Shown in pieces: positions 1 through 64,000 of a stretch of DNA of 64,000 nucleotides. The stretch is from Acidithiobacillus sp. HP-2 (lineage in GTDB: Bacteria; Pseudomonadota; Gammaproteobacteria; Acidithiobacillales; Acidithiobacillaceae), in the NCBI RefSeq assembly GCF_015100155.1, contig NZ_JACKZA010000013.1:1-64000 (forward strand). The letters are read 5' to 3'. Position 1 is the stretch's first letter. Every line of letters starts with the position of its first letter. A program made the position numbers and the translations under genes. The notes under the pieces were generated by a model. That model was not told the DNA's origin, made no database searches, and was given only the letters and a program-made list of their open reading frames with translations.

Positions 1-21
1 CGTGATGTGTATAAGAGACAG
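1..21 (+). other. Nextera/Tn5 mosaic-end adapter remnant at contig edge
   Basis: Bases 4-21 read gatgtgtataagagacag, which is 18 of the 19 bases of the Tn5 mosaic end used in tagmentation libraries. It sits exactly at the edge of the window and is followed directly by transposase coding sequence. Translation of these bases gives the artefact peptides MCIRDR and MYKRQ, which commonly appear in proteins predicted at contig ends. I read it as untrimmed adapter, not genomic DNA. Confidence 0.9.
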
Positions 22-312
22 GAATTGCTCGCTTTCTATGATTTTCCGGCCGAACACTGGCGGCATATCCGGACCACCAATGCCATTGAGTCCACCTTCG
101 CTACGGTACGCCACCGGACTACCCGGACGAAGAACTGTGTATCACGCAGCAGCTTTCTGGGATTGGGTTTCAAGATGCTGCAGCAGGCTGAAAAACGCTG
201 GATTGGGATTTATGCTCCAGAGAAAGTCCTGCAGCTTTTTGCAGGGGTGAAATTTATCGATGGCATACCGGCTAACCTCACCCTGCCGGATGATCAACAG
301 ACCGCCGCCTGA
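22..312 (+). pseudogene. IS256 (Mutator-type) transposase, C-terminal fragment
   Basis: About 96 codons of the C-terminal part of an IS256-family DDE transposase remain, ending with TGA at 310-312. The stretch FPAEHWRHIRTTNAIES followed by RTTRTKN is the characteristic C-terminal signature of the family; the E of NAIES is the catalytic Glu. Everything upstream is missing because the assembly stops here, so the gene may be complete in the genome. The first few residues of the open frame come from adapter sequence. The IS66 element begins within a few tens of bases downstream, so the two insertion sequences are nested or adjacent. Confidence 0.8.
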
Positions 313-346
313 TCTATGTCAGAAAATACTCATACACCAGATTTGA

Positions 347-1864
347 CTATAGCTCGTGAAGGCGGCAGGTGGCGAGCAGGCTTTGCACAATACCCACCTG
401 TTTGGCCCCCAGTTCCGTCCAGCAGAACAGCCAGTTTCTTCTTCCCATGGGGATTACCCGGAGTCCGCGTTCCAGATGGTTGGTGTCCATGGACACCTCC
501 GGATCACTGAGGAAGACTTCCAGCCCTGCCCGGCGTTTGTGGGCATAGGCCAAGGCTTTGCTCAGGGGGTTGCTGGGCAGCAGGCCGGTATCGGCGGCGG
601 TATCCGCCACCCAGGTGAAGAAGGCTTCGACCAAAGGCTTCGCTTTCGTCAGCCGGAGCGCGTGCTTTTGCGCGCCTTTCAGGCCCTGCTCCCGAATTTC
701 GGCTTCCACTGCATAGATCTGGCCAATCAGGTCCAGCGCGACGGCAGCCCGCTGTGGATCGACATCCTGGCTCTCGTAGAATTCCCGGCGGGTATGCGCC
801 CAGCACTGGGCATGGGTGAGTCCTTCCGTTTTTTGGACATAACGGCTGTAGGCCGCATAACCATCCGTCAGCAGGATCGATCCGGGAGGGGCGGTCAGAC
901 CCAGGAGCTGATCCACATGCTCTGCCCGGCGGCTTTCACAGTAGGGGAAGCAGATCTCATCCTGCTCGCCATACACCGGCCAGAAGTACCCTTGTTTCAT
1001 TTTGCCCGGCCCTTTCAGACCGGCCTTGATGGGGGTTTCATCCATGGCCTTCACCCGGGAGGTGCGGATGGAGGCCAACTGCGCGTCATAGATGGGTTCC
1101 AGCAGCCCCACAATCTGTTGTATCAACCGGGTCAGCCACGGTCGGCTCAGGGTAAAACCGCCATCCTGTAACCGCTGATGAATCCGGTAGAGCGGCAGAT
1201 GGTAGAGGAACTTATCGACGACCATTCCGGCGGCGAAGCTGACGTCGGCGCGACTGCCTTCAAGGACGCCTACGGGGGCGGCGGGGCAATGGATAACCTG
1301 GGTGTCGAGACGCTTGATGACCGGACGGACATATTTGATCACCACATAACTGCCGGGCTGCTGGGCCAGACGGTAGGTTTCCTTGGTGCCGATGACGGTG
1401 TATTGCTCTGGGGTCAGGCCCGCGATTTCGGGGTTGGGGACTTCAATGGTGGTGACCGGGACTTGATCGGCATCGAAGAAGGGGACCGCTTCGGCCCGGT
1501 CTTCGGCCTTGCTGCAGGGGCTTTTGCGGGTATGGGCCGGAATGCGGCGGGTGGGCGCTTCTGCCGGGGGTACCGGGGTGGCTATGCCCAGCGCCTCGGC
1601 CAGGGTCAGCTGCTGGGCCGGAGCTTCGGGAATCCGCTTTTCGCTCTTCTGGCCGAAGGTCTGGCGCTTGAACCAGTCCAGTTGATGTTTGAGTGCGTCG
1701 ATCTGTGCCTGGAAAGCGGTCATTTGCTGCTGAAAGGCCGTTAATTGTTGTTCGGTATGCAGCCATCCCTGCACGGCCAGGAGGACGGTTTGCGGGGACA
1801 GGGCGGCGGCCTCTTCAAGGCTTAAGGGGATCGGGAACAAGGCCGCTGCCGTGACATTTTTCAT
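347..1864 (-). CDS. tnpC: IS66-family transposase TnpC
   Basis: The main DDE transposase of an IS66 element, about 505 residues from ATG at 1864 (ATG at 1876 is an in-frame alternative). The N-terminus is a coiled-coil region with repeated Q and L (LTAFQQQMTAFQAQIDALKHQ), followed by a leucine-zipper-like segment and the FGQKSEKR motif typical of the family. The central part carries the zinc-finger-like and RNase H-fold regions, with MDETPIKAG and LTDGYAAY as catalytic-core landmarks; NHLERGLR near the C-terminus supplies the catalytic Glu. Length and motifs fit an intact protein. The open frame continues upstream of 1864, but those residues overlap tnpB and have no family character. Confidence 0.88.
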   Translation of the reverse strand: MKNVTAAALFPIPLSLEEAAALSPQTVLLAVQGWLHTEQQLTAFQQQMTAFQAQIDALKHQLDWFKRQTFGQKSEKRIPEAPAQQLTLAEALGIATPVPPAEAPTRRIPAHTRKSPCSKAEDRAEAVPFFDADQVPVTTIEVPNPEIAGLTPEQYTVIGTKETYRLAQQPGSYVVIKYVRPVIKRLDTQVIHCPAAPVGVLEGSRADVSFAAGMVVDKFLYHLPLYRIHQRLQDGGFTLSRPWLTRLIQQIVGLLEPIYDAQLASIRTSRVKAMDETPIKAGLKGPGKMKQGYFWPVYGEQDEICFPYCESRRAEHVDQLLGLTAPPGSILLTDGYAAYSRYVQKTEGLTHAQCWAHTRREFYESQDVDPQRAAVALDLIGQIYAVEAEIREQGLKGAQKHALRLTKAKPLVEAFFTWVADTAADTGLLPSNPLSKALAYAHKRRAGLEVFLSDPEVSMDTNHLERGLRVIPMGRRNWLFCWTELGAKQVGIVQSLLATCRLHEL

Positions 1865-1935
1865 GTGTAAAATCATAGCAATAATCACTGATTCTGTCCA
1901 TAAAAAAGGCCTCGAAACGGCGTAAAAAAAGCATG

Positions 1936-2286
1936 TTATTCCGCTGGTTCCGGTACCTGATAGCGCTTGCGCTGCGTGCCCGGCACAATCCCTTCGAGCA
2001 GCAGCTTGAGATCCGTCCAATCCATCTCCCGGGTCACCACTTTCTGCCAGTCCGGGAGAAAACGACCGCGCTCCAGACGCTTGGCCCACAGGCAGAATCC
2101 GGTGCGATCCCAATACAGCACCTTCATCTGGGTCGCCCGCCGGTTGATGAACACAAAGAGGTGTCCAGACAGGGGGTTCTGGCGCAGGACGCTGCGGGTC
2201 AGCGCATACAGCCCATCATAAGACTTACGCATATCCACCGGCTGGCCGCAGAGATGCACCCGTACCCGACCTTCCGGGAAAAACAT
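1936..2286 (-). CDS. tnpB: IS66 accessory protein TnpB (IS66 Orf2)
   Basis: A 116-residue protein of the IS66 Orf2/TnpB family, needed with TnpA and TnpC for transposition in characterised IS66 elements. Recognisable features are VDMRKSYDGL near the N-terminus, the FVFINRR segment, and MKVLYWDRTGFCLWAKRLERGRF, which is the most conserved stretch of the family. The ATG overlaps the stop of tnpA as ATGA, so the two are translationally coupled. Length is normal and no frameshift is visible. Confidence 0.9.
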   Translation of the reverse strand: MFFPEGRVRVHLCGQPVDMRKSYDGLYALTRSVLRQNPLSGHLFVFINRRATQMKVLYWDRTGFCLWAKRLERGRFLPDWQKVVTREMDWTDLKLLLEGIVPGTQRKRYQVPEPAE

Positions 2287-2660
2287 CAGCCCCGCACCAG
2301 ATGCAGAATCAGGCCATCGCCCAGATCCAGACAGAGTTCCAGTCGATGCGCAGCGTCTGCTTCCCGTCGGGCCGGAGAGGGCAGGTCTTCCAGCGCGCCC
2401 AAATCGACAAAATCAGGGATAGGCTGAGGGGCGGTGACAGCCGGAATAGCAGGACTCAGCGTCCCGGCGGAATTCCCTCCGGTATCCGGTAATCCCTTGC
2501 GCAGCCGTCCTTGCCAACGATAGAAACTGGCCGGACTAATGCATGCCTTATGACAAAAAGCCGTCACCGTCACACCACTTTCTGCCTGTTCATCCAGTAA
2601 TGCCTGCCAGGCTTGGGCGCTGCGGCGCGGGGATCTCCTGGGCGGTGTTGATGGCACCAT
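2286..2660 (-). CDS. tnpA: IS66 accessory protein TnpA (IS66 Orf1)
   Basis: A 124-residue protein at the 5' end of the IS66 operon. The N-terminal half contains a helix-turn-helix (WQALLDEQAESGVTVTAFC, then ISPASFYRWQGRL) like that of other IS66 Orf1 and IS3 OrfA proteins, and it probably binds the element ends or the other Tnp subunits. The C-terminal part is Pro/Ala-rich and ends in the LELCLDLGDGLILHLVRG segment common to the family. It overlaps tnpB by the ATGA junction. Confidence 0.85.
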   Translation of the reverse strand: MVPSTPPRRSPRRSAQAWQALLDEQAESGVTVTAFCHKACISPASFYRWQGRLRKGLPDTGGNSAGTLSPAIPAVTAPQPIPDFVDLGALEDLPSPARREADAAHRLELCLDLGDGLILHLVRG

Positions 2661-2734
2661 GTATTTTCTCCTCAGTCATGTCCTGGAAGATTATTCTGCA
2701 CCTCTGAAAATTTCAGGATATAACGCCGCTCAGT

Positions 2735-3025
2735 TACCGGTTACCTCGCTACGACGTTTCAGAACATCTCCGAACCCCAGAAGAGATGGCCGCTTATCTC
2801 GAAGCTTGTCTTGAAGAGGCGGACGGAGATGCCGCTTTTATCGCCAAGGCCCTTGGCGATATTGCCCGTGCCAGAGGCATGGCCCTAGTCGCCCGCGATG
2901 CGGGACTCTCTCGCGAAAGCCTCTATAAGGCGCTTTCCGGCGAACGCAGTCCCGGCTTCGACACAATTCTCAAGGTCGTCGGCGCTCTCGGTTTGAAGCT
3001 TCATGCCGAGGCAAGTCGCTCGTAA
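2735..3025 (+). pseudogene. Addiction-module antidote (HI1420/HigA-like), 5'-truncated by IS66
   Basis: The frame encodes an antitoxin of the 'putative addiction module antidote' type with a HTH (VARDAGLSRESLYKALSG, then PGFDTILKVVGALGL). The first internal ATG is at 2786, but family-like sequence (YDVSEHLRTPEEMAAYLEA) continues upstream to about 2735 without any ATG, GTG or TTG before an in-frame stop at 2705. The natural 5' end is therefore gone, most likely removed by the neighbouring IS66. The cognate RelE-type toxin usually lies just upstream and is absent, leaving an orphan. Translation from 2786 would give 79 residues that retain the HTH. An attC-like site follows at 3019-3120. Confidence 0.7.
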
Positions 3026-3120
3026 CAAGGTGCCCGGCCACTCTGTCAACCGGACGCCCTGCCAGCTACGCTGGCAAGTTCCCTCTGTCCTTCAGGCCCT
3101 GGTCGCCGGTTACGTTGAAC
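3019..3120 (+). other. attC-like integron recombination site (long form)
   Basis: Starts just inside the antitoxin stop with cgtaac and ends with the core GTTGAAC at 3114-3120, which fits GTTRRRY. Inner arms tcaaccgg (3045-3052) and ccggtta (3106-3112) are nearly complementary, and a perfect gccagc-tac-gctggc hairpin lies in the centre. Length about 100 bases. The next cassette (yefM-yoeB) begins at the core. Confidence 0.6.
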
Positions 3121-3190
3121 GTCATGTTAAAAAATCGGCCTTGAGCAAACGTGCGTAATAGCGTACGCTTAAATCCAGGGAGGGGGAAGC

Positions 3191-3433
3191 ATGACCATAC
3201 TCAACGCGACAGAGGCGAGATCGAAGCTGTACAGCCTTATCGATGAAGCCGCAGATTCTCATCAACCCATTGTCATAAAAGGCAAACGCGGTAACGCTGT
3301 TCTGATTTCGGAAGAAGATTGGAATGCGATATCTGAAACACTCCATTTGCTTGCCGTCCCGGGAATGCGCGAGTCGATTCAAGAGGGCATGAAAACGCCA
3401 GCGTCTGAATGTGCGAAGAATCTCGATTGGTGA
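3191..3433 (+). CDS. yefM: Phd/YefM-family antitoxin
   Basis: An 80-residue antitoxin that would bind its operator with the N-terminal Phd/YefM fold and neutralise the YoeB-like RNase with its C-terminus. MTILNATEARSKLYSLIDEA, the IKGKRGNAVLISEEDW segment and the acidic/aromatic C-terminal tail are typical. A purine-rich Shine-Dalgarno (gggagggggaag) lies just before the ATG. The stop TGA overlaps the GTG start of the toxin (GTGA), the usual coupling in these operons. The pair occupies one integron cassette bounded by the attC-like sites at 3019-3120 and 3698-3762. Confidence 0.88.
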   Translation: MTILNATEARSKLYSLIDEAADSHQPIVIKGKRGNAVLISEEDWNAISETLHLLAVPGMRESIQEGMKTPASECAKNLDW

Positions 3434-3693
3434 GGTGGCAGCTGGTTTATATCCAGCACGCGCAAAAAGATGCGAAGAAGCTCGCTGCATCAGGCCTGAA
3501 GGAAAAGGCAGTGAACTTGTTGAAGATGCTTGAGGAGAATCCTTATCAAAATCCACCGCCGTACGAAAAACTCGTTGGTGATCTTGCCGGCGCATATTCC
3601 CGCCGAATCAATATCCAGCACCGCATTGTGTACGAAGTCCTGGAGCAGGAGCATATCGTCAAGATTTTGCGACTATGGACACATTATGAATAA
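3430..3693 (+). CDS. yoeB: Txe/YoeB-family toxin (ribosome-dependent mRNA endonuclease)
   Basis: About 87 residues from GTG at 3430; an ATG at 3409 gives seven extra residues inside the antitoxin gene and is less likely. WQLVYIQHAQKDAKKL, the LVGDLAGAYSRRINIQHRIVYEV segment and the terminal LRLWTHYE are the YoeB/Txe hallmarks; the R of SRRI and the C-terminal H-Y are in the catalytic positions of the family. YoeB cuts mRNA in the ribosomal A site. The gene looks intact and its stop lies five bases before an attC site, as in typical cassettes. Confidence 0.88.
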   Translation: MRWQLVYIQHAQKDAKKLAASGLKEKAVNLLKMLEENPYQNPPPYEKLVGDLAGAYSRRINIQHRIVYEVLEQEHIVKILRLWTHYE

Positions 3694-3697
3694 AGAA

Positions 3698-3762
3698 ACA
3701 TAACAAATCGTTAAATGGATTACCGGGCTGCGCCCGGGGCACCGTTTAACTCGGCGTTGAAT
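3698..3762 (+). other. attC site after yefM-yoeB
   Basis: The inverse core ACATAAC (3698-3704) and core GTTGAAT (3756-3762) bracket two complementary arms: gttaaatgg...accgggc pairs with gcccggggcaccgtttaac. The loop is short and the total length is 65 bases, within the normal attC range. Orientation is plus, with the next cassette starting at 3757. Confidence 0.75.
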
Positions 3763-3837
3763 CAAGGGCTTTCTCATAAGCAGATCAATGAGGCGTTGGC
3801 TTTGGTTCATGCTCATCACGAGGAGATCATCAATTAG
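3757..3837 (+). pseudogene. Short C-terminal-like fragment, possibly DUF4160-type
   Basis: Twenty-six codons (LNQGLSHKQINEALALVHAH and HEEIIN) read directly from the attC core to TAG. The pattern resembles the C-terminal helix of small DUF4160-like toxin-antitoxin associated proteins, but it is cut on both sides, by the attC site on the left and by the broken PIN gene on the right. This is a weak resemblance only. It most likely marks a deletion that fused two former cassette genes. Confidence 0.3.
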
Positions 3838-3866
3838 GCAATAACGTTCGAGTCAACTACGATCAT
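3834..3866 (-). pseudogene. PIN-domain toxin (FitB/VapC-like), first 10 codons only
   Basis: Immediately after the antitoxin, overlapping its stop as ATGA, a frame reads MIVVDSNVIA and then stops. This is the first beta strand and catalytic Asp of a PIN-domain toxin. Such toxins are normally about 130-140 residues, so over 90 percent of the gene is missing. The cut lies where a DUF4160-like fragment from the opposite strand begins. Confidence 0.6.
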
Positions 3867-4108
3867 CGCCGCCCTTGCCGCTTGAATTCATCAATGTCCT
3901 TCGCTGCAAATGCCCCCTGCTCCAGTGGTGCGCGCAACGCGCGTGCGCGCGTGATCCTGTCCGAAGCAGTCGCCTTGCGCGGCAGCAGCGCCGTCTCAAG
4001 CACCGAGATTGCTTCGTTGTTAAGGCTGCGCCGGTGTACTTCGGCTGTCTCCTTCAAGCGCGCGTATACGTCGTCCGGGATACCCTTCAGGGTCAAAGTC
4101 GTAGGCAT
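3863..4108 (-). CDS. FitA/Arc-type ribbon-helix-helix antitoxin (orphan)
   Basis: An 81-residue protein beginning MPTTLTLKGIPDDVYARLKE, with a ribbon-helix-helix fold over the first 45 residues (strand TLTLKGIP, helices DDVYARLKETAEVHRR and LNNEAISVLETAL). FitA proteins of this kind repress their own operon and inhibit a FitB/VapC PIN ribonuclease encoded directly downstream. Here the toxin is reduced to ten codons, so this antitoxin is orphaned. The gene lies in reverse orientation inside an attC-bounded cassette, which is common for toxin-antitoxin cassettes carrying their own promoter. Confidence 0.75.
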   Translation of the reverse strand: MPTTLTLKGIPDDVYARLKETAEVHRRSLNNEAISVLETALLPRKATASDRITRARALRAPLEQGAFAAKDIDEFKRQGRR

Positions 4109-4156
4109 GCCAATCTCCAACCAAATTGGCACCATTATGGTTTCGGTCTTGGTTCA

Positions 4157-4235
4157 GGTCAACGGCGGTGCCCTTCGCAGGCAGAGGCTAACCTCTCTGT
4201 CAAAGGGACACCTTCTGACAAGTGGCGCGTTGAAT
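4157..4235 (+). other. attC-like site after the FitA-type cassette
   Basis: Outer arms gtcaacg (4158-4164) and cgttgaa match perfectly as inverted repeats, and the core GTTGAAT is at 4229-4235. Inner arms ggtgcccttc and aagggacacc are nearly complementary, and agagg-ctaa-cctct forms a central hairpin. Total about 78 bases. Beyond it the sequence leads to the truncated integrase rather than to another normal cassette. Confidence 0.6.
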
Positions 4236-4351
4236 AACTGACTTCACCAATCGGACAAAAGTCATCAGGGTCACGTCCTCGTAGTTGGCGAGGAACAAGA
4301 GGTCGCTGAATCAGAAAGCCAGGTCGGCGGCCACACGCACGAGCCCAGGCG

Positions 4352-4483
4352 TTAGAGCGAGAAAGCACTGTCGAGCATATCGAGAACGGCAAGGCCTTTA
4401 GTTACATCACCTCTAGCGGTCATGGCCCTAAAGCGGGTTTCGGCATCAAACTCTGCTATTGCTTGCGTGGAAAGCTCCTTCAT
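4352..4483 (-). CDS. Small hypothetical protein, probable fragment
   Basis: A 43-residue reading frame (starts [20 protein letters not shown]; ends MLDSAFSL) on the minus strand, starting exactly where homology to the integron integrase gene stops. I do not recognise the family. It is probably the remains of a gene joined to the integrase remnant by deletion, or part of a minus-oriented cassette, since CTCTAAC near its stop resembles an inverse core. The 100 bases to its left contain nothing I can identify. Confidence 0.3.
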
Positions 4484-4715
4484 TTTGAGTGGATGACGAA
4501 ACGTGACGCTCATTGGCGAGGTAACTCAGAAAAGCCTCCACCTCAGCGGCCCCCATATTTTGGGGATGGCGCTTCCGATGGAACAAAATAAAACGCCGCA
4601 CCCAATCAGTATAAACTTCTTCAGTGCGGATACTGTAATGCATCGTCCGGATGCGGGCGCGCAGCTGATCCAGAAGCTTGGGCGGGTTGCTGGGATGTGC
4701 TTGGGTGTTTTTCAT
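4482..4715 (-). pseudogene. intI: Integron integrase IntI, N-terminal fragment (copy 1)
   Basis: From ATG at 4715 about 77 residues match the N-terminal SAM-like domain of integron tyrosine recombinases: [38 protein letters not shown], then [20 protein letters not shown]. Homology ends abruptly near 4482 and the frame runs on into unrelated codons, so the whole catalytic domain (R-H-R-Y) is absent. The gene points away from the attI site and cassettes on its right, the standard integron arrangement. A close relative in opposite orientation lies at 51380-51978 and keeps the catalytic C-terminus but not the middle. Confidence 0.85.
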
Positions 4716-4846
4716 CTGGGAAATTTTAGGCTGTTAAATTATTGCGCAATGGGAAGTGTCATGAATATGCAGTATGTTGATTACTACTAATATTGTATTA
4801 GACAATGCTTGGGTGGTAGCATTCTGGAATCTAAAATACGTTATGC
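4716..4846 (+). other. attI recombination site region (copy 1)
   Basis: The region between the intI start and the first cassette. The core GTTATGC is at 4840-4846. The same arrangement, with the core GTTGGGC, occurs in inverted form at 51249-51379, and the two regions are about 85-90 percent alike by eye, which is what identifies them as attI. By analogy with known integrons the cassette promoter should lie here or within intI, but I could not fix its boxes. Confidence 0.7.
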
Positions 4847-4865
4847 GTCTCTACGGTAACCGGTA

Positions 4866-5513
4866 ATGAATCGTCCTGACCTGAAACTTGAAGACACAAA
4901 GTTGTTCTCGCTCTATTTCCATGAGCTATGGTGGCTGGCACACGGAATCAAGACAAAGGCTGATCGACTATTTGCTGAAGCCAATGTGCCCGAGCAGGGG
5001 TATTTACTTCAGGTAAGTCCAGAATTGCACGCTGTTATTGCATCGCTTCTTTCGGATGCCGCAAACTTGAAGAAGCTCGTTGTGACGCCGAGCGCAAGGC
5101 TAAACGGTGAGTCTGGAAGGCAGTTCCGATTAAGGAAAGCCAGAGCGTCCGCGCTACGGCAATCGCTCGATGGAATTCCTCTCACGGAGATGCTGAACGC
5201 AAAGGTACGCAATACGCTTGAACACTTTGATGAATACCTCGATGAAGCGAACGTCTCGCTAACCACGGCTAAAAGCGCGCCGTCTCCAATGGCCGCTTAT
5301 AATATGGTGCTCTCACATTGGGAGGCTTTTAGCCCGCGCGTATATCCAATTCGGGTTTACATCTCCTCAGAGCGCAAATTCTATAACATGAAGTGGAGTG
5401 TCGATATTGGTGCTATTTATCGCGAGGCTACCGCCATACTCGATCGTCTTGCATCGCATATTGAATTCTCAAAACCCGAAGGTCCTGGTGCATTGATGGT
5501 GCGCCTTGATTAA
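4866..5513 (+). CDS. Cassette-encoded hypothetical protein with HEPN-like Rx4H motif
   Basis: A 215-residue protein with no family I recognise, occupying the first cassette after attI. It is predicted to be mostly helical and soluble. The segment KVRNTLEHFDEYLDE (R115 to H120) fits the Rx4-6H motif that forms the RNase site of HEPN proteins, and it sits in a helix-rich context. N-terminal residues FHELWWLAHGIKTKADRLF also look helical. The start ATG is 20 bases after the attI core, with no strong Shine-Dalgarno. The HEPN link is inference from the motif only. Confidence 0.6.
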   Translation: MNRPDLKLEDTKLFSLYFHELWWLAHGIKTKADRLFAEANVPEQGYLLQVSPELHAVIASLLSDAANLKKLVVTPSARLNGESGRQFRLRKARASALRQSLDGIPLTEMLNAKVRNTLEHFDEYLDEANVSLTTAKSAPSPMAAYNMVLSHWEAFSPRVYPIRVYISSERKFYNMKWSVDIGAIYREATAILDRLASHIEFSKPEGPGALMVRLD

Positions 5514-5519
5514 CGCGAC

Positions 5520-5585
5520 GCATAACCTTTCGGTCAACTGGACCTGCGCGAAAAGCGGCGCAGGCCGGTTACCTCCCCGTTAGCC
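5520..5585 (+). other. attC site after cassette 1
   Basis: Inverse core GCATAAC (5520-5526) and core GTTAGCC (5579-5585). The arms ggtcaactggacctgcgc and gcgcaggccggttacc fold onto each other with a few mismatches around a gaaaagcg loop. Length 66 bases. The gene stop lies 7 bases upstream, as expected for a cassette. Confidence 0.85.
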
Positions 5586-5599
5586 ATAGGAGATCACAG

Positions 5600-6280
5600 A
5601 TGAAACGCGCGTCTAGCATTGAAGCTCTGCTGCGAAAATCTCAAACCGTGTTCGCTGATCTCAAACGCGCATACGACGCATCGCTTCACGAAAAGCACGT
5701 ACGCGAAGACTTGAAGGTCGATATCAAAAACATTTTTGAGAATCTCCGCTCTTGTCTCGATTATCTTGCGCATGACATTTTTGAAACGCATTGTCCTTCG
5801 GCGAAATCACCGGACAGGCTCTACTTTCCCATTCGGGCAACTGCAACCGATTTTAATCAAGCCGTAAGTCGTGACTATCCGGGTCTGCAAGCAACAAGCA
5901 CGGTCGTCTTCGGCATTCTGGAAAGTGTTCAGCCATACCGTGATCCGTGGCTCGGTCAGTTCAATCGATTGAACAATGACAACAAGCACCAAGACCTAGT
6001 CGAGCAAACCAGAACCGAATCACGCCAAGTAACGGTTTCACGGGGTGGAGGTACTGTTTCTTGGGGGCAGGGCGTGACGTTTGGTGGTGGTGTCAGCGTC
6101 ATGGGCGTGCCTATCGACCCGAGAACCCAAATGCTTGTCCCGAATAACGTGGCTCAAACACAAGTCATTACTTGGGTGGACTTCCTCTTCAAGGATAACG
6201 GGATGTCAGTTCTTCCATTCACAGAAACGTCGCTAAAGAACGTCGAGAAAATTTACTGTGATCTGCAACCACATATTTGA
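5600..6280 (+). CDS. Cassette-encoded hypothetical protein, HEPN-like N-terminal part
   Basis: A 226-residue protein filling the second cassette; a purine-rich Shine-Dalgarno (taggagat) precedes the ATG at good spacing. The N-terminal 60 residues are helical and contain NLRSCLDYLAHDIF (R50, H58), reminiscent of the R-x-LD-hydrophobic-H helix found in many HEPN-like hypothetical proteins, although the spacing is longer than Rx4-6H. LNNDNKHQD (H130) is a second conserved-looking polar motif. A Gly-rich strand region (GGGTVSWGQGVTFGGG) follows, then a C-terminal helix. Function is unknown. Confidence 0.6.
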   Translation: MKRASSIEALLRKSQTVFADLKRAYDASLHEKHVREDLKVDIKNIFENLRSCLDYLAHDIFETHCPSAKSPDRLYFPIRATATDFNQAVSRDYPGLQATSTVVFGILESVQPYRDPWLGQFNRLNNDNKHQDLVEQTRTESRQVTVSRGGGTVSWGQGVTFGGGVSVMGVPIDPRTQMLVPNNVAQTQVITWVDFLFKDNGMSVLPFTETSLKNVEKIYCDLQPHI

Positions 6281-6287
6281 GCCGCCA

Positions 6288-6359
6288 ATGGCTAAATACT
6301 GCGGTGCAGGAGACTTGGCGCATAAAGTCGCGCCAGGCCCCTGACCTTGAACGTTAGGT
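6288..6359 (+). other. attC-like site after cassette 2
   Basis: The core GTTAGGT at 6353-6359 fits GTTRRRY. The inverse core is degenerate (ggctaaa at 6290-6296 instead of RYYYAAC). The arms ggtgcaggagacttggcgc and gcgccaggcccctgacc pair imperfectly around ataaagt. Position between two genes and spacing match the neighbouring sites. Confidence 0.65.
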
Positions 6360-6405
6360 TTCCAAGACACATAGTCGTACGCGCACGAATTCCAGGAGAA
6401 CTTAA

Positions 6406-7701
6406 GTGACACATAGAGTCGAGTATCTGATAACTATTGATAAAAAAGACCAATTTTGTAAAACAATCATAGGATTCAACAACTTGGTCAAGACAATAGA
6501 AGGCGTTGCCATACAAAACTCAGACTTGACCTGGTCAACTCTCAAAGTTCAATATGACGTTCAGGATGGGGAAATTCAGCGCGATAAACAGCGATTCTTT
6601 CACGTCAAATTCACCTTAACCGACGACAGCAAAATAGAGAAGTTTGAGGAGTTCTTGAGGAGTGTTCGCGGCGTTTTATCAAAAGCTGGCGGGAGGCCTC
6701 CGCAAGTTCTTTGGGATGGGGTTAGCTCCAACTATGCCAAGAATGCTTACCCAATAGTGCATGAAATTGAAAATACACTAAGGAAGTTAATAACAAAATT
6801 CATGCTAATCAATGTTGGTCTAGGCTGGACTCGTGAGGCCATTCCTAAAGAGGTGCAGGAATCCGTTAGAACAAAGGATGCCAAGCTGGATAATGATTAC
6901 CTTTACGAGGTGGACTTCATCCAACTTTCTAATTTCCTCTTCAAAGAGTATGCGACCACAAATCCTTCCGCCATCATTGACCGCCTTCGCCAAGCAACAA
7001 AGATTGAGGACTTAGATCTAGAAGAGTTAAAAAAAGCGATACCCAGATCTAATTGGGACCGATTTTTCTCCAAAGTTGTAAATTGCGAAAATGAATACCT
7101 TAGATCCAGATGGGACAAACTGTATGAGCGACGGAATCAAATTGCCCATAATCGACCTATTGGCAGACCAGAATTCGAAGAGATTGTGCGTCTCAGAGAT
7201 GAACTAGCACCAAAATTTACTCAAGCTATTGAAAATCTCGATCAACTAAAAATCACTGAGGACGACAGAGAGTTGGTGTCCGAGAACGTAGCAACGACAA
7301 AGAATGACAGCTACAATGAATTCATAAGCAAGTGGAACGAGTTTCATATGCTTCTATACAAGCTAGTCATCCTTTTGTCAGGGGCGGCCGAAAGAGAGGA
7401 GCTTATAAAAAGCAGGGGGACAAATGTTAGCAGCCTCGTCAACATAATTACGCGAGACTTCAGGATTCTTTCTCGCGGTGAAAGAAAAGATATTCGAAAT
7501 TTGTTCCGACTGAGGAATTATATGGTTCATGAACCAAGCGTTATAGTGCCTCCCGCAGCAATTTCAGAGAATGTTTCTCGCACACAATATTTCATTAACC
7601 TTCTAAAGAGAAAAATTTACGAAGTTTCTGAAAACGGGCTTGCAAACACGGAAATCGGACCTAACGTCGGCCATGAGGCGGACAGTAGCGAAGAAACCTA
7701 A
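6406..7701 (+). CDS. Cassette-encoded protein with two HEPN-type Rx4H motifs
   Basis: A 431-residue, strikingly AT-rich gene in the third cassette. Two segments carry the exact R-x4-H signature of HEPN ribonuclease folds: ERRNQIAHNRPIG (R243-H248) and RLRNYMVHEPSV (R370-H375), each with the polar N after R that is typical of active HEPN RNases. Both follow long helices, suggesting tandem HEPN domains at about 115-285 and 300-410. The first 100 residues (RVEYLITIDKKDQF, then VKFTLTD) look like a separate strand-rich domain. HEPN proteins commonly act as toxins or abortive-infection effectors. The stop overlaps the attC site. Base composition is unlike its neighbours, indicating a separate origin. 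Confidence 0.65.
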   Translation: MTHRVEYLITIDKKDQFCKTIIGFNNLVKTIEGVAIQNSDLTWSTLKVQYDVQDGEIQRDKQRFFHVKFTLTDDSKIEKFEEFLRSVRGVLSKAGGRPPQVLWDGVSSNYAKNAYPIVHEIENTLRKLITKFMLINVGLGWTREAIPKEVQESVRTKDAKLDNDYLYEVDFIQLSNFLFKEYATTNPSAIIDRLRQATKIEDLDLEELKKAIPRSNWDRFFSKVVNCENEYLRSRWDKLYERRNQIAHNRPIGRPEFEEIVRLRDELAPKFTQAIENLDQLKITEDDRELVSENVATTKNDSYNEFISKWNEFHMLLYKLVILLSGAAEREELIKSRGTNVSSLVNIITRDFRILSRGERKDIRNLFRLRNYMVHEPSVIVPPAAISENVSRTQYFINLLKRKIYEVSENGLANTEIGPNVGHEADSSEET

Positions 7702-7762
7702 CTGTAGGTTCAACGCGGACAAAAATGCTCCGCATTTTTGCCGGTTAACCTGGGCGTTAGGC
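7696..7762 (+). other. attC site after cassette 3 (textbook form)
   Basis: Inverse core ACCTAAC (7696-7702) and core GTTAGGC (7756-7762) both fit the consensus exactly. The arms ggttcaacgcggacaaaaatgc and gcatttttgccggttaacc pair almost fully around tcc. Length 67 bases. This is the clearest attC in the window and anchors the interpretation of the others. Confidence 0.92.
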
Positions 7763-7770
7763 CGCACGAG

Positions 7771-8250
7771 ATGAACGCGAACATAACCATCAAAACAGCT
7801 ACACCGGGCGATTCCCATGAAATCGCCGTCATGGTTGGCGAGTTGCTGAGTGAAATAATGAACACTATTGGTGTTCAAGCATTCAACTTCGATCTGAAAG
7901 AAACAACTGTCAGGCTCAGGGACTTTCTCAATCGCGAAAAATACTTCGTATTTATCGCTCACGATGAAGGCAAAAAAGCAGTCGGGTTCCTTGCACTGTA
8001 TGAAAGCCACGCCCTTTACGCTGAAGGCTCTTTTGGAACCATACCAGAGCTTTATGTCCGCCCCGAATACCGCTCAAACAATGTGGGGTTCCGCCTCGTA
8101 TCCCAAGCGAAATCTTTTGGCGTATCTCGGGGCTGGAAGCGCCTAGAAGTTACGACGCCACCGCTGCCACAGTTTGATAAAACATTGGCGTTTTATGAGC
8201 GTGAAGGCTTCGCTATTTCTGGTGGCCGTAAGTTAAAGGTGGTTCTGTGA
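7771..8250 (+). CDS. GNAT-family N-acetyltransferase (integron cassette)
   Basis: A 159-residue protein starting at ATG 7771, eight bases after the attC core; an earlier in-frame start at 7738 would lie inside the attC and is rejected. The order of GNAT motifs is visible: an N-terminal strand ITIKTATPGD, the central AVGFLALYESHA strand, the acetyl-CoA loop ELYVRPEYRSNNVGFRLV, corresponding to Q/RxxGxG/A with a weak loop, and a C-terminal FYEREGF. Substrate cannot be predicted; cassette-borne GNATs include aminoglycoside acetyltransferases and toxin-type tRNA acetyltransferases, but no signature of either is clear. Confidence 0.8.
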   Translation: MNANITIKTATPGDSHEIAVMVGELLSEIMNTIGVQAFNFDLKETTVRLRDFLNREKYFVFIAHDEGKKAVGFLALYESHALYAEGSFGTIPELYVRPEYRSNNVGFRLVSQAKSFGVSRGWKRLEVTTPPLPQFDKTLAFYEREGFAISGGRKLKVVL

Positions 8251-8257
8251 GTTGCCA

Positions 8258-8290
8258 GCCTAACGTATCGGATTGTTTACAAGGATACCG
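8258..8290 (+). other. Truncated attC (inverse core only) at right end of array
   Basis: GCCTAAC at 8258-8264, eight bases after the GNAT stop, is a perfect inverse core, but no complementary arm or GTTRRRY core follows before gltX. The last cassette therefore seems to have lost the 3' part of its attC, fixing the right border of the array against the chromosomal gltX region. Confidence 0.5.
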
Positions 8291-8349
8291 AAGCCAGAGC
8301 GTGCCTGTTATCATTCGACTCTAGGTTTACTGCTGCAGGTTGATTGCTC

Positions 8350-9759
8350 ATGTCTGTTCGTACCCGTTTTGCGCCGAGTCCTACTGGTTATTTACATATT
8401 GGGGGTGTCCGCACCGCGCTGTATTCGTGGTTACATGCCCGCCGCCAGGGGGGGCGTTTTGTGCTGCGCATTGAAGATACGGATCTGGAGCGCTCTACGC
8501 CTGAAGCAACAGCGGCTATCCTTGAGGGCATGGCCTGGCTGGGGCTCGATTGGGACGAAGGCCCTTTTTACCAGACACAACGCATGGATCGTTATCGGAA
8601 AGTGCTGGCGCAGATGTTGGCAGCAGGGACTGCCTATTACTGTTATTGCAGCCGTGAAGAAGTGGATGCCATGCGTGAAGAGCAACGCGCGCGCGGTGAA
8701 AAGCCCCGTTATGACGGGCGTTGCCGGACACGCAGTGCCGCCCGTGAGGGGGTGGCACCGGTTATCCGTTTTCGCAGTCCGGATACGGGCGAAACGGTGG
8801 TAGAAGACCTGATTCATGGTCGTGTCAGCTTTCAGAACAGTGAACTGGATGATCTGATCATCGCCCGCTCTGATGGAACGCCTACCTACAATTTCTGTGT
8901 AGTGGTGGACGACTGGGATATGGGCATTACCCATGTTATCCGGGGCGATGATCATCTCAATAATACTCCCAGACAAATGCAGATTTTGCAGGCCTTGGGT
9001 GCAAATCTTCCGGTTTACGCCCATGTACCGATGATTCTCGGGCCGGACAAGCAGAAACTTTCCAAACGTCACGGTGCTGTCAGTGTGCTGGAATATCGGG
9101 AGCAGGGATTTTTGCCGGACGCCCTGCTGAATTTTCTGATTCGTCTGGGCTGGTCGCATGGTGACGAAGAAATATTCAGTCGCGAACAAATGATTGAGTT
9201 TTTTCAGATTGATACCGTCAATAAAGCGGCTTCGGCGTTTAACCCGGAAAAATTGCTGTGGATTAATGCCCAGCACATGCAACGGCTGAGTCCCGAGGGC
9301 CTGGCTCAGCATTTACGGCCATATCTGGACGCCCAGGGCATCACCGAGGCGAGTCTGGCCCAAGGCCCTGACTTGTCTGCGGTTGTCGCCTTATTGCAGG
9401 AGCGCGCCAAGACCCTGGTAGAAATGGCCGGGGCCGCCAGCATGTTTTATCTGGCGCCAGTGACGGGTGAGGTCAAGGATGTAGAAAAACATCTTCATGG
9501 TCAGGGCGCTTTGCTGGAGAGTCTCCTCCAGCATCTGGAAGCCTTGCCGGTCTGGACGGCGGCGGCCATTCACAGCGCCATTCAGGAGTTGGCAGTCAGT
9601 CATGCCGAGGGGAAAATGGGAAAAATCGCCCAGCCCTTACGGGTTGCCGTGGCAGGGCGCGCGGTTTCCCCGCCTATTGATGGTACCCTGGCGCTGTTGG
9701 GAAAAGACGAGACGCTTGCCCGTATCCGTCATGCTCGCAGCTGGCTTGAGGCGGTCTGA
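8350..9759 (+). CDS. gltX: Glutamyl-tRNA synthetase
   Basis: Charges tRNA with glutamate in the cytoplasm. The 469-residue length is standard for bacterial class I GluRS. The ATP-binding HIGH-like motif is YLHIGGVRT near residue 16 and the KMSKS-like motif is KLSKRHGA near residue 236; RFAPSPTGYLH and FVLRIEDTD at the N-terminus are diagnostic. ATG 8350 is preferred over TTG 8344 because alignment to the family begins at MSVRTRFAPSP. It is not part of the integron array and is followed by a 157-base gap before acn. Some Acidithiobacillus carry two GluRS enzymes with different tRNA preference, so whether this one also charges tRNA-Gln is unknown. Confidence 0.95.
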   Translation: MSVRTRFAPSPTGYLHIGGVRTALYSWLHARRQGGRFVLRIEDTDLERSTPEATAAILEGMAWLGLDWDEGPFYQTQRMDRYRKVLAQMLAAGTAYYCYCSREEVDAMREEQRARGEKPRYDGRCRTRSAAREGVAPVIRFRSPDTGETVVEDLIHGRVSFQNSELDDLIIARSDGTPTYNFCVVVDDWDMGITHVIRGDDHLNNTPRQMQILQALGANLPVYAHVPMILGPDKQKLSKRHGAVSVLEYREQGFLPDALLNFLIRLGWSHGDEEIFSREQMIEFFQIDTVNKAASAFNPEKLLWINAQHMQRLSPEGLAQHLRPYLDAQGITEASLAQGPDLSAVVALLQERAKTLVEMAGAASMFYLAPVTGEVKDVEKHLHGQGALLESLLQHLEALPVWTAAAIHSAIQELAVSHAEGKMGKIAQPLRVAVAGRAVSPPIDGTLALLGKDETLARIRHARSWLEAV

Positions 9760-9916
9760 GCGCAGTCCCAAGCAATTTGGGTTGGGTGATATACGCGCAT
9801 CCTTCCAATTTTCAGGGATTTTAGCAGCTGCTGATACTTGGCGTCGGGCGGTTCATTTGCGATGATGGAGTCAAGCGCAGTTCCCGATCGTATTTTCCAG
9901 CTCAGGAGATCAGCTC

Positions 9917-11854
9917 ATGGCTATGAACGTCACCCAGAAAATTATTGCCGCGCACTTGGTGAGTGGCACCCTCAAGGCGGGGAGTCCGATAGCTATCCGT
10001 ATTGATCAGACGCTCACCCAGGATGCCACCGGAACCATGGCCTATTTGCAGTTTGAGGCGTTGGGTCTGCCTCGGGTGCGCACTGAACTGTCTGTTTCCT
10101 ATGTCGATCATAATATGCTGCAGTCCGGCTTTGAAAATGCGGACGATCACCGGTTTCTGCAGAGCTTTGCCGCGAAATACGGGGTCCATTTCAGTCGGCC
10201 GGGCAATGGCATTTGCCATCAGGTACATCTCGAACGGTTTTCCAAGCCGGGTGGTACCTTGTTGGGTTCGGATTCCCATACGCCGACTTCTGGCGGTGCC
10301 GGAATGCTGGCTATTGGCGCGGGCGGACTGGACATTGCCCTGGCCATGGGTGGTTTGCCCTTCAACCTGAATATGCCGGAAGTGGTGGGCGTCAAACTGA
10401 CGGGAAAATTACAGCCCTTTGTCAGTGCCAAGGACATCATTCTTGAAGTACTGCGTCTGAAAACCGTCAAAGGCGGGGTGGGCAAGGTCTTTGAGTATTT
10501 CGGCCCGGGTGTGGAACATTTGAGTGTCCCTGCGCGCGCGACCATCACCAACATGGGGGCGGAACTGGGGGCTACCACCAGTGTTTTCCCCAGTGATAGC
10601 GTTACCCGGGACTATCTTGCTGCCCAGGGGCGTGGAGCGACCTGGTCCGAGTGGGTGGCTGATGCGGATGCGAGTTACGACGAAGTGCTCGAAATCAATC
10701 TGGATACGCTGGAGCCCCTGATTGCCTGTCCGCATAGCCCGGATAATGTCAAAAAAGTGCGGGAAGTGGCCGGAACCAAGGTGGCCCAGGTGGCCATCGG
10801 TTCCTGTACCAATTCCTCCTACACCGACCTGATGACCGTCGCCCAGATGCTCAAGGGCAAGGTGGTTGCCGACGGCGTCAGTCTGGGAGTTTCTCCGGGT
10901 TCCCGTCAGGTCATGGAAATGGTCACCAAGGATGGCGGGTTGCTGGACTTTATTGGTGCCGGATCACGTATTCTGGAATCTGCCTGCGGACCCTGCATCG
11001 GGATGGGGTTTGCACCACCCACCCAGGGGGTTTCCGTACGCTCCTTCAATCGTAATTTCTACGGGCGTTCCGGCACCAAAAACGCCGAGGTTTATCTGGC
11101 GAGTCCGGAAACCTGTGCGGCCTGCGCTCTGACTGGCGAGATTACTGATCCCCGCGATTTGGGCCTGGCACCTATTCACGTCGATTTGCCAGGACAGTTC
11201 CTGGTGGATGATCGCATGGTGCTGGCCCCTGCGCCTGAGGGCACGGAGGTTGAAATTATTCGCGGTCCGAATATTGCCAAGTTACCGGCAGGTAAGGCCG
11301 CGCCCGCGCATCTGGCAGGCGAGGTGCTGATTCGTCTCGAAGACGATATCACGACCGATCATATTATGCCGGCGGGGGCCAAGGTGCTGCCGTTGCGCTC
11401 CAATCTGCCCGCAATCTCCGAATTTGTTTTTCATATGGTGGATGAAACTTTCCCGAGTCGGGCCAAGGCATCCGGCGGCGGTTTTATTGTGGCGGGTCAT
11501 AATTATGGTCAGGGGTCGAGCCGCGAACATGCTGCTTTGGCACCGCGCTATCTGGGCGTTCGGGGGGTGTTGGTACAGTCTTTTGCCCGGATTCATCTCG
11601 CCAATCTGATTAATTTCGGGATATTGCCGCTCACTTTTGTGCATGCTGAAGATTACGCCAAGGTGCAGGCGGGTGATCAGCTGGGCCTCGATCTGTCGGG
11701 CCTGACTCTGGGGAAATCCCTGATGTTGCGCGATGAGACGCAGGGTCTGGATATTGAAGCGATGCCGCAACTTGCCAGCGCCCGTGATCTGGAATTGATT
11801 TTGAAGGGTGGGGCCTTGTCCTGGGCGAGCGAACAACTGGAGCAGGTGTCATGA
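9917..11854 (+). CDS. acn: Aconitate hydratase
   Basis: Interconverts citrate and isocitrate with a [4Fe-4S] cluster. The 645-residue form is the shorter aconitase type related to the 3-isopropylmalate dehydratase large subunit fused to a swivel domain. Cluster ligands are in [10 protein letters not shown] and [10 protein letters not shown], and the C-terminal swivel carries [28 protein letters not shown] is another family landmark. A good Shine-Dalgarno (caggagat) precedes the ATG. It heads an operon in which every next gene starts within a few bases of, or overlaps, the last; the acn stop overlaps the icd start as ATGA. Confidence 0.93.
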
Positions 11855-13140
11855 CGACCCATATTCAGAAACCCGCAACAGGCAGTCCCTTGACGCTGCT
11901 GAATGGGGTGTTGCAGGTGCCTGATCAACCCATTATTCCCTTCATTGAAGGCGACGGAATTGGTTGTGATGTAACCCCGGCCATGCGCAGTGTGGTGGAT
12001 GCGGCAGTGGCCAAAGTCTATGGAGGACAGCGGCAGATTGCCTGGATGGAGTTGTTTGCAGGTCAGAAGGCCGTGCAACTGTATGGTGAAGGGCAGTATT
12101 TGCCCGATGAGACCATGGCCGCCATTCGGGAATATAAAGTCGCCATCAAAGGTCCTCTGGAAACTCCGGTGGGCGGGGGGATTCGTAGCCTGAATGTGGC
12201 CATGCGTCAGGATCTTGATTTGTATGTCTGCCTCCGGCCGGTGCGTTATTTTGAGGGGACGCCCAGCCCCATGCGGCATCCGGAAAAAGTGGATATGGTC
12301 ATTTTTCGCGAAAACTCCGAGGACATTTACGCCGGTATTGAATGGCCTGCGGGTAGTCCCGAAGCAGAAAAAATCATCCGTTTTCTACGGGAAGAAATGG
12401 GCGTCACAAAAATCCGCTTTCCCGACAGCTCTGCCATTGGCATCAAACCCGTATCGACGGAAGGTTCGGAACGTCTGATCCGGCGTACCATTCAATACGC
12501 TCTGGAACATGGCAAGCCCTCTGTGAGTCTGGTGCACAAGGGTAATATCATGAAATTCACCGAAGGCGGTTTCCGTGACTGGGGTTATGCCCTGGCGGAG
12601 CGGGAGTTCGCCGGACGGGTATTTACCTGGAGGCAAAAGGCCGCCATCAGCAAGGCAGAAGGTAAGGCGGCAGGACAAAAAGCTGAGCAGCAGGCCATTG
12701 CCGACGGGAAGCTGATCATCAAGGACGTGATTGCCGATAATTTTCTGCAGCAGATTTTGCTGCGCCCGGAAGATTACTCAGTGGTTGCCACGCTGAACTT
12801 GAATGGTGACTATGTTTCTGATGCCCTGGCCGCAGAAGTTGGGGGTATTGGCATGGCACCCGGTGCTAACCTTTCTGATACCCACGCGATTTTTGAAGCC
12901 ACCCATGGTACGGCACCGGATATTGCCGGGCAGGGCAAAGCCAACCCCAGCTCGCTGATTTTGTCGGCTGTCATGATGCTGGAGCATCTGGGCTGGGGAG
13001 AAGCTGCTCAGGCGATTGTGGCGGCCATGAATGCCACCATTGCGGCTGGTGAAGTCACCGGTGATCTGGCGGCCTTGCGGGGTGATGTGCCGGCACTGAG
13101 CACCACAGAGTTTACGGCAGCGCTGATCCGCCGTTTTTAA
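11851..13140 (+). CDS. icd: Isocitrate dehydrogenase (NADP-type)
   Basis: Oxidative decarboxylation of isocitrate to 2-oxoglutarate. The 429-residue protein shows [17 protein letters not shown] and the substrate/phosphorylation-loop region [13 protein letters not shown], metal-binding Asp residues in [14 protein letters not shown], and the cofactor loop [16 protein letters not shown]. These match the E. coli-type dimeric enzyme. A charged insertion ([16 protein letters not shown]) precedes [10 protein letters not shown]. In autotrophs with an incomplete TCA cycle its role is to supply 2-oxoglutarate for glutamate synthesis, which fits the PII gene at the end of the operon. Confidence 0.93.
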
Positions 13141-13150
13141 AGGAATTTTC

Positions 13151-14314
13151 ATGAATCTGCATGAGTATCAGGCCAAGCGTTTGTTGGCCGAAGAGGGGAT
13201 TCCGGTCCCCCGCGCCATTCCCGCTTTTTCGGTGCGTGAAGCCGTGAATCAGGCGCGTGAACTGGGCGGCCCGGCCTGGGTGGTGAAAGCCCAGGTGCAT
13301 GCCGGAGGCCGGGGCAAAGCCGGGGGGGTGCGGGTAGTCCACAGTATTGCCGGAGTGGAAAAAACCGCCCAGGAGCTGCTTGGAAAACCATTGGTTACCG
13401 CCCAGACCGGTGCGCAGGGCCAGCATGTGGCGGCTTTGCTGATTGAGGAACCGAGCAGTATCGCCCGTGAGTTGTATTTGGCGCTGATGGTGGACCGGGC
13501 ACAGGCCAGAATTACCTTTCTCGCCACCCGGGAAGGCGGCATGGATATTGAGGAACTGGCCGCAACCCGGCCGGAAGCCTTGAAAAAGCTGGTTGTTAAT
13601 CCCAGCACCGGATTTTTGCCCTTTCAGGCCCGACAGCTGGGATTTGAGTTTGGTCTGGATACCAGTCAGGTGCAGCAGCTGACCCGCATCATGCAGGGCA
13701 TGTATCGTCTTGCCCAGAAGCTGGATGCGTTGATGGTCGAAATCAACCCGCTGGCGGTCACCAGTGATGGCCGTCTGCTGGCGCTGGATGTCAAGCTGGT
13801 TATGGATGACAATGCCTTGTACCGGCATCCCGAATCTGACGAATTGTTTGATTCCACCCAGCAGGATGGTCGGGAAATTGTCGCCAGACAGTTTGGGCTC
13901 AATTATATTTCCCTGGAGGGAAATATCGGCTGCATGGTCAATGGTGCCGGACTGGCTATGGCGACCATGGACATGATCAAGCTGCATGGCGGGGAACCCG
14001 CCAACTTTCTGGATGTAGGTGGTGGTGCGGCGGCAGACAAGGTCACCCAGGCATTTAAGCTGATTTTGTCCGACACCCGGGTCAAAGCCATTCTCGTCAA
14101 TATTTTTGGAGGCATCACCCGCTGTGATTTGCTGGCAGAAGGCATTATTCAGGCCGCAGCCGAGGTGGGCATCCATCTGCCGGTAGTGGTGCGCCTGGAG
14201 GGAACCCGCAAGGAGGAAGGGATGGCTTTGTTGAGAGAAAGTGGCCTGTCATTGATTTCTGCCGATGGTCTGACGGATGCCGCTGTGAAAGCGGTGGCTG
14301 CCGCTCAGGGCTAA
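13151..14314 (+). CDS. sucC: Succinyl-CoA synthetase, beta subunit
   Basis: Forms with SucD the ADP/GDP-forming succinyl-CoA ligase. The 387-residue subunit begins [20 protein letters not shown], the ATP-grasp domain entry, and has [17 protein letters not shown] for nucleotide binding and [15 protein letters not shown] with NFLDVGGGA in the C-terminal CoA-ligase fold. An aaggaa Shine-Dalgarno lies nine bases upstream. Unusually, a small membrane-anchored reading frame separates it from sucD, where the two subunit genes are normally adjacent. Confidence 0.94.
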
Positions 14315-14315
14315 G

Positions 14316-14660
14316 GTGTCCATCAATATTTTCTGGTTGCAGCGGTTGTGGCCGGTGTTGCGCAATTCCGGCCCCTTGATTTCACGCCTGGCCGATGCCT
14401 ACGTAAAACGCGGCGCAGATCAAAAATCTGCCGAGCGCATGGCGGAAATGGCGGTGCTGCTGGATCAGATTCTGGACGAGCGACTGAAAACGGTGGCCCA
14501 GGTGGATGATCTGGAGGGTCTCCGTCAAGATCTCGCAGCGCTGCGTAGCGATGTGAATCATACCCAGCCCGTTGTCCGGCGCAATCCTTACATACTGCTT
14601 TTGTTGCTGGGTGAAGCCGTCATTATTTTACTGTTGATTCTTGTGTTGGTGCATATATGA
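14316..14660 (+). CDS. Hypothetical C-terminally membrane-anchored protein between sucC and sucD
   Basis: A 114-residue protein starting with GTG two bases after the sucC stop and ending in an ATGA overlap with sucD, so it is translated as part of the operon. The first 90 residues are helical and charged ([26 protein letters not shown]-type heptads), and the C-terminus is a single membrane helix ([20 protein letters not shown]) with only three residues after it. This is a tail-anchored layout. I recognise no family. Position suggests an accessory or membrane-tethering role for succinyl-CoA synthetase, but that is speculation. Confidence 0.7.
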
Positions 14661-15528
14661 GCATATTGCTGTCTCAGAACACCCGTATTATCTGCCAGGG
14701 GTTTACCGGCAAGCAGGGAACTTTTCATTCGCAGCAGGCCGTGGCTTATGGCTCCCGCATGGTTGGCGGGGTCACACCCGGAAAAGGGGGCAGCCGCCAT
14801 CTGGATTTGCCGGTTTTTAATACGGTGGCTGATGCGGTGCAGGAAACCGGCGCCGAAGCCAGTGTGATTTATGTGCCTTCTCCCTTTGCGGCCGATGCCA
14901 TTATTGAAGCGGCTGCGGCGGGCATTGAACTGATTGTCTGCATTACCGAGGGAATCCCGGTGCATGACATGTTAATGGTGAAACACTATCTGGCGGGTTC
15001 GACGGCGCGTCTTATTGGTCCCAACTGTCCCGGTATTATTACTCCCGGACAGTCAAAAATCGGGATTATGCCCGGTTCCATCCATCGTCCGGGCAAGGTC
15101 GGCATCGTCTCCCGTTCTGGCACCCTGACCTACGAGGCGGTTGAGCAGACCACCCGCCTGGGTCTCGGCCAGAGTACCTGTGTCGGCATTGGTGGCGATC
15201 CACTGATCGGCATGAGTTTTGTCGAGGTGCTGGCGCTCTTTGAGGCGGATCCACAAACCGAGCTGATTATCATGGTTGGCGAAATCGGCGGGCGCATGGA
15301 AGAAGAAGCGGCTCACTATATTCAGTCCAGTGTCAGCAAGCCAGTGGTGGCTTTTATTGCCGGATCAACGGCGCCCAAGGGCAAGCGCATGGGCCATGCC
15401 GGCGCGATCATTGACGGCAATGCCGGAACTGCTGCGGCAAAATACGCGGTACTGGAGGCGGCGGGGGTACATTGTGTGCATTCTCCGGCTGAACTGGGTA
15501 TGCGCGCCGCAGCTTTGTTGAGCCGTTA

Positions 15529-15529
<1 letters not shown>
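14657..15529 (+). CDS. sucD: Succinyl-CoA synthetase, alpha subunit
   Basis: A 290-residue CoA-binding and phosphohistidine subunit. The N-terminal Rossmann domain reads [19 protein letters not shown] and the phosphorylated histidine lies in [12 protein letters not shown] near residue 243. [11 protein letters not shown] and [14 protein letters not shown] are the other family signatures. It overlaps the small membrane-protein gene upstream (ATGA) and nadE downstream (TAATG), so the subunits are expressed from one transcript despite the interposed gene. Confidence 0.94.
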
Positions 15530-17515
<1,986 letters not shown>

Positions 17516-17654
17516 TCCTGCTCACCAGGGACAGCCAGCTGCTCCCTCAGCGATTATCTGATTCGGCTGTTGGTCTGGGGGCTGTTGACGCGAGCAGCCC
17601 GGACAAGGTCGCGGTCAGGTCTCCCAGGCCAGGTGCTGTTTCAGGAAGCCTTGC

Positions 17655-18401
17655 TCAGTGGCCAGTGCCCAGATCACCCAGATATTTGCTTTTGGGATAA
17701 TTGTAGGAGAGCACCTTGCTTACGGTTTCTGCCTGATTCTGGAGGTTGAGATGCCGGTATGAGCGGACCAGATAGTACAGGGCTTCTTCCCTTGAAGGGC
17801 TGAGCTGATAGCGGGTGACCACATTGTCACAGCGATTGGCCGCCGCAACGTAAGCGTGACGCACATAATAGAACTTGCAGATGTCCAGGTTGCGCTTGCC
17901 GAGAATATCGATGATTTTGGCCATACGCAGCCGGGCATCGACAGCATAGGGACTATGGGGCCAGCGTGTGGCCAGAGTTTGTAGAGTGCTAAAGGCTTCT
18001 TCGGCGGGTTTGGGATTCCATTCAGCGCCCTGGATGCCTTCATAGTAGGCAATGCCTTTCAAATACCATGCATAATCCACATGGGGATTGGCCGGATGCT
18101 GCTTGATAAAACGTTCGGCGGCTGCTGCAGCGGCTTCGGAATCGCCACTCTTGTAGTAACTGTATGCAGTATCCAGTTGCGCCTGTTCCGCATAGGGACC
18201 GTAGGGATAGCGGGTTTCCAGTTCTTCATAATGGCGAATGGCTAAAGTGTAATCTCCGCGTTCCATGGCTTGCTTGGCGGGCTGATACATCTGGGCGGCC
18301 GATTCGTGGGTTTCCGCAGCCTGATCACCTTTGTGGGGAGTGCTGGCACAACCGGCCAGAATGGCAGTACAACAAAATGAAATAAGTAAGCGTTTGCGCA
18401 T
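17655..18401 (-). CDS. bamD: Outer membrane assembly lipoprotein BamD
   Basis: Essential component of the BAM complex that inserts beta-barrel proteins into the outer membrane. From ATG 18401 the 248-residue protein begins with a lipoprotein signal (MRKRLLISFCCTAILAGC; Cys in the lipobox AGC) and continues as TPR repeats: YQPAKQAMERGDYTLAIRHY, YPYGPYAEQAQLDTAYSYYK and the characteristic ADRFI-type VDYAWYLKGIAYYEG. An upstream ATG would remove the signal peptide from the N-terminus and is rejected. Divergent from rluD with 28 bases between starts, so promoters overlap the two 5' ends. Confidence 0.93.
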   Translation of the reverse strand: MRKRLLISFCCTAILAGCASTPHKGDQAAETHESAAQMYQPAKQAMERGDYTLAIRHYEELETRYPYGPYAEQAQLDTAYSYYKSGDSEAAAAAAERFIKQHPANPHVDYAWYLKGIAYYEGIQGAEWNPKPAEEAFSTLQTLATRWPHSPYAVDARLRMAKIIDILGKRNLDICKFYYVRHAYVAAANRCDNVVTRYQLSPSREEALYYLVRSYRHLNLQNQAETVSKVLSYNYPKSKYLGDLGTGH

Positions 18402-18429
18402 GAAGGACAATAGTCTATAGTGGCGAGCC

Positions 18430-19389
18430 ATGAGCGACGATACTACGGGACTTCCCATGATTTTGCCAGTGGATCAAGCCGGTGAACGACTGGATGCGGT
18501 TTTGAGTGGCCTGCTTCCGGACATCAGCCGCAGCCGGATCCAGACCCTGTTGAAAGACGGCCATATTCGGGTGAACGGCGCCGTTGAAAAACCCAGCCTG
18601 CGCATCCAGGGTGGCGAAGCGGTAGACATTGACTGGCCGGAAAGCGAACCCAGTGTCTGGCTGGCCCAGGATATTCCTCTGCATATCATGTATGAAGATG
18701 CGCACATTCTGATCCTCCACAAACCGGCCGGGCAGCTGACCCATCCCGGTGCCGGCCATGCGGATGGTACCCTGGTGAACGGGGTGCTGGCGCATCTACC
18801 GGATAATGCCTATCTGCCCCGGGGTGGTATTGTCCATCGCCTGGACAAGGACACCACCGGCTTGCTGGTAGTGGCCAAAACCGAAATGGCGCGGCAGTCG
18901 CTGATAGACCAGTTGGGTGACCACACCATGCACCGGGAGTATCTGGCCCTGGTGAATGGCCCGATGACTGGTGGTGGTCGGGTGGATGAGCCCATTGGCC
19001 GCCATGCTCATGACCGGCTGCGGATGACGGTGCGTGCCGACGGGCGCCCTGCGCAAACGGATTTTCGTCTGGTGGAGCGCTTCCCACGCCACAGCTTCCT
19101 GCGTTTGCGCCTGGCCACCGGGCGCACCCATCAGATCCGGGTGCACATGACCCATATTGGTCACCCGTTGGTCGGGGACCCGGTATATGGGGGGCGCATG
19201 AGCGTGCCCCAGGGGCTGGATGCTGAAGGCTTGGCTTACTGGCAGCAGTTTCGGCGACAGGCCCTGCATGCCTGGCGCTTGAAGTTGTACCATCCGGAAA
19301 CGGAAGAGTTGATGAGTTGGGAAAGTCCACTTCCGGAGGAAATGGAAAAACTGCTGGATTTGTTGCGGCAGGCCCGCCGTGCCCATTGA
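18430..19389 (+). CDS. rluD: 23S rRNA pseudouridine synthase RluD
   Basis: Modifies uridines in helix 69 of 23S rRNA (1911, 1915, 1917 in E. coli). The 319-residue protein has an N-terminal S4 RNA-binding domain (GERLDAVLSGLLPDISRSRI) and the catalytic domain with HRLDKDTTGLLVVA containing the active-site Asp near residue 140. RTHQIRVHMTHIGHPLVGDP is a second signature. RluD next to bamD (comL) and pgeF (yfiH) is a widely conserved proteobacterial arrangement, which separates it from RluC. Confidence 0.92.
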   Translation: MSDDTTGLPMILPVDQAGERLDAVLSGLLPDISRSRIQTLLKDGHIRVNGAVEKPSLRIQGGEAVDIDWPESEPSVWLAQDIPLHIMYEDAHILILHKPAGQLTHPGAGHADGTLVNGVLAHLPDNAYLPRGGIVHRLDKDTTGLLVVAKTEMARQSLIDQLGDHTMHREYLALVNGPMTGGGRVDEPIGRHAHDRLRMTVRADGRPAQTDFRLVERFPRHSFLRLRLATGRTHQIRVHMTHIGHPLVGDPVYGGRMSVPQGLDAEGLAYWQQFRRQALHAWRLKLYHPETEELMSWESPLPEEMEKLLDLLRQARRAH

Positions 19390-20137
19390 GGCAGCATCTA
19401 TTCCATCTGTTCTAATCCCTGACTGGCCGCTGCCCGCCGGGGTACATAGTGCGATTACACGACGCAACGGGGGTTACAGTGAAGGTCCTTATCGCTCCTT
19501 CAATCTGGGCGATCATGTGGGAGACGCGGCACAGGCCGTGGCTAAAAATCGCGAGCTGCTGCGTACCTTGCTGAAATTGCCGCAAGAACCACAATGGCTG
19601 CGCCAGATACATGGTACGGAATTACTGCAGATTCCAGCTGCTCAAGACCTCTCTCCGCTTCCCGAAGCTGATGGGGCGGTGACCCATCTTCCAGGACAAG
19701 TGTTGGCGGTATTGACGGCTGATTGTCTGCCGGTGCTGGCTTGCAGTCGTGATGGTCAGCATCTCGGGGCTTTTCACGCCGGCTGGCGGGGCCTGCTGGC
19801 TGGCATTCTCGAAAAAGGGGTGGCGGCGTTGGCCGTGCCCGGCAAGGAAGTTCTGATATACTTGGGACCAGCCATCGGGCACGAAGCTTTTGAAGTAGGC
19901 CCGGAGTTGCGGGCAGCTTTTGTTGCGGAAGATCCGCAGGCTGTCAGCGCCTTTCGTGCCGGGCCAGGGGATCGCTGGCTGGCGGATATTTATCAGCTTG
20001 CCCGGCAGCGCCTGCACCGGGTTGGGGTCACGGCCATTTATGGTGGGGGCCTGTGTACTTTCAGTGATAGCGAATTTTTTTCGTACCGGCGCGATGCAGT
20101 GACCGGACGAATGGCATCTTTGATCTGGAGGGAATAA
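19379..20137 (+). CDS. pgeF: Multicopper-oxidase-like/purine nucleoside phosphorylase PgeF (YfiH)
   Basis: A 252-residue protein of the DUF152/YfiH family, which has been described both as a laccase-like enzyme and as a purine nucleoside phosphorylase, and in E. coli as a peptidoglycan-editing factor. GTG at 19379 overlaps the end of rluD. Metal-binding residues of the family lie in DCLPVLACSRDG, FHAGWRGLLAGIL and GGLCTFSDSEFFSYRRD. A nucleoside-cleaving role would fit the methionine salvage genes that follow, since salvage begins from methylthioadenosine, but that is inference. Confidence 0.88.
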   Translation: MPIEAASIPSVLIPDWPLPAGVHSAITRRNGGYSEGPYRSFNLGDHVGDAAQAVAKNRELLRTLLKLPQEPQWLRQIHGTELLQIPAAQDLSPLPEADGAVTHLPGQVLAVLTADCLPVLACSRDGQHLGAFHAGWRGLLAGILEKGVAALAVPGKEVLIYLGPAIGHEAFEVGPELRAAFVAEDPQAVSAFRAGPGDRWLADIYQLARQRLHRVGVTAIYGGGLCTFSDSEFFSYRRDAVTGRMASLIWRE

Positions 20138-20143
20138 GTCATC

Positions 20144-20695
20144 ATGGCGACTTTACGCAGAGCCGGTGATCCGGCGCTGGTTACGGACCCCGACATCATT
20201 GCCGGGCTGTTGGCTCCGCTGGGTGTGCTTCTGGAAAAGCTTCCTGTTCCCGCAACGGACAGCAGCCGCTCCCTGTTGGCCCAGGCAGAACTCGGTAGCG
20301 ACGATCAGGGAATGCTGCTGGAGACTCTGGATGCGGTGTTTCGGCGCTTACAATCCGAAAAAGGGTATCAGGACCGGGATCTGGTCGTGCTTTATCCCGG
20401 CCATCCCCAGCTGGAGGCACTCAACGCCCGTTTTCATCGGATTCACACCCATGACGATGAAGAGGTGCGTTACATCGTCGATGGCGAGGGCGTTTTTGGC
20501 TTTGTGCTGCCCGATGCGCAGCAGGTCGAGCTGACGGTGGTGGCGGGCGATTATATTCATGTCCCGGCAGATGTGGAGCACTGGTTCCGCCTCAATCAAT
20601 TCCAGCGGATCAAGGCGGTCCGTTACTTCAGTGCCCGAGGCGGATGGACTCCCCATTATACGGAACGTCCCTTGCAGAGTTTTCACGATTTATGA
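20144..20695 (+). CDS. mtnD: Acireductone dioxygenase
   Basis: Penultimate step of methionine salvage: oxidises acireductone to 2-keto-4-methylthiobutyrate and formate (Fe form). The 183-residue cupin has the metal site in FHRIHTHDDEEVRYIVDGEG (H-x-H and E) and the second-motif His in DYIHVPADVEHWF. C-terminal VRYFSARGGWTPHYT is typical. The stop overlaps mtnW as ATGA. Confidence 0.92.
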   Translation: MATLRRAGDPALVTDPDIIAGLLAPLGVLLEKLPVPATDSSRSLLAQAELGSDDQGMLLETLDAVFRRLQSEKGYQDRDLVVLYPGHPQLEALNARFHRIHTHDDEEVRYIVDGEGVFGFVLPDAQQVELTVVAGDYIHVPADVEHWFRLNQFQRIKAVRYFSARGGWTPHYTERPLQSFHDL

Positions 20696-21864
20696 GTGCC
20701 TACATAGAGGTGGATTACCAGTTTCCTGCCGGGGTTGATGCGCAGCGGCAGGCTCAGGCCATTGCCATCGGGCAGACTGCCGGAAGCTGGGACGCGCGCT
20801 TTCAGCATCGGGAAGAACAGCTTCGCGGGCATCTTGCTGAAGTGCGGGCAGTACATGACTTACCCGAGGGGCGACACCTGGCGACCATCCGTTTCCCCGC
20901 CGAAAATGTGGATGGACGCATGGGTAGCCTGCTGACCATGATTTTCGGGAAATATTCTCTGGCGGGCCCGGCCAAGGTCATGTCCATACGCTTACCTGAA
21001 GGGTATGGGCAATCCTGTCGCTTTGGTCTGGCGGGTATCCGCGAAAAACTGAACGTAGCCGAGCGTCCCCTGATTATGGCCATTTTCAAGCCCGCTCTGG
21101 GGCTGAGCGCCGGGGACCATGCCGAAATTCTGGCAGAAGTGGCGATGGCTGGTCTGGATATCATCAAGGATGATGAAATTCTGCCGGACCTGCCCTCAGC
21201 CGCGACGCTGGCCCGCTGGGAAGCCTGTGCACCTATCATTGAGGCGCGTCGTGATCGGACCGGGCGGGATCTACTTTACGCCATGAATCTTTCCGGCGAT
21301 GCCCGGCAGGTTCACGAACTGGCCCGGCAACTGGTTGCCCGGGGGGCCAACGCCCTGCTCCTGAATGTGCTTGCCTATGGATTCCCCATGCTGGAAGCCC
21401 TGGCAGCAGATCCGGAGGTGAACGTCCCGATTTTTGCGCATCCGGCTCTGGCCGGGGCCTGGTGTGCTGCACCCGATCATGGTTTTGCCTATGCGGCCAT
21501 ACTGGGGACGGCGATGGCCCATGCCGGCGCGGATGCGGTTCTTTATCCGGCCCATTATGGCAGTTTGCCTTTTCCGGAGGCGGACGAGCAGGCCATTGTT
21601 GCGGCCTTACGGGCGCGGGGCGTGGCGCCAGTTCCCTCGGCGGGGGTGCACCCCGGTATGTTGGATGCCATTCTGGAAGATTACGGCCCGGAGCTTATTC
21701 TCAACGCCGGTACCGGGATTATGGATCATCCCATGGGCCCCTCCAGCGGCGTGCTGGCTTTTCATGAGGGGCTGGAACGCTGGCAGGAGGGCGCTTCCCT
21801 GAAACTGTCCGATCTGCCCGCCGGGCCTTTGCGGGCGGCCGTTGAAAAATGGGGGGCCGCCTGA
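20692..21864 (+). CDS. mtnW: RuBisCO-like protein: 2,3-diketo-5-methylthiopentyl-1-phosphate enolase
   Basis: A form IV RuBisCO-like protein of 390 residues. It keeps the RuBisCO fold landmarks (GRMGSLLTMIFGKYSL, IFKPALGLS, and the metal/carbamate region DIIKDDEIL), but has the KDDE sequence of the methionine-salvage enolases in place of the carboxylase signature GGDFIKNDE. ATG 20692 is preferred over 20644, because it overlaps the mtnD stop as ATGA and begins where the family does (SAYIEVDYQFPA). Flanking mtnD, mtnX and mtnB make the enolase role strong. It should not be mistaken for the Calvin-cycle enzyme of this organism. Confidence 0.9.
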   Translation: MSAYIEVDYQFPAGVDAQRQAQAIAIGQTAGSWDARFQHREEQLRGHLAEVRAVHDLPEGRHLATIRFPAENVDGRMGSLLTMIFGKYSLAGPAKVMSIRLPEGYGQSCRFGLAGIREKLNVAERPLIMAIFKPALGLSAGDHAEILAEVAMAGLDIIKDDEILPDLPSAATLARWEACAPIIEARRDRTGRDLLYAMNLSGDARQVHELARQLVARGANALLLNVLAYGFPMLEALAADPEVNVPIFAHPALAGAWCAAPDHGFAYAAILGTAMAHAGADAVLYPAHYGSLPFPEADEQAIVAALRARGVAPVPSAGVHPGMLDAILEDYGPELILNAGTGIMDHPMGPSSGVLAFHEGLERWQEGASLKLSDLPAGPLRAAVEKWGAA

Positions 21865-22520
21865 TGCTGTCCAAAGCCATTTTCTGTGACTTTGATGGAA
21901 CCATCACGGAGCAGGAGATTTTTGTGGCCTTGATGCGGCATTTCGCCCCGGAGGCTGCCGCGCAGCTTCTTCCGGAAATATATGCGCAACGCTTGGGGCT
22001 GCGGGAAGGATTACCCCGGATCCTGGAAGGCATTCCTTCCCAACGCTGGCCGGAAATGGAAGACTTTGTCCGGGGTACAGCCTTGCGTCCCGGTCTGGAA
22101 CATTTACTGGCTTCCGCCCGCCAGGCTGCTGTGCCTTTTATTGTAGTGACGGGTGGCTTTACCCGCATGGCAGAAATCGTCCTGGAACCTTATCGCGCCG
22201 ATATTCACGCGATTCACGGGCTGGAAGTGGATTGCTCCGGCCCGACTTTGCGGGTTTTTTCGCCCTGGCAGGATGATCATGAACTGGTCGCCAAGCGTCA
22301 GGTGCTCGCCCACTATCAGCCCGGGACGGCACTTTGTATTGGCGATTCCATCACTGATCTGCGGGTGGCGCGCGATTGCCCTCTGGTTTGTGCCCGTGAT
22401 CGGCTGGCGCAATATCTGCTGGAAGAAGGTAAGGCTTTCATTCCTTTTGAAACGCTGGATGACGTCAATGCCGCACTGGCGGCACGCGGTTGGTGGAAGG
22501 AGGGTGCCGATGCACCATGA
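21864..22520 (+). CDS. mtnX: 2-hydroxy-3-keto-5-methylthiopentenyl-1-phosphate phosphatase
   Basis: A HAD-superfamily phosphatase of 218 residues that yields acireductone for MtnD. Motif I is FCDFDGTIT right at the N-terminus, motif II is VVTGGFTRM, and motif III/IV is CIGDSITDLRVAR. The ATG at 21864 overlaps the stop of mtnW (TGATG) and the 3' end overlaps mtnB by eleven bases. Having separate MtnW and MtnX in place of the fused MtnC enolase-phosphatase is the Bacillus-type version of the pathway. Confidence 0.9.
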   Translation: MLSKAIFCDFDGTITEQEIFVALMRHFAPEAAAQLLPEIYAQRLGLREGLPRILEGIPSQRWPEMEDFVRGTALRPGLEHLLASARQAAVPFIVVTGGFTRMAEIVLEPYRADIHAIHGLEVDCSGPTLRVFSPWQDDHELVAKRQVLAHYQPGTALCIGDSITDLRVARDCPLVCARDRLAQYLLEEGKAFIPFETLDDVNAALAARGWWKEGADAP

Positions 22521-23139
22521 AGATTTGCGACAGGAGCTGGCACTGGCTGCCCGAAGCTTTTACGAAAGAGGCTGGATGCTGGGAACAGCCGGTAATTTAT
22601 CGGCGCGGATGGCTGAAGAGGCTTTCTGGATTACCGCCAGTGGCCGTCCCAAGGATTTGCTGGACACAGGAGATTTTGTTTCAGTAAACCTCCAGGGGGA
22701 GGTGCTGCTTGCTCCCAGCGGACGTAAACCTTCGGCAGAAACTTCCATCCATCAGGTGATTTATCAACATATTCCTGAAGCCCGGGTGGTTTTTCATGTG
22801 CATTCCATTGAGGCCAATCTCTGCGGGCACTTCGCCAGAAACGGGCAACTCCGTCTGCCGCCTCTGGAGATGCTCAAGGGACTGGGGGTTCCCGATGCGG
22901 AACCCGAAATTGATCTGCCGGTTTTTGCCAATCATCAGGATGTTGCCCGCATTGCCAAAGATATGGATACTGCTTTTACGCAAGCCATTCCTCCGGTGCC
23001 TGGTGCGCTGATTCACCAGCATGGCGTCACTGCCTGGGGCAGGGATTTATTGTCTGCACGCCATCACCTGGAATTGCTGGAATATTGTTTTCGTTATCTC
23101 GTACAGGCTAAAGCCCTCGCTATAGGAGTTCAGGCATGA
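22510..23139 (+). CDS. mtnB: Methylthioribulose-1-phosphate dehydratase
   Basis: A class II aldolase-family zinc enzyme of 209 residues that makes 2,3-diketo-5-methylthiopentyl-1-phosphate, the substrate of MtnW. Zinc-binding histidines lie in FHVHSIEANL and in the C-terminal ALIHQHGVTAWG; GTAGNLSARM and ITASGRPKDLL are the family signatures. ATG 22510 starts MHHEDLRQELA; the frame is open much further upstream, but that part overlaps mtnX and has no homology. The cluster lacks mtnA and mtnP, which must be elsewhere. Confidence 0.92.
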   Translation: MHHEDLRQELALAARSFYERGWMLGTAGNLSARMAEEAFWITASGRPKDLLDTGDFVSVNLQGEVLLAPSGRKPSAETSIHQVIYQHIPEARVVFHVHSIEANLCGHFARNGQLRLPPLEMLKGLGVPDAEPEIDLPVFANHQDVARIAKDMDTAFTQAIPPVPGALIHQHGVTAWGRDLLSARHHLELLEYCFRYLVQAKALAIGVQA

Positions 23140-23657
23140 GTCAAGCGCTTCTCACCGTCATCGGCGAAGATCGCCCCGGTATTGTCGCAGCCGTCACCCA
23201 GGCCCTGTATACGGCGGATTGCTCCATTGGTGACGCTTCCATGATGCGTCTGGGCGGCTATTTCACCATCATGCAGGTCATCGATTACAGCAGGGACCTG
23301 GGCTCCGTGGAAATGGCCCTGGATCCTGCCATCAAGCGCCTGAGTTTACGGGTACACCTGGATCCTATCTCCAGTGTTGCGGTTGCGGCCGATCAGCCCA
23401 ACACCCGGGTCACAGTTTATGGGGCCGATCATCCGGGTATTGTGGCCGGGGTGACGGCTGCCCTCGCTGCCATCGGTTTTAATGTGATTGATCTGGAAAG
23501 CGAAAGCTCCGGAAGCGCCGAGCGGCCACTGTACGTCATGGTCATTCAGGGTTATGCCCCCGATGGCATTGAAAGCGTGCGCAAGGCGGTTTTGCCCCTG
23601 CGGGAAAAACAAGGGGTAGAAGTGGGTGTCCACCCCATTGAAGCGGCCGTATTCTGA
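23136..23657 (+). CDS. Tandem ACT-domain protein (GcvR-like)
   Basis: A 173-residue protein made of two ACT domains: LLTVIGEDRPGIVAAVTQAL in the first and RVTVYGADHPGIVAGVTAAL in the second, each with the DxPGIV ligand-binding turn. This is the architecture of GcvR, which antagonises GcvA in glycine-cleavage regulation, but no gcvA is nearby and many such proteins have unknown partners. ATG overlaps the end of mtnB and the stop overlaps def, so it is in the same operon; it may sense an amino acid linked to methionine metabolism. Confidence 0.85.
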   Translation: MSQALLTVIGEDRPGIVAAVTQALYTADCSIGDASMMRLGGYFTIMQVIDYSRDLGSVEMALDPAIKRLSLRVHLDPISSVAVAADQPNTRVTVYGADHPGIVAGVTAALAAIGFNVIDLESESSGSAERPLYVMVIQGYAPDGIESVRKAVLPLREKQGVEVGVHPIEAAVF

Positions 23658-24166
23658 TGACGGTACTGTCCATCCTCACCTATCCCGATGCGCGGCTGCA
23701 GCGCAAGGCCGAAGCCGTCCAGGTTTTTGACGATGAGCTGCAGAAATTTGTCGGGGATTTGACCGAAACCATGTACGCCGGTCCGGGAGGCGTCGGTATT
23801 GCTGCCCCTCAGGTAGATCGCCATCAGCGTATTGTCATTGTCGATGTGCGTCCCAAACTGGGGGATGATTGCCATGGTCTGATGGTGCTCATCAACCCCG
23901 AACTGGTGGCCTGGGAAGGCATGGCGGTGGGCCGCGAGGGCTGTATGTCAGTCCCGGATTTTACCGGCAATGTTATCCGCGCCGAGCGCATTCAGGTGCA
24001 GGCTCAGGACGTGTCGGGACGCGAGCGCAGTTATGAATGTGAAGGCTTTGAAGCGCGGGCGGTGCAGCACGAAATGGATCATCTCGATGGGTTTCTGTTT
24101 CTGGACCGTCTGGTTTCACGGAAAACCGATCTGTTCCGTCGCAAGAATTATCAGAAATCCCAATAA
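23657..24166 (+). CDS. def: Peptide deformylase
   Basis: Removes the formyl group from nascent N-terminal methionine. The 169-residue protein has all three motifs: GIAAPQVD (motif 1), EGCMSVPDF with the metal-binding Cys (motif 2) and QHEMDHLDGFLF with the two His and catalytic Glu (motif 3). It ends the rluD-to-def operon; a hairpin with an 8-bp stem (24163-24182) follows the stop. It is not next to fmt here, unlike many genomes. Releasing formyl-Met products links loosely to the methionine salvage theme of the operon. Confidence 0.94.
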   Translation: MTVLSILTYPDARLQRKAEAVQVFDDELQKFVGDLTETMYAGPGGVGIAAPQVDRHQRIVIVDVRPKLGDDCHGLMVLINPELVAWEGMAVGREGCMSVPDFTGNVIRAERIQVQAQDVSGRERSYECEGFEARAVQHEMDHLDGFLFLDRLVSRKTDLFRRKNYQKSQ

Positions 24167-24182
24167 CCAGCATCCTGGTTAT
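24163..24182 (+). terminator. Stem-loop after def, possible terminator
   Basis: ataaccag and ctggttat form a perfect 8-bp stem around catc, starting at the def stop codon. There is no T-run after it, so intrinsic termination is uncertain; it sits between convergent def and rmlB. Confidence 0.4.
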
Positions 24183-24222
24183 GATGATCCGGGGGTTGTG
24201 CGTCGATCTGCATAAGCCGGAC

Positions 24223-25359
24223 TTAGTCGGCTCCGTACTGGGTATCCAGCCAGTGACGATAACTGCCATCCATGACCTGTTGCCACCATTGCGGATGCTC
24301 CAGGTACCAGAGGATGGTGCGCTGAATGCCGGTGGGAAAATCCACCGCAGGTGCAAAAGCCAATTCCCGGGTGATTTTTTCCGCATCAATGGCATAGCGG
24401 CGATCATGACCGGGGCGGTCACGAACATACTGAATCAGTTCCTCGCAGTGGCGTCCCAGTGCCGGGGCGGCCTGGGGGTATTGTTCGGCCCAGCGGGGAT
24501 TACTGGCGAATAATGTGTCCATCTTCCGGCAGACCAGTTGCACAATGTCGATATTGGCCCATTCGTTACAACCACCAATATTGTAGCTTTCGCCTTCCCG
24601 GCCCTCACCAAGAATAGCGGCGATCCCCCGGCAGTGATCTTCCACATAGAGCCAGTCACGGATCTGCTGACCATCACCATAAATGGGCAGGGCTTTATTG
24701 TGAAGAATATTGACGATGATCAGCGGGATAAGTTTTTCAGGAAAATGATAAGGTCCGTAATTATTGGAACAGTTGCTGGTCGTGGTGTGTAATCCGTAAG
24801 TATGCTGATAGGCGCGGACCAGATGGTCGGAGCCCGCCTTGCTGGCGGCATAGGGAGAATTGGGCGCATAAGGCGTGTCTTCGCGAAAGGCAGGGTCTTG
24901 GGGTCCGAGGGTGCCGTAGACTTCATCGGTGGAAATATGATGAAAACGATGGGGAACAGGGCCTTCAGGACCATCCAGCCAGAGCGATTTTGCCACTTTG
25001 AGGAGCGTATGGGTGCCGACGATATTGGTCTGGATAAAAGCATCAGGATCATGAATGGAGCGATCGACGTGGCTTTCCGCAGCAAAGTGCACAATGACAT
25101 TGATTTCATGGGCACGCAGGCTGCTTTCAAGCAATGCCGCATCATTGATGTCACCCTGAACAAAATGAAAATCGGGATGCGTTTCCAGTCCGTCGAGATT
25201 ATGGCGGTTACCGGCGTAGCTGAGGACGTCATAAGCGATCAGCGTGCCTTGGGGATGATTCTTCAGCCAGTAGTGACAGAAATTGCTGCCAATAAAGCCG
25301 GCGGCACCGGTGACCAGCAGGCGTTTTTCAGCGGGCGATGCAGGAGAGGTTGCGGTCAT
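24223..25359 (-). CDS. rmlB: dTDP-glucose 4,6-dehydratase
   Basis: Second step of dTDP-L-rhamnose synthesis. From ATG 25359 the 378-residue SDR enzyme starts with the NAD-binding LLVTGAAGFIGSNFCHYW; HISTDEVYGTLG and the YAASKAGSDHLV YxxxK motif hold the catalytic residues, and NNYGPYHFPEKLIPL is family-typical. The C-terminus carries RPGHDRRYAID. An upstream in-frame start at 25434 would overlap rmlD and has no homology. It is the last gene of the minus-strand galU-rml operon. Confidence 0.93.
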   Translation of the reverse strand: MTATSPASPAEKRLLVTGAAGFIGSNFCHYWLKNHPQGTLIAYDVLSYAGNRHNLDGLETHPDFHFVQGDINDAALLESSLRAHEINVIVHFAAESHVDRSIHDPDAFIQTNIVGTHTLLKVAKSLWLDGPEGPVPHRFHHISTDEVYGTLGPQDPAFREDTPYAPNSPYAASKAGSDHLVRAYQHTYGLHTTTSNCSNNYGPYHFPEKLIPLIIVNILHNKALPIYGDGQQIRDWLYVEDHCRGIAAILGEGREGESYNIGGCNEWANIDIVQLVCRKMDTLFASNPRWAEQYPQAAPALGRHCEELIQYVRDRPGHDRRYAIDAEKITRELAFAPAVDFPTGIQRTILWYLEHPQWWQQVMDGSYRHWLDTQYGAD

Positions 25360-25372
25360 GGGGTTTCCTTGT

Positions 25373-26263
25373 CTAATCAGAATCGGTATCGGTGAGCATT
25401 TGCCGCAGTGCCTGACGCCAATGTGGAGCAGCACCTAACGCCGCATAGCTGATACTTTTATCCAGTACTGCGCAGGCGGGGCGGCGGGCCGGGGTTGGGT
25501 AGGCGCTGGCGGGAATCATCAGGATGGGGATGCTACGCTGGAGCAGACCCAAAGCCAGGGCTTCTTCCTGAATCGCGACCGCAAAATCGTACCAGGAGGC
25601 CACTCCGGCATCCGTCCAATGCTGAATGCCGTTGAATTCCGGTTGTTCGCAGGCTCGCCAGATGGCAGCCGCCAAACCTGCCGCCCAGGTAGGACTGCCA
25701 ATCTGGTCACCAACCACCCCCAGGGAGTCCCGTTCTGACATCAGCCGCAACATGGTTTTGACAAAATTTTTACCGTGGGCGCTATATACCCAGGCGGTCC
25801 GTAAAATGAGCGCATTGCTCCCCAGAATACGGACAATCTCTAGCTCGCCGGCAGCTTTGCTGGCACCGTATACGCCGAGCGGATGACGGATACTGTCGGG
25901 CTGATAAGGGGTCGCCTGACTCCCATCAAATACAAAATCCGTGGAAACATGAATAAGCCGGGCAGAATGTTTACGGGCAGCCTCTGCACAATGAACGGCA
26001 CCATCCCGATTGATGGCATAGGCTGTTTCCGGTTCCGACTCGGCAAGATCAACGGCAGTATAAGCGGCGGCGTTGATGATGAGGTCGGGCTGAAAAACCT
26101 CGGCAGCCTGGTCTAGCTGTTTTTGAATGGCGATATCTGCCTGGGCGCGAGACAAGGCGCGCAGTTCAACAGATTCAGGGAGGTGGCGTTGGAGTTCCCA
26201 GCCTAACTGCCCGTTGGCACCAAACAGCAGGACGCGTTTGCTTCTGGAAGAGGTGGTGCTCAT
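25373..26263 (-). CDS. rmlD: dTDP-4-dehydrorhamnose reductase
   Basis: Final, NAD(P)H-dependent step to dTDP-L-rhamnose. The 296-residue protein starts MSTTSSRSKRVLLFGANGQLG with the Rossmann GxxGxxG-like motif. HVSTDFVFDG and GVYGASKAAGELE hold the catalytic Thr and the YxxxK pair. ATG 26263 is chosen because residues upstream are not family-like. It is separated from rmlC by two unrelated small genes, an unusual order. Confidence 0.92.
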   Translation of the reverse strand: MSTTSSRSKRVLLFGANGQLGWELQRHLPESVELRALSRAQADIAIQKQLDQAAEVFQPDLIINAAAYTAVDLAESEPETAYAINRDGAVHCAEAARKHSARLIHVSTDFVFDGSQATPYQPDSIRHPLGVYGASKAAGELEIVRILGSNALILRTAWVYSAHGKNFVKTMLRLMSERDSLGVVGDQIGSPTWAAGLAAAIWRACEQPEFNGIQHWTDAGVASWYDFAVAIQEEALALGLLQRSIPILMIPASAYPTPARRPACAVLDKSISYAALGAAPHWRQALRQMLTDTDSD

Positions 26264-26338
26264 GCCTGGCTCCTGCTTCCTTGCAGAAGACCTATGCAAA
26301 GGGGCCTGTTAGCGTTCATGGGATTTTCCTCGGGATAT

Positions 26339-26845
26339 TCAGTCAGAACGGCCGGTTGGGGCATAAAGAAATTCATAGAAGTTGTCCATGGCAATGCCCT
26401 GGGTATCATAGCCCGTCACTGTTACCTGATCATTATGAGTGCCCACCGCGACCATGCAGGCATGCTCTTGAGGCAGAGCAGAGGCGGCCACGAAAGAGGA
26501 TCCTTTTTGTCCGCAGGAATTATGCGGATATTCCTGATTCAGGCTGACGATAAGCTGATCAGCTATCTGCTGTGCTTGCTGTGGAGACCTGGCCGCAAAA
26601 GCCCGTTCATTCCGCCAGGCATCGGCAATGACTTTGCGTTCTGTGGGCGTGCTGGCTGATGCCATGGCTTCATGATGCATCTGGTCCAGAGTTTCCAGCG
26701 CCACATACAAATCAGTGCGCGCACCACTCTGCTGATCAATGACATGGACACTGAGAATGACGGTCAGTATGCCATAAATGACGATGACCGCGCCGAGCAC
26801 CCAGGCAAAGCGACGCCGACTGGATTTGGCAGGACGACTTGCCAT
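26339..26845 (-). CDS. Hypothetical single-pass membrane protein in the rml cluster
   Basis: A 168-residue protein with a basic N-terminus (RPAKSSRRRF) and one membrane helix at about residues 14-32 (WVLGAVIVIYGILTVILSV), then a periplasmic domain of about 135 residues containing a helical, Q- and A-rich stretch and two cysteines (NSCGQ and EHACMV) that could form a disulfide. No family recognised. Its ATG overlaps the stop of the DUF3579 gene (ATGA), so the two are coupled. A link with polysaccharide or LPS export is suggested only by position. Confidence 0.7.
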   Translation of the reverse strand: MASRPAKSSRRRFAWVLGAVIVIYGILTVILSVHVIDQQSGARTDLYVALETLDQMHHEAMASASTPTERKVIADAWRNERAFAARSPQQAQQIADQLIVSLNQEYPHNSCGQKGSSFVAASALPQEHACMVAVGTHNDQVTVTGYDTQGIAMDNFYEFLYAPTGRSD

Positions 26846-27183
26846 CAGGAAGGGCGCCGCTGGGCGGGGCGGGTCCGGCGATGCCCGGAATTTTTGCCCT
26901 GTTGCCGATCGGCTACCGCGCCCTCTTCATGGCGGACCTGCAAGCGATTTTCGGCGGCAAAGCGCATGATTTCCGCAAAGGCCTCGGGGCGGAGTTGCTC
27001 CAGGCTTTCATCCATGATGATGGCCGCGTTGCCATTAATGTTGGCGGGCTCGATCAATGGTAAGTAATGAATTTTATGGTCGGCACCGAAATGGGCGAGT
27101 CCTACCCCTTCTATGAGCATTTCAGCCCATGCTGAGGGACGAAATTTGCCCCCGCTTTCGGTTACGCCATCAATGATGATCAT
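26845..27183 (-). CDS. DUF3579 family protein
   Basis: A 112-residue protein beginning MIIIDGVTESGGKFRPSAWAEML, the recognisable start of the DUF3579 family common in beta- and gammaproteobacteria; function unknown. A compact alpha/beta domain (to about residue 90) is followed by a basic, disordered tail rich in R and Q (GKNSGHRRTRPAQRRPS), which could bind nucleic acid or membranes. It lies between rmlC and the hypothetical membrane protein, on the same strand. Confidence 0.75.
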   Translation of the reverse strand: MIIIDGVTESGGKFRPSAWAEMLIEGVGLAHFGADHKIHYLPLIEPANINGNAAIIMDESLEQLRPEAFAEIMRFAAENRLQVRHEEGAVADRQQGKNSGHRRTRPAQRRPS

Positions 27184-27246
27184 GGATACCGCTGCTCCTC
27201 AGGAAAGGGGGCGATAATAACGCTCTTCGCATGGAGAATGAAGGGT

Positions 27247-27795
27247 TCACGAATAGGTTTCCGCCTGTGCGAAAGAGCATCCGGCTGCATCCTTGCTGGC
27301 CAGCTGGGGTTTCGAATGCGTGAGGAGGGGCCAGTCTATGCCGATATCCGGATCATTCCAGACAATACAACGCTCGGCTTCCGGGGCGTAAAATTCAGTC
27401 GTTTTATAGAGAAAGTCGGCGGTGTCGCTCAGTACGTAAAAGCCATGCGCAAATCCGGGTGGTACCCAGAGCATCTGCTGATTTTCTTCAGAGAGTGTGG
27501 CCCCGACCCATTGACCGAATGTGGATGATGATCGGCGCAAATCTACGGCCACATCAAAAACAGCACCTGAAACAGCGCGTACCAGCTTTCCCTGGGGGTG
27601 ATGAATCTGATAATGCAGGCCACGCAGCACGCCCTGCTGCGAACGGCTGTGGTTATCCTGCACAAAGGTGAGATTCAGGCCGGCATCGGCAAACTGCCGC
27701 TGGTTCCAGCTTTCCATGAAAAATCCCCGGGCATCGCCAAATACTTTGGGGGTAATGAGCAGTACCTCCGGGATGCGCAATTTTTCAATGATCAA
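27247..27795 (-). CDS. rmlC: dTDP-4-dehydrorhamnose 3,5-epimerase
   Basis: Third step of dTDP-rhamnose synthesis. The 182-residue cupin has the catalytic His region [20 protein letters not shown], the Asp in [11 protein letters not shown], and the [14 protein letters not shown] motif with the conserved Tyr. Length is normal. The ATG overlaps the end of rmlA by four bases. Confidence 0.93.
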
Positions 27796-28676
27796 AACGG
27801 AGACCCTTCTTCAATGATGCGCAGCAGATATTCTCCATAACCACTTTTTTTCAGTGGGGCGGCAAGTTCTGTAAGTGTGTCTGCATCAATATAACCCATG
27901 CGGTAGGCTATTTCTTCAGGGCAGGCAACTTTCAGGCCCTGGCGTTCTTCCAGGGTGCGAATGAATTGTCCGGCGCTGAGCAGGTCGGCGTGTGTGCCGG
28001 TATCCAGCCAGGCCGTGCCGCGTCCCAGCACTTCCACATGCAAACGTTTTTGTTCAAGATAAAGGCGGTTCAGATCGGTAATTTCCAGCTCTCCCCGTGG
28101 TGAAGGACGGATTTCCCGGGCCAGACGACTCCCGTCTGCATCATAAAAATACAGGCCGGTGACCGCAAAAGAAGAGCGGGGTTTGGCAGGTTTTTCTTCC
28201 AGTCCAATGGCAATCCCCTGACGGTCAAACTCTACCACGCCATAAGCCTTGGGATTGGCAACGTGGTAGGCAAAAATCGTTGCCCCGTTATCGGCCCGGT
28301 TGGTTTGCTGCAGGGATTCACTGAGATCGTGTCCATAAAAAACATTGTCGCCAAGCACCAGTGCTGAAGGGCTCCCCGCCAGAAAGTTTTCGGCAATCAG
28401 TAAGGCTTGCGCAAGGCCGTCAGGATGCGCCTGTTCGGCATAGCAAAAATCCATCCCCCACTGCCGACCATCACCCAGAAGCTGCTGGAAACGTGGAAGA
28501 TCGTTGGGTGTGGAAATAATCTGGATTTCGCGGATTCCAGCCAACATCAGGGTGGCGAGCGGATAATAAATCAGGGGCTTGTCATAAACCGGCATCAGCT
28601 GCTTGCTGACTGCCTGGGTCAGCGGATACAGACGGGTACCCGAACCCCCGGCGAGGAGAATACCCTTACGCTTCAT
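27792..28676 (-). CDS. rmlA: Glucose-1-phosphate thymidylyltransferase
   Basis: First step: glucose-1-phosphate plus dTTP to dTDP-glucose. The 294-residue protein starts [20 protein letters not shown] with the nucleotide-binding GGxGTRLxPxT, continues [17 protein letters not shown], and has [12 protein letters not shown] and FEEKPAKP-like [10 protein letters not shown]. It overlaps galU upstream by eleven bases and rmlC downstream by four. The whole galU-rmlACDB set supplies activated sugars for LPS O-antigen or exopolysaccharide. Confidence 0.94.
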
Positions 28677-29577
28677 GAGCAGTCTCAGGATTTTCTGCTT
28701 TACCCTGGCTCTGGCACAGGCTGTTCATGTACTCGGTAAAATCGGCGCCCACTTCGGGATGTAATTTGCCGAAGGCAATGGTGGCCTTGAGATAGCCCAG
28801 TTTGTCACCACAATCAAAGCGCTGACCGGCAAAACGATAGGCCAGCACCTGACGTTCGCTGAGCAGATGGGCGATGGCATCCGTCAACTGGATTTCGCCT
28901 CCTGCGCCACTCTGGGTGTTTTCCAGAAAATGAAAGAGACGGGCGGGCAGTATATACCGACCAACCACCCCCAGATTGGAAGGCGCTTTTTCGGGCTGGG
29001 GTTTTTCGACAATGCCGCTGACCTGAAAAATACGTTCGTCCCACGGGCGGGCGTCTACCACTCCATAACGGGTAGAGTGTTCACGGGGGATTTCTTCGAC
29101 GCCAAGAATGCCGGCCTGATAGCGATGGTGCTGTTCGACCATTTGCGCCAATACAGGTGGTTCACCGAGCATCAGATCATCGGCCAGCAGCACGGCAAAC
29201 GGTTCATCACCGATAACCGGCTTGGCCATCAGTACGGCGTGACCCAGCCCGAGAGGATATGGCTGACGCAGAAAAATGGTACTCACATGCCTGGGTAAAA
29301 TACTTTGCACCTGTTCCAGCAACGCTTTTTTGCCGCGCTTTTCCAGTTCGTTTTCCAGTTCGTAGGAGACGTCAAAGTGATCTTCAATGGCCCGTTTTCC
29401 CCGGCCACTGATGAAAATCAACTGATCGCAGCCTGCCGCAATGGCTTCTTCTACGGCGTACTGGATCAGAGGTTTGTCCACTACCGGCATCATTTCCTTG
29501 GCGCTGGCTTTGGTGGCCGGTAAAAATCGGGTACCCAGGCCCGCCACGGGGAAAACTGCTTTACGCACTTCAGCCAT
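28666..29577 (-). CDS. galU: UTP-glucose-1-phosphate uridylyltransferase
   Basis: Makes UDP-glucose for polysaccharide and LPS core. From ATG 29577 the 303-residue protein reads [20 protein letters not shown] and [19 protein letters not shown], the classic GalU N-terminus, with [13 protein letters not shown] and [10 protein letters not shown] further on. A longer start at 29616 adds non-homologous residues. First gene of the minus-strand operon; in acidophilic bioleaching bacteria galU-rml genes are linked to exopolysaccharide and biofilm formation on minerals, which is context, not evidence from this sequence. Confidence 0.94.
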
Positions 29578-29702
29578 ACATGTTCTCCTTTGGTATGCGG
29601 CGAGTATAACGAACACACCCCGCCTCCCGCAAAGTGTTTGACTTCATGAACAGCTCGGGTCAAATTCGCTGCAAATCGCCCAGGCCAATGGCCGTTTTAG
29701 CT

Positions 29703-30392
29703 TCATGAAGAAGAATCGACGTCGGATTCAGAAACGTCGTGCTGAATGCCGGTTTCCGGCCTTTCCCGGGCGATTTTTCCACCACCGACGCCACCAGCCA
29801 TGGCAAAACGTAAAGCCTGCTGGGGTGTCATGTCCGGAAGCGGGATGATTTTGTCTCTGGGAACCAGGCAAGTGAAGCCGCCGACGCCATAGCTCATGGG
29901 AATAAAAACGGCCACACAGTCTTCGGGGAGGTGCGGTAGTTCATGCAGGGTGTCACGGGTGACCAGCCCGATGATGTAGCCCATATCTCCTCCTTGCCGG
30001 ACCAGTACAGCACTGCGAAAGCCCCGGTCTGCACCACCAAAAAGTAATCCCACCGTTTCCTGAATGGTGCTGTAAAGACTATGCAGAACAGGGATTCGTG
30101 CCAGCGCCTTGTTCATCCAGTCAAAAATCCATGCGGTCAAGACATGGGAAGCCAGAAAACCAACGCCCAGAATGGTCAGCAAGGTCAGGAGCAGTCCCAG
30201 ACCGGGGATGTCGATTCCGAAAATGGCCTTGATCGGCGCTTCAAACAAGTTATTGAGCCAGCCGCCAATCCATAACACCACATAAATGGTCAGGCCGATG
30301 GGAAGAGAGATGAGCAGGCCCTGGGCAAACCAGCGGCGTAAATGCAGATGCTGAAAACGTGAAGGCGGTTGAACGGGTACTGGCAGTGTCAT
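29703..30392 (-). CDS. DUF502 family inner-membrane protein
   Basis: A 229-residue protein with two membrane helices near the N-terminus (FAQGLLISLPIGLTIYVVLWIG and LGLLLTLLTILGVGFLAS) and a C-terminal soluble domain with the family-typical IPVLHSLYSTIQETVGLLF and FIPMSYGVGGFTCLVPRD segments. DUF502 proteins are widespread; their role is not established. It is monocistronic or cotranscribed with glrR upstream (63 bases apart). Confidence 0.85.
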   Translation of the reverse strand: MTLPVPVQPPSRFQHLHLRRWFAQGLLISLPIGLTIYVVLWIGGWLNNLFEAPIKAIFGIDIPGLGLLLTLLTILGVGFLASHVLTAWIFDWMNKALARIPVLHSLYSTIQETVGLLFGGADRGFRSAVLVRQGGDMGYIIGLVTRDTLHELPHLPEDCVAVFIPMSYGVGGFTCLVPRDKIIPLPDMTPQQALRFAMAGGVGGGKIARERPETGIQHDVSESDVDSSS

Positions 30393-30455
30393 TGGGACCC
30401 CGTTTTAGCAAAGACCTCAACAGCATAACAAAAAATGCCAGAAAGTTGTGGATAA

Positions 30456-31844
30456 TTACGGGGCCTCATCGCGATCCTCCTGGTTTTTGAATAGTTGCGG
30501 GGCCAGACCATGTTTGCGCATGAGCTTGTAAAGATCGGTGCGATGTCGGCCAGCAATACGTGCGGCCCGGGAAATATTACCATCGGTGGCACGCAGCAGA
30601 TTTTCAAGGTACACCCGTTCAAAGGCTGTTTTGGCATCCTGCAAGGGCGGGAAGGCACTGGATCCACCCTGGCGGCCGGCATCGGGAATGGCTTCTCCCG
30701 AGACCCAGCCTTTTTCGGTGACGGCGGCGGCAAAGGTAATGGCATTTTCCAGCTCTCGAACATTACCGGGCCAGGGTCGCTGCATCAGTTTGTCCATGGC
30801 TTCGGGGCTGAAACCGGGAATATTGCGTTCCAGGCGCTGGCTTTCCCGATCCAGAAAATATTGGGCAAGCAGCAGGATGTCTTCGGGACGCTCGCTGAGG
30901 CTGGGAACCCGTAGGGGAATGACGTGCAGGCGATAATATAAATCTTCCCGAAAGGCGCCGCTGGCAGTCAGCGCATGAATATCCTGATGGGTGGCACTGA
31001 TGATGCGTAAATCCACGGATATTTCCGTTTTTGCTCCGACTGGACGTAACGTCCCTTCCTGTAATACCCGCAGCAGTTTGACCTGCAAGGCCAGGGGGAG
31101 GTCGCCGATTTCGTCCAGGAACAAAGTACCCTGATCAGCGCTGCGAATGAGCCCGATATGGTCCTGAGTGGCTCCGGTAAAAGCCCCCTTGACGTGACCA
31201 AACAGTTCACTTTCGGCCAGTTCGGAGGGAATGGCGCCACAGTTGACGGCGACAAAAGGATGGTCACTACGGGCGCTGGCTTCGTGGATAGCTCTGGCGA
31301 CACGTTCCTTACCCGACCCACTGTCTCCAGAAAGAAAAACACTGGCCTGGGAAGTGGCTATGCGGGTAATTTCGTTGACCAGACTGGCCATGACCGGGCT
31401 GCGGTGGAGGATGCTTTGCCCAGCCTGAGCGCGCAGGTCAGCCCTTAACTTGCTGAGTTCACGGCCAGCGAGGCGTTGTGCCAGGGCCGCCGTGCATAAT
31501 GTTTGTAATTCGTCATTACTGAACGGCTTGCTGAGATAACCAAAAGCCTGGGCACGCATGGCTTCTACAGCGTTAGGAATGGTGCCATGGGCAGTAAGCA
31601 AAATAACCGGAAGATCGGGGTCTCGGGACTGAACGTTTTCAAGGACTGCCATTCCATCCATGATGGGCATGCGTAAATCGGTGATCAGCAAATCCACATT
31701 TTCCTGATCCAGAAGCTCCAGACCTTGCAGCGGATTGTTGCTGCTCAGTACCCGGTAATCTTCACTTTCCAGCCACAAACCCAGCAGCCTCAAGAAATCC
31801 GGATCATCATCAATAATGAGAATGGTGGGCATGGTTTTACGCAT
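30456..31844 (-). CDS. glrR: Sigma-54-dependent response regulator GlrR/QseF-like
   Basis: A 462-residue NtrC-type activator: receiver domain (about 1-120; phosphorylated Asp in LLITDLRMPIMDG), AAA+ domain (about 140-370) with Walker A GDSGSGKERVARAI and the sigma-54 contact loop GAFTGA, and a C-terminal Fis-type HTH (NISRAARIAGRHRTDLYKLM). ATG 31844 lies one base after the stop of the preceding lipoprotein gene; ATG 31832 is an alternative start. The order kinase-lipoprotein-regulator is that of glrK-qseG-glrR in enterobacteria, where the system controls the small RNA glmY and cell-envelope sugar supply. Confidence 0.88.
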   Translation of the reverse strand: MRKTMPTILIIDDDPDFLRLLGLWLESEDYRVLSSNNPLQGLELLDQENVDLLITDLRMPIMDGMAVLENVQSRDPDLPVILLTAHGTIPNAVEAMRAQAFGYLSKPFSNDELQTLCTAALAQRLAGRELSKLRADLRAQAGQSILHRSPVMASLVNEITRIATSQASVFLSGDSGSGKERVARAIHEASARSDHPFVAVNCGAIPSELAESELFGHVKGAFTGATQDHIGLIRSADQGTLFLDEIGDLPLALQVKLLRVLQEGTLRPVGAKTEISVDLRIISATHQDIHALTASGAFREDLYYRLHVIPLRVPSLSERPEDILLLAQYFLDRESQRLERNIPGFSPEAMDKLMQRPWPGNVRELENAITFAAAVTEKGWVSGEAIPDAGRQGGSSAFPPLQDAKTAFERVYLENLLRATDGNISRAARIAGRHRTDLYKLMRKHGLAPQLFKNQEDRDEAP

Positions 31845-31845
31845 C

Positions 31846-32373
31846 TCAGGGTAAGGGCGCGCCATGCGCTTCCAGGGTTTTTTCTGCATGCTGGTGCAGC
31901 AGGGATTTCAGACGTTGAAGCCGCGCTTGTGCGGTATCTGCAGCATTTTGTGCAGCGATAGCCTGAGCTTTGTTTTGCTGAATGCGGGCTCTGTAGTGTT
32001 GCAGGGTGGCGATATTTTCCAGCAGAGCGTTGACGCTGCGCCTGAGCGGCAGGGTCTGACTGGCCAACACACTGTTTTGTGAAGCCATTTCCAGCTCCCG
32101 GGCGGCGTTGCCCAGGACGGTTTTATTGAGGGGGCCACTGCTGAGATAACTGTTTGCCAGCGCAAGATGAATATTGGCGCAACTGGCGGAGGTAGCGGGT
32201 CCGCAGTCATGCAATGCCTTGAGCAGAACCGGTCGGGGCGTTTCCGAGAGCGGCAGCGGCGCGGCTTTGGGCTGAGCAGGTGCTGCCGGATGAATCATTG
32301 CACAGGCTCCCAGAAACAATAGGATACTGAAGGTGCCGAGTGAGCGGATCGCAAGCAATAATCGGTACATCAA
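31846..32373 (-). CDS. QseG-like outer-membrane lipoprotein
   Basis: A 175-residue protein with a lipoprotein signal sequence (SLGTFSILLFLGACAMI; Cys about position 24) and a helical, Q/A-rich C-terminal half that looks coiled-coil (IQQNKAQAIAAQNAADTAQA). Sequence similarity to QseG is not obvious by eye; the call rests on location between the kinase and the sigma-54 regulator and on the lipobox. In E. coli QseG tethers and modulates the kinase. It overlaps the kinase stop by four bases. Confidence 0.7.
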   Translation of the reverse strand: MMYRLLLAIRSLGTFSILLFLGACAMIHPAAPAQPKAAPLPLSETPRPVLLKALHDCGPATSASCANIHLALANSYLSSGPLNKTVLGNAARELEMASQNSVLASQTLPLRRSVNALLENIATLQHYRARIQQNKAQAIAAQNAADTAQARLQRLKSLLHQHAEKTLEAHGAPLP

Positions 32374-33905
32374 TGAGCTGCCTTCTGAGGAGAAGAGGGT
32401 AGCCAGATTTCTGCGCTGAGCCCTCCCTGTGGACGGTTTTGAATGCGTATCCAGCCGTCTTGAGCGGCTACCAGTTCGCGGGTGATGGCTAATCCCAATC
32501 CGGTACCCCGGGGTAAGCTGTTACTGACCGGAACCTGATAAAAACGTTCAAATACCCGTTCCAGCAAGGCTTCAGGAATACCCGGGCCTTCATCTTCTAC
32601 CCGGAACAGAACGCCCTGCTGTTCGGCAATGGCCTGCACGCGGATTTGTCCGCCGGCTGAGCTGTATTTGTTGGCGTTGCTGACCAGGTTGCTGAGAATT
32701 TGCCGCAAGCGTTGTGGGTCGGCGTACACTTCCAGCGGTGCATGGCTCTCACAAATCAGGGTTTGCTGCTTTTTTTCAGTCAATGGCTGCATGCGTTTTA
32801 GCAGATCTTCGAGAATCTCGGATACTTTGACAGTTTGGGGTGAAAAATCCAGGGATTGCGCCTGTAAGGCATGCATGTCGAGCATTTCCTGAATAGCCGC
32901 ATATAATTCCTTGACCTGACGGACGACAATTTCGAGGACTTCGCGTTGCCGTGGCAGAAGCGGGCCGATGCGCTCGCTGAGCAGTAATTCACTGCCGGAA
33001 CGGGCTGAGGCCAGAGGGGTTTTCAGTTCGTGAGAGACCTGGCTGAGAAATTGGTGGCGCAGGCGCTCTTCTTCCCGCAGGCGGGCCTGCATGCTGTCGA
33101 TACTGCGGGCCAGATCGCGCAATTCCTGGGGTCCATCACTGGCAACATGGGCGACTTTACCCGCCCCGATGTCCTCCAGGGCCAGACGGAAGTCCTTTAA
33201 TGGCCGGGTCAAGGCCGTGGCAACCCGCCAGGGTATCAACAGGCTGAGCAGCGCCGTGATGACTACCAGTGCATAAAGCAGTTGCACGGCCTGAGAACGC
33301 GCTGCCGCTGCCGCCTCTCCCTGGCTGAGCAGTAGGGACTGCATAGCCTGATGAACGTCATGAAAACGCGCCTCTACAGCCATCCGGCTGGCTTTGCCGT
33401 CGAGCACCGCCGCCTGCCCTGAGCCTGGTGCATTTGCGGACTGCAAATAATTGCTCAGACTCACTTGTAGTTGCTGGAGTGCGTTGGCAAGTTGGGGGTA
33501 GGCTGTTGCGCCGGTCTGTAGTGTCTGTAATGACGTTTGCTCGTGATGAATCAGGTGGGCAAAGGTGGCTTCATAACCAGAGTGGGGCAGGACCTGCGCC
33601 AGATCCTGATAAAATTCGGCCTGACGTTGTTGTCCATGAATTTCCAGTAATTGCTTTTGCAGTGGCAAGCCAATTTCAATCAGTGTATTGCTGCTGTCGC
33701 CCAGGGTATGAATCGCCTGGATGGCCGCAAATACGACCCCCGCGACCAGAAACAGGATGATAATGGCAAAAAACAGGACGCTTCGGGGAATCGAAATGGC
33801 GCCACGATGATCTTTAGCCGGGGAGTCCATGATCTTTTGTCCGGTGTTCTGTTCTTCCATAAAGTCCGCAGCCATCCACTCCTCCATGCCGGTTGCCCTG
33901 AACAT
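32370..33905 (-). CDS. glrK: Sensor histidine kinase GlrK/QseE-like
   Basis: A 511-residue membrane kinase. It has an N-terminal membrane helix (SVLFFAIIILFLVAGVVFAA), a periplasmic helical domain of about 150 residues, a second helix (LLYALVVITALLSLLIPW), HAMP, a HisKA domain with the phosphorylated His in FLSQVSHELKTPLASARSG, and a HATPase domain with NLVSNANKYS, VEDEGPGIPE and GTGLGLAIT. Several in-frame starts exist (33905, 33887, 33830); I cannot decide between them, and MDSPAKDHRG at 33830 would place the first membrane helix close to the N-terminus. It overlaps the lipoprotein gene downstream. Confidence 0.87.
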   Translation of the reverse strand: MFRATGMEEWMAADFMEEQNTGQKIMDSPAKDHRGAISIPRSVLFFAIIILFLVAGVVFAAIQAIHTLGDSSNTLIEIGLPLQKQLLEIHGQQRQAEFYQDLAQVLPHSGYEATFAHLIHHEQTSLQTLQTGATAYPQLANALQQLQVSLSNYLQSANAPGSGQAAVLDGKASRMAVEARFHDVHQAMQSLLLSQGEAAAAARSQAVQLLYALVVITALLSLLIPWRVATALTRPLKDFRLALEDIGAGKVAHVASDGPQELRDLARSIDSMQARLREEERLRHQFLSQVSHELKTPLASARSGSELLLSERIGPLLPRQREVLEIVVRQVKELYAAIQEMLDMHALQAQSLDFSPQTVKVSEILEDLLKRMQPLTEKKQQTLICESHAPLEVYADPQRLRQILSNLVSNANKYSSAGGQIRVQAIAEQQGVLFRVEDEGPGIPEALLERVFERFYQVPVSNSLPRGTGLGLAITRELVAAQDGWIRIQNRPQGGLSAEIWLPSSPQKAAH

Positions 33906-34002
33906 GGGCAGCGCATTGCCGGAAACCAGTGTATGCGACTGAGGGCCAGCGGCCTAGTGTAGATTATCGGCTACAGCCCCCAAGCCCGCGCCGTTTTTTG
34001 GG

Positions 34003-35682
34003 TTATGCGTCCACATTGGCAAGAAGCGTCGCCGCCGCCTCGTATACGGCCGTGTTGAGATCAATGCCGCCAAGCATGCGGGCAATTTCCTGCTGACGTT
34101 GTGCCGCTTGCAGGGGGTTTATGGCGCTGAGGGTTTGACCATCCTGCACCTGTTTTTCAATGTGCAGGTGGTGGTGGCCCTGTGCCGCCACCTGGGCAAG
34201 ATGGGTGACACAAAGCACCTGCTGCTGCGCGCCAAGGCGGCGGAGCAGGCGTCCTACGCGTTCGGCAACGGCTCCACCAATGCCCACATCCACTTCATCA
34301 AAAATCAGGGTGTCAATGCGCTCAGGTGCAGCCAGAATGACCTGCAAGGCCAGACTGATACGCGAGAGTTCTCCGCCGGAAGCTACCTTGGCCAGGGCCT
34401 GAGCCGGATGGCCGGGGTTGGCGGTAATCCAGATTTCTGCCTGATCCCAGCCAGAGTCACGCCAGAATTTTTCTTCTTCCGGGTGGCTGGATAAACGTAA
34501 TTCAACCTGAGCATGGGGCATGCCCAGCTGATGGATTTGTTCGGCAACAGCGTCAGCCAGAGCTTGCTGACGGGCTTGCCGGGCCGTCGTGAGAGCATGG
34601 CTGTGTTGAACATAGGTCGTTTTGGCTTTGAGTAAAGTCTGCTCAGCGGCGAGCAGTGTGCTTTCCAGATTTTCTGTTCCCTGCAGTTCCTGACGCAGGG
34701 TATCGCGTTTGGCGATTAAGCCCGGCAAGTCACAATGATATTTGCGTTGAAGATCCTGCAACTGTTGCAAGCGTCGGGCAATTTCTTCCAGACGTTCGGG
34801 GTCGGCTTCCAGATCGGCCAGATAGCTATGCACATTGGAAATGCTTTCTTCGACCTGGATGAGCGCGGCATTGAGCAAGGCCTCATTTTCCTGCAGGAGG
34901 GCATCATGCTGGGAAGCCACGCCGAGATGACGCTGGGCTTCGGCCAGGGCGCGGTTGGCTGGATGCGCTTCCCCTTCCAGGCCTTCCAGCGCTGCCTGGA
35001 GGTGTTCGCGCAATTTCTCTACCGCCCCGAGACGCTGTTCCTCGCTGCGCAGGCTTTCCCATTCTTCTTCCTGCAACTGCGCGGCTTCCAGCTCCTGGAG
35101 CTGAAAGCGTTGCCAATCGGCCTGCTCATTCTGACGGGTTTGCTCCGCACGTAATTGCTGACAGTGCAGCGTCTGTTCCCGCCACAGCCGATGCGCTTCA
35201 GCCACCTGACCCAGCCTGGTTTCCAACCCGGCAAAACGGTCCAGCAGGGCCAGTTGGCGATCGGCGTGGAGCAACTTCTGATGTTCATGTTGTCCCAGCA
35301 GCTCAATCAGATACTCACCAAACTCCCGCAGCTGGGTAAGGGTGACGTTGCAGCCATTGATAAAAGCCCGGCTACGGCCATTGCGTTGGAGGACCCGGCG
35401 CAGTACACACACCGGTTCATCTGCATTCATATCCTGATCGCGCAACCATTGGCGGGCGGCATGTTCGGAGGCAAGGGCATATTCCGCACTGATTTCGGCC
35501 TGCTCGGCACCATGGCGGATACTGTCTGCATGGCCCTTGTCTCCGAGGAGCAGGGCGATGGCGTCCACCAGAATGGATTTGCCCGCACCGGTTTCTCCGG
35601 TGAGTACGGTCAAACCCGCATCAAAATCAATGCTGACGCTGTCAATCAGGGCAAAATTGCGAACCTGCAGGCTGAGCAGCAT
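34003..35682 (-). CDS. recN: DNA repair protein RecN
   Basis: An SMC-like ATPase for double-strand-break repair. The 559-residue protein has Walker A LTGETGAGKSILVDAI at the N-terminus, a long central coiled coil (Q/E/L-rich), and the C-terminal ABC signature ASGGELSRISLALQVIL with Walker B LIFDEVDVGIGG. It abuts nadK (one base apart), the widely conserved nadK-recN pair of the proteobacterial SOS neighbourhood. No LexA box was identified by eye. Confidence 0.94.
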   Translation of the reverse strand: MLLSLQVRNFALIDSVSIDFDAGLTVLTGETGAGKSILVDAIALLLGDKGHADSIRHGAEQAEISAEYALASEHAARQWLRDQDMNADEPVCVLRRVLQRNGRSRAFINGCNVTLTQLREFGEYLIELLGQHEHQKLLHADRQLALLDRFAGLETRLGQVAEAHRLWREQTLHCQQLRAEQTRQNEQADWQRFQLQELEAAQLQEEEWESLRSEEQRLGAVEKLREHLQAALEGLEGEAHPANRALAEAQRHLGVASQHDALLQENEALLNAALIQVEESISNVHSYLADLEADPERLEEIARRLQQLQDLQRKYHCDLPGLIAKRDTLRQELQGTENLESTLLAAEQTLLKAKTTYVQHSHALTTARQARQQALADAVAEQIHQLGMPHAQVELRLSSHPEEEKFWRDSGWDQAEIWITANPGHPAQALAKVASGGELSRISLALQVILAAPERIDTLIFDEVDVGIGGAVAERVGRLLRRLGAQQQVLCVTHLAQVAAQGHHHLHIEKQVQDGQTLSAINPLQAAQRQQEIARMLGGIDLNTAVYEAAATLLANVDA

Positions 35683-36570
35683 TTAATCTTCTCCCGGTGA
35701 TTCGGCCCAATGCAGTTTTTCCCGAAGAATCTGAAAAAAGTTTTTCTCTTCTGGATGAATAAAACGTGCCGAGCAGGGGGCACGGCGGATGTGAATTTCA
35801 TCGCCGACAGCCAGAGGAATGCTACAGTGACTGTCCAGGCTGAGGGCTGCAGGCTGACGGCTGGCGGTCAGGCGGGCACGGATGGCCACGGTATCGGCGA
35901 CGACCAGCGGTCTTGCGGTGAGGGTGTGCGGGCAGATCGGCACCAGCAGCAGGGCTTCGAGGCTGGGGGATAAAATGGGGCCACCCGCTGACAGTGCGTA
36001 GGCGGTCGAACCCGTCGGGGTGGCAATGATGACCCCATCAGCGCGCTGGGTATAAACAAAACGGCCATCCATATGGACGCTCAGTTCAATCATGCTTTCG
36101 CCGCCGCCTTTGTGGATAAATACTTCATTGATGGCCAGACCGCTGTGCATTTGTTGATTGTCGCGCCACAATTCGGCATGCAGGACCCGGCGTTGATCCT
36201 GCTGATAATGCCCCTGCAAAATGGGCGGCAAGGCGCTTTCTATCTGGTCGATGGACAGATCCGCCAGAAAGCCCAGCCGTCCCTGATTAATGCCGAGAAT
36301 GGCTATGCCCCTGCTGGCCGTATTTCGGGCCGTTCCTAACAGGGTGCCGTCGCCGCCAATGGCAATAACCAGATCCGTTTCCGCGCGGGCTTCGCTGAAA
36401 GCCATCAGCTTCAGGCCGAGGGTATCATTGATCTCGCCAGAACATTGGGTTTCGATAAAAACTTCCCGCCCCTGGGATTGAATGAAATCACGCAACAGGC
36501 GTAATCCCGGAAGTACCGAAGGATCACGGTATTTGCTGACGAGCAGGACGCGCTGGAAGGGCTTGGTCAT
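35683..36570 (-). CDS. nadK: NAD kinase
   Basis: Phosphorylates NAD to NADP. The 295-residue protein has the GGDGT motif in IAIGGDGTLLGTARN, the substrate-binding NEVFIHKGGG, and ATPTGSTAYALSAGGPIL. Start ATG 36570 gives MTKPFQRVLLVSKYRD, a good N-terminus. It ends two bases from recN. Confidence 0.94.
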   Translation of the reverse strand: MTKPFQRVLLVSKYRDPSVLPGLRLLRDFIQSQGREVFIETQCSGEINDTLGLKLMAFSEARAETDLVIAIGGDGTLLGTARNTASRGIAILGINQGRLGFLADLSIDQIESALPPILQGHYQQDQRRVLHAELWRDNQQMHSGLAINEVFIHKGGGESMIELSVHMDGRFVYTQRADGVIIATPTGSTAYALSAGGPILSPSLEALLLVPICPHTLTARPLVVADTVAIRARLTASRQPAALSLDSHCSIPLAVGDEIHIRRAPCSARFIHPEEKNFFQILREKLHWAESPGED

Positions 36571-36649
36571 GGGAGTAGCCTACATGGGGGCGCTACAAAC
36601 GCCAAGAGGAAAATGGCGGTTTTCAGGGTAGGGGAGTTCAGGGCAATAA

Positions 36650-37372
36650 TTACGCCTGCAGCCATCCATAAAAACCGCGTAGCAGAAGATCGGGAACATG
36701 CTGGCTGTTGGGGATTTGCGCCTGCCAGAGTGCCGCATCACCCCCGGTCAGTAGCACCCGGGCGCCGGGAAACATCTGCTGAAAATGGGTGATGGCGCCC
36801 TGCAAGGCGTCGGCAAATAAATGAAACACGCCGGACTGGATGGCTGCACCCGTACTGTTACCAAGGGCTGCGGCGGGTACGGGCAAATCCATATCGGGGA
36901 GAAGTGCCGTGCCGAGAAACAGGGCATGAAGGCTCATGGTGATTCCCGGAAGGATTCTGCCGCCCTGGAAGCGGCCATCGGCAAACAGGTCAATGGTAAT
37001 GGCCGTACCCATGTCAATGATGATGCTGCTTTGGGCGGGGTAATCCTGAGCTGCAGCGAGCAGGCAGCAGCGTCGATCAAACCCCAGCGTTTCGCCGGGG
37101 ACATAGGCGTTGGGGACGCGCTGGTTGAATACCGCCAGATCAGGTTCGCGAAGACGTGCTTCGGGCAATAATTCCCGCCAGGTTTGCAACGCCTCCGGCA
37201 CGACCCCTCCCAGCGCAAAAGTCTCTTCCTCTGCATGAGGGCGTAGCTGTTCCCACTGCTGTAAAATATGCGCAGGATGCAGGGCGGTTGCGGCGCTGAT
37301 GCTCTGAAAATGCAGACCATCGTTGCTCTGTGCCAGCAGGGTTCGGGTATTGCCAACGGCGATGAATATCAT
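36650..37372 (-). CDS. coaX: Type III pantothenate kinase
   Basis: First step of CoA synthesis, in the CoaX (non-feedback-inhibited) form. The 240-residue protein from ATG 37372 overlaps the end of birA. Motifs DMGTAITIDLFADGRF and the following GGRILPG are normal. In the N-terminal phosphate-binding motif, usually DxGNT, the sequence is IAVGNTRT, with Ala in place of the Asp; a second conserved region (GVVPEAL) is also slightly divergent. This could lower activity or mark a subfamily. An upstream start at 37414 is inside birA and rejected. birA-coaX adjacency is common in proteobacteria. Confidence 0.85.
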   Translation of the reverse strand: MIFIAVGNTRTLLAQSNDGLHFQSISAATALHPAHILQQWEQLRPHAEEETFALGGVVPEALQTWRELLPEARLREPDLAVFNQRVPNAYVPGETLGFDRRCCLLAAAQDYPAQSSIIIDMGTAITIDLFADGRFQGGRILPGITMSLHALFLGTALLPDMDLPVPAAALGNSTGAAIQSGVFHLFADALQGAITHFQQMFPGARVLLTGGDAALWQAQIPNSQHVPDLLLRGFYGWLQA

Positions 37373-38313
37373 GATGCCAATGGCCGCAGGCTGACGTCGC
37401 CAGCACTCAACCATACCGGGGCTTTGTCCGGCTCCTGTACCTGCAGGCGGCCATCCTCCCCAATGCCCAGCACTTCTGCCGGATAATGTCCCCGCACATC
37501 GCTGATTTGTACGATCTGGCGCATCATGGGCGCTGCCGCTTCATTCCAGAGCGGCAGAAAGGGTTCCAGGCCGTCGTGATCAAAACGGGCGAAATCCTCC
37601 TGCCAGCGGCGAATGATTTGCCCGGCAAGATGGCTGCGGGACAGGTTGACCTGCTGTTGCGCCAGACTCGTGGCAGAGTCCGGCAGGGTAGGGTCGTCGT
37701 GCACATTCAGGCCCAGACCAAGCACCAGGCGGTTTTGCCCGGAGGGCAGGCGGCGCGCTTCCAGCAGCAGTCCCCCCAGTTTTTGCCCGCCAATCCAAAT
37801 GTCATTGGGCCATTTGATCCACAATCCGCTGATACTTTTTTGCAGTACCTGAAAAACCCCCAGACCAGCCACCAGGGTCAGGGCAGGGTTAATGCGGGCC
37901 GCCTGCGTCCAGCCATAACTCATGGCCAGATGCCGGCCAAAGGGTGAAGACCAGTGACGCGCCCGCCGCCCGCGCCCGGCCCACTGACTTTCTGCCAGAC
38001 AAATACCGGGATTGGCTTCGCTGTCCAGCATTTCGTTGTTGGTCGAAGCACAGGCTGGCAGTATCCGGATTTGCGCTTCCGGAATGTTGGCAAAAGCGGC
38101 AATTTCCGGGCGGGAAAGGGGCGCGTGAGGATAATCCAGCTGCAGACCCTCTGCAGTCTGGCGCAGGGGTACCCCCCAATGCTCAGCTTCCTGAAGCAGG
38201 GCCGTAGGCTCTCCCGCATCATTAACGCACTCGGTATCAGCCAGAATGTCCAGCAGTTTTTGCAGTGCCGCTGTGGGGGCTTCAGGAGCGGATATGGCCG
38301 TCTCCCAATACAA
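37369..38313 (-). CDS. birA: Biotin-protein ligase BirA (no clear DNA-binding domain)
   Basis: Attaches biotin to acetyl-CoA carboxylase. The catalytic core is clear: [21 protein letters not shown] for biotinyl-AMP, KWPNDIWI with the catalytic Lys, and [10 protein letters not shown]. The N-terminal 70 residues ([37 protein letters not shown]) have the length of a BirA regulatory domain but lack an obvious winged-HTH recognition helix, so transcriptional repression is doubtful. The start is TTG at 38313, overlapping the 3' end of proA by 32 bases; there is no later ATG before the conserved core. Confidence 0.85.
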
Positions 38314-39541
38314 TCCATTTTTGCAAGGTCAGCCCTTCCAGACCAACCGGACCACGGACGTGCAGACGATTGGTGGAAATGCCAATTTCCGCCCCCAGAC
38401 CATATTCAAATCCATCTGCGAAGCGGGTGGAGGCATTGACCATCACCGAGCTGGCGTCGACTTCACGCAAAAAGCGTCGGGCGTGGGTATAATTTTCAGT
38501 CAGAATGGATTCGGTATGCTGGGACCCATAGCGATTGATGTGCGCAATAGCGGCGTCGAGATCGTCAACGATTTTGAGGGAAATGATGGGCGCCAGATAT
38601 TCCGTGCCGTAATCATCTTCCGTAGCTGCCACGGCACCTGCAAGGCGTGGCAGGCTCCGTTCGCAGGCCCGGACTTCGATGCCTTTTTCCTGCAGTGCCG
38701 TGACGATAGGAAGCAGCAGATCTTCCATGCGATCCTTGTGGATCAACAGGCTTTCGGCGGTGTTGCAGGTGCCCAGTCTTTGGGTTTTGGCGTTGACCAC
38801 CACTTTCAGTGCTTTGCGGGCATCCGCATCGGCATCGACATAAACATGGCAGTTGCCGTCCAGATGCATAATCACCGGCACTGTGGCATCAGCCTTGATG
38901 CGGGAAATCAGTCCTTTGCCGCCGCGCGGAATGACCACATCCACATGAGCATCCATGCTGATCAGCATGCCGACGGCTTCCCGGTCTGCCGTATTGACGT
39001 ATTGCACCAGATCCAAAGGTAATACCGACTTACCCAAAGCCGCCCGCAAGCGTTCGGCAATAGCCATGTTGCTGTGCAGGGATTCCGAGCCACCGCGCAA
39101 AATGACCGCATTGCCCGACTTGACGCAGAGACCGGCGGCATCAGCCGTGACGTTGGGACGTGACTCGTAAATCATGGCAATCACCCCCAGCGGCGCCCGC
39201 ATATGACCGACCTGGATACCGCTGGGGCGATAACGCAAATCCGTGATTTCACCAACAGGATCGGGAAGTGCGGCAATTTCTTCGAGGCCCCGGGCCATTG
39301 CCTCAATGCGCGTCTCATCCAGTCGTAAACGGTCAATAAAGGCAGCATCCTTGCCCGCCTCTTCGGCACTGCGCAGATCCTTGCGATTGGCACGCTGCAG
39401 ATTATCGGCATCACGCCGTAAAAATTCTGCCATCAGGCGCAAGGCCTGGTCCTTGGCGGCACTATCGGCGCTTTGCAGACGCCGTTGGGCGCTGCGGGCC
39501 CGTTCGCCAATTTTTTCCATTTCCTGGTGCAAATCCATCAT
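38282..39541 (-). CDS. proA: Gamma-glutamyl phosphate reductase
   Basis: Second step of proline synthesis, NADPH-dependent. The 419-residue aldehyde-dehydrogenase-fold protein contains the catalytic Cys in [14 protein letters not shown], the substrate region [17 protein letters not shown] and [12 protein letters not shown] 39541 ([12 protein letters not shown]) is preferred to 39574, which adds Arg-rich non-conserved residues. It lies downstream of holA with a 123-base gap. Confidence 0.93.
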
Positions 39542-39664
39542 CAGTCTCCTCTTTCGTGTCAGTCTGGCTGACATGAGTTCAGCGAAGAACCTTTCGTGTC
39601 GGGCAATATATGGCCTGCCAATTGGGGATTCATTCGCGCGGATATTGGATCTATTGTGCCGTTC

Positions 39665-40660
39665 TCAGGCTGATCCGGCAATTCGCAGGCATAAATCGGT
39701 CAGGGCGGGCCAGACCGGAGTAGGGTCCTGACCCTTGATGCGGGCGTCAATTTCAAGGCATTCACGGATACCCGCCAGCAGGCTATGACCCGGCAAACGC
39801 CGCGCCGCCGCGCGGAACCAGTTCTGGCGGGGAGGGAATACCCGGTTCTGGCGAAAAACCTGATCAACGTCCACATGGGCAGCGCGTAATTCCGCCAGTA
39901 TCCGCAAATCCTTGTGGAGTGCCCAGAGACAAAGGGCCGGTTCACCGTCGCCACTGCGCAGACGATCAATAATGCGCAGAATTTGCGTTGGTTCAGCGCG
40001 CAGCGTCGCATCCGCCAGATCATAAATATTGAACTGGCTGCTGTCGGCCAGTACGTTACGAATAGCGGCAACATCCACCGCCTGCCCCGGATAAATCTGC
40101 TGCAGCCGTAAAATGGCCTGATGGCAGGCCCCAAGATTGCCCGCACTCAGATCCGCCAGCAACTGGATGGCCTCGTCATCTGCCGACATTTTTTGCAGTT
40201 TGAGGCGTTGTTCTATCCAGCGGATCCAGTCCGCGCCTTCGGGACGATACAACAACAGGGTCTGGCCGTGGCTTTCCAGGGCCTTGAACCATTGCGTTTT
40301 CTGGACGCTGGCATCGGGGCGTGGGCCGCTGAAGACGAGCAGGGCATCGGGGGGCGGCGAAGCCAGCCAGTACTGCAGGGCGCTGACGCCTTCCTTGGGC
40401 AGCTTGATGCTGTCCAGACGCAGGAGGAGCAGGCGTTGTTCAGCGAAAAGCGAGCCAGCATCCCGCTCATCCCGCAGCGCATCCCAAGGGGCGGAGGAAT
40501 GATTCAGCCGTTGGCGTTGGGCAAAACCCTGTTCTGCAGCAACCTGGCAGAGTGCTTCTTCAGCTTCCTGCAAAAGCAGCGGTTCATCAGAGAACAAACC
40601 GTAGACGGACGCCAGCTTACCCTGCAGGTGTCCTGACCACTGTCCCGGCTTGAGTCGCAT
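39665..40660 (-). CDS. holA: DNA polymerase III delta subunit
   Basis: The clamp-loader wrench that opens the beta clamp. The 331-residue protein shows the family pattern: LYGLF-type start (LASVYGLFSDEPLLLQEAEEA), RLDSIKLPKEGVSALQYWL, and the C-terminal domain AALCLWALHKDLRILAEL-like segment. No catalytic Walker A is expected in delta. The order leuS-lptE-holA is the standard proteobacterial arrangement. Confidence 0.92.
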   Translation of the reverse strand: MRLKPGQWSGHLQGKLASVYGLFSDEPLLLQEAEEALCQVAAEQGFAQRQRLNHSSAPWDALRDERDAGSLFAEQRLLLLRLDSIKLPKEGVSALQYWLASPPPDALLVFSGPRPDASVQKTQWFKALESHGQTLLLYRPEGADWIRWIEQRLKLQKMSADDEAIQLLADLSAGNLGACHQAILRLQQIYPGQAVDVAAIRNVLADSSQFNIYDLADATLRAEPTQILRIIDRLRSGDGEPALCLWALHKDLRILAELRAAHVDVDQVFRQNRVFPPRQNWFRAAARRLPGHSLLAGIRECLEIDARIKGQDPTPVWPALTDLCLRIAGSA

Positions 40661-40661
40661 C

Positions 40662-41180
40662 TCAGCCGCCGGACTGACGGACGACCGGACTGTTCAGAAC
40701 CCGCCGGAGAATCTGCCGGGCACCCTGCTCCATCAGCAATCTTTCCATGCGAATTTGTTGCTCATTGGTAGCCAGAGGGTTCCCGCTGTTATAACTGAAA
40801 CTGTTTTCCACCAGCAGCGACTGGGCGGGAAGAATGATTTTTTTCTGATGATCCATGACGCTGAATTGCGCATGGAGGGTGTCCAGAAATTCCAGAGCCA
40901 CGCCGCTACTGGGGCTGATGCTGATAATCCTTTGCGAGACATAGGCATTATCAATGTGCAGGACAGGACCATCCGCACGGCTGTAATTACCGTCGCGCTG
41001 CAATTCGCGGTGAACGGCTGCGGCCAGGGTGCCGCCACTGGGACCGCTGCCAGAGACACGTATCCCCTGCAACTTGGCCGGAACGGTTGATCCGGTCTGC
41101 AAATGAAACCCGCAACCTGCCAGCGCGAGCAAAAGCAGGCTCAACAACCCGTAAATGCCACGCTGGCGCCATGCTTTCAT
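40662..41180 (-). CDS. lptE: LPS-assembly lipoprotein LptE
   Basis: Plugs the LptD translocon at the outer membrane. The 172-residue protein has a lipoprotein signal with lipobox [10 protein letters not shown], and the first mature residues CGFHLQTG are nearly invariant in the family. It overlaps leuS by four bases and is separated from holA by one. Confidence 0.92.
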
Positions 41181-43642
41181 CCCAGCACCAGATTAACGAG
41201 GCGGCTCGGCACGATAATGACCTTGCGCACGGTTTTACCTTCCAGATGACGCTGCATGGCGGGGCTGGCCAGCACCGCCTTTTCGATGGCCTTATTGTCC
41301 GCTGCGACCGGAAAATCCATTCGTTCCCGCAATTTCCCATTGACCTGGATGACCAGGGTCAGCGTGTCTGACTTGAGTGCCTCGGGGTCGGCGCTGGGCC
41401 ATGGGGTATGGATGATATTGCTTTTCTGGCCCAATACTTCCCAAAGTGTTTCAGTCATGTGCGGGGCAAAAGGCGAGAGCATCAGCACAATGGCACGCAA
41501 TCCCTCGCCCAGTACGGCACGCAAGTCTTTGGGCGCATCAGCACCGACTTTCATGAGGCCGTTACTCAGTTCCATGATGGCGGCAATAGCCACATTAAAA
41601 TGGTAACGACCTTCCATATTGCGGCTGACGCGTTCAATACACTGATGAACAGCACGACGCAGATCTTTCGCCTCGTCAGATAATTCTGCCGGTACCATCA
41701 GATTCTCTGCCCCATATTCATGGACCAGACGCCAGATACGGCTCAGAAAGCGATGCGCCCCTTCTACAGCCGCATCAGACCACTCCAGATGTTGTTCGGG
41801 GGGGGCCGCAAACAAAATGAAAAGACGGGCAGTATCCGCACCATAGCGATCAATGAGTCCTTGAGGGTCAACGGTGTTCCCCTTGGATTTACTCATTTTA
41901 CTGCCGTCTTTCAGCACCATGCCCTGAGTGAGCAACTGCTTGAAGGGTTCATCGTGCACAGCATCTGCAGGTAACAATCCCACATCCCGCAGCAGGCGAT
42001 TGAAAAAACGGGCATAGAGAAGGTGCAGTACGGCATGTTCCACCCCGCCTACATATTGATCCACCGGTAACCACTCGGCGGCGCGCGCATCCAGCATGGT
42101 ATCAGCATCAGGACAGGCGAAACGGGCGTAGTACCAGGAACTTTCCACAAAAGTATCCATGGTATCGGTTTCACGCCGCGCCGGAGCCCCGCAGCGCGGA
42201 CAGGGCACATTCAGAAACTCCGGATCATCCAGCAGGGGAGAGCGGGGGTCCTTGAGTTGATAATGGGTGGGGAGCACGACCGGCAAGTCCTGCTCAGGAA
42301 CCGGCACCACGCCACAATGTTCACAATGAATCATGGGGATGGGCGTACCCCAGTAACGCTGACGGGAAATTCCCCAGTCCCGCAGACGGTAATTGATGGT
42401 TTTCTGGCCCAGACCCCGTTCGGCAACGGCCTCGGTGATGCGGGTTTTTGCCTGCACACTATCCAGACCGTTGAAGTCTCCCGAATGCAGCAAAGTTCCG
42501 GCACCTGTGTAGGCTTCAGTCATGGCGGCTGCTTCAAGCGGCGCAGATTCTGCCGCAATGACAATCTGGATGGGCAGCCTGTATTTCTGGGCAAACTCGA
42601 AGTCACGCTGGTCATGGGCGGGCACGCTCATCACGGCCCCTTCTCCATAACCCATCAGCACGAAGTTGGCCGTCCAGACCGGCAGTTCAGCGCCGGTCAA
42701 GGGGTGTTTGACGAACAGGCCGAGAGGGTGTCCTTCTTTTTCCTGGGTTTCGATGCTGGCTTCGGAAACTGAGCCATGCCGGCAACGCTCCAGAAATTCA
42801 GCCAGAGCCGGATTCTGCTCTGCCGCCTGCAGGGCCAGCGGATGCTCCGGCGCTACGGCCAGATAAGTGGCGCCCATCAGGGTGTCGGGGCGCGTCGTGA
42901 AGACCTTGATAACCCCTTCTCCGCTCGCCAGGGGAAAATGAATTTCCGCCCCCTCAGAGCGCCCGATCCAGTTGCGCTGCATGGTCAACACCTGTTCCGG
43001 CCAGCCTTCATTCAGGGTATCCAGACCCTCCAGCAATTCTTCGGCGTAGGCGGTAATGCGCAAAAAATACTGAACAATTTCGCGCCGCTCGACGGGGGCA
43101 CCGGAGCGCCAGCCGCAACCATCCACCACCTGTTCATTGGCCAGCACCGTCTGGTCAACCGGATCCCAGTTGACGGTACTGAGTTTCTGGTAAACCAGAC
43201 CCTTTTCCCAGAGCTTTAGGAACAGCCATTGTTCCCAGCGATAATAGTTGGGGGTGCAGGTCGCCAATTCCCGTGACCAGTCGTAGGATAATCCCAGCCG
43301 CTGCAACTGCCCGCGCATGTGGGCAATGTTGTCCATGGTCCACTCGGCCGGGGCTAGACCGTTTTTGAGAGCCGCATTTTCGGCAGGCAAACCAAAGGCA
43401 TCCCAGCCCATGGGTTGCAGGACATCCTTGCCGCGCATGCGCTGATAACGGGCGATGGCGTCGGCAATGCTGTAATTGCGCACATGGCCCATATGCAGTT
43501 GTCCCGAAGGATACGGAAACATGGCCAGAGCATAGAATTTTTCCTTGCCGGGCACGCTGGCTGCACGGAAAGACTGCTGGTCTTGCCAGCGTTTTTGCAC
43601 TGCCGGCTCAAGGTCTTGGGGGGAATAGGCGGGTATATCCAT
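41177..43642 (-). CDS. leuS: Leucyl-tRNA synthetase
   Basis: A class I synthetase of 821 residues with editing domain. The HIGH-like motif is [16 protein letters not shown] near residue 45 and KMSKS is in [21 protein letters not shown]-like editing region and zinc-like CP segment [16 protein letters not shown], then [14 protein letters not shown], are present. C-terminal VQVNGKLR matches [15 protein letters not shown]. Start ATG 43642 is well supported. It heads the minus-strand leuS-lptE-holA-proA-birA-coaX block. Confidence 0.95.
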
Positions 43643-43808
43643 GGATTCTGTTGTTCAGCCGATATGTTGAAGTGGCACAAAGGTTGCCACAGGCACCCGA
43701 GTGGCGCAATGTTCCAGCGCGAGGAACGGTCCCCTGCCATTGGCGCATTGTCCCATGCAGGTTAGACTAACCTCCGACAGCAATTAAAATATCGAATTTG
43801 GAGAAAAC

Positions 43809-44612
43809 ATGGCTGAATTGCCAGAACTGGAATTACTGAAACAAAAATTACGCCGCAACATCCTCAACAAGCGGGTCAATGTCATGCAGGTGCACAACGC
43901 CAAAGGCGAGTTGCTGACTGATGGCGCAGGCATTGAAGAAGCCGCTTTCAAGGGCAAACCAATTACCGATTTGCATCGCTATGGTCAGTACCTGTTTCTG
44001 GAATTGGCGCGCAAAGATATTCTGGCCATGCAGCTGGGTGGCGAACTCACTGTCGATTTGGAGCGCGGGCCTGCCCAGGCAGAAAGCGAAGAAGAAGCGC
44101 GGGCCGTTCTCGAAATTCAGATTAATGGATATCAGCGCTTACGTCTGCATGGCACGCAGTTAGGTAATCGCCTGCGGATGCTCGACGAAAACAGCGATGT
44201 GGATTTTCTGACCAAGCTTGGGCCCGATCCTTTGATGGTGCATGGCGAAGGGCTGGCGGTTTTGCGTGAAGCATTGTCTCGTCGCCGCAGCGCCCTGCGC
44301 AATATTCTCCTGGATGATGCTTTTGCGCCGGGTATTGGTGCCATATGGGCCGATGAAATCCTGTATCAGGCGCGCCTACGCCCTGATCGCACCGCCCCCA
44401 GTCTGATGGACGAAGAGCGCGACCGTTTTCTGGAGCAAATTCCCAAGGTGCTGGACCGGGCAGTTCGCTGTCAGGCCAAAACCAATTTGCTACCCAAAAC
44501 CTTTCTCACCCGGCACCGGGAAGACAACCAGTGTCCCGGCTGCGGTGCCGCCCTCGAAACCCTGTCGGTAGGTGGTAAAAACGCGCTGTTTTGCCCGGCC
44601 TGTCAAAGCTGA
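43809..44612 (+). CDS. Fpg/MutM-family DNA glycosylase lacking the catalytic proline
   Basis: A 267-residue protein with Fpg domain order: N-terminal beta-sandwich, H2TH region (GPDPLMVHGE, then DDAFAPGIGAIWADEILYQ) and a C-terminal zinc finger CPGC...CPAC. However, the N-terminus is MAELPELELL where active Fpg has MPELPEVE, so the Schiff-base-forming Pro2 is Ala (Glu3 is kept). The usual catalytic Lys in the RRGKYLL region is Gln (HRYGQYLFLEL). The enzyme therefore probably lacks normal glycosylase/lyase chemistry and may be a DNA-binding paralogue. Its ATG has a gagaaa Shine-Dalgarno and no better start exists upstream. Divergent from leuS. Confidence 0.85.
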   Translation: MAELPELELLKQKLRRNILNKRVNVMQVHNAKGELLTDGAGIEEAAFKGKPITDLHRYGQYLFLELARKDILAMQLGGELTVDLERGPAQAESEEEARAVLEIQINGYQRLRLHGTQLGNRLRMLDENSDVDFLTKLGPDPLMVHGEGLAVLREALSRRRSALRNILLDDAFAPGIGAIWADEILYQARLRPDRTAPSLMDEERDRFLEQIPKVLDRAVRCQAKTNLLPKTFLTRHREDNQCPGCGAALETLSVGGKNALFCPACQS

Positions 44613-44648
44613 GTCAATCTGTCCCGGTCTGGTAGCGTCTGCCCGACC

Positions 44649-45116
44649 TTACTTGTGTTTCCACGGCAGACCGCTGGCTTTCCAGCCCTCGACTTTGCCG
44701 CGTTGACCCTGGTGGTCCGGCTTACCCTCAAAGCCCCCCAGAATGTTGTAGCAGTGGTGATAACCCAAGCCAGCCAGATGCTCGGCAGCCGCCAGCGAGC
44801 GGCCGCCGGTACGGCAAAGCAGCAGCAGGAAATGGTCGGGCGTCACTTCTTTTTTGATCTGCTGGTCAAAATCCGGATTGGGCGTCATGCCGGGATAATT
44901 CTGCCAGGGAATATGTTTACTCCCTTCAATCATACCCACGAAATCCAGCTCCGGATGCGAGCGGACATCCACCAGCACAGCGTCGGGATGCTCGCGAAGC
45001 AGCGCGTGGGCTTCTGCAGGGGTCATATCCCCGGCATGGCGTTTGCCTGCAGCCTTGGCGCGTTTATGGGCTTTTTCAAGAATTTCTGCGGTACTCATGG
45101 CGGTTGTCATGTTCAT
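44649..45116 (-). CDS. Rhodanese-domain sulfurtransferase
   Basis: A 155-residue single-domain rhodanese, cytoplasmic (no signal peptide). The N-terminal 35 residues are helical, followed by the rhodanese fold: MTPAEAHALLREHPDAVLVDVRS, active-site loop LLCRTGGRSLAAAEHL with catalytic Cys, and the terminal ILGGFEGKPDHQGQRGK, typical of a subgroup found in sulfur oxidisers and other proteobacteria. The active loop CRTGGRS is six residues, favouring sulfur over phosphate substrates. Upstream, ggagat gives a good Shine-Dalgarno. Confidence 0.88.
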   Translation of the reverse strand: MNMTTAMSTAEILEKAHKRAKAAGKRHAGDMTPAEAHALLREHPDAVLVDVRSHPELDFVGMIEGSKHIPWQNYPGMTPNPDFDQQIKKEVTPDHFLLLLCRTGGRSLAAAEHLAGLGYHHCYNILGGFEGKPDHQGQRGKVEGWKASGLPWKHK

Positions 45117-45199
45117 GTCGATCTCCTCATAGCGGGATCATGCTTATCCCTGCCTTTCATTGTCAAATATAGCACGCCCTGCTGAATTTTAAGGCGACC

Positions 45200-45577
45200 T
45201 CACGGCCGAAACTGTTTTTGCTGAAGTTCTTTGACGCATTTGAAATGCTTGGTATTTGCACTAAAAAGAACCTCACCTTCCTCAACGGCTGTTGCGGCCA
45301 GTAGAGCATCTGCCACACCAATTCCGTTTGCCAAGGTGTATTCCTCAATGTAGATTGACGCCCTGTGACCGATGTTCTCTGACAGTGGAAGGGTTGAAAA
45401 ACCAAAATCCTTTAAAAAACCTTTAATTGTATGAGCCTCCTGTTTGTTTTTTGCACCCTGCAACAATTCCATGTAAGTCACCAAGGAGATATTACGAACT
45501 TCTTCTGCATCAATGGCTTCGGCAGCTTTGATGTTGCCTCGGAAGTACCAAATAAGGACATCAGTATCAAAGATCAT
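45200..45577 (-). CDS. vapC: VapC-type PIN-domain toxin
   Basis: A 125-residue ribonuclease toxin. Acidic PIN residues are visible in MIFDTDVLIWYFRGN, VTYMELLQGAKNKQE and GVADALLAATAV, the right order and spacing. VapC enzymes cut specific tRNA or rRNA sites. The ATG overlaps the last codons of the antitoxin gene, so the pair is translationally coupled. No disruption is seen. Confidence 0.9.
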   Translation of the reverse strand: MIFDTDVLIWYFRGNIKAAEAIDAEEVRNISLVTYMELLQGAKNKQEAHTIKGFLKDFGFSTLPLSENIGHRASIYIEEYTLANGIGVADALLAATAVEEGEVLFSANTKHFKCVKELQQKQFRP

Positions 45578-45851
45578 CGTGTCTCCGACGTCTCAGGCTC
45601 TGAACCTGCTCTTCAACGGTGCTTGAATCTGAATGCTTGGCCCATAGGCCAAAAGCCTTATGCTGCGAAGCCGAGACGCTTTTTCCGGGTATCCTATTAT
45701 CAATAGGCTCCATGACAGCGGCGGGCTTTCCACGATAAAGAACGGTGACACGCTCCTTTCGGCTCAATGCCTTGATAATTTCTGCAGATTTTTTTCGCAG
45801 GTCAACGAACGATGCTTCCACACTTGCAGCCTCAATAAGTATACACTGCAA
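45567..45851 (-). CDS. vapB: Phd/YefM-like antitoxin partner of VapC
   Basis: A 94-residue protein: VEASFVDLRKKSAEIIKALSR, then RVTVLYRGKPAAVMEPID, is the Phd/YefM DNA-binding fold, and the Arg-rich C-terminus (VQSLRRRRHDDL) would wrap the PIN toxin. Its stop overlaps vapC by eleven bases. Phd-type antitoxins paired with PIN toxins are common, so the VapB label is functional rather than structural. Confidence 0.85.
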   Translation of the reverse strand: MQCILIEAASVEASFVDLRKKSAEIIKALSRKERVTVLYRGKPAAVMEPIDNRIPGKSVSASQHKAFGLWAKHSDSSTVEEQVQSLRRRRHDDL

Positions 45852-45911
45852 CTGTATACTTACATTGTCAGCGAAGACAAGAGGTTCTCAGTGTTTGCCC
45901 AACGGGAAAAT

Positions 45912-46226
45912 TCAGCGGCGTGATTTTTGCGTCCGCTGGGATGCTTTGTTAGCCATTAAATCCCGAAGTCCGCCAGACACATATTTATGCAGGACGCTGG
46001 ATACCAATGTTTGATATGGAATCCCTTCTTCAAGGGCTCGCCTTTGAAGTGACTCTAAATCATGGCTGGAAATCCGGATGTTAATCCGCTTATCCTTTTT
46101 GAATGTTTCCTCGGCAGCCGCTTGCAGCATTTTTATACGCCCGGGCGTGAGCACAGATTTGAACTCTCCCGCTTCAAATTCTTCGAGAATTTCTTCTTCC
46201 TCTTTGCTTAGTTTAGGCTCAGTCAT
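45912..46226 (-). CDS. CopG/BrnA-like antitoxin
   Basis: A 104-residue protein: an acidic N-terminal helix (KLSKEEEEILEEFEAGEFKS), then a ribbon-helix-helix region KRINIRISSHDLESLQRRAL and EGIPYQTLVSSVLHKYVSG. This is the organisation of CopG antitoxins paired with BrnT-type toxins, and the toxin gene directly upstream on the same strand overlaps it by four bases. It should repress the operon. Confidence 0.85.
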   Translation of the reverse strand: MTEPKLSKEEEEILEEFEAGEFKSVLTPGRIKMLQAAAEETFKKDKRINIRISSHDLESLQRRALEEGIPYQTLVSSVLHKYVSGGLRDLMANKASQRTQKSRR

Positions 46227-46501
46227 GATTTCTCTCCAAGATACTGTTGGGTCGCCTTTCTGCTCGGAATTACTGTTTTCAAGAAAATCTCTTTTCGGTT
46301 TTCTACATAGGGTACAAGATGCACATAACCATCTATGTCGATCACAAATATACGTTGACTCGGATATTTGTCTCTGTTTGGATGCTCAATATCGTCCAGC
46401 AATGCGCCTTGCTGTAAATAGAAAACGACGTCCTCAAACGAAACCCCACGCTCTGAAATAAGCTGTTGGTTTTTCTCAGGATTCCAGTTGATCGGCTTCA
46501 T
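46223..46501 (-). CDS. BrnT-like ribonuclease toxin (DUF497 type)
   Basis: A 92-residue protein of the BrnT/DUF497 group: INWNPEKNQQLISERGVSFEDVVFYL at the N-terminus, RDKYPSQRIFVIDIDGYVHLVPYVE in the middle and KEIFLKTVIPSRKATQQYL at the end. BrnT has a RelE-like RNase fold. Toxin-first order is normal for brnTA. A possible -10 box (TATACT, read leftwards) lies at about 46509-46514, just before the start. Confidence 0.82.
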   Translation of the reverse strand: MKPINWNPEKNQQLISERGVSFEDVVFYLQQGALLDDIEHPNRDKYPSQRIFVIDIDGYVHLVPYVENRKEIFLKTVIPSRKATQQYLGEKS

Positions 46502-46709
46502 GACGTACAGTATAACCCAAATGTGTGCCTTTTGGCATCAGGCTGGAGGGTTTTAAGGTATGAGCGAGATCGAAAGTTACATGATTAGGGGCTGTACAAT
46601 TTGCGCAATGGTATTGTTGGGAATATTCCACCGCGCGCCTTCCCGCCGTGCCTCCAATGCCTTATATTCAGGTCACATACATAACAACCACTGACCGCAA
46701 GAGACACGC

Positions 46710-46868
46710 ATGTTCGAGCAGGCCTTCAAGAATATCGATGACATCCTCCACAAAGATGCAGGCTCCTCCAGCGAACTTGATTACACCGAACAGACCTCCT
46801 GGCTGCTGTTTTTAAAATACCTGGATGCTCTGGAGCAGGACCGGGCCATGCGGCGTCTGTCAAGGTAG
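46710..46868 (+). pseudogene. hsdM: Type I restriction methyltransferase HsdM, N-terminal stub
   Basis: MFEQAFKNIDDILHKDAGSS, then LDYTEQTSWLLFLKYLDALEQD, is the start of an HsdM N-terminal helical domain. After about 50 codons the frame runs into the IS3-family terminal repeat and stops at TAG inside it, so the enzyme is destroyed. The 3' part of hsdM and the hsdS/hsdR genes are not on the other side of the IS element, implying loss or rearrangement. The 208 bases before the ATG probably carry its promoter, but no clear boxes are seen. Confidence 0.8.
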
Positions 46869-46887
46869 TTGTCGCGTCCCCCATTTT

Positions 46888-47486
46888 TTAAGTAACCTTT
46901 TTATCCTGCCGCTGCGGGTTCAGATCTACCGCACCGACGGGTGTCCAATTGCGTGTGTGGCCTGACCAGCGCGCTGGGTTTCTCGCCTTGGCCGCCTCAT
47001 AGAGGTCATGGCGCCTCGTCAGCAGTGCATGATCCTCGCCCCGATGGCGCTGGGCGGGGGTGACGAAGCGAATGCGGCTGTGACGATGCTCATGGTTGTA
47101 CCAGGCGATGAAGTCACGCACCCAGATCCGGGCAGCTTCAAGGCTTGCAAAGCCGCTTTCCGGCCACTGTGGGCAGTATTTCAGCGTCCGGAACAGCGAC
47201 TCTGAATACGGGTTGTCATTGCTGACCCGTGGTCGGCCACGGGATGGCGTGATCCCCAGATCATAAAGCTTGGCCAGCAGGGTGGATGATTTCATCGGGG
47301 CACCATTGTCGGAGTGCAAGACCAATGGCTGCCGCCAGCATTGCTCCACCATAAAGCCCCTTTGGATGAGCGCAGCGGCATACTCGCCACTCTCCTCCGT
47401 ATGGACCTCCCAGGCCACCGCCTTGCGGCTGTATAAATCCTCAAAGAGGTAGAGATAGTAGTACTGCCCCCGCACCGGCGACGGCA
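46888..47486 (-). pseudogene. IS3-family transposase OrfB, 3' exon
   Basis: C-terminal two-thirds of the DDE integrase: LPSPVRGQYYYLYLFEDLYS, LVLHSDNGAPMKS (second Asp) and NDNPYSESLFRTLKYCPQWP (Glu). The reading frame joins the 5' exon at 49775-50198 exactly: 424 plus 599 bases make 1023, i.e. 340 codons plus a stop, and restore DITYLPSP across the junction. The gene can thus be functional only after intron splicing. Confidence 0.85.
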
Positions 47487-47538
47487 GTAGAGTAAGAGAC
47501 GGGGCGTAGTCGAAACTATTTCCCCGCCTCTCCTCCCC

Positions 47539-47572
47539 GAACCGGACTTGCACCTCTCAGCGCATCCGGCTC
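47539..47572 (-). ncRNA. Group II intron domain V (catalytic hairpin)
   Basis: Thirty-four nucleotides with GAGCCGGATGCG at the 5' side and GCAAGTCCGGTTC at the 3' side, joined by a GAGA tetraloop-like CTGAGAGG turn, match the size and layout of domain V. It begins five bases after the RT stop codon. Domain VI follows (about 47487-47535), with arms gaggcgggg and cgccccgtctc. Confidence 0.88.
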
Positions 47573-47577
47573 TCCGT

Positions 47578-49110
47578 TCAAGTGTTGCTCATAGCAAAGG
47601 CGACATCCTTATATCTCGACTCGATGGTACGGCATATTTCGTCGCGCATGATGTACGGATTTTCCGAGGGATTACGCCATGTAAAGCGACCTTTTCGACT
47701 AGTGACAAGGCGCCGAAGCGCCACCACCCCATACCATCCCCGACTATTCTGGCCCTGCATCACCCAGGTCTTAGCCCGCCCCGGCTCCGGCGCCCGGATA
47801 TGGTCACGCATCAGCGATCTAAAACTTCGCCGATATTTTCGCGCGAGCCAATGGCCGAATTTCCAGAAGACGACGCGGTCCAGACGGCTAAACAGGGTCG
47901 CCGTGTAGTCGGTATATTGGTAAAAGGCAGCCCAGCCGACAAGTTGCCGATTCAGGCTTTCCACCAGATCCATCCGGTTCATGCTGTAATTGCCCGACAG
48001 TTGTTTGGTTAATCGCGCGGCAAAACCCCGATACTTCTCCCACGGAATGGTCGTCACAGGCCGCATGCGGCCGCGTGGTCCGCGCTTGCGGATAATTCGG
48101 TGGCCAAGAAAGACGAAACCATCGTTCACATGCGTGATATGGGTCTTTTCCATATTCAGCGTGAGCTTCAATCCGCCTTCGAGGAATTCCCGGCATGCCT
48201 CACGTATGGTTTCGGCATGTGCTCGAGTTCCCTTGACCACGATGACAAAGTCATCTGCATACCGACAGTAGGAGACTGCTGGTTTCCACTGCCGGTTCTC
48301 TCTCGCAGCGATGGGCCGTTGCTTGAGAATGCCGAAGTTCCACGCCCACCGGTCCTTCCGTACCTTCTTGTTCAGATAGTTCGCTTCCATCCACGCATCG
48401 AATTCATGCAGCATGATGTTGGATAATAGCGGTGAGATGACACCGCCTTGCGGAACACCTTCACTGGCAGCACGAAATAAACCGCGATCAACGCAACCTG
48501 CTTTGATGAACTTCCAGAGCAGGGCAAGGAAGCGCTGATCGGCAATCCGTTTGCGGATTCCACGCATTAGCAAACGGTGGTGAACTGTGTCGAAGTAGCT
48601 GGAGAGGTCACCCTCAATAACCCAGCGTCCGGCGGTACTCTGTTCATCACCGTCCTGTAATTGCAGCTTCACCGTACGGATCGCGTGGTGTACGCTTCGG
48701 GCTGGTCTGAAGCCATATGACGCCGGGTGGAAGTCACTCTCCCAGATCGGCTCCATCGCCATCAGCATGGCCCGTTGCACGATGCGATCCCTGAGACTCG
48801 GGATGCCGAGCGGTCTGAGCTTGCCGTTTGCTTTGGGGATATATACGCGCCGTGCCGGTAGCGGGCTATAGGTGCCCATCATCAGCTCTTCGCGTATCGC
48901 CGTCAGCTCCTGCTGGAGATTCCGCTCCATCATGCGCTTATCGACCCCATCCACACCCGGTGTGCGGGCTCCGCTGGAGGCCAGCGTAATGCGAGCCGCT
49001 TCACTCAGCCAATCCTGGCCAGCAATCAGTCTCAGGAGTCGATTGAACTTGCGCTCTTTGTTCTCCGTCGACCATGTCGCCAGTTTGCTTTGCATTTCAC
49101 TGATTATCAA
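47578..49110 (-). CDS. ltrA: Group II intron reverse transcriptase/maturase
   Basis: A 510-residue protein needed for splicing and retrohoming. RT motifs: RPLGIPSLRDRIVQRAM, EGDLSSYFDTVHH, GVPQGGVISPLLSNI, and CRYADDFVIVVKG with the catalytic YADD. The maturase X domain follows (GYRW-type FLGHRIIRKRGPRG, LNRQLVGWAAFYQYTD). The C-terminus (RWRNPSENPYIMRDEICRTI-like) is a DNA-binding tail; the CX2C-type HNH endonuclease domain seen in LtrA is not visible, so mobility may use replication forks. ATG at 49110 or 49095. Confidence 0.93.
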   Translation of the reverse strand: MIISEMQSKLATWSTENKERKFNRLLRLIAGQDWLSEAARITLASSGARTPGVDGVDKRMMERNLQQELTAIREELMMGTYSPLPARRVYIPKANGKLRPLGIPSLRDRIVQRAMLMAMEPIWESDFHPASYGFRPARSVHHAIRTVKLQLQDGDEQSTAGRWVIEGDLSSYFDTVHHRLLMRGIRKRIADQRFLALLWKFIKAGCVDRGLFRAASEGVPQGGVISPLLSNIMLHEFDAWMEANYLNKKVRKDRWAWNFGILKQRPIAARENRQWKPAVSYCRYADDFVIVVKGTRAHAETIREACREFLEGGLKLTLNMEKTHITHVNDGFVFLGHRIIRKRGPRGRMRPVTTIPWEKYRGFAARLTKQLSGNYSMNRMDLVESLNRQLVGWAAFYQYTDYTATLFSRLDRVVFWKFGHWLARKYRRSFRSLMRDHIRAPEPGRAKTWVMQGQNSRGWYGVVALRRLVTSRKGRFTWRNPSENPYIMRDEICRTIESRYKDVAFAMSNT

Positions 49111-49774
49111 AGGTCTTCACCTCACTATGGTCAGTTAATCCACCCAGCAAACCACTTCAACTGCCCCCCTTCGCCATGTGACCGGCTTTCCCGATCTCGG
49201 ACTACTACAGGGGCTCCGCCAATCTGCACAGCATCGGGGACCTACTCCCTTGGCATCTGTACAGACCTTCCCCAGTTCACATGCCGGACTCAACGCATGG
49301 GCGAGGTTGCCTGTCGCAGTCTTTATCCTTGCTTGCCGCAAGTCGTCGCGGGCACCACGGTCTAGCTGCGCGCTCCCCGTGGTTCCGTGCTGTCCGGCAT
49401 ACATGTCCAGCCAGCATTCGCATCGCCGAGCCATACTTGTACCCAGCGACAGCCCACGCCCTGCCTCATAAGCGGTGTAGGCAGTGGTGACATTTCAACC
49501 CTCAGATGCGTGTAAACAGGTTCGTGTTCCTCAACCGTCCCATGCTCAGCCTAGAAGCTCATCTTGGCGTAACCGCTTCGCCGCAAGCCCCGTTTCCCAC
49601 GGACTTCGTCACCTTGCCAGTGTCGGCAAGTCACCGCCGCTTCGGCTCACTTCCTCTCACAGCAGAGAAAGGGCAGACCCAGTGATTACAGTAACAAACA
49701 CATTGGGCTCTGCATTCCAAACATGCTCAAGCAGCTTTACCCCCAAAAGGGCGGGCTACGCTGGCTGGGCGTAC

Positions 49775-50198
49775 AGTACGTGATATCCCAAGACCAGACG
49801 GTATTGGCTGCGGTGGCCGTATGGGTGGTGGGTAACTTCCCTTTGCGGGGCGGGTGCGCACGACCCCGTCGTGCGTTCATACCTTCGGCCTTGAGGATCC
49901 GGTAGAAAGTGGACTCTGATGCCAGATAAACCCCCGCATCCGCCAGCCGTGGCACGATCTGGGTGGGTGGCAGGTGTGCGGTATCCGGACGATGACAGGC
50001 GTCCAGCACTTCCTGCACCTCGGCTTCACTCAGCTTGTTGCTGGGTGCCGGTCGTTCCACCGTCGTGCGGGCATCCGCCTTCACCATTCCCTGCTCCTCT
50101 GTCCATCGCTGGACGGTACGTAATGATAAGCCCGCTTCTGTGCTGGCCCGCGACCGGCGCGCACCACTGTCAGCCGCTTCCTGTATCCAGGCGATCAA
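49775..50198 (-). pseudogene. IS3-family transposase OrfB, 5' exon
   Basis: N-terminal part of OrfB: an HTH-like region (GARRSRASTEAGLSLRTVQR), the Pro-rich linker and the first catalytic Asp in NTVWSWDITY, where the intron enters. The ATG at 50198 lies 24 bases past the orfA stop; in IS3 elements OrfAB is normally made by -1 frameshifting. See the 3' exon for frame continuity. Confidence 0.85.
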
Positions 50199-50221
50199 TT
50201 GTTGCCGCTCCAGGACCGGGG

Positions 50222-50722
50222 TTAATCTTCCCCGATGTCGTCCCCCCAGAGGGCGTTCAATTTTTTTCGCAAGATCAGCAGCGCAGCCGCCTCGGCTAAG
50301 GCCTTGTCTTTGCGACGCAGTTCCCGCTCCAACTCACGAATCCGTTTCTGGTCTGCACGACCTTGCGCACCCGCTGTCTGTTTCTGTTGGGTGGCGGTCT
50401 GCTGCCCAACGATACAGGCATGTTTCCACCCTTTTACCTGGTCTGGATACAGCCCTTTCTCCCGGCAATATGCGCTCAACTCCACCTCGGACAGCAGTGC
50501 CGTTTCCACCACCGCTGCCAACTTGGACTCGGCAGACCAACACTCTGCGGTCTTCTTGGTCACTGCACTCATCGTCCCACTCGCTATCGCCTGCTTACGC
50601 CAATGGTACAGCGTCACATCAGAAATCCCTTCCTGTTTGGCCAGTTCTGGCACAGATAAACTGGTGGGCGGTAACATCTTCTGCAATACAGCGGCCTTAC
50701 GTTCTGCTGAATAACTCTTCAT
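50222..50722 (-). CDS. IS3-family OrfA
   Basis: A 166-residue protein with an N-terminal helix-turn-helix (MKSYSAERKAAVLQKML, VPELAKQEGISDVTLYHWRKQA) and a C-terminal leucine-zipper-like coiled coil (RIRELERELRRKDKALAEAAALLILRKK) used for multimerisation. It binds the terminal repeats. It is longer than the classic OrfA (about 100 residues) because of a second HTH-like segment (VELSAYCREKGLYPDQVKGW). Confidence 0.88.
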   Translation of the reverse strand: MKSYSAERKAAVLQKMLPPTSLSVPELAKQEGISDVTLYHWRKQAIASGTMSAVTKKTAECWSAESKLAAVVETALLSEVELSAYCREKGLYPDQVKGWKHACIVGQQTATQQKQTAGAQGRADQKRIRELERELRRKDKALAEAAALLILRKKLNALWGDDIGED

Positions 50723-50781
50723 CTCGATAATCCACTTTCCGCCCCCACCCTACACCTGACTCCATTTCAGAGAGGCGACAA

Positions 50782-51225
50782 CTACCCTGACACCGGGGGG
50801 AACTCTGACCAGCCGGGATGCTCGGTCGGCTGCCATATGCTGCGGATGAACTCCATGGCTTGTTCAGCGCCCCAGCGGTCGCGACTGACCAAGTAAAGGG
50901 AGCAGAAGGCACTGACTCGGTAATTGGCAGCGCAGTGCACATGGACCTTCTTTTCATGAACCCGATCGAGCGCTTCCGAGAACTGCAAAAAATTCGAGGA
51001 TGTGGGCCGCTTGAAGTCAACGGGTATATAGATGTACTCGATCCCTTGCGATTCAACGGTATCCCGCTCATACGGAATGGCGTACTCACTTGTGTCCGGA
51101 AGCAGGTTGACGACGACTTCATAACCTTGCCCCCGAAGGGCCTTCAGCCCATCAGGATGCACAATCCCGGATGTTGTCAGCCTCTCGGTGATTCTGCGAA
51201 AGTTGTAACTCGCTTCGATGTCCAT
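50782..51225 (-). pseudogene. Dual-specificity-type phosphatase, integron cassette, 3' end cut by IS3
   Basis: A 147-codon frame: NFRRITERLTTSGIVHPDGL, then an alpha/beta phosphatase fold with the signature VHVHCAANYRVSAFCSLYL, a Cys-x4-Arg variant of the PTP loop seen in DUF442-like and related bacterial phosphatases. FKRPTSSNFLQFSEALDRV precedes it. The last residues and the TAG stop come from the IS3 terminal repeat, so a short native C-terminus is lost. The gene starts 24 bases from the attI core GTTGGGC of integron copy 2, i.e. it is the first cassette. Activity may survive because the fold seems nearly complete. Confidence 0.75.
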
Positions 51226-51248
51226 GCTTCGCTCTACTTAATTCTTAC

Positions 51249-51379
51249 GCCCAACGCAATTTAGATTCTGAAATGCTACCACCAAAGCATTGTCTAATGC
51301 AATATCAGTAGCAATCAACATGCTGTATATTAACGATATTTCCCATTGCGCAATAATTTAACAGCCTAAAATTTCCCAG
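51249..51379 (-). other. attI recombination site region (copy 2)
   Basis: Read on the minus strand this region runs from the start of the intI pseudogene to the core GTTGGGC (51249-51255), a good GTTRRRY match. It is the inverted relative of 4716-4846, including the shared ggctgttaaattattgcgc block. The phosphatase cassette begins at the core. Confidence 0.7.
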
Positions 51380-51611
51380 ATGAAAAACACCCAACCAGAT
51401 CCCAGCAACCCGCCCAAGCTCCTGGATTAGCTGCGCGCCCGCATCCGGACGATGCATTACAGTATCCGCACTGAAGAAGCTTATACTGATTGGGTGCGGC
51501 GTTTTATTTTGTTCCATCGGAAGCGCCATCCTCAAAATATGGGGGCCGCTGAGGTGGAGGCTTTTCTGAGTTACCTCGCCAATGAGCGTCACGTTTCGTC
51601 ATCCACTCAAA
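51249..51611. repeat. Inverted repeat with 4482-4846 (intI 5' end plus attI)
   Basis: Partner of the repeat at 4482-4846. The two copies diverge in the attI part and at single positions of the coding part (EEVYTD versus EEAYTD; Q codon versus TAG), showing that they have been separate for some time. Confidence 0.8.
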
Positions 51612-51978
51612 ATCAGGCCAAGGCAGCTCTGCTTTTTTTGTACAAGCAGGTGCTGAATATAGATCTGCCCTGGTTGGATAACATTACCAATGCCAAGCCT
51701 TCGCAGCATCTGCCCGTTCTGGTGCACAAAGACGCCATCATATTCACGAGGCGTCGGTGCAGAGAGCCATACGCACGGCGGCGAGTCGGGCAGGTATTGT
51801 AAAGCCGGTCACACCCCATGTGTTACGGCATTCTTTTGCCACCCATTTGCTGCAGGCGGGTTATGATATTCGCACCGTTCAGGAACTACTGGGCCATAAG
51901 GATGTGAGTACCACCATGATTTATACCCACGTCCTGAACAAGGGTGGTCGCGGTATTATCAGCCCACTCGACCAATAA
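51380..51978 (+). pseudogene. intI: Integron integrase IntI, nonsense and internal deletion (copy 2)
   Basis: Starts [16 protein letters not shown] and meets TAG at 51428-51430 where copy 1 has CAG (Gln). The N-terminal domain then continues ([15 protein letters not shown] through [14 protein letters not shown]), but after LPVLVHKDA the sequence jumps, with a frameshift, to [21 protein letters not shown] and [20 protein letters not shown]. Roughly 170 residues of the catalytic core, including the first catalytic Arg, are missing, while the HxxR and the nucleophile Tyr (MIYTHV) remain. It cannot encode an active integrase. Stop TAA at 51976-51978. Confidence 0.88.
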
Positions 51979-52122
51979 AAAGTGTCAGTAAAAGGGGTGA
52001 CCTGCCAGACAACAATTTAAAATTTATAGGTAACCTTTATCCAAATATAGATAACTTCCCTTTTCCCGTCCTTCCGATTCTCTCTCAGACGCCGTTTTGA
52101 CCTTCTGGCTCTGGAGAAAATC

Positions 52123-53430
52123 ATGGAAAACACCAGAAATCGCGATGAACTGCAATGTTTCATCCGTGACATCCCCCTGCCCCGTCTGCTGGAGGATAAC
52201 GGATGGGAACTTGACCGCAGGGAAAGCAGCCGCAACGCCATGAAATATCGGGCCGGAAACGATGTGCTCATCGTGGGCCAGAAAGAGGGGCGATGGGTAT
52301 ATTTCAATCCACTAAACAAAGAGGACAATGGCACCATTGTCAATTTTGGACTCAACCATATTGACCCCAATCTTGGTCATGTACGCCAGATGCTCCGGCC
52401 GTATCTGGGCGAACCACAGAACTGGTCTCCTCCCAGAAATCTGATGACGTCACCAACAGCCGGTGAACGGGAAGAAAAAACAGAGCTTCGTTCTGAATGG
52501 AAAAGCCTGCCCCCGTTACAGGGCAAAGCCAGCAATTATTTGCAGGCGCGGGATCTTCGTCCGGAAACCCTGAAAACCTATGCCCGCTCCATCCGGACGG
52601 AGCGTATCAAACACCATGAAAACATAGCGTTCGCACATGTCCGTTTTCTGGAAAGTCAAAATATTTTTCAGATATCAGGTTGGGAGCGCAAAGGCCCCGG
52701 GCGGGATGGCAAATCTTTCTCAGGATTCTCCGGAAACAAAGGGATTGCCGTTTTCGCTCACAAGGATCGGGATCCCAATCAGCCGACTGCTCAGATTCAT
52801 CTCTGCGAGGCCAGCATTGATGCCTTGAGCAAGGCGCAGCTGGACGAACTGCCCCGACAGGATTTTTATGTTTCTTTAGGCGGCGGATGGGGACGAGAAA
52901 CAGAACGGGCACTGACCGCCCTGATTGAGCGTCAACAACCGCAAGGCATTGTCATCGGCCTGGACGCAGACGAAACCGGTCGCACCAAATCCGCTGAACT
53001 TCAGAGCCTGCTGACCCAGCATCGTGACAGTAACGGAAAGAATTACGAGATTATCACGGTCTTTCCAGAAGGGGCCAAAGACTGGAACGAGTTGCTGCAA
53101 CAGTTTTCCGGGCAACCGCATCTGCACACGTTCAAAGTTGAAACCATTGACCAGACGCAGGAAGACGTCATCGCGACCATTCGGGATATGCACACGGGCA
53201 AGTTACATGTATCGGCTGTCGGATTACCGCTCCCTGGAACAAGTGATGTGCATATTCTGGGTCTCGATTTTGAACAGCAGAATCTGATGCTTTCTTCTGG
53301 TGGAGAAATAAAAACCGGCACGCTATACGCGCCCGATGAACAGGGAAAGCAAGGGGTATTCGTAGAAACAATCCCTGCACAGCCTTTTCCCGACCCCGAA
53401 GAAGACGTTGAGAATAATCTGGAGATATAG
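52123..53430 (+). CDS. Toprim/DUF3991 primase-like protein of a conjugative-type element
   Basis: A 435-residue protein. An N-terminal zinc-ribbon-like or DUF3991 part (LLEDNGWELDRRESSRNAMKYR, VYFNPLNKEDNGTIVNFGL) is followed by a Toprim domain (about 200-330) with the catalytic E in HLCEASIDALSKAQ and the DxD motif in VIGLDADETGR. Such proteins occur on plasmids and ICEs and probably prime or process transferred DNA. The C-terminal 90 residues are unassigned. It starts a co-directional set with topB; 144 bases separate it from the intI pseudogene. Confidence 0.78.
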   Translation: MENTRNRDELQCFIRDIPLPRLLEDNGWELDRRESSRNAMKYRAGNDVLIVGQKEGRWVYFNPLNKEDNGTIVNFGLNHIDPNLGHVRQMLRPYLGEPQNWSPPRNLMTSPTAGEREEKTELRSEWKSLPPLQGKASNYLQARDLRPETLKTYARSIRTERIKHHENIAFAHVRFLESQNIFQISGWERKGPGRDGKSFSGFSGNKGIAVFAHKDRDPNQPTAQIHLCEASIDALSKAQLDELPRQDFYVSLGGGWGRETERALTALIERQQPQGIVIGLDADETGRTKSAELQSLLTQHRDSNGKNYEIITVFPEGAKDWNELLQQFSGQPHLHTFKVETIDQTQEDVIATIRDMHTGKLHVSAVGLPLPGTSDVHILGLDFEQQNLMLSSGGEIKTGTLYAPDEQGKQGVFVETIPAQPFPDPEEDVENNLEI

Positions 53431-53438
53431 GAGCACCG

Positions 53439-53627
53439 ATGTATTACCACCACGATTACGGGATAGGACACATGCTGGTTTCAGCCATCATTCATGGGCT
53501 GATCTATGGATTGATTTTCAGGATATTCCAGCTGATCGGCCTGCCTGGATCCCTTTTATTTACCGTCCTGATAATCGCGGCTCTCTGGTTCTGGCTGGGT
53601 CGCAAATCCAGGGGAGTTCGACTTTGA
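53439..53627 (+). CDS. Small hypothetical membrane protein
   Basis: A 62-residue protein with two predicted membrane helices (GHMLVSAIIHGLIYGLIFRI and LPGSLLFTVLIIAALWFWL) and a short basic C-terminus. Start ATG lies nine bases after the DUF3991 gene with an aggagc Shine-Dalgarno. No family recognised; small membrane proteins are frequent in transfer modules. Confidence 0.6.
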   Translation: MYYHHDYGIGHMLVSAIIHGLIYGLIFRIFQLIGLPGSLLFTVLIIAALWFWLGRKSRGVRL

Positions 53628-53812
53628 CGAAAGCACAGCATCCGGGATTGGATAACCCCAAAATCACGCTGCGCGTCGATCAGGTACCGCCCGGGTTGGA
53701 AATGCCGGTCAGGATGGCTGCGCGGCAACTGGCAAGACAGATTGGCAAAGATGTTTTTCTGTTTATTAACGGCAAAGAGGTTCCGATCCTCGCCGATTTT
53801 CAAAAGCATTAG
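53624..53812 (+). CDS. Small hypothetical protein upstream of topB
   Basis: A 62-residue frame using TTG at 53624, overlapping the previous stop as TTGA. It reads TKAQHPGLDNPKITLRVDQV, then EMPVRMAARQLARQIGKDVF, FINGKEVPILADF, a small alpha/beta protein without recognised family. Its stop lies nine bases before topB with an aggag Shine-Dalgarno between, so it belongs to the same transcript. An overlapping longer frame from 53408 has unrelated N-terminal residues and is not favoured. Confidence 0.5.
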   Translation: MTKAQHPGLDNPKITLRVDQVPPGLEMPVRMAARQLARQIGKDVFLFINGKEVPILADFQKH

Positions 53813-53821
53813 GAGAAATTT

Positions 53822-56005
53822 ATGCGTCTGTTCATTGCCGAAAAACCTTCAGTAGCCAGAGCCATTGCTCAGGGACTGGGTACCCCACAAAAAATGGATG
53901 GTTTTCTGAAGGTCGGGGATGACAACATCACCTGGTGTTATGGTCATCTGCTAACACTCTGGACTCCGGAAGAAGTCATGTCTGGCAAACCGGGAGAAAA
54001 GCAGTCCATTCCTGCCAGTGCTCTTCCTGTCCTGCCTTCCCCTTTTCGGCTGCGCCCCCGTGATGCGGATGCAGCAAAGCAGGTCCGTAAGATCGGTAAC
54101 CTGCTGAAGCATGCACGGGAAGTGGTTCACGCAGGAGACCCGGATCGGGAGGGACAATTACTGGTTGATGAGGTCCTCCAGTATCTTGGCTGGAATGGCT
54201 TGACCCGGCGGCTTTGGCTTTCAGCGGTGGACCCGGAGTCCGTGAAGAAGGCGCTGGTATCCATGAAGGACAACAAAGCCATGCAGGCCCTATCATGTTC
54301 TGCAGAAGCACGCTCTCAGGCTGACTGGCTGGTCGGCATGAATGCCAGTATTGCCCTGTCCAGAAATATCCAGGCCAAAGGTGGCTCTGGTATTTGGTCC
54401 ATTGGCCGGGTACAGACCCCCACTTTGGTCCTGATTGTCCGCAGGGATGAAGAACTGCGCAATTTCCGGTCACGGGAATTCTTTCTGGTCGTGGCACATC
54501 TCTCAAATGGTGTTCGCGCCAGATGGCAGATGCCGGAAGATCAGGCAGGCCTTGATGAGGAAGGCAGGCTGACTGACCGCTTGCCAGCCGAGGCCATTGC
54601 ACGGAAAGTTTCAGGCCAGCAGGCCACCGTCACGGCCTTTACCAGGAAGGAAGGCAAGCGCGAAGCTCCGCTTCCCTTTGCCCTGTCTGATCTGCAGAAA
54701 GCGGCCAGCGCCAGATATGGACTGTCTGCCGCGCAGGCACTGGAGGCGGCACAAAAACTTTATGAAGCGGGCATAACCACCTATCCCAGAACCGATTGCG
54801 GCTATCTGCCCGAAGAACAGCATGCAGATGCGTCCAGAATCCTTCAGGCGTTGGGCATCAGCGGAGCCGACCCACAACGCCACCATCCCGCCTGGAATAC
54901 CGCCAAGGTTGAAGCCCATCACGGCATCATTCCCACTGGCCAGCCGCTCCCTGCGACTGCCAGCCAGGCCATGGCGAATGTGTATGGGCTGATCCGGATT
55001 GCTTACGGGCAACTGTTTTTCCCACCAGAAACCTTTGAGCAGCGCGAAGCCAGCTTTGAGATTGCTGGTGAGACTTTTATTGCCCGATCGAAAGTCATTA
55101 CCGATCCGGGCTGGACCAGCCTCGGGAAAGCGTCAAAAGAGGAAGATGGAGAAGAAAAGCCGGCAGATGACGAAGAAGGCGGAAATATTCCGATGTACCA
55201 GAAAAATGAAAAGACGCACTGCGAGCAGGCTGAAGTGGTTTCAAGAACCACAAAACCGCCCAAACCGTACACGGACGGCACACTGATTGCGGCAATGACC
55301 CGGGTTCATGCTTTTGTGGATGATCCAAAACTGAAGGCAAGGCTCAGGGAAACATCTGGCATTGGTACCGAAGCTACCCGGGCAGGCATCATCGAAACCC
55401 TGCTGAAACGCGAATACATCGAGCGGAGAAAAAAGGAATTACGTGCTACTGAGCAGGGCGTGCAGCTGGTTCAGATGCTGCGCACGGTTGCCCCGACGGT
55501 CGTTGACCCAGGCACGACAGCCATCTGGGAGGATGGGTTGGCCAGCATTGCGGTGGGCCGACTCAATGCACAGGTTTTCATGCAAAAACAGATGGAGGCC
55601 GTGCGTTCCATTACCAGACGGATACTGGATGCGGAACTGCCCGGTATGGCCCCCAAAGCATCCGGGTTCACCTGTCCTCTATGCCAAAGTGCGCTGGTTC
55701 AGAGGACCAGCCGCAGGGGAACCCCTTTTTTTTCCTGCCTTGGTACAGACTGCCATGCCGCGTTTTTTCAGGAGAAAGACGGTAAGCCGGGAGCGCGCAT
55801 AGGTGACCCGGAGACCAAAACGCCCGAATCTGAAGGGCCTGCCTGCCTCATATGCAACACGCTCACTGGCCGTTTTTCAACTGCAAAGGGCCATGGCTAT
55901 TACCGTTGTCTCCAAGGGCATGGTTCCTGGTGGGACGATAATGGGAAATTGGGAAAGAAGTGGGAAGACAAGCCCCGTAACAGCGGGAAATCAGGACGCA
56001 AGTAA
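53822..56005 (+). CDS. topB: DNA topoisomerase III (TopB/TraE type)
   Basis: A type IA topoisomerase of 727 residues. Toprim domain MRLFIAEKPSVARAIAQGLG with acidic residues in HAGDPDREGQLLVDEVLQYL; the catalytic Tyr is in GITTYPRTDCGYLPEEQH. Two C-terminal zinc-binding segments follow: CPLCQSALVQRTSRRGTPFF with SCLGTDC, and CLICNTLTG with YRCLQGHGSW. An acidic insertion (KEEDGEEKPADDEEGG) precedes the last core part. TopB copies next to Toprim/DUF3991 genes are typical of ICEs and conjugative plasmids, so this is likely element-borne rather than the chromosomal housekeeping enzyme. Confidence 0.93.
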   Translation: MRLFIAEKPSVARAIAQGLGTPQKMDGFLKVGDDNITWCYGHLLTLWTPEEVMSGKPGEKQSIPASALPVLPSPFRLRPRDADAAKQVRKIGNLLKHAREVVHAGDPDREGQLLVDEVLQYLGWNGLTRRLWLSAVDPESVKKALVSMKDNKAMQALSCSAEARSQADWLVGMNASIALSRNIQAKGGSGIWSIGRVQTPTLVLIVRRDEELRNFRSREFFLVVAHLSNGVRARWQMPEDQAGLDEEGRLTDRLPAEAIARKVSGQQATVTAFTRKEGKREAPLPFALSDLQKAASARYGLSAAQALEAAQKLYEAGITTYPRTDCGYLPEEQHADASRILQALGISGADPQRHHPAWNTAKVEAHHGIIPTGQPLPATASQAMANVYGLIRIAYGQLFFPPETFEQREASFEIAGETFIARSKVITDPGWTSLGKASKEEDGEEKPADDEEGGNIPMYQKNEKTHCEQAEVVSRTTKPPKPYTDGTLIAAMTRVHAFVDDPKLKARLRETSGIGTEATRAGIIETLLKREYIERRKKELRATEQGVQLVQMLRTVAPTVVDPGTTAIWEDGLASIAVGRLNAQVFMQKQMEAVRSITRRILDAELPGMAPKASGFTCPLCQSALVQRTSRRGTPFFSCLGTDCHAAFFQEKDGKPGARIGDPETKTPESEGPACLICNTLTGRFSTAKGHGYYRCLQGHGSWWDDNGKLGKKWEDKPRNSGKSGRK

Positions 56006-56016
56006 GGAGAACCATC

Positions 56017-56133
56017 ATGCAATTGAGTGAAAAAATAGCTCTGGTCGAAAAAGAGCGGGCCAAGGGTGTCATCATCAATGGCGAGCGGGACATCATTGAT
56101 GCCGCTGGCGAAATTGCCGGAGGTCAATCATGA
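56017..56133 (+). CDS. Very small hypothetical protein between topB and ybjQ-like gene
   Basis: A 38-residue frame (MQLSEKIALVEKERAKGVII, then GERDIIDAAGEIAGGQS) with a strong aaggaga Shine-Dalgarno and an ATGA overlap with the next gene. The charged, helix-forming composition and the coupling suggest it is translated. No family recognised. Confidence 0.5.
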   Translation: MQLSEKIALVEKERAKGVIINGERDIIDAAGEIAGGQS

Positions 56134-56477
56134 GCAGTCAGGTCCTAATTGTGACCATTGAAAGCATCCCCGGCTACCGTATCAGCGAAGTGATGGGAAC
56201 TGTTTATGGCACCGCCGTACGATCCAGGAATTTTATCGGTAATCGCATGGGTGGAATTGCCGCCATTTTTGGAGGGCGCCAGACTGGGGCTGGCAACATG
56301 ATCAACCAGACCCGTGACGATGCGCTGGCCCAACTTCTACAAAGTGCGGAATCAGCTGGAGCCAACGCCGTTTTGGGTATGCGTTTCGATTCCGGAGAAT
56401 TCGACTCTGGACAGGGTCAGGTCATGGAAGAAGTCACGGCCTATGGCACGGCTGTGGTTCTGGTTCCGGAGGGGTAA
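56130..56477 (+). CDS. YbjQ/UPF0145-family protein
   Basis: A 115-residue protein of the DUF74/YbjQ family: TIESIPGYRISEVMGTVYGT at the start, SRNFIGNRMGGIAAIFGGR in the middle and GANAVLGMRFDSGEF near the end, which are the three conserved blocks. The family forms pentamers; its role, once called heavy-metal binding, is unclear. Stop and start of the next gene overlap (TAATG). Confidence 0.85.
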   Translation: MSSQVLIVTIESIPGYRISEVMGTVYGTAVRSRNFIGNRMGGIAAIFGGRQTGAGNMINQTRDDALAQLLQSAESAGANAVLGMRFDSGEFDSGQGQVMEEVTAYGTAVVLVPEG

Positions 56478-56893
56478 TGCATGCGTTCTGGCCGGATCTG
56501 ACAAAGCCGGCAATTATCACCCCAAACCATACCAGTTATCTGGATGGGCCGGTGTTGGCCATGCTTGCACCCAGACCCATCCTCTTTGGGGTGGATCTGG
56601 AATTCTCAACCCGAGCACCATGGCGCTCCATGCTGCTGGGTATTGGACAAATTACCATGTGCCGGATGACGCCCATGACTCCCGGTTCCAGCTATGGGCT
56701 GCGGGAGATGTTGCGTTACCTGCGTGCTGGCGGGTGGGTTTGCCTGTTTCCGGAAGGCGGCATCGAAACAGGTAGGAGTTATCCAGGATCCCACTGGCTA
56801 GCGGAACGGTCTGGTGCGGTAATTCACCCGCTTCTGGTGCGCTCTGCAGGTGTTGGGAAGGTCAAAATACCCTATAATATATCTTCGGGTTGA
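56477..56893 (+). CDS. PlsC-type lysophospholipid acyltransferase, short
   Basis: A 138-residue protein with the acyltransferase motifs in order: ITPNHTSYLDGPVLA (NHxxxxD-type catalytic motif), GIGQITMCRM and LFPEGGIETG (FPEG). PlsC enzymes are normally 200-250 residues with an N-terminal membrane helix; this one starts almost at the NHTSYLD motif and ends soon after the third block, so it may be a minimal domain or a truncated gene. It is coupled to the YbjQ-like gene. Confidence 0.7.
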   Translation: MHAFWPDLTKPAIITPNHTSYLDGPVLAMLAPRPILFGVDLEFSTRAPWRSMLLGIGQITMCRMTPMTPGSSYGLREMLRYLRAGGWVCLFPEGGIETGRSYPGSHWLAERSGAVIHPLLVRSAGVGKVKIPYNISSG

Positions 56894-56967
56894 TGCCAGT
56901 ATGGCCATGATTATGCACAACTCAATAAAGGCGTGGTTAAACCCTAACTTCCAGTGCAGGAAAAGAC

Positions 56968-57285
56968 ATGGATAGATCAAAGTCCGAAAATGTCAGTGCA
57001 TCAGCTTTTCTCAAATTGCTTGCTCCCAGATACGTCTGGTGGAAGTCTCCTGAAGATGCCCTGCGGTTTCCGGATCGCCTTATTGCACAAATCATGGATA
57101 TCGGCACCTTTGAGGATATTCAGAGTCTGACCCGGTTACTGGGAAAGGATCAGTTGATTGAAATGTTGCGGCATGCGGAACCTGGTTGGTTTCGTCCACA
57201 GTCATGGGCATACTGGCACTATCGGTTACGACTCACGAAGGCAACAGAAACCCTGCCTCCGGAACCACAAAGAAAATTCGCTTAA
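56968..57285 (+). CDS. Conserved hypothetical protein, possibly partner of a lost AbiEii-type toxin
   Basis: A 105-residue soluble protein: SASAFLKLLAPRYVWWKSPE, DRLIAQIMDIGTFEDIQSL, then RHAEPGWFRPQSWAYWHYRL. I recall this W-rich organisation from small proteins encoded just upstream of AbiEii/AbiGii nucleotidyltransferase toxins, but this is a memory-based resemblance. No such toxin follows; 174 bases of non-coding sequence lead into an IS630 transposase gene, so the partner may have been removed. Confidence 0.5.
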   Translation: MDRSKSENVSASAFLKLLAPRYVWWKSPEDALRFPDRLIAQIMDIGTFEDIQSLTRLLGKDQLIEMLRHAEPGWFRPQSWAYWHYRLRLTKATETLPPEPQRKFA

Positions 57286-57459
57286 GTTTATCGGGTGCCA
57301 GATCTATCTTCTGGTTATCCAGTTGTTAACGGACAAAAAAGTATCATCCTGGGTGGCGCCCCACCTTTGCCTTTTCATCCTGGCGCCTAAGGACATCCCT
57401 TGTGCTTGCGCTACACCCAATGACACATAAGCAGCGGAAGCGGCCATTCAGTGAACTAA

Positions 57460-58254
57460 CTAGTGTAGTGTTGCATTCTGTTTGCTGCTTAAGTGGCTGT
57501 TGGCGCGAATGACCTTTTGCAGGATGTCGCGGGCGGTTTTGGTCCAGATGAAGGGTTTGGGATGGGTGTTGTGGTGGTCGATGTACCCCTCAATGGCCTG
57601 GATGAGTTCAGGCACACTGGTGAACACCCCACGACGTAACCGCTGGGTCGTGATATCCCGAAAGAAACGCTCGACCATGTTGAGCCAGGATGCCGAAGTG
57701 GGCGTGAAGTGCATGTGAATACGCGGGTGCTTGTCGAGCCACGCCTGTACTACCGGGTGTTTATGGGTTGCATAGTTGTCGGCAATCAGATGCAGAGCCT
57801 TGTCCTTGGGCGTCTGCCGATCAATTTTCTTCAGGAACTTCAGCCATTCCACATGGGTATGGCGCTGTTGACACTGTCCGATGACCTGACCATCCAGCAC
57901 GTTGAGTGCGGCAAACAAGGTCGTGGTGCCATTACGTTTGTAGTCGTGGGTCATCGTTTCTGCGCGGCCCTTTTTGAGGGGGAGTCCCGGTTGGGTCCGG
58001 TCCAGGGCCTGTACCTGACTTTTTTCATCCACGCAGAGCACCAAAGCATGTTCCGGGGGAGACATATACAACCCCACAATATCTTCCAGCTTTTCCACTA
58101 AATGCGGATCACGTGACACTTTGAAACCACGCAGCAGATGGGGCTTGAGGCCATGCTTGCGCCAATGCCGCGACACACTGGCGGCACTGACACCCAGTTC
58201 TGCCGCCATACTGCGCGTACTCCAGGAACCCAAAGTACAGCCAACTCTAAACAT
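57460..58254 (-). pseudogene. IS630-family transposase, 5'-truncated
   Basis: A 264-codon frame containing the whole catalytic part: HTH remnant [20 protein letters not shown], first Asp in [20 protein letters not shown], second Asp in [14 protein letters not shown], and Glu in [16 protein letters not shown]. The N-terminal 70-90 residues of a full IS630 transposase are missing; homology fades near 58240, nine bases from the end of the cytochrome gene. The frame ATG at 58254 is therefore fortuitous and the element is probably dead. Confidence 0.82.
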
Positions 58255-58263
58255 AACGTCCTG

Positions 58264-58878
58264 TCATTTGTTTTTTGGGGCGCATCCTTTATGTGCTAAA
58301 CGTAGCTTAAACATATTCCAGAGTGGGTCACCTGCAAGAACATGCAGGAACACCATCCCGACGTGCCCAATCCACTGCAAAGCAATTGCAACAGCCCCCC
58401 AACGAAGGATGTCCAATAACCATCCAAATGGAATTCCGGACCACCACCCGCGAAACCCGCCTAAGAGTGTCAGACCAGCAGTGGCAACCAGAGTGACCGT
58501 GAGAAGAAATACTCCGTGCATCAATCCAGGCAGTCCTGCGCGTGGGCCGGGAGGCGCTAAAATCCCTTGAGATAGTCCCCTGATGTCTTGGACAATTACT
58601 CTTAATCCGACGGGATTCAGGGGAAACAAATAACGCAACGTAATGCGTCCACTGCGGCTCAACATCAGCCAACCCCATTGCAAAAGCAGGACCACGATCA
58701 GCACCTGACCCACGATAATGTGCCATTCAAAGGGAAACCATCCAAATAACCAGCCCATGAGCCCCGTAATCATTTGAAAGGTAACGGTAGAAAGCAGCAA
58801 GAGATGGAGCAGCTTGGCACGATTGGGCCTGCTGTCATGGACGCGGCTATATGGAGCGGTAACATGAATGATCGACAT
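58264..58878 (-). CDS. Cytochrome b561-type membrane protein
   Basis: A 204-residue integral membrane protein with four predicted helices: AKLLHLLLLSTVTFQMITGLMGWLF-like first helix, FEWHIIVGQVLIVVLLLQWGWL, LMHGVFLLTVTLVATAGLTLL, and LQWIGHVGMVFLHVLAGDPLW. Histidines in LLHLLL, EWHIIVG, LMHGVF and WIGHVGMVFLH are placed like the haem ligands of cytochrome b561 and Ni-Fe-hydrogenase-type b cytochromes. It is divergent from the HiPIP gene, with 186 bases between starts. A role in passing electrons between the quinone pool and the periplasm is plausible. Confidence 0.78.
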   Translation of the reverse strand: MSIIHVTAPYSRVHDSRPNRAKLLHLLLLSTVTFQMITGLMGWLFGWFPFEWHIIVGQVLIVVLLLQWGWLMLSRSGRITLRYLFPLNPVGLRVIVQDIRGLSQGILAPPGPRAGLPGLMHGVFLLTVTLVATAGLTLLGGFRGWWSGIPFGWLLDILRWGAVAIALQWIGHVGMVFLHVLAGDPLWNMFKLRLAHKGCAPKNK

Positions 58879-59064
58879 ACACAGCGTACCTCATCAAAGT
58901 TAATCCCTGTATAAAAAACCTGTTTGGTGGATATACGAATAACCTCCTGATGTAGATGCAAAAAAAATCTGTTAGGCGGGTGCATCCAGATTGTAAAAGC
59001 TGTCGTATACATATATGCGTGAAGTTCTATTTCCTTATCACCGCCAGCTTTGAGGACAATCTCT

Positions 59065-59346
59065 ATGAAAAAATCGATGAATCGTCGTGAATGGTTAAAA
59101 ACGAGCACTCAAATTGCGGCAGTTGCGGCTGTAGCTCCCCTAGTTTTTTCGCCTCTGGCGGAAGCCGGCACGCTTTCGAGCAAGGCTTCCGTCAGCTATC
59201 AGGATCATCCTTCGGGCAAGGATATGTGTAGCAACTGTATGCACTTCATTCCAGGCTCAAGCCCTACCGCAGACGGGACTTGCAAAGTGGTGGCGGGAAA
59301 AATCAGCCCTCACGGTTACTGCTACGCCTATACACCCAAATCGTAA
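59065..59346 (+). CDS. High-potential iron-sulfur protein (HiPIP)
   Basis: A 93-residue periplasmic electron carrier. The twin-arginine signal MNRREWLKTSTQIAAVAAVA ends near AEAG, so the cluster is inserted before Tat export. The four [4Fe-4S] cysteines fit CSNCMHF, GTCKVV and HGYCYAY (C-x2-C-x15-C-x12/13-C). ATG 59065 is preferred over 59050, because it leaves a normal Tat n-region. HiPIPs of this size include the Iro protein of Acidithiobacillus. The gene is followed 20 bases on by an exported globin. Confidence 0.92.
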   Translation: MKKSMNRREWLKTSTQIAAVAAVAPLVFSPLAEAGTLSSKASVSYQDHPSGKDMCSNCMHFIPGSSPTADGTCKVVAGKISPHGYCYAYTPKS

Positions 59347-59366
59347 CCATCAGTCAGGAGGTTTAA

Positions 59367-59867
59367 ATGAAAAGGTTCAAACTGAAAAACGCTGCTATAT
59401 TGGCTGGTCTCGCCCTCACCATGGGCTTGGCAGCACCTTTGGCAATCGCCTCACCAAATGCGGCATCCATTCAGCGTGCTGACATCAAGCTGCCTATACA
59501 GAATTACATTGGTGACTTTGGTGGCCCATCGGGCGTAAAAGCACTGATTAGTACTTTTGTGGGTTATGTCGCTGCAGATCCCCACATCAATTATTACTTT
59601 GCGCACACCAACATCAAGGCCCTCAAATATAATCTGACCCAACAGGTTTGTGAGGTAGTGGGTGGGCCCTGCAAATACACAGGCCCTACCATGACCGCCA
59701 CGCACAAAGGATTGCATGTCACCACTGCCGCTTTCAATTATCTGGCACAAGACATGATTAAGGCCATGGACAAGCGGGGAATCGCCAAGCCTGCGCAGAA
59801 TTACCTGTTAGCACAACTGGCCGCTATGGAACCACAGGTAGTCACGGCCAGTGGCCCTTTGGGCTGA
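59367..59867 (+). CDS. Exported group I truncated haemoglobin
   Basis: A 166-residue protein with an N-terminal signal peptide (LKNAAILAGLALTMGLAAPLAIAS) and a globin domain of about 125 residues: VKALISTFVGYVAADPHINYYF (helix B/C), LTQQVCEVVGGPCKYTGPTM (E-F region with the proximal patterns of group I) and THKGLHVTTAAFNYLAQDMIKAMD. The His of the THKGLHV segment is the probable proximal ligand. A strong aggaggttt Shine-Dalgarno precedes the ATG. Periplasmic trHbs could bind O2 or NO near the HiPIP/b561 electron carriers. Confidence 0.85.
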   Translation: MKRFKLKNAAILAGLALTMGLAAPLAIASPNAASIQRADIKLPIQNYIGDFGGPSGVKALISTFVGYVAADPHINYYFAHTNIKALKYNLTQQVCEVVGGPCKYTGPTMTATHKGLHVTTAAFNYLAQDMIKAMDKRGIAKPAQNYLLAQLAAMEPQVVTASGPLG

Positions 59868-59966
59868 GTTTAATGGCCCGCAAGTATGTCCACCACGCCA
59901 TTAAGCATGTCTTTTTTGGTAGATACGCTTAATGGGAACCAAAAATCCTAAGTTTAGGAAGAGATT

Positions 59967-61043
59967 ATGAATACACTGAAGAGTAAAGGATTAGCCGTTG
60001 CAATTGCTTGTGCATTCGCTGCATTGCCGCTAACCGCCAATGCAGCGATCGGGGCTGCCAGTCTATTTGGCCAGGGCCGTATTTTGGGCACCGGAGCAGT
60101 AACAGCGATAGACGGTGCTGCCGGTGGTGGTATCAACCCCTGGGCAGTAATTTCGGGTTACGGCACCAACCAGCAAATTGGCGCGACCGCTTTTTATTCA
60201 CATGTATTGCTGAACAACTATAATATGGACGCCTATGGCGCATCGGTCGGACTATTCAATCGTATTGAGCTTTCTTTTGCCCGCCAGAGTTTTGGGTTAG
60301 GAAATACCGGAGCGGCTTTGGATCAGGCCATTAACGGGTACGCCTATGGTAAGCTTGGGGTAACGCCTAATGCTGAAGAACTCAACGCCCCGGCTTACAC
60401 GGCTCTTGTTGCTCATGGTCTTACAACCCCTGGCCCGGCTTTTTTTGGCAACAGCTATGAATTGAACCAGGACATTGTTGGGATCAAGGCCAGACTGTTT
60501 GGTAATGTGGTGTATGACCAGAACTGGTGGGAGCCGGAAGTATCTGTTGGTGTGGATTTTCATCACAACGAAATGCCGAAAAACCTGGCTACCACGCTGC
60601 ATGTGGCGCGGAACGGTGTCAGTTATTATCTTTCTGCCACAAAGGTATGGCTCAACGGAATATTCGGTCTGACCACCCTGGCGGATGTGAACATTGATGT
60701 GACTAATGCCAATCAGCAAGGTTTGTTGGGCTTTGGTGGTGCAGATGGCATGGGCTATAAAGTGTTGCCAGCGGCCTCGGTGGGGGTTTTCCTGAACCGG
60801 CATGTCGTATTGGGTGCTGAATATCGGGATATGCCCCAGAATCAGTTGATAGCACCGTCTAGTAATAAATTATTGGGTGCACTGGGTGATCAGGTGTCCA
60901 AAACCAGTGCCTGGAAAGACGTTTATGTCGCCTGGTTCCCCTACAAGCAGCTATCTGTGACGGCGGCCTATGTGGATCTCGGTACCATCGCTACCATGAA
61001 AAGCCAGAACGGTCTTTATCTGTCTCTGACCAGCAGCTTCTAA
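59967..61043 (+). CDS. DUF3034-type outer-membrane protein
   Basis: A 358-residue protein with a cleavable signal peptide (AVAIACAFAALPLTANA) and alternating beta-strand pattern ending in the terminal Phe (LYLSLTSSF), as in outer-membrane barrels. GGGINPWAVISGYGTN and FNRIELSFARQSF are typical of DUF3034 proteins found near respiratory or metal-oxidation genes. It follows the globin gene at 99 bases, and an A/G-rich aggaagag Shine-Dalgarno precedes ATG 59967. Confidence 0.8.
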   Translation: MNTLKSKGLAVAIACAFAALPLTANAAIGAASLFGQGRILGTGAVTAIDGAAGGGINPWAVISGYGTNQQIGATAFYSHVLLNNYNMDAYGASVGLFNRIELSFARQSFGLGNTGAALDQAINGYAYGKLGVTPNAEELNAPAYTALVAHGLTTPGPAFFGNSYELNQDIVGIKARLFGNVVYDQNWWEPEVSVGVDFHHNEMPKNLATTLHVARNGVSYYLSATKVWLNGIFGLTTLADVNIDVTNANQQGLLGFGGADGMGYKVLPAASVGVFLNRHVVLGAEYRDMPQNQLIAPSSNKLLGALGDQVSKTSAWKDVYVAWFPYKQLSVTAAYVDLGTIATMKSQNGLYLSLTSSF

Positions 61044-61097
61044 CCGCATCTATGAGTACATTTTCTCCGTCATCTATACCATGACAATTTTGTGAAT

Positions 61098-61680
61098 ACT
61101 CCACCGGCTAAAAGCCGGTGGCTTCAGGTTACGGCTGGAAGCCGGATCGGTCGGCACTGAGGCCGACGGCTGTCGCTACACGACATGAAAGTCATCGTCT
61201 GGATCTGGTGGGGTTTGATTCTTGATGTACTCCTGCTAAACCTCATCTGTTACATTCCCACTACTCGCGACCCAATAGCCCCGCCCCCACAAATGTTGGC
61301 ACCAGTATCTCTTGAGTAACTTCGCATACTCCGTCAGCAACCGATGCGAGCTCTTCCCTTTCAAATACTGTACCGCCTTGGATACCGATAGATTCGGCGG
61401 TATCCCTATCAATAGATGTACATGATCCCTATTAATCGACCCCGCATAGATCACCATTTCCTTACTACGCGCTATCTCTCGCAGCAATTCCCGACATCGT
61501 AGCCCTACATCCCAGGCCAATACCTGATATTGGTACTTCGTCGTCCAGACTAGGTGATACTTACAATCCCAAACCGGGTGACTACCACTTTTATAAGATT
61601 CCATAGCTGTGGTTATACCACCGGACTTATCCGCCGCCTAAAGGCGGGGGATTTACGGATCCCCTATCGGGGACTCTAAA
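61098..61680 (-). mobile_element. IS200/IS605-type element (tnpA only), approximate ends
   Basis: The tnpA gene is flanked by the hairpins expected at IS200/IS605 ends: a perfect 9-bp stem ccaccggct-aaa-agccggtgg at 61101-61121 on the left and cgcct-aa-aggcg near 61635 on the right, with tcccc-tat-cggggA at about 61658. No inverted terminal repeats are expected. The TnpA frame is broken by an amber codon, so the element is probably inactive. Confidence 0.7.
61173..61604 (-). pseudogene. IS200-type TnpA with TAG before the catalytic tyrosine
   Basis: A Y1-HUH transposase. From ATG 61604 the frame reads SHPVWDCKYHLVWTTKYQYQ, the HUH motif is RDHVHLLIGIPP and SVSKAVQYLKGKSSHRLL follows. After NVTDEV at 61239 there is TAG (61236-61238), then in the same frame QEYIKNQTPPDPDDDFHVV to a natural stop near 61175. 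In IS200 TnpA the nucleophile Tyr is in the equivalent IQDYIKHQ segment, so the stop removes it. The untruncated protein would be about 142 residues. Confidence 0.72.
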
Positions 61681-61718
61681 CCTTTGCAGGTTAGCCGCCA
61701 GTTGAGACAGGAAGCGTG

Positions 61719-62564
61719 CTATTCAATGGGTAAAAGAGGATCTCTAGACCATTCATTCCAAGAACCAAAATACATCCGAACATTGTCAATACCTGCACTT
61801 TTCATCGCGAGAAGTGCATTGGCTGCCCTAGCACCTTTAAAGCAATATATAATGATGTTACTATTTGAATAAATGCCCGCAGTTTGTAGTTCTGCCAAGA
61901 GTTCATTTTTATTTTTAAATATAGATCCGTATTCTCCTGGTTTCATAAATCTATACCACTCAATCCACCTTGCTCCGGGAATCCGACCTTTACGCGGACA
62001 ATAATCAATGCCATAAGGAGAAGAACTCTCCCCAATCCATTCACTCACATCTCGAACATCGAGTATTATTGTTTCCTTATCATTCAAAGCTTCGAGCATT
62101 TGGTCTTTCGTGACCATGACGTTCTCATTTTTAAGTACTTTAAAATTTTGCACAGGAATAAGATTTGGGACATCTAAAGTGGTTGGCAACCCCTCGTGCA
62201 ACCATCTTTGATATCCACCGTGGAGCACGGCAGCATTAGAATGACCTAAATACTGCATCAAATACCAGCCCCGGCACGACTGACCGAATCCGTCATTCAT
62301 CTGCTGTTCGTAGAATACGATTTTTTGATTTGCATGTACGCCGAGCTTTCCTAATAGATCAGAAAATTTAGATGTAAGGCTTTCCAACCCATCATAGTCT
62401 GTCATAGCGAGATAGGTAAAAATTTCACGAAGATTGCGAGCGCCAGGAAGGTGCCCTGCTAAATAGGCTTCAGGTGACCGGGTATCAATAAGTACGATAT
62501 CCTCAGGGTAGGAATTCAATAATGCTTGCACATCAGCACATTCCAGGATGCTTTCAGTTTTCAT
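61719..62564 (-). CDS. Tandem-rhodanese sulfurtransferase (thiosulfate/3-mercaptopyruvate type)
   Basis: A 281-residue two-domain rhodanese. N-terminal domain: VQALLNSYPEDIVLIDTRSPEAYLAGHLPGA; C-terminal catalytic domain: IILDVRDVSEWIGESS, GRIPGARWIEW and the active loop NIIIYCFKGARAANALLAMK, with Cys as persulfide carrier. Loop CFKGAR is close to the CRKGVT of thiosulfate sulfurtransferase but not identical, so substrate is uncertain. No signal peptide. It lies 23 bases after cynS on the same strand, which suggests a joint role in cyanide, thiocyanate or cyanate metabolism. Confidence 0.85.
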   Translation of the reverse strand: MKTESILECADVQALLNSYPEDIVLIDTRSPEAYLAGHLPGARNLREIFTYLAMTDYDGLESLTSKFSDLLGKLGVHANQKIVFYEQQMNDGFGQSCRGWYLMQYLGHSNAAVLHGGYQRWLHEGLPTTLDVPNLIPVQNFKVLKNENVMVTKDQMLEALNDKETIILDVRDVSEWIGESSSPYGIDYCPRKGRIPGARWIEWYRFMKPGEYGSIFKNKNELLAELQTAGIYSNSNIIIYCFKGARAANALLAMKSAGIDNVRMYFGSWNEWSRDPLLPIE

Positions 62565-62587
62565 AACACACCTCATTAAAAAAGTTT

Positions 62588-63031
62588 TCAGTAAGTTTTA
62601 TATTTCAGGTATTTACCGTTCATGGTGACTTTTATGCGATCTCCGTGTTCATCCGTTACTCTGGAAATATCTATAGAAAAATCAATGGCACTCATGATTC
62701 CATCTCCGAACTCCTCATGAATCAGCTCTTTGATAGTGGTTCCATATACCTGTAGTATTTCATAAAACCTGTATATGGTTGGGTCTGTAGGAATGGCGGT
62801 TGGCAGACATCCACGCGAAGGAACTTCCTGCAGTATGCGTTCAACTTCCTCAGGAAGTTCCAATAAGTGAGTAACCACACGTGCCTGCTCAGCTGATAGC
62901 GGCATTTGTCCCAAGAGCGCAGCAGTGCTCCATTCCTTGCTGACTCCAAGCCGAGCGCTCAAATCCTTCCAGCTGAGGCCATGAAGAAGTTTTTTTTCTA
63001 ATATCAATGCAGTGACATCTGATCTGTTCAT
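62588..63031 (-). CDS. cynS: Cyanate hydratase (cyanase)
   Basis: Converts cyanate and bicarbonate to ammonia and CO2. The 147-residue decameric enzyme is clear from LSWKDLSARLGVSKEWSTAALLGQ (N-terminal HTH-like domain) and the catalytic block TDPTIYRFYEILQVYGTTIK with Arg and Glu, followed by HEEFGDGIMSAIDFSIDI with the catalytic Ser. C-terminal VTMNGKYLKYK is conserved. In an autotroph it supplies both nitrogen and CO2. It is upstream of the sulfurtransferase gene. Confidence 0.95.
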   Translation of the reverse strand: MNRSDVTALILEKKLLHGLSWKDLSARLGVSKEWSTAALLGQMPLSAEQARVVTHLLELPEEVERILQEVPSRGCLPTAIPTDPTIYRFYEILQVYGTTIKELIHEEFGDGIMSAIDFSIDISRVTDEHGDRIKVTMNGKYLKYKTY

Positions 63032-63091
63032 TCGTTGGCTCCTTATAAGTTGCTAAGTTTTGCTGATTACAACCAAAAAAATTGGATGCAT

Positions 63092-64000
63092 CTATGTAAA
63101 TTTTGTGTTGACAAAAATCCAACCAGCCTGAGTATTCTTGAATAAGTTATCCGCTGAAATATAGTCTGCATATTGCGCTCCTAAAAGCCAAGATGAGTTA
63201 AAACGATGAATAACGGAAAGATCGACTTCATGCCCATAGTGTACTGAGTGATAGCTAGAATCAAAAGAATAATATCTCGCCATAAATTTGGTATTCATCC
63301 AAAGTGCTTTCGCAGTAATGTAAACACTTTTTAACCCTTCTTTTGGAGTGGTTAGAAAAACATCTGCCCAACCGTTAAACAAATGCTTAGTAGCCAGAGG
63401 CGTCTGAAAGCCATATGTACCATTCTTGTTAGCGCCCATCACCATGTAATCGGCATGGATACCAAGATTTCTCCAGGTGAGGCCCGCTCCACCATGCGCG
63501 TAAGAGGCGTTAACCAAGGGGCTGCCACCGTCATACGGTGTTTGTTTCGCATAGCTACCGTCGTACTGTATATGGTATGAACGGGTTATGGGTATCACAC
63601 CTGCAACGCTGATACCAATGCTTTGGCTGTTACAGGCTTGTACGCCAGACAATAAACAAGCTGCAGCACCAGGTATTAGTGTTTTAGACTGATTTCCGTA
63701 CCAATAACCAAAAAGATCGGCGTGAAGAAGTTGGCTTTGAGTAAATGATGCTTGAGCTAGAAAAGTCTTAGATGCTACTAATTGGTTTAGAATATTCTTG
63801 ATCCGCCAAATATACGCGCCAAAAAGATGAACATGCCTATCAACGTTATCATGAAGAGAAACGGCATCAAAACTCTGAGGGGTTTGAAAAAAATCAACAT
63901 TACCTACGAATCGGCTATCATTTAAAATGATTTCTTGGCGACCCACGCGAGCTCTTATGCCTTTCAAACCCGTGTACTGTATATAGAACTGATTGACACC
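63092..64000 (-). CDS. Outer-membrane porin-like protein, 5' end beyond window
   Basis: The 3' 302 codons of a beta-barrel protein; the frame is open to the right edge and the start lies outside the window. Alternating strands (ARVGRQEIILNDSRFVG, AGLTWRNLGIHADYMVMG, KFMARYYSFDSSYHS, VDLSVIHRFNSSWLLGAQYADY) ending in VNTKFT resemble alginate-export/OprD-like porins: GRQEI and DSRFVG are typical of the alginate_exp group. It probably lets small anions or organics through the outer membrane, and is on the same strand as cynS (60 bases downstream), perhaps serving cyanate uptake. Confidence 0.7.
   Translation of the reverse strand, partial: GVNQFYIQYTGLKGIRARVGRQEIILNDSRFVGNVDFFQTPQSFDAVSLHDNVDRHVHLFGAYIWRIKNILNQLVASKTFLAQASFTQSQLLHADLFGYWYGNQSKTLIPGAAACLLSGVQACNSQSIGISVAGVIPITRSYHIQYDGSYAKQTPYDGGSPLVNASYAHGGAGLTWRNLGIHADYMVMGANKNGTYGFQTPLATKHLFNGWADVFLTTPKEGLKSVYITAKALWMNTKFMARYYSFDSSYHSVHYGHEVDLSVIHRFNSSWLLGAQYADYISADNLFKNTQAGWIFVNTKFT

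Follow-up and report, generated by a model that had tools for sequence, protein, structure and literature searches.

The core of the gene cluster studied here is shown to be the pair formed by a DUF3034 protein and an exported group 1 truncated haemoglobin (trHb1), rather than the four genes that lie together in the window, that is, in the whole stretch of 64,000 nucleotides of Acidithiobacillus sp. HP-2 DNA that was analysed. The locus in the window is one rearranged, IS-flanked copy of a wider envelope module. Judged by its sequences, the DUF3034-linked globin is a distinct trHb1 subfamily, characterized by an apolar distal pocket and a conserved Cys pair. The altered haem pocket suggests gas or redox sensing in the cell envelope rather than oxygen storage.

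Results

The HiPIP, globin, b561 and DUF3034 genes described in the earlier note were all located at the positions given there, each with a profile match. The gene of a cytochrome b561-type membrane protein of 204 aa (58264..58878, minus strand; PF01292, 33.1 bits, cut-off 30.1) diverges, as had been stated, from the HiPIP gene (59065..59346, plus strand), and the intergenic region between them covers 58879..59064. The ATG of the globin gene (59367..59867, plus strand; PF01152, 44.6 bits, cut-off 21) lies 20 bases past the HiPIP stop codon, and the DUF3034 gene follows (59967..61043, plus strand; PF11231, 315.7 bits, cut-off 25). The locus is flanked by the gene of an IS630 transposase (57460..58254, minus strand), whose N-terminal part of approximately 70 positions is missing (NF033545 positions 77-299 of 299), and by that of an IS200/IS605-type transposase (61236..61604, minus strand; NF033573, 126.7 bits). 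The gene order of this copy is inverted. The upstream regions were scanned, and the sigma54-type element found 5' of the parent DUF3034 genes was absent 5' of the HiPIP, b561 and DUF3034 genes of the window, with no convincing instance 5' of the two cupredoxin genes scanned (238 controls, some of them DUF3034 genes). The sigma70 scan gave 6 promoter-like sites against 3.3 (sd 1.8) in shuffled sequences, and the terminator scan gave 2 terminator-like sites against 2.7 (sd 1.7); the b561-HiPIP intergenic region held neither kind of site. The window yielded no GGDEF-EAL gene. An anti-phage role of the four proteins was rejected, as PADLOC gave no match.

The leader of the HiPIP carries, on sequence inspection, the twin-arginine motif NRREWLK, in agreement with the Tat export proposed earlier, and the four cluster ligands are present (Cys at 55, 58, 73 and 86). 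Its scores lie slightly below the curated cut-off of Pfam HIPIP PF01355 (20.9 bits; cut-off 22) and below the equivalog cut-off of NCBIfam Iro NF041615 (80.8 bits; cut-off 100), and the protein is therefore termed diverged, HiPIP-like or Iro-like. It resembles the Iro HiPIP of Acidithiobacillus in matching the Iro model, in its Tat-type leader and in its four Cys, and differs from it in scoring under the Iro cut-off and in adjoining a globin. A second Iro-like gene of the same genome, located on contig C44 away from the locus, is 59% identical and passes PF01355 (26.4 bits). The b561 protein contains 8 His. Its homologue adjoins a HiPIP gene only in G001 and G016 besides the window, and with just three genomes in total b561 was rejected as a core member; it is a neighbour particular to the window subtype.

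The DUF3034 protein has a leader and ends in Phe, and its model (pLDDT 77.8) contains 12 strands. Foldseek related this model with a probability of 1.00 to FapF, Omp33 and OmpF, at TM values of 0.27-0.43 by query length. The protein is thus predicted to be an outer-membrane beta-barrel. Closeness to one solved porin was unsupported, as the best Foldseek matches were barrels of different kinds whose TM by query length was low.

The globin of the window was confirmed as a Sec-exported, group I truncated protein: its leader is of the Sec type and ends in AIA (sequence inspection), PF01152 is its sole Pfam match, and neither HNOB nor FIST profiles matched. Its model superposes on trHbN with Z 20.6 and 1.2 Å over 117 residues, which corresponds to the 2-on-2 fold. 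The proximal ligand is His113, Cys95 and Cys102 are present, and the distal pocket is apolar (B10 Val65, E7 Leu86, E11 Leu90). These positions were compared in 59 subfamily globins, comprising 48 from 55 DUF3034 stretches and 11 chosen from Acidithiobacillaceae, two of which (L062 and L081) come from loci without DUF3034. Loss of haem binding, raised earlier as a possible objection, is not indicated by the sequences: the proximal His (F8) is kept in 59/59. The Cys pair is conserved in all 59 and the CD1 Phe in 58/59. Tyr B10 occurs in 0/59, while E7 and E11 are apolar in 59/59 (Phe at E7 in 19/59, at E11 in 9/59), whereas 20/20 unlinked trHb1s, hand-picked and non-random from the mid-section of the matches listed, carry Tyr/Gln/Gln at B10/E7/E11. 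Because B10, E7 and E11 are apolar throughout the subfamily, the globin is unlikely to handle O2 in the way usual for trHbs, and the pocket residues argue against ordinary O2 or NO-dioxygenase chemistry. This limits the O2- or NO-handling module suggested in the earlier note: its pairing of an exported haem globin with an electron carrier stands, and the usual O2 mechanism becomes unlikely. The DUF3034-linked globin therefore shares the fold, the CD1 Phe and the proximal His with trHbN-type group 1 truncated haemoglobins, and differs from them in its export, its apolar B10/E7/E11, its Cys pair and its linkage to DUF3034. A lipobox pattern was found in 31/48 globins (a simple pattern in stop-to-stop frames; some instances are probably false), and inspection of the window globin and the window DUF3034 protein revealed no CxxCH haem-c motif. 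Position E14 is Gln in 41/59 subfamily globins; a polar E14 could supply the pocket with another hydrogen-bond donor, which speaks against the sensing reading.

In a sample of 397 genomes of the phylum, DUF3034 and exported trHb1 genes adjoin in 45 of the 46 DUF3034-bearing genomes, and this adjacency spans about 19 family labels despite reordered genes. They are also neighbours on 13/13 plasmids with DUF3034. At the genome level, with at most nine candidates scored per genome, a strong subfamily globin match was obtained in 48 genomes, including all those with DUF3034 (46/46 co-occurrence); the Fisher values for this co-occurrence are not independent tests, because the genomes are related. 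Within Acidithiobacillaceae, the globin occurs in 12/29 genomes, and in 12/12 of these a HiPIP gene lies no more than about 2 kb from a globin copy (the adjoining globin is a fragment in G018 and G027), and DUF3034 is found in all 12 as well, in G001 and G010 only as fragments. The number of globin genes in G000 is uncertain, because two of its four matches are identical over their overlap and one lies at a contig end. Hosts of the subfamily and the cluster include Caballeronia, Paraburkholderia and Novosphingobium, and the gene order of the cluster varies among lineages. In L111, L140, L142 and L145 the DUF3034-globin pair stands alone among the profiles used. Four DUF3034 loci (L101-L104) carry a sigma54 activator and lack the globin, two genomes (G561 and G434) have the globin without DUF3034, and globin paralogues at the glgA locus have neither DUF3034 nor HiPIP alongside. 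Two loci entered the comparison from two collections each (L066 = L086, L060 = L091), and genomes were counted where it matters. These results support the exported globin, an electron carrier and the outer-membrane protein as a conserved unit; these three parts of the original four-gene grouping co-occur in relatives, and b561 does so in two other genomes only. The system had been regarded as not described, and no published description of the DUF3034-globin unit was found in the literature searched.

Outside Acidithiobacillaceae, the usual companions are a blue-copper cupredoxin (43/55 loci) and a Cache-GGDEF-EAL protein (42/55 loci), both counted at E < 1e-30 over all of the sequence retrieved for each locus. 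These stricter counts are preferred to the 6 kb tallies (44 and 44), which take in weak matches such as a kinase in L096. In many loci the cluster genes touch and their order is fixed. The interpretation of two neighbours, of 220 and 790 aa, as an ABC transporter was rejected, since they are the cupredoxin and the Cache-GGDEF-EAL protein. Simple patterns applied to stop-to-stop frames showed that the copper ligands are kept in 44/45 cupredoxins, and that an EAL or EVL motif is present in 43/44 GGDEF-EAL proteins and a canonical GGDEF in only 15/44. The cupredoxin was found in 0/29 Acidithiobacillaceae genomes (positive controls recovered 4/4), and those with the globin carry a HiPIP nearby instead, an apparent natural swap of the carrier. 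A carrier beside the globin is thus conserved as the earlier note would have it, its identity as a HiPIP is not, and the GGDEF-EAL protein of many relatives is a part that the note did not include. L100 and L135 have the cupredoxin and lack the GGDEF-EAL gene; its absence at E < 1e-30 from 13/55 loci and from the window, along with the lack of globin, DUF3034 or cupredoxin in some loci and the low share of canonical GGDEF motifs, also runs against the sensing reading.

Discussion

We tentatively propose, at somewhat less than an even chance, that the globin module is a sensor of gas or redox state acting in the envelope, with c-di-GMP as the readout in many relatives. The globin would sense a small haem ligand, NO being likelier than O2, or the redox state in the periplasm, and the carrier, either cupredoxin or HiPIP, would set or reset the haem iron. 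The DUF3034 barrel would be its partner in the outer membrane or the route of entry. In relatives with the inner-membrane Cache-HAMP-GGDEF-EAL protein, a change in haem state would be converted into altered c-di-GMP, in the way that YfiBNR works with a different set of proteins; it is the gene neighbourhood that points to this coupling. NO or another molecule may still be the ligand of the globin. Since no GGDEF-EAL gene was located in the window, the gene order is inverted and the sigma54-type element is absent, the main partner of the globin in this copy may be the HiPIP, perhaps together with b561.

Among the other explanations, periplasmic NO or O2 handling, in which the globin would convert NO into nitrate or transport O2, its iron would be re-reduced by the carrier, HiPIP or cupredoxin (joined in the window by b561), and DUF3034 would serve as a porin, is improbable. 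The haem ligand kept in every subfamily globin, the trHbN-like fold and the electron carrier adjoining in the window and in 43/55 other loci are consistent with it. However, the Tyr/Gln network of trHbN, present in all unlinked trHb1s compared, is absent from the whole subfamily, HiPIPs and cupredoxins have high redox potentials and donate electrons poorly to a globin with haem b, and an enzyme would not be expected beside a GGDEF-EAL partner. The same potentials would favour ferric haem, and this fits an apolar pocket, lined in part of the subfamily by Phe at E7 or E11, that holds H2S or another ferric-haem ligand while the carrier keeps the iron oxidised. Acidithiobacillus is a sulfur-oxidising genus, but the subfamily also occurs in hosts for which no role connected with sulfide is apparent (Caballeronia, Paraburkholderia and Novosphingobium), and sulfide binding is considered quite improbable. 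A haem-b electron conduit linking the periplasm with the cell surface, analogous to porin-cytochrome or Cyc2-type systems but built on a globin, would use the same kinds of parts as the Cyc2-rusticyanin system (barrel, haem protein and cupredoxin, or here HiPIP), and the DUF3034-globin pair is inseparable in most genomes. It is nevertheless very unlikely, given the lack of CxxCH in the globin and DUF3034 protein of the window, the small 12-stranded barrel, and hosts such as Caballeronia and Novosphingobium, which to our knowledge are not iron oxidisers. Equally hard to sustain is the absence of any joint function, i.e., unrelated envelope genes that were anciently co-transferred, stayed neighbours by accident and, in the window, were mobilised by IS elements, since the IS elements on either side, the differing gene orders and the members found alone are outweighed by adjacency across so many families despite reordering and by complete genome-level co-occurrence.

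The sensing proposal can be compared with several known systems. Cytosolic haem sensors with c-di-GMP coupling are known (H-NOX, NosP and globin-coupled sensors), and NO-selective haem sensors have lost their distal hydrogen-bond donors. The module resembles them in this loss and in the haem protein gene lying beside a GGDEF-EAL gene, and differs in its exported globin of another fold family (PF01152) and its outer-membrane partner. YfiBNR is likewise described as having components in the outer membrane and the periplasm together with a c-di-GMP enzyme of the inner membrane, whereas the parts of the module (barrel, haem globin, cupredoxin or HiPIP, dCache-GGDEF-EAL) are unrelated to it and no such enzyme lies near the window copy. 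When the window and representative partners were scanned with Pfam and NCBIfam, other families were named and no YfiB, YfiR or YfiN homologues appeared. In cable bacteria, according to the reports, truncated haemoglobin-pentahaem fusions are also periplasmic, and O2 reduction has been proposed for them (PMC11976967, PMC13047784); there the globin is fused to a multihaem cytochrome, while the module globin is a separate protein whose neighbours are a barrel and either a HiPIP or a cupredoxin.

A bolder reading, which we regard as doubtful, is that of a widespread and so far undescribed class of envelope haem sensors, in which an O2-excluding exported trHb with DUF3034, reset by an exchangeable high-potential carrier, would report NO or redox state to the Cache-GGDEF-EAL protein. 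Within it, and just as doubtful, the lineage of the window would have swapped the carrier and rearranged the genes, with no output gene beside this copy. If true, the exported globin and the outer-membrane barrel would move c-di-GMP-coupled haem sensing outside the inner membrane. DUF3034, whose function is unknown, would thereby gain a testable role, and so would a trHb subfamily that current annotation labels merely group 1 truncated haemoglobin, as well as blue-copper-site genes annotated as 'methylamine utilization protein'; the apparent swap from cupredoxin to HiPIP provides a natural, built-in test of the role of the carrier.

Results

The four genes described in the earlier note exist at the positions it gave: a b561 gene on the minus strand (58264-58878) and, on the plus strand, genes for a HiPIP (59065-59346), an exported group 1 truncated haemoglobin (59367-59867) and a DUF3034 protein (59967-61043), with 20 bases between the HiPIP stop and the globin start, as had been read. 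The group is flanked by an N-terminally truncated IS630 transposase on one side and an IS200-type transposase on the other. All four cysteines are present in the HiPIP, which scores below the cut-offs of Pfam (20.9 bits against 22) and NCBIfam Iro (80.8 against 100) and is therefore called, on its sequence, a diverged, Iro-like HiPIP. The nearest named match of the globin, from A. concretivorus, is 96% identical. On the minus strand at 61719-63967, genes for a rhodanese (3-mercaptopyruvate sulfurtransferase-like), a cyanase and an Alginate_exp-like membrane protein (below cut-off) stand together, a possible cyanate/sulfur operon.

The linkage of globin and DUF3034 extends far beyond the family. 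DUF3034 was detected in 16 of 276 class-sample and 46 of 397 phylum-sample genomes. In the phylum sample the two genes were neighbours in 45 of the 46 (40 fetched stretches plus G000, G119, G269, G106 and G502; the exception was G130), and in the class sample they were adjacent in 10 of 16 genomes, non-adjacent in 5 and without a call in 1. The globin profile gave at least 140 bits in 48 of the 397 phylum-sample genomes, the next match standing at 110; all 46 DUF3034 genomes were among these 48, the remaining two being G561 and G434. Six-frame searches of 55 fetched stretches, with profiles built in this analysis, placed the globin next to DUF3034 in 48. Among the other seven, L105 and L106 run into a contig edge, one (L096 and L172) has its globin some 10 kb off, and L101-L104 have a sigma54 activator but lack a globin. 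Both samples together, the pair covers 19 family labels and at least two classes. On plasmids the globin stood beside DUF3034 in all 13 DUF3034 records (9 Caballeronia, 3 Novosphingobium, 1 Paraburkholderia); two Caballeronia records are annotated in the order DUF3034, group 1 truncated hemoglobin, 'methylamine utilization protein' and EAL protein, the last two being divergent in a Novosphingobium record. A decayed second pair, fragmented and carrying stops or frame changes, was seen at L173:6183-7422 in G371, whose intact pair lies elsewhere. In an Azoarcus sp. KH32C plasmid stretch without DUF3034 (L179), about 1.4 kb separate an EAL-domain gene from a gene annotated as group 1 truncated hemoglobin.

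All 59 globins of the subfamily retain the proximal His and a pair of Cys (E16, EF region), E7 and E11 were Leu, Phe, Ile or Val throughout (59/59), and B10 was Asn in one globin and Leu, Val, Ile or Met in the other 58. In all 20 trHb1s without a DUF3034 link, which were picked from the class-sample matches listed, B10 is Tyr, E7 and E11 are both Gln, and the Cys pair is absent. At the level of these residues, the DUF3034-linked globin is a separate subfamily. The window globin model (pLDDT 89.1) matched a trHbN chain with Z 20.6 and 1.2 Å over 117 residues, the aligned ranges being equally long in the two chains, which places B10 at Val65, E7 at Leu86, E11 at Leu90 and F8 at His113; the predicted structure supports this register. 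Position E14 is unusually polar (Gln in 41/59) and could be relevant to the haem pocket.

The window DUF3034 protein has a leader and a C-terminal Phe, and its model contains 12 strands (pLDDT 77.8). The best Foldseek matches were outer-membrane barrels, e.g. FapF, Omp33, OmpG and OmpF (prob 1.00), with TM values by query length of 0.27-0.43 among the best 50; DUF3034 is predicted to be such a barrel.

A ~220 aa exported protein and a GGDEF-EAL protein accompany the pair in 43 and 42 of the 55 stretches, respectively (E < 1e-30). The former is a cupredoxin: 44 of 45 proteins retain His, Cys, His and Met as H...C-x2-H-x2-M, the amicyanin spacing, and there are weak matches to blue-copper families and structures. 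Scanned examples of the latter contain dCache, HAMP, GGDEF and EAL domains; of 44 such proteins, 43 retain EAL or EVL and 15 the exact GGDEF motif. The partner set varies: L100 and L135 carry the cupredoxin but no GGDEF-EAL protein, and only DUF3034 and globin were seen in L111, L140, L142 and L145. At L096:9814-12417, beside DUF3034 without an adjacent globin, the gene after the cupredoxin encodes a dCache-HAMP protein ending in a Ser/Thr-type kinase domain, not GGDEF-EAL. The cupredoxin profile, which matched 4/4 positive controls, had no match in any of the 29 Acidithiobacillaceae genomes, and the 55 stretches from outside the family yielded no HiPIP; this mutual absence suggests that HiPIP stands in for the cupredoxin in Acidithiobacillaceae. 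Four stretches of the family (L077, L082, L085, L088) have a GGDEF-EAL-type gene close to the cluster; in the window, no such gene was found.

Within Acidithiobacillaceae, the globin subfamily is present in 12 of 29 genomes. Conservation of the cluster, which the earlier note had proposed to check, held in part: HiPIP (no more than about 2 kb from a globin copy, which in G018 and G027 is a fragment) and DUF3034 (fragments only in G001 and G010, a copy truncated at the contig edge in G027) co-occur with the globin in 12/12 globin-bearing genomes, but b561 divergent from HiPIP-globin-DUF3034 was seen in only three, namely G000, G016, with an ISL3 transposase between b561 and HiPIP, and G001/A. 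concretivorus, whose DUF3034 match stops after ~49 residues close to a contig end. A more distant DUF3034 (~195 bits) without such a globin was found in G005 and G014. Four genomes (L070, L073, L079, L086) share the order DUF3034, globin, OmpA-type lipoprotein, DUF4878-like protein (under Pfam's cut-off), C92 amidase-like protein and HiPIP, with a phosphoribulokinase upstream in three. The window globin groups with globins of its own arrangement and then with a paralogue at the glgA locus (84% identical), whereas its HiPIP and DUF3034, outside that arrangement, are closest to the OmpA-containing copies; the window copy thus appears to be composite. Four globin matches of the subfamily are present in G000, two of them identical over their overlap. 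At the glgA locus (L062:6001-6492, L072:7057-7677; homologues in L061, L063, L064, L078), the gene after the exported paralogue encodes a lipoprotein-type alpha/beta hydrolase, and the stretch has neither DUF3034 nor HiPIP.

Of the 14 DUF3034 genes tested at loci other than the window's, 13 have a sigma54-type -24/-12 element upstream, compared with 28 of 238 genes in like stretches (Fisher p 1e-10, relatedness of the genomes ignored), and genes for a sigma54 activator frequently lie close by. The element is absent from the window copy, which is therefore probably now under other control. A sigma54-activator-like gene was seen at window 30501-31505 (E 7e-84 to an activator profile built in this analysis). 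The globin-free L101-L104 are a second kind of DUF3034 locus, with the activator gene in the stretch and a good element before DUF3034.

Discussion

The view that this is not a described system agrees with our searches, in which coverage of subscription papers was small, leaving absence unproven. Nothing relevant was listed under the name DUF3034, and the papers listed for exported or periplasmic truncated haemoglobins, or for combinations with EAL, c-di-GMP, methylamine utilization protein, HiPIP or Acidithiobacillus, showed no description of the module. In the portions of text available, the nearest cases include periplasmic trHb fusions of cable bacteria (PMC11976967, PMC13047784) and trHbN genes of Sideroxydans ES-1, suggested as part of a terminal oxidase; for A. 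ferrooxidans, one paper treats a group 2 trHb and another a truncated globin in an Fe-Mo transport cluster, and a third deals with methanotroph trHbs of groups II/III.

The genes are linked, the proteins carry leaders, the haem ligand is kept in an altered pocket, the carrier is of two kinds and a c-di-GMP enzyme is frequent. Truncated haemoglobins without the hydrogen-bond donors at B10, E7 and E11 bind O2 and dioxygenate NO more weakly, and in other haem sensors the absence of such donors accompanies NO selectivity. This background argues against the usual handling of NO or O2, which the earlier note had suggested and for which the kept haem ligand speaks. Sulfide binding by the globin would fit the apolar pocket, and an electron conduit would fit the combination of barrel, haem protein and carrier. 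Mere neighbourhood of the genes is hard to match with 19 family labels.

A sensing role is put forward tentatively, at somewhat less than even confidence. The globin would sense NO or redox state through its haem in the periplasm, with the cupredoxin or HiPIP resetting it, and would be in contact with the outer-membrane barrel; where the GGDEF-EAL enzyme is present, the haem signal may be read out as c-di-GMP. As far as the available accounts of YfiBNR go, the overall plan is similar but the proteins are others, so the module would work like YfiBNR without belonging to it. That globin and DUF3034 form a functional unit is considered far more probable than this role in sensing.
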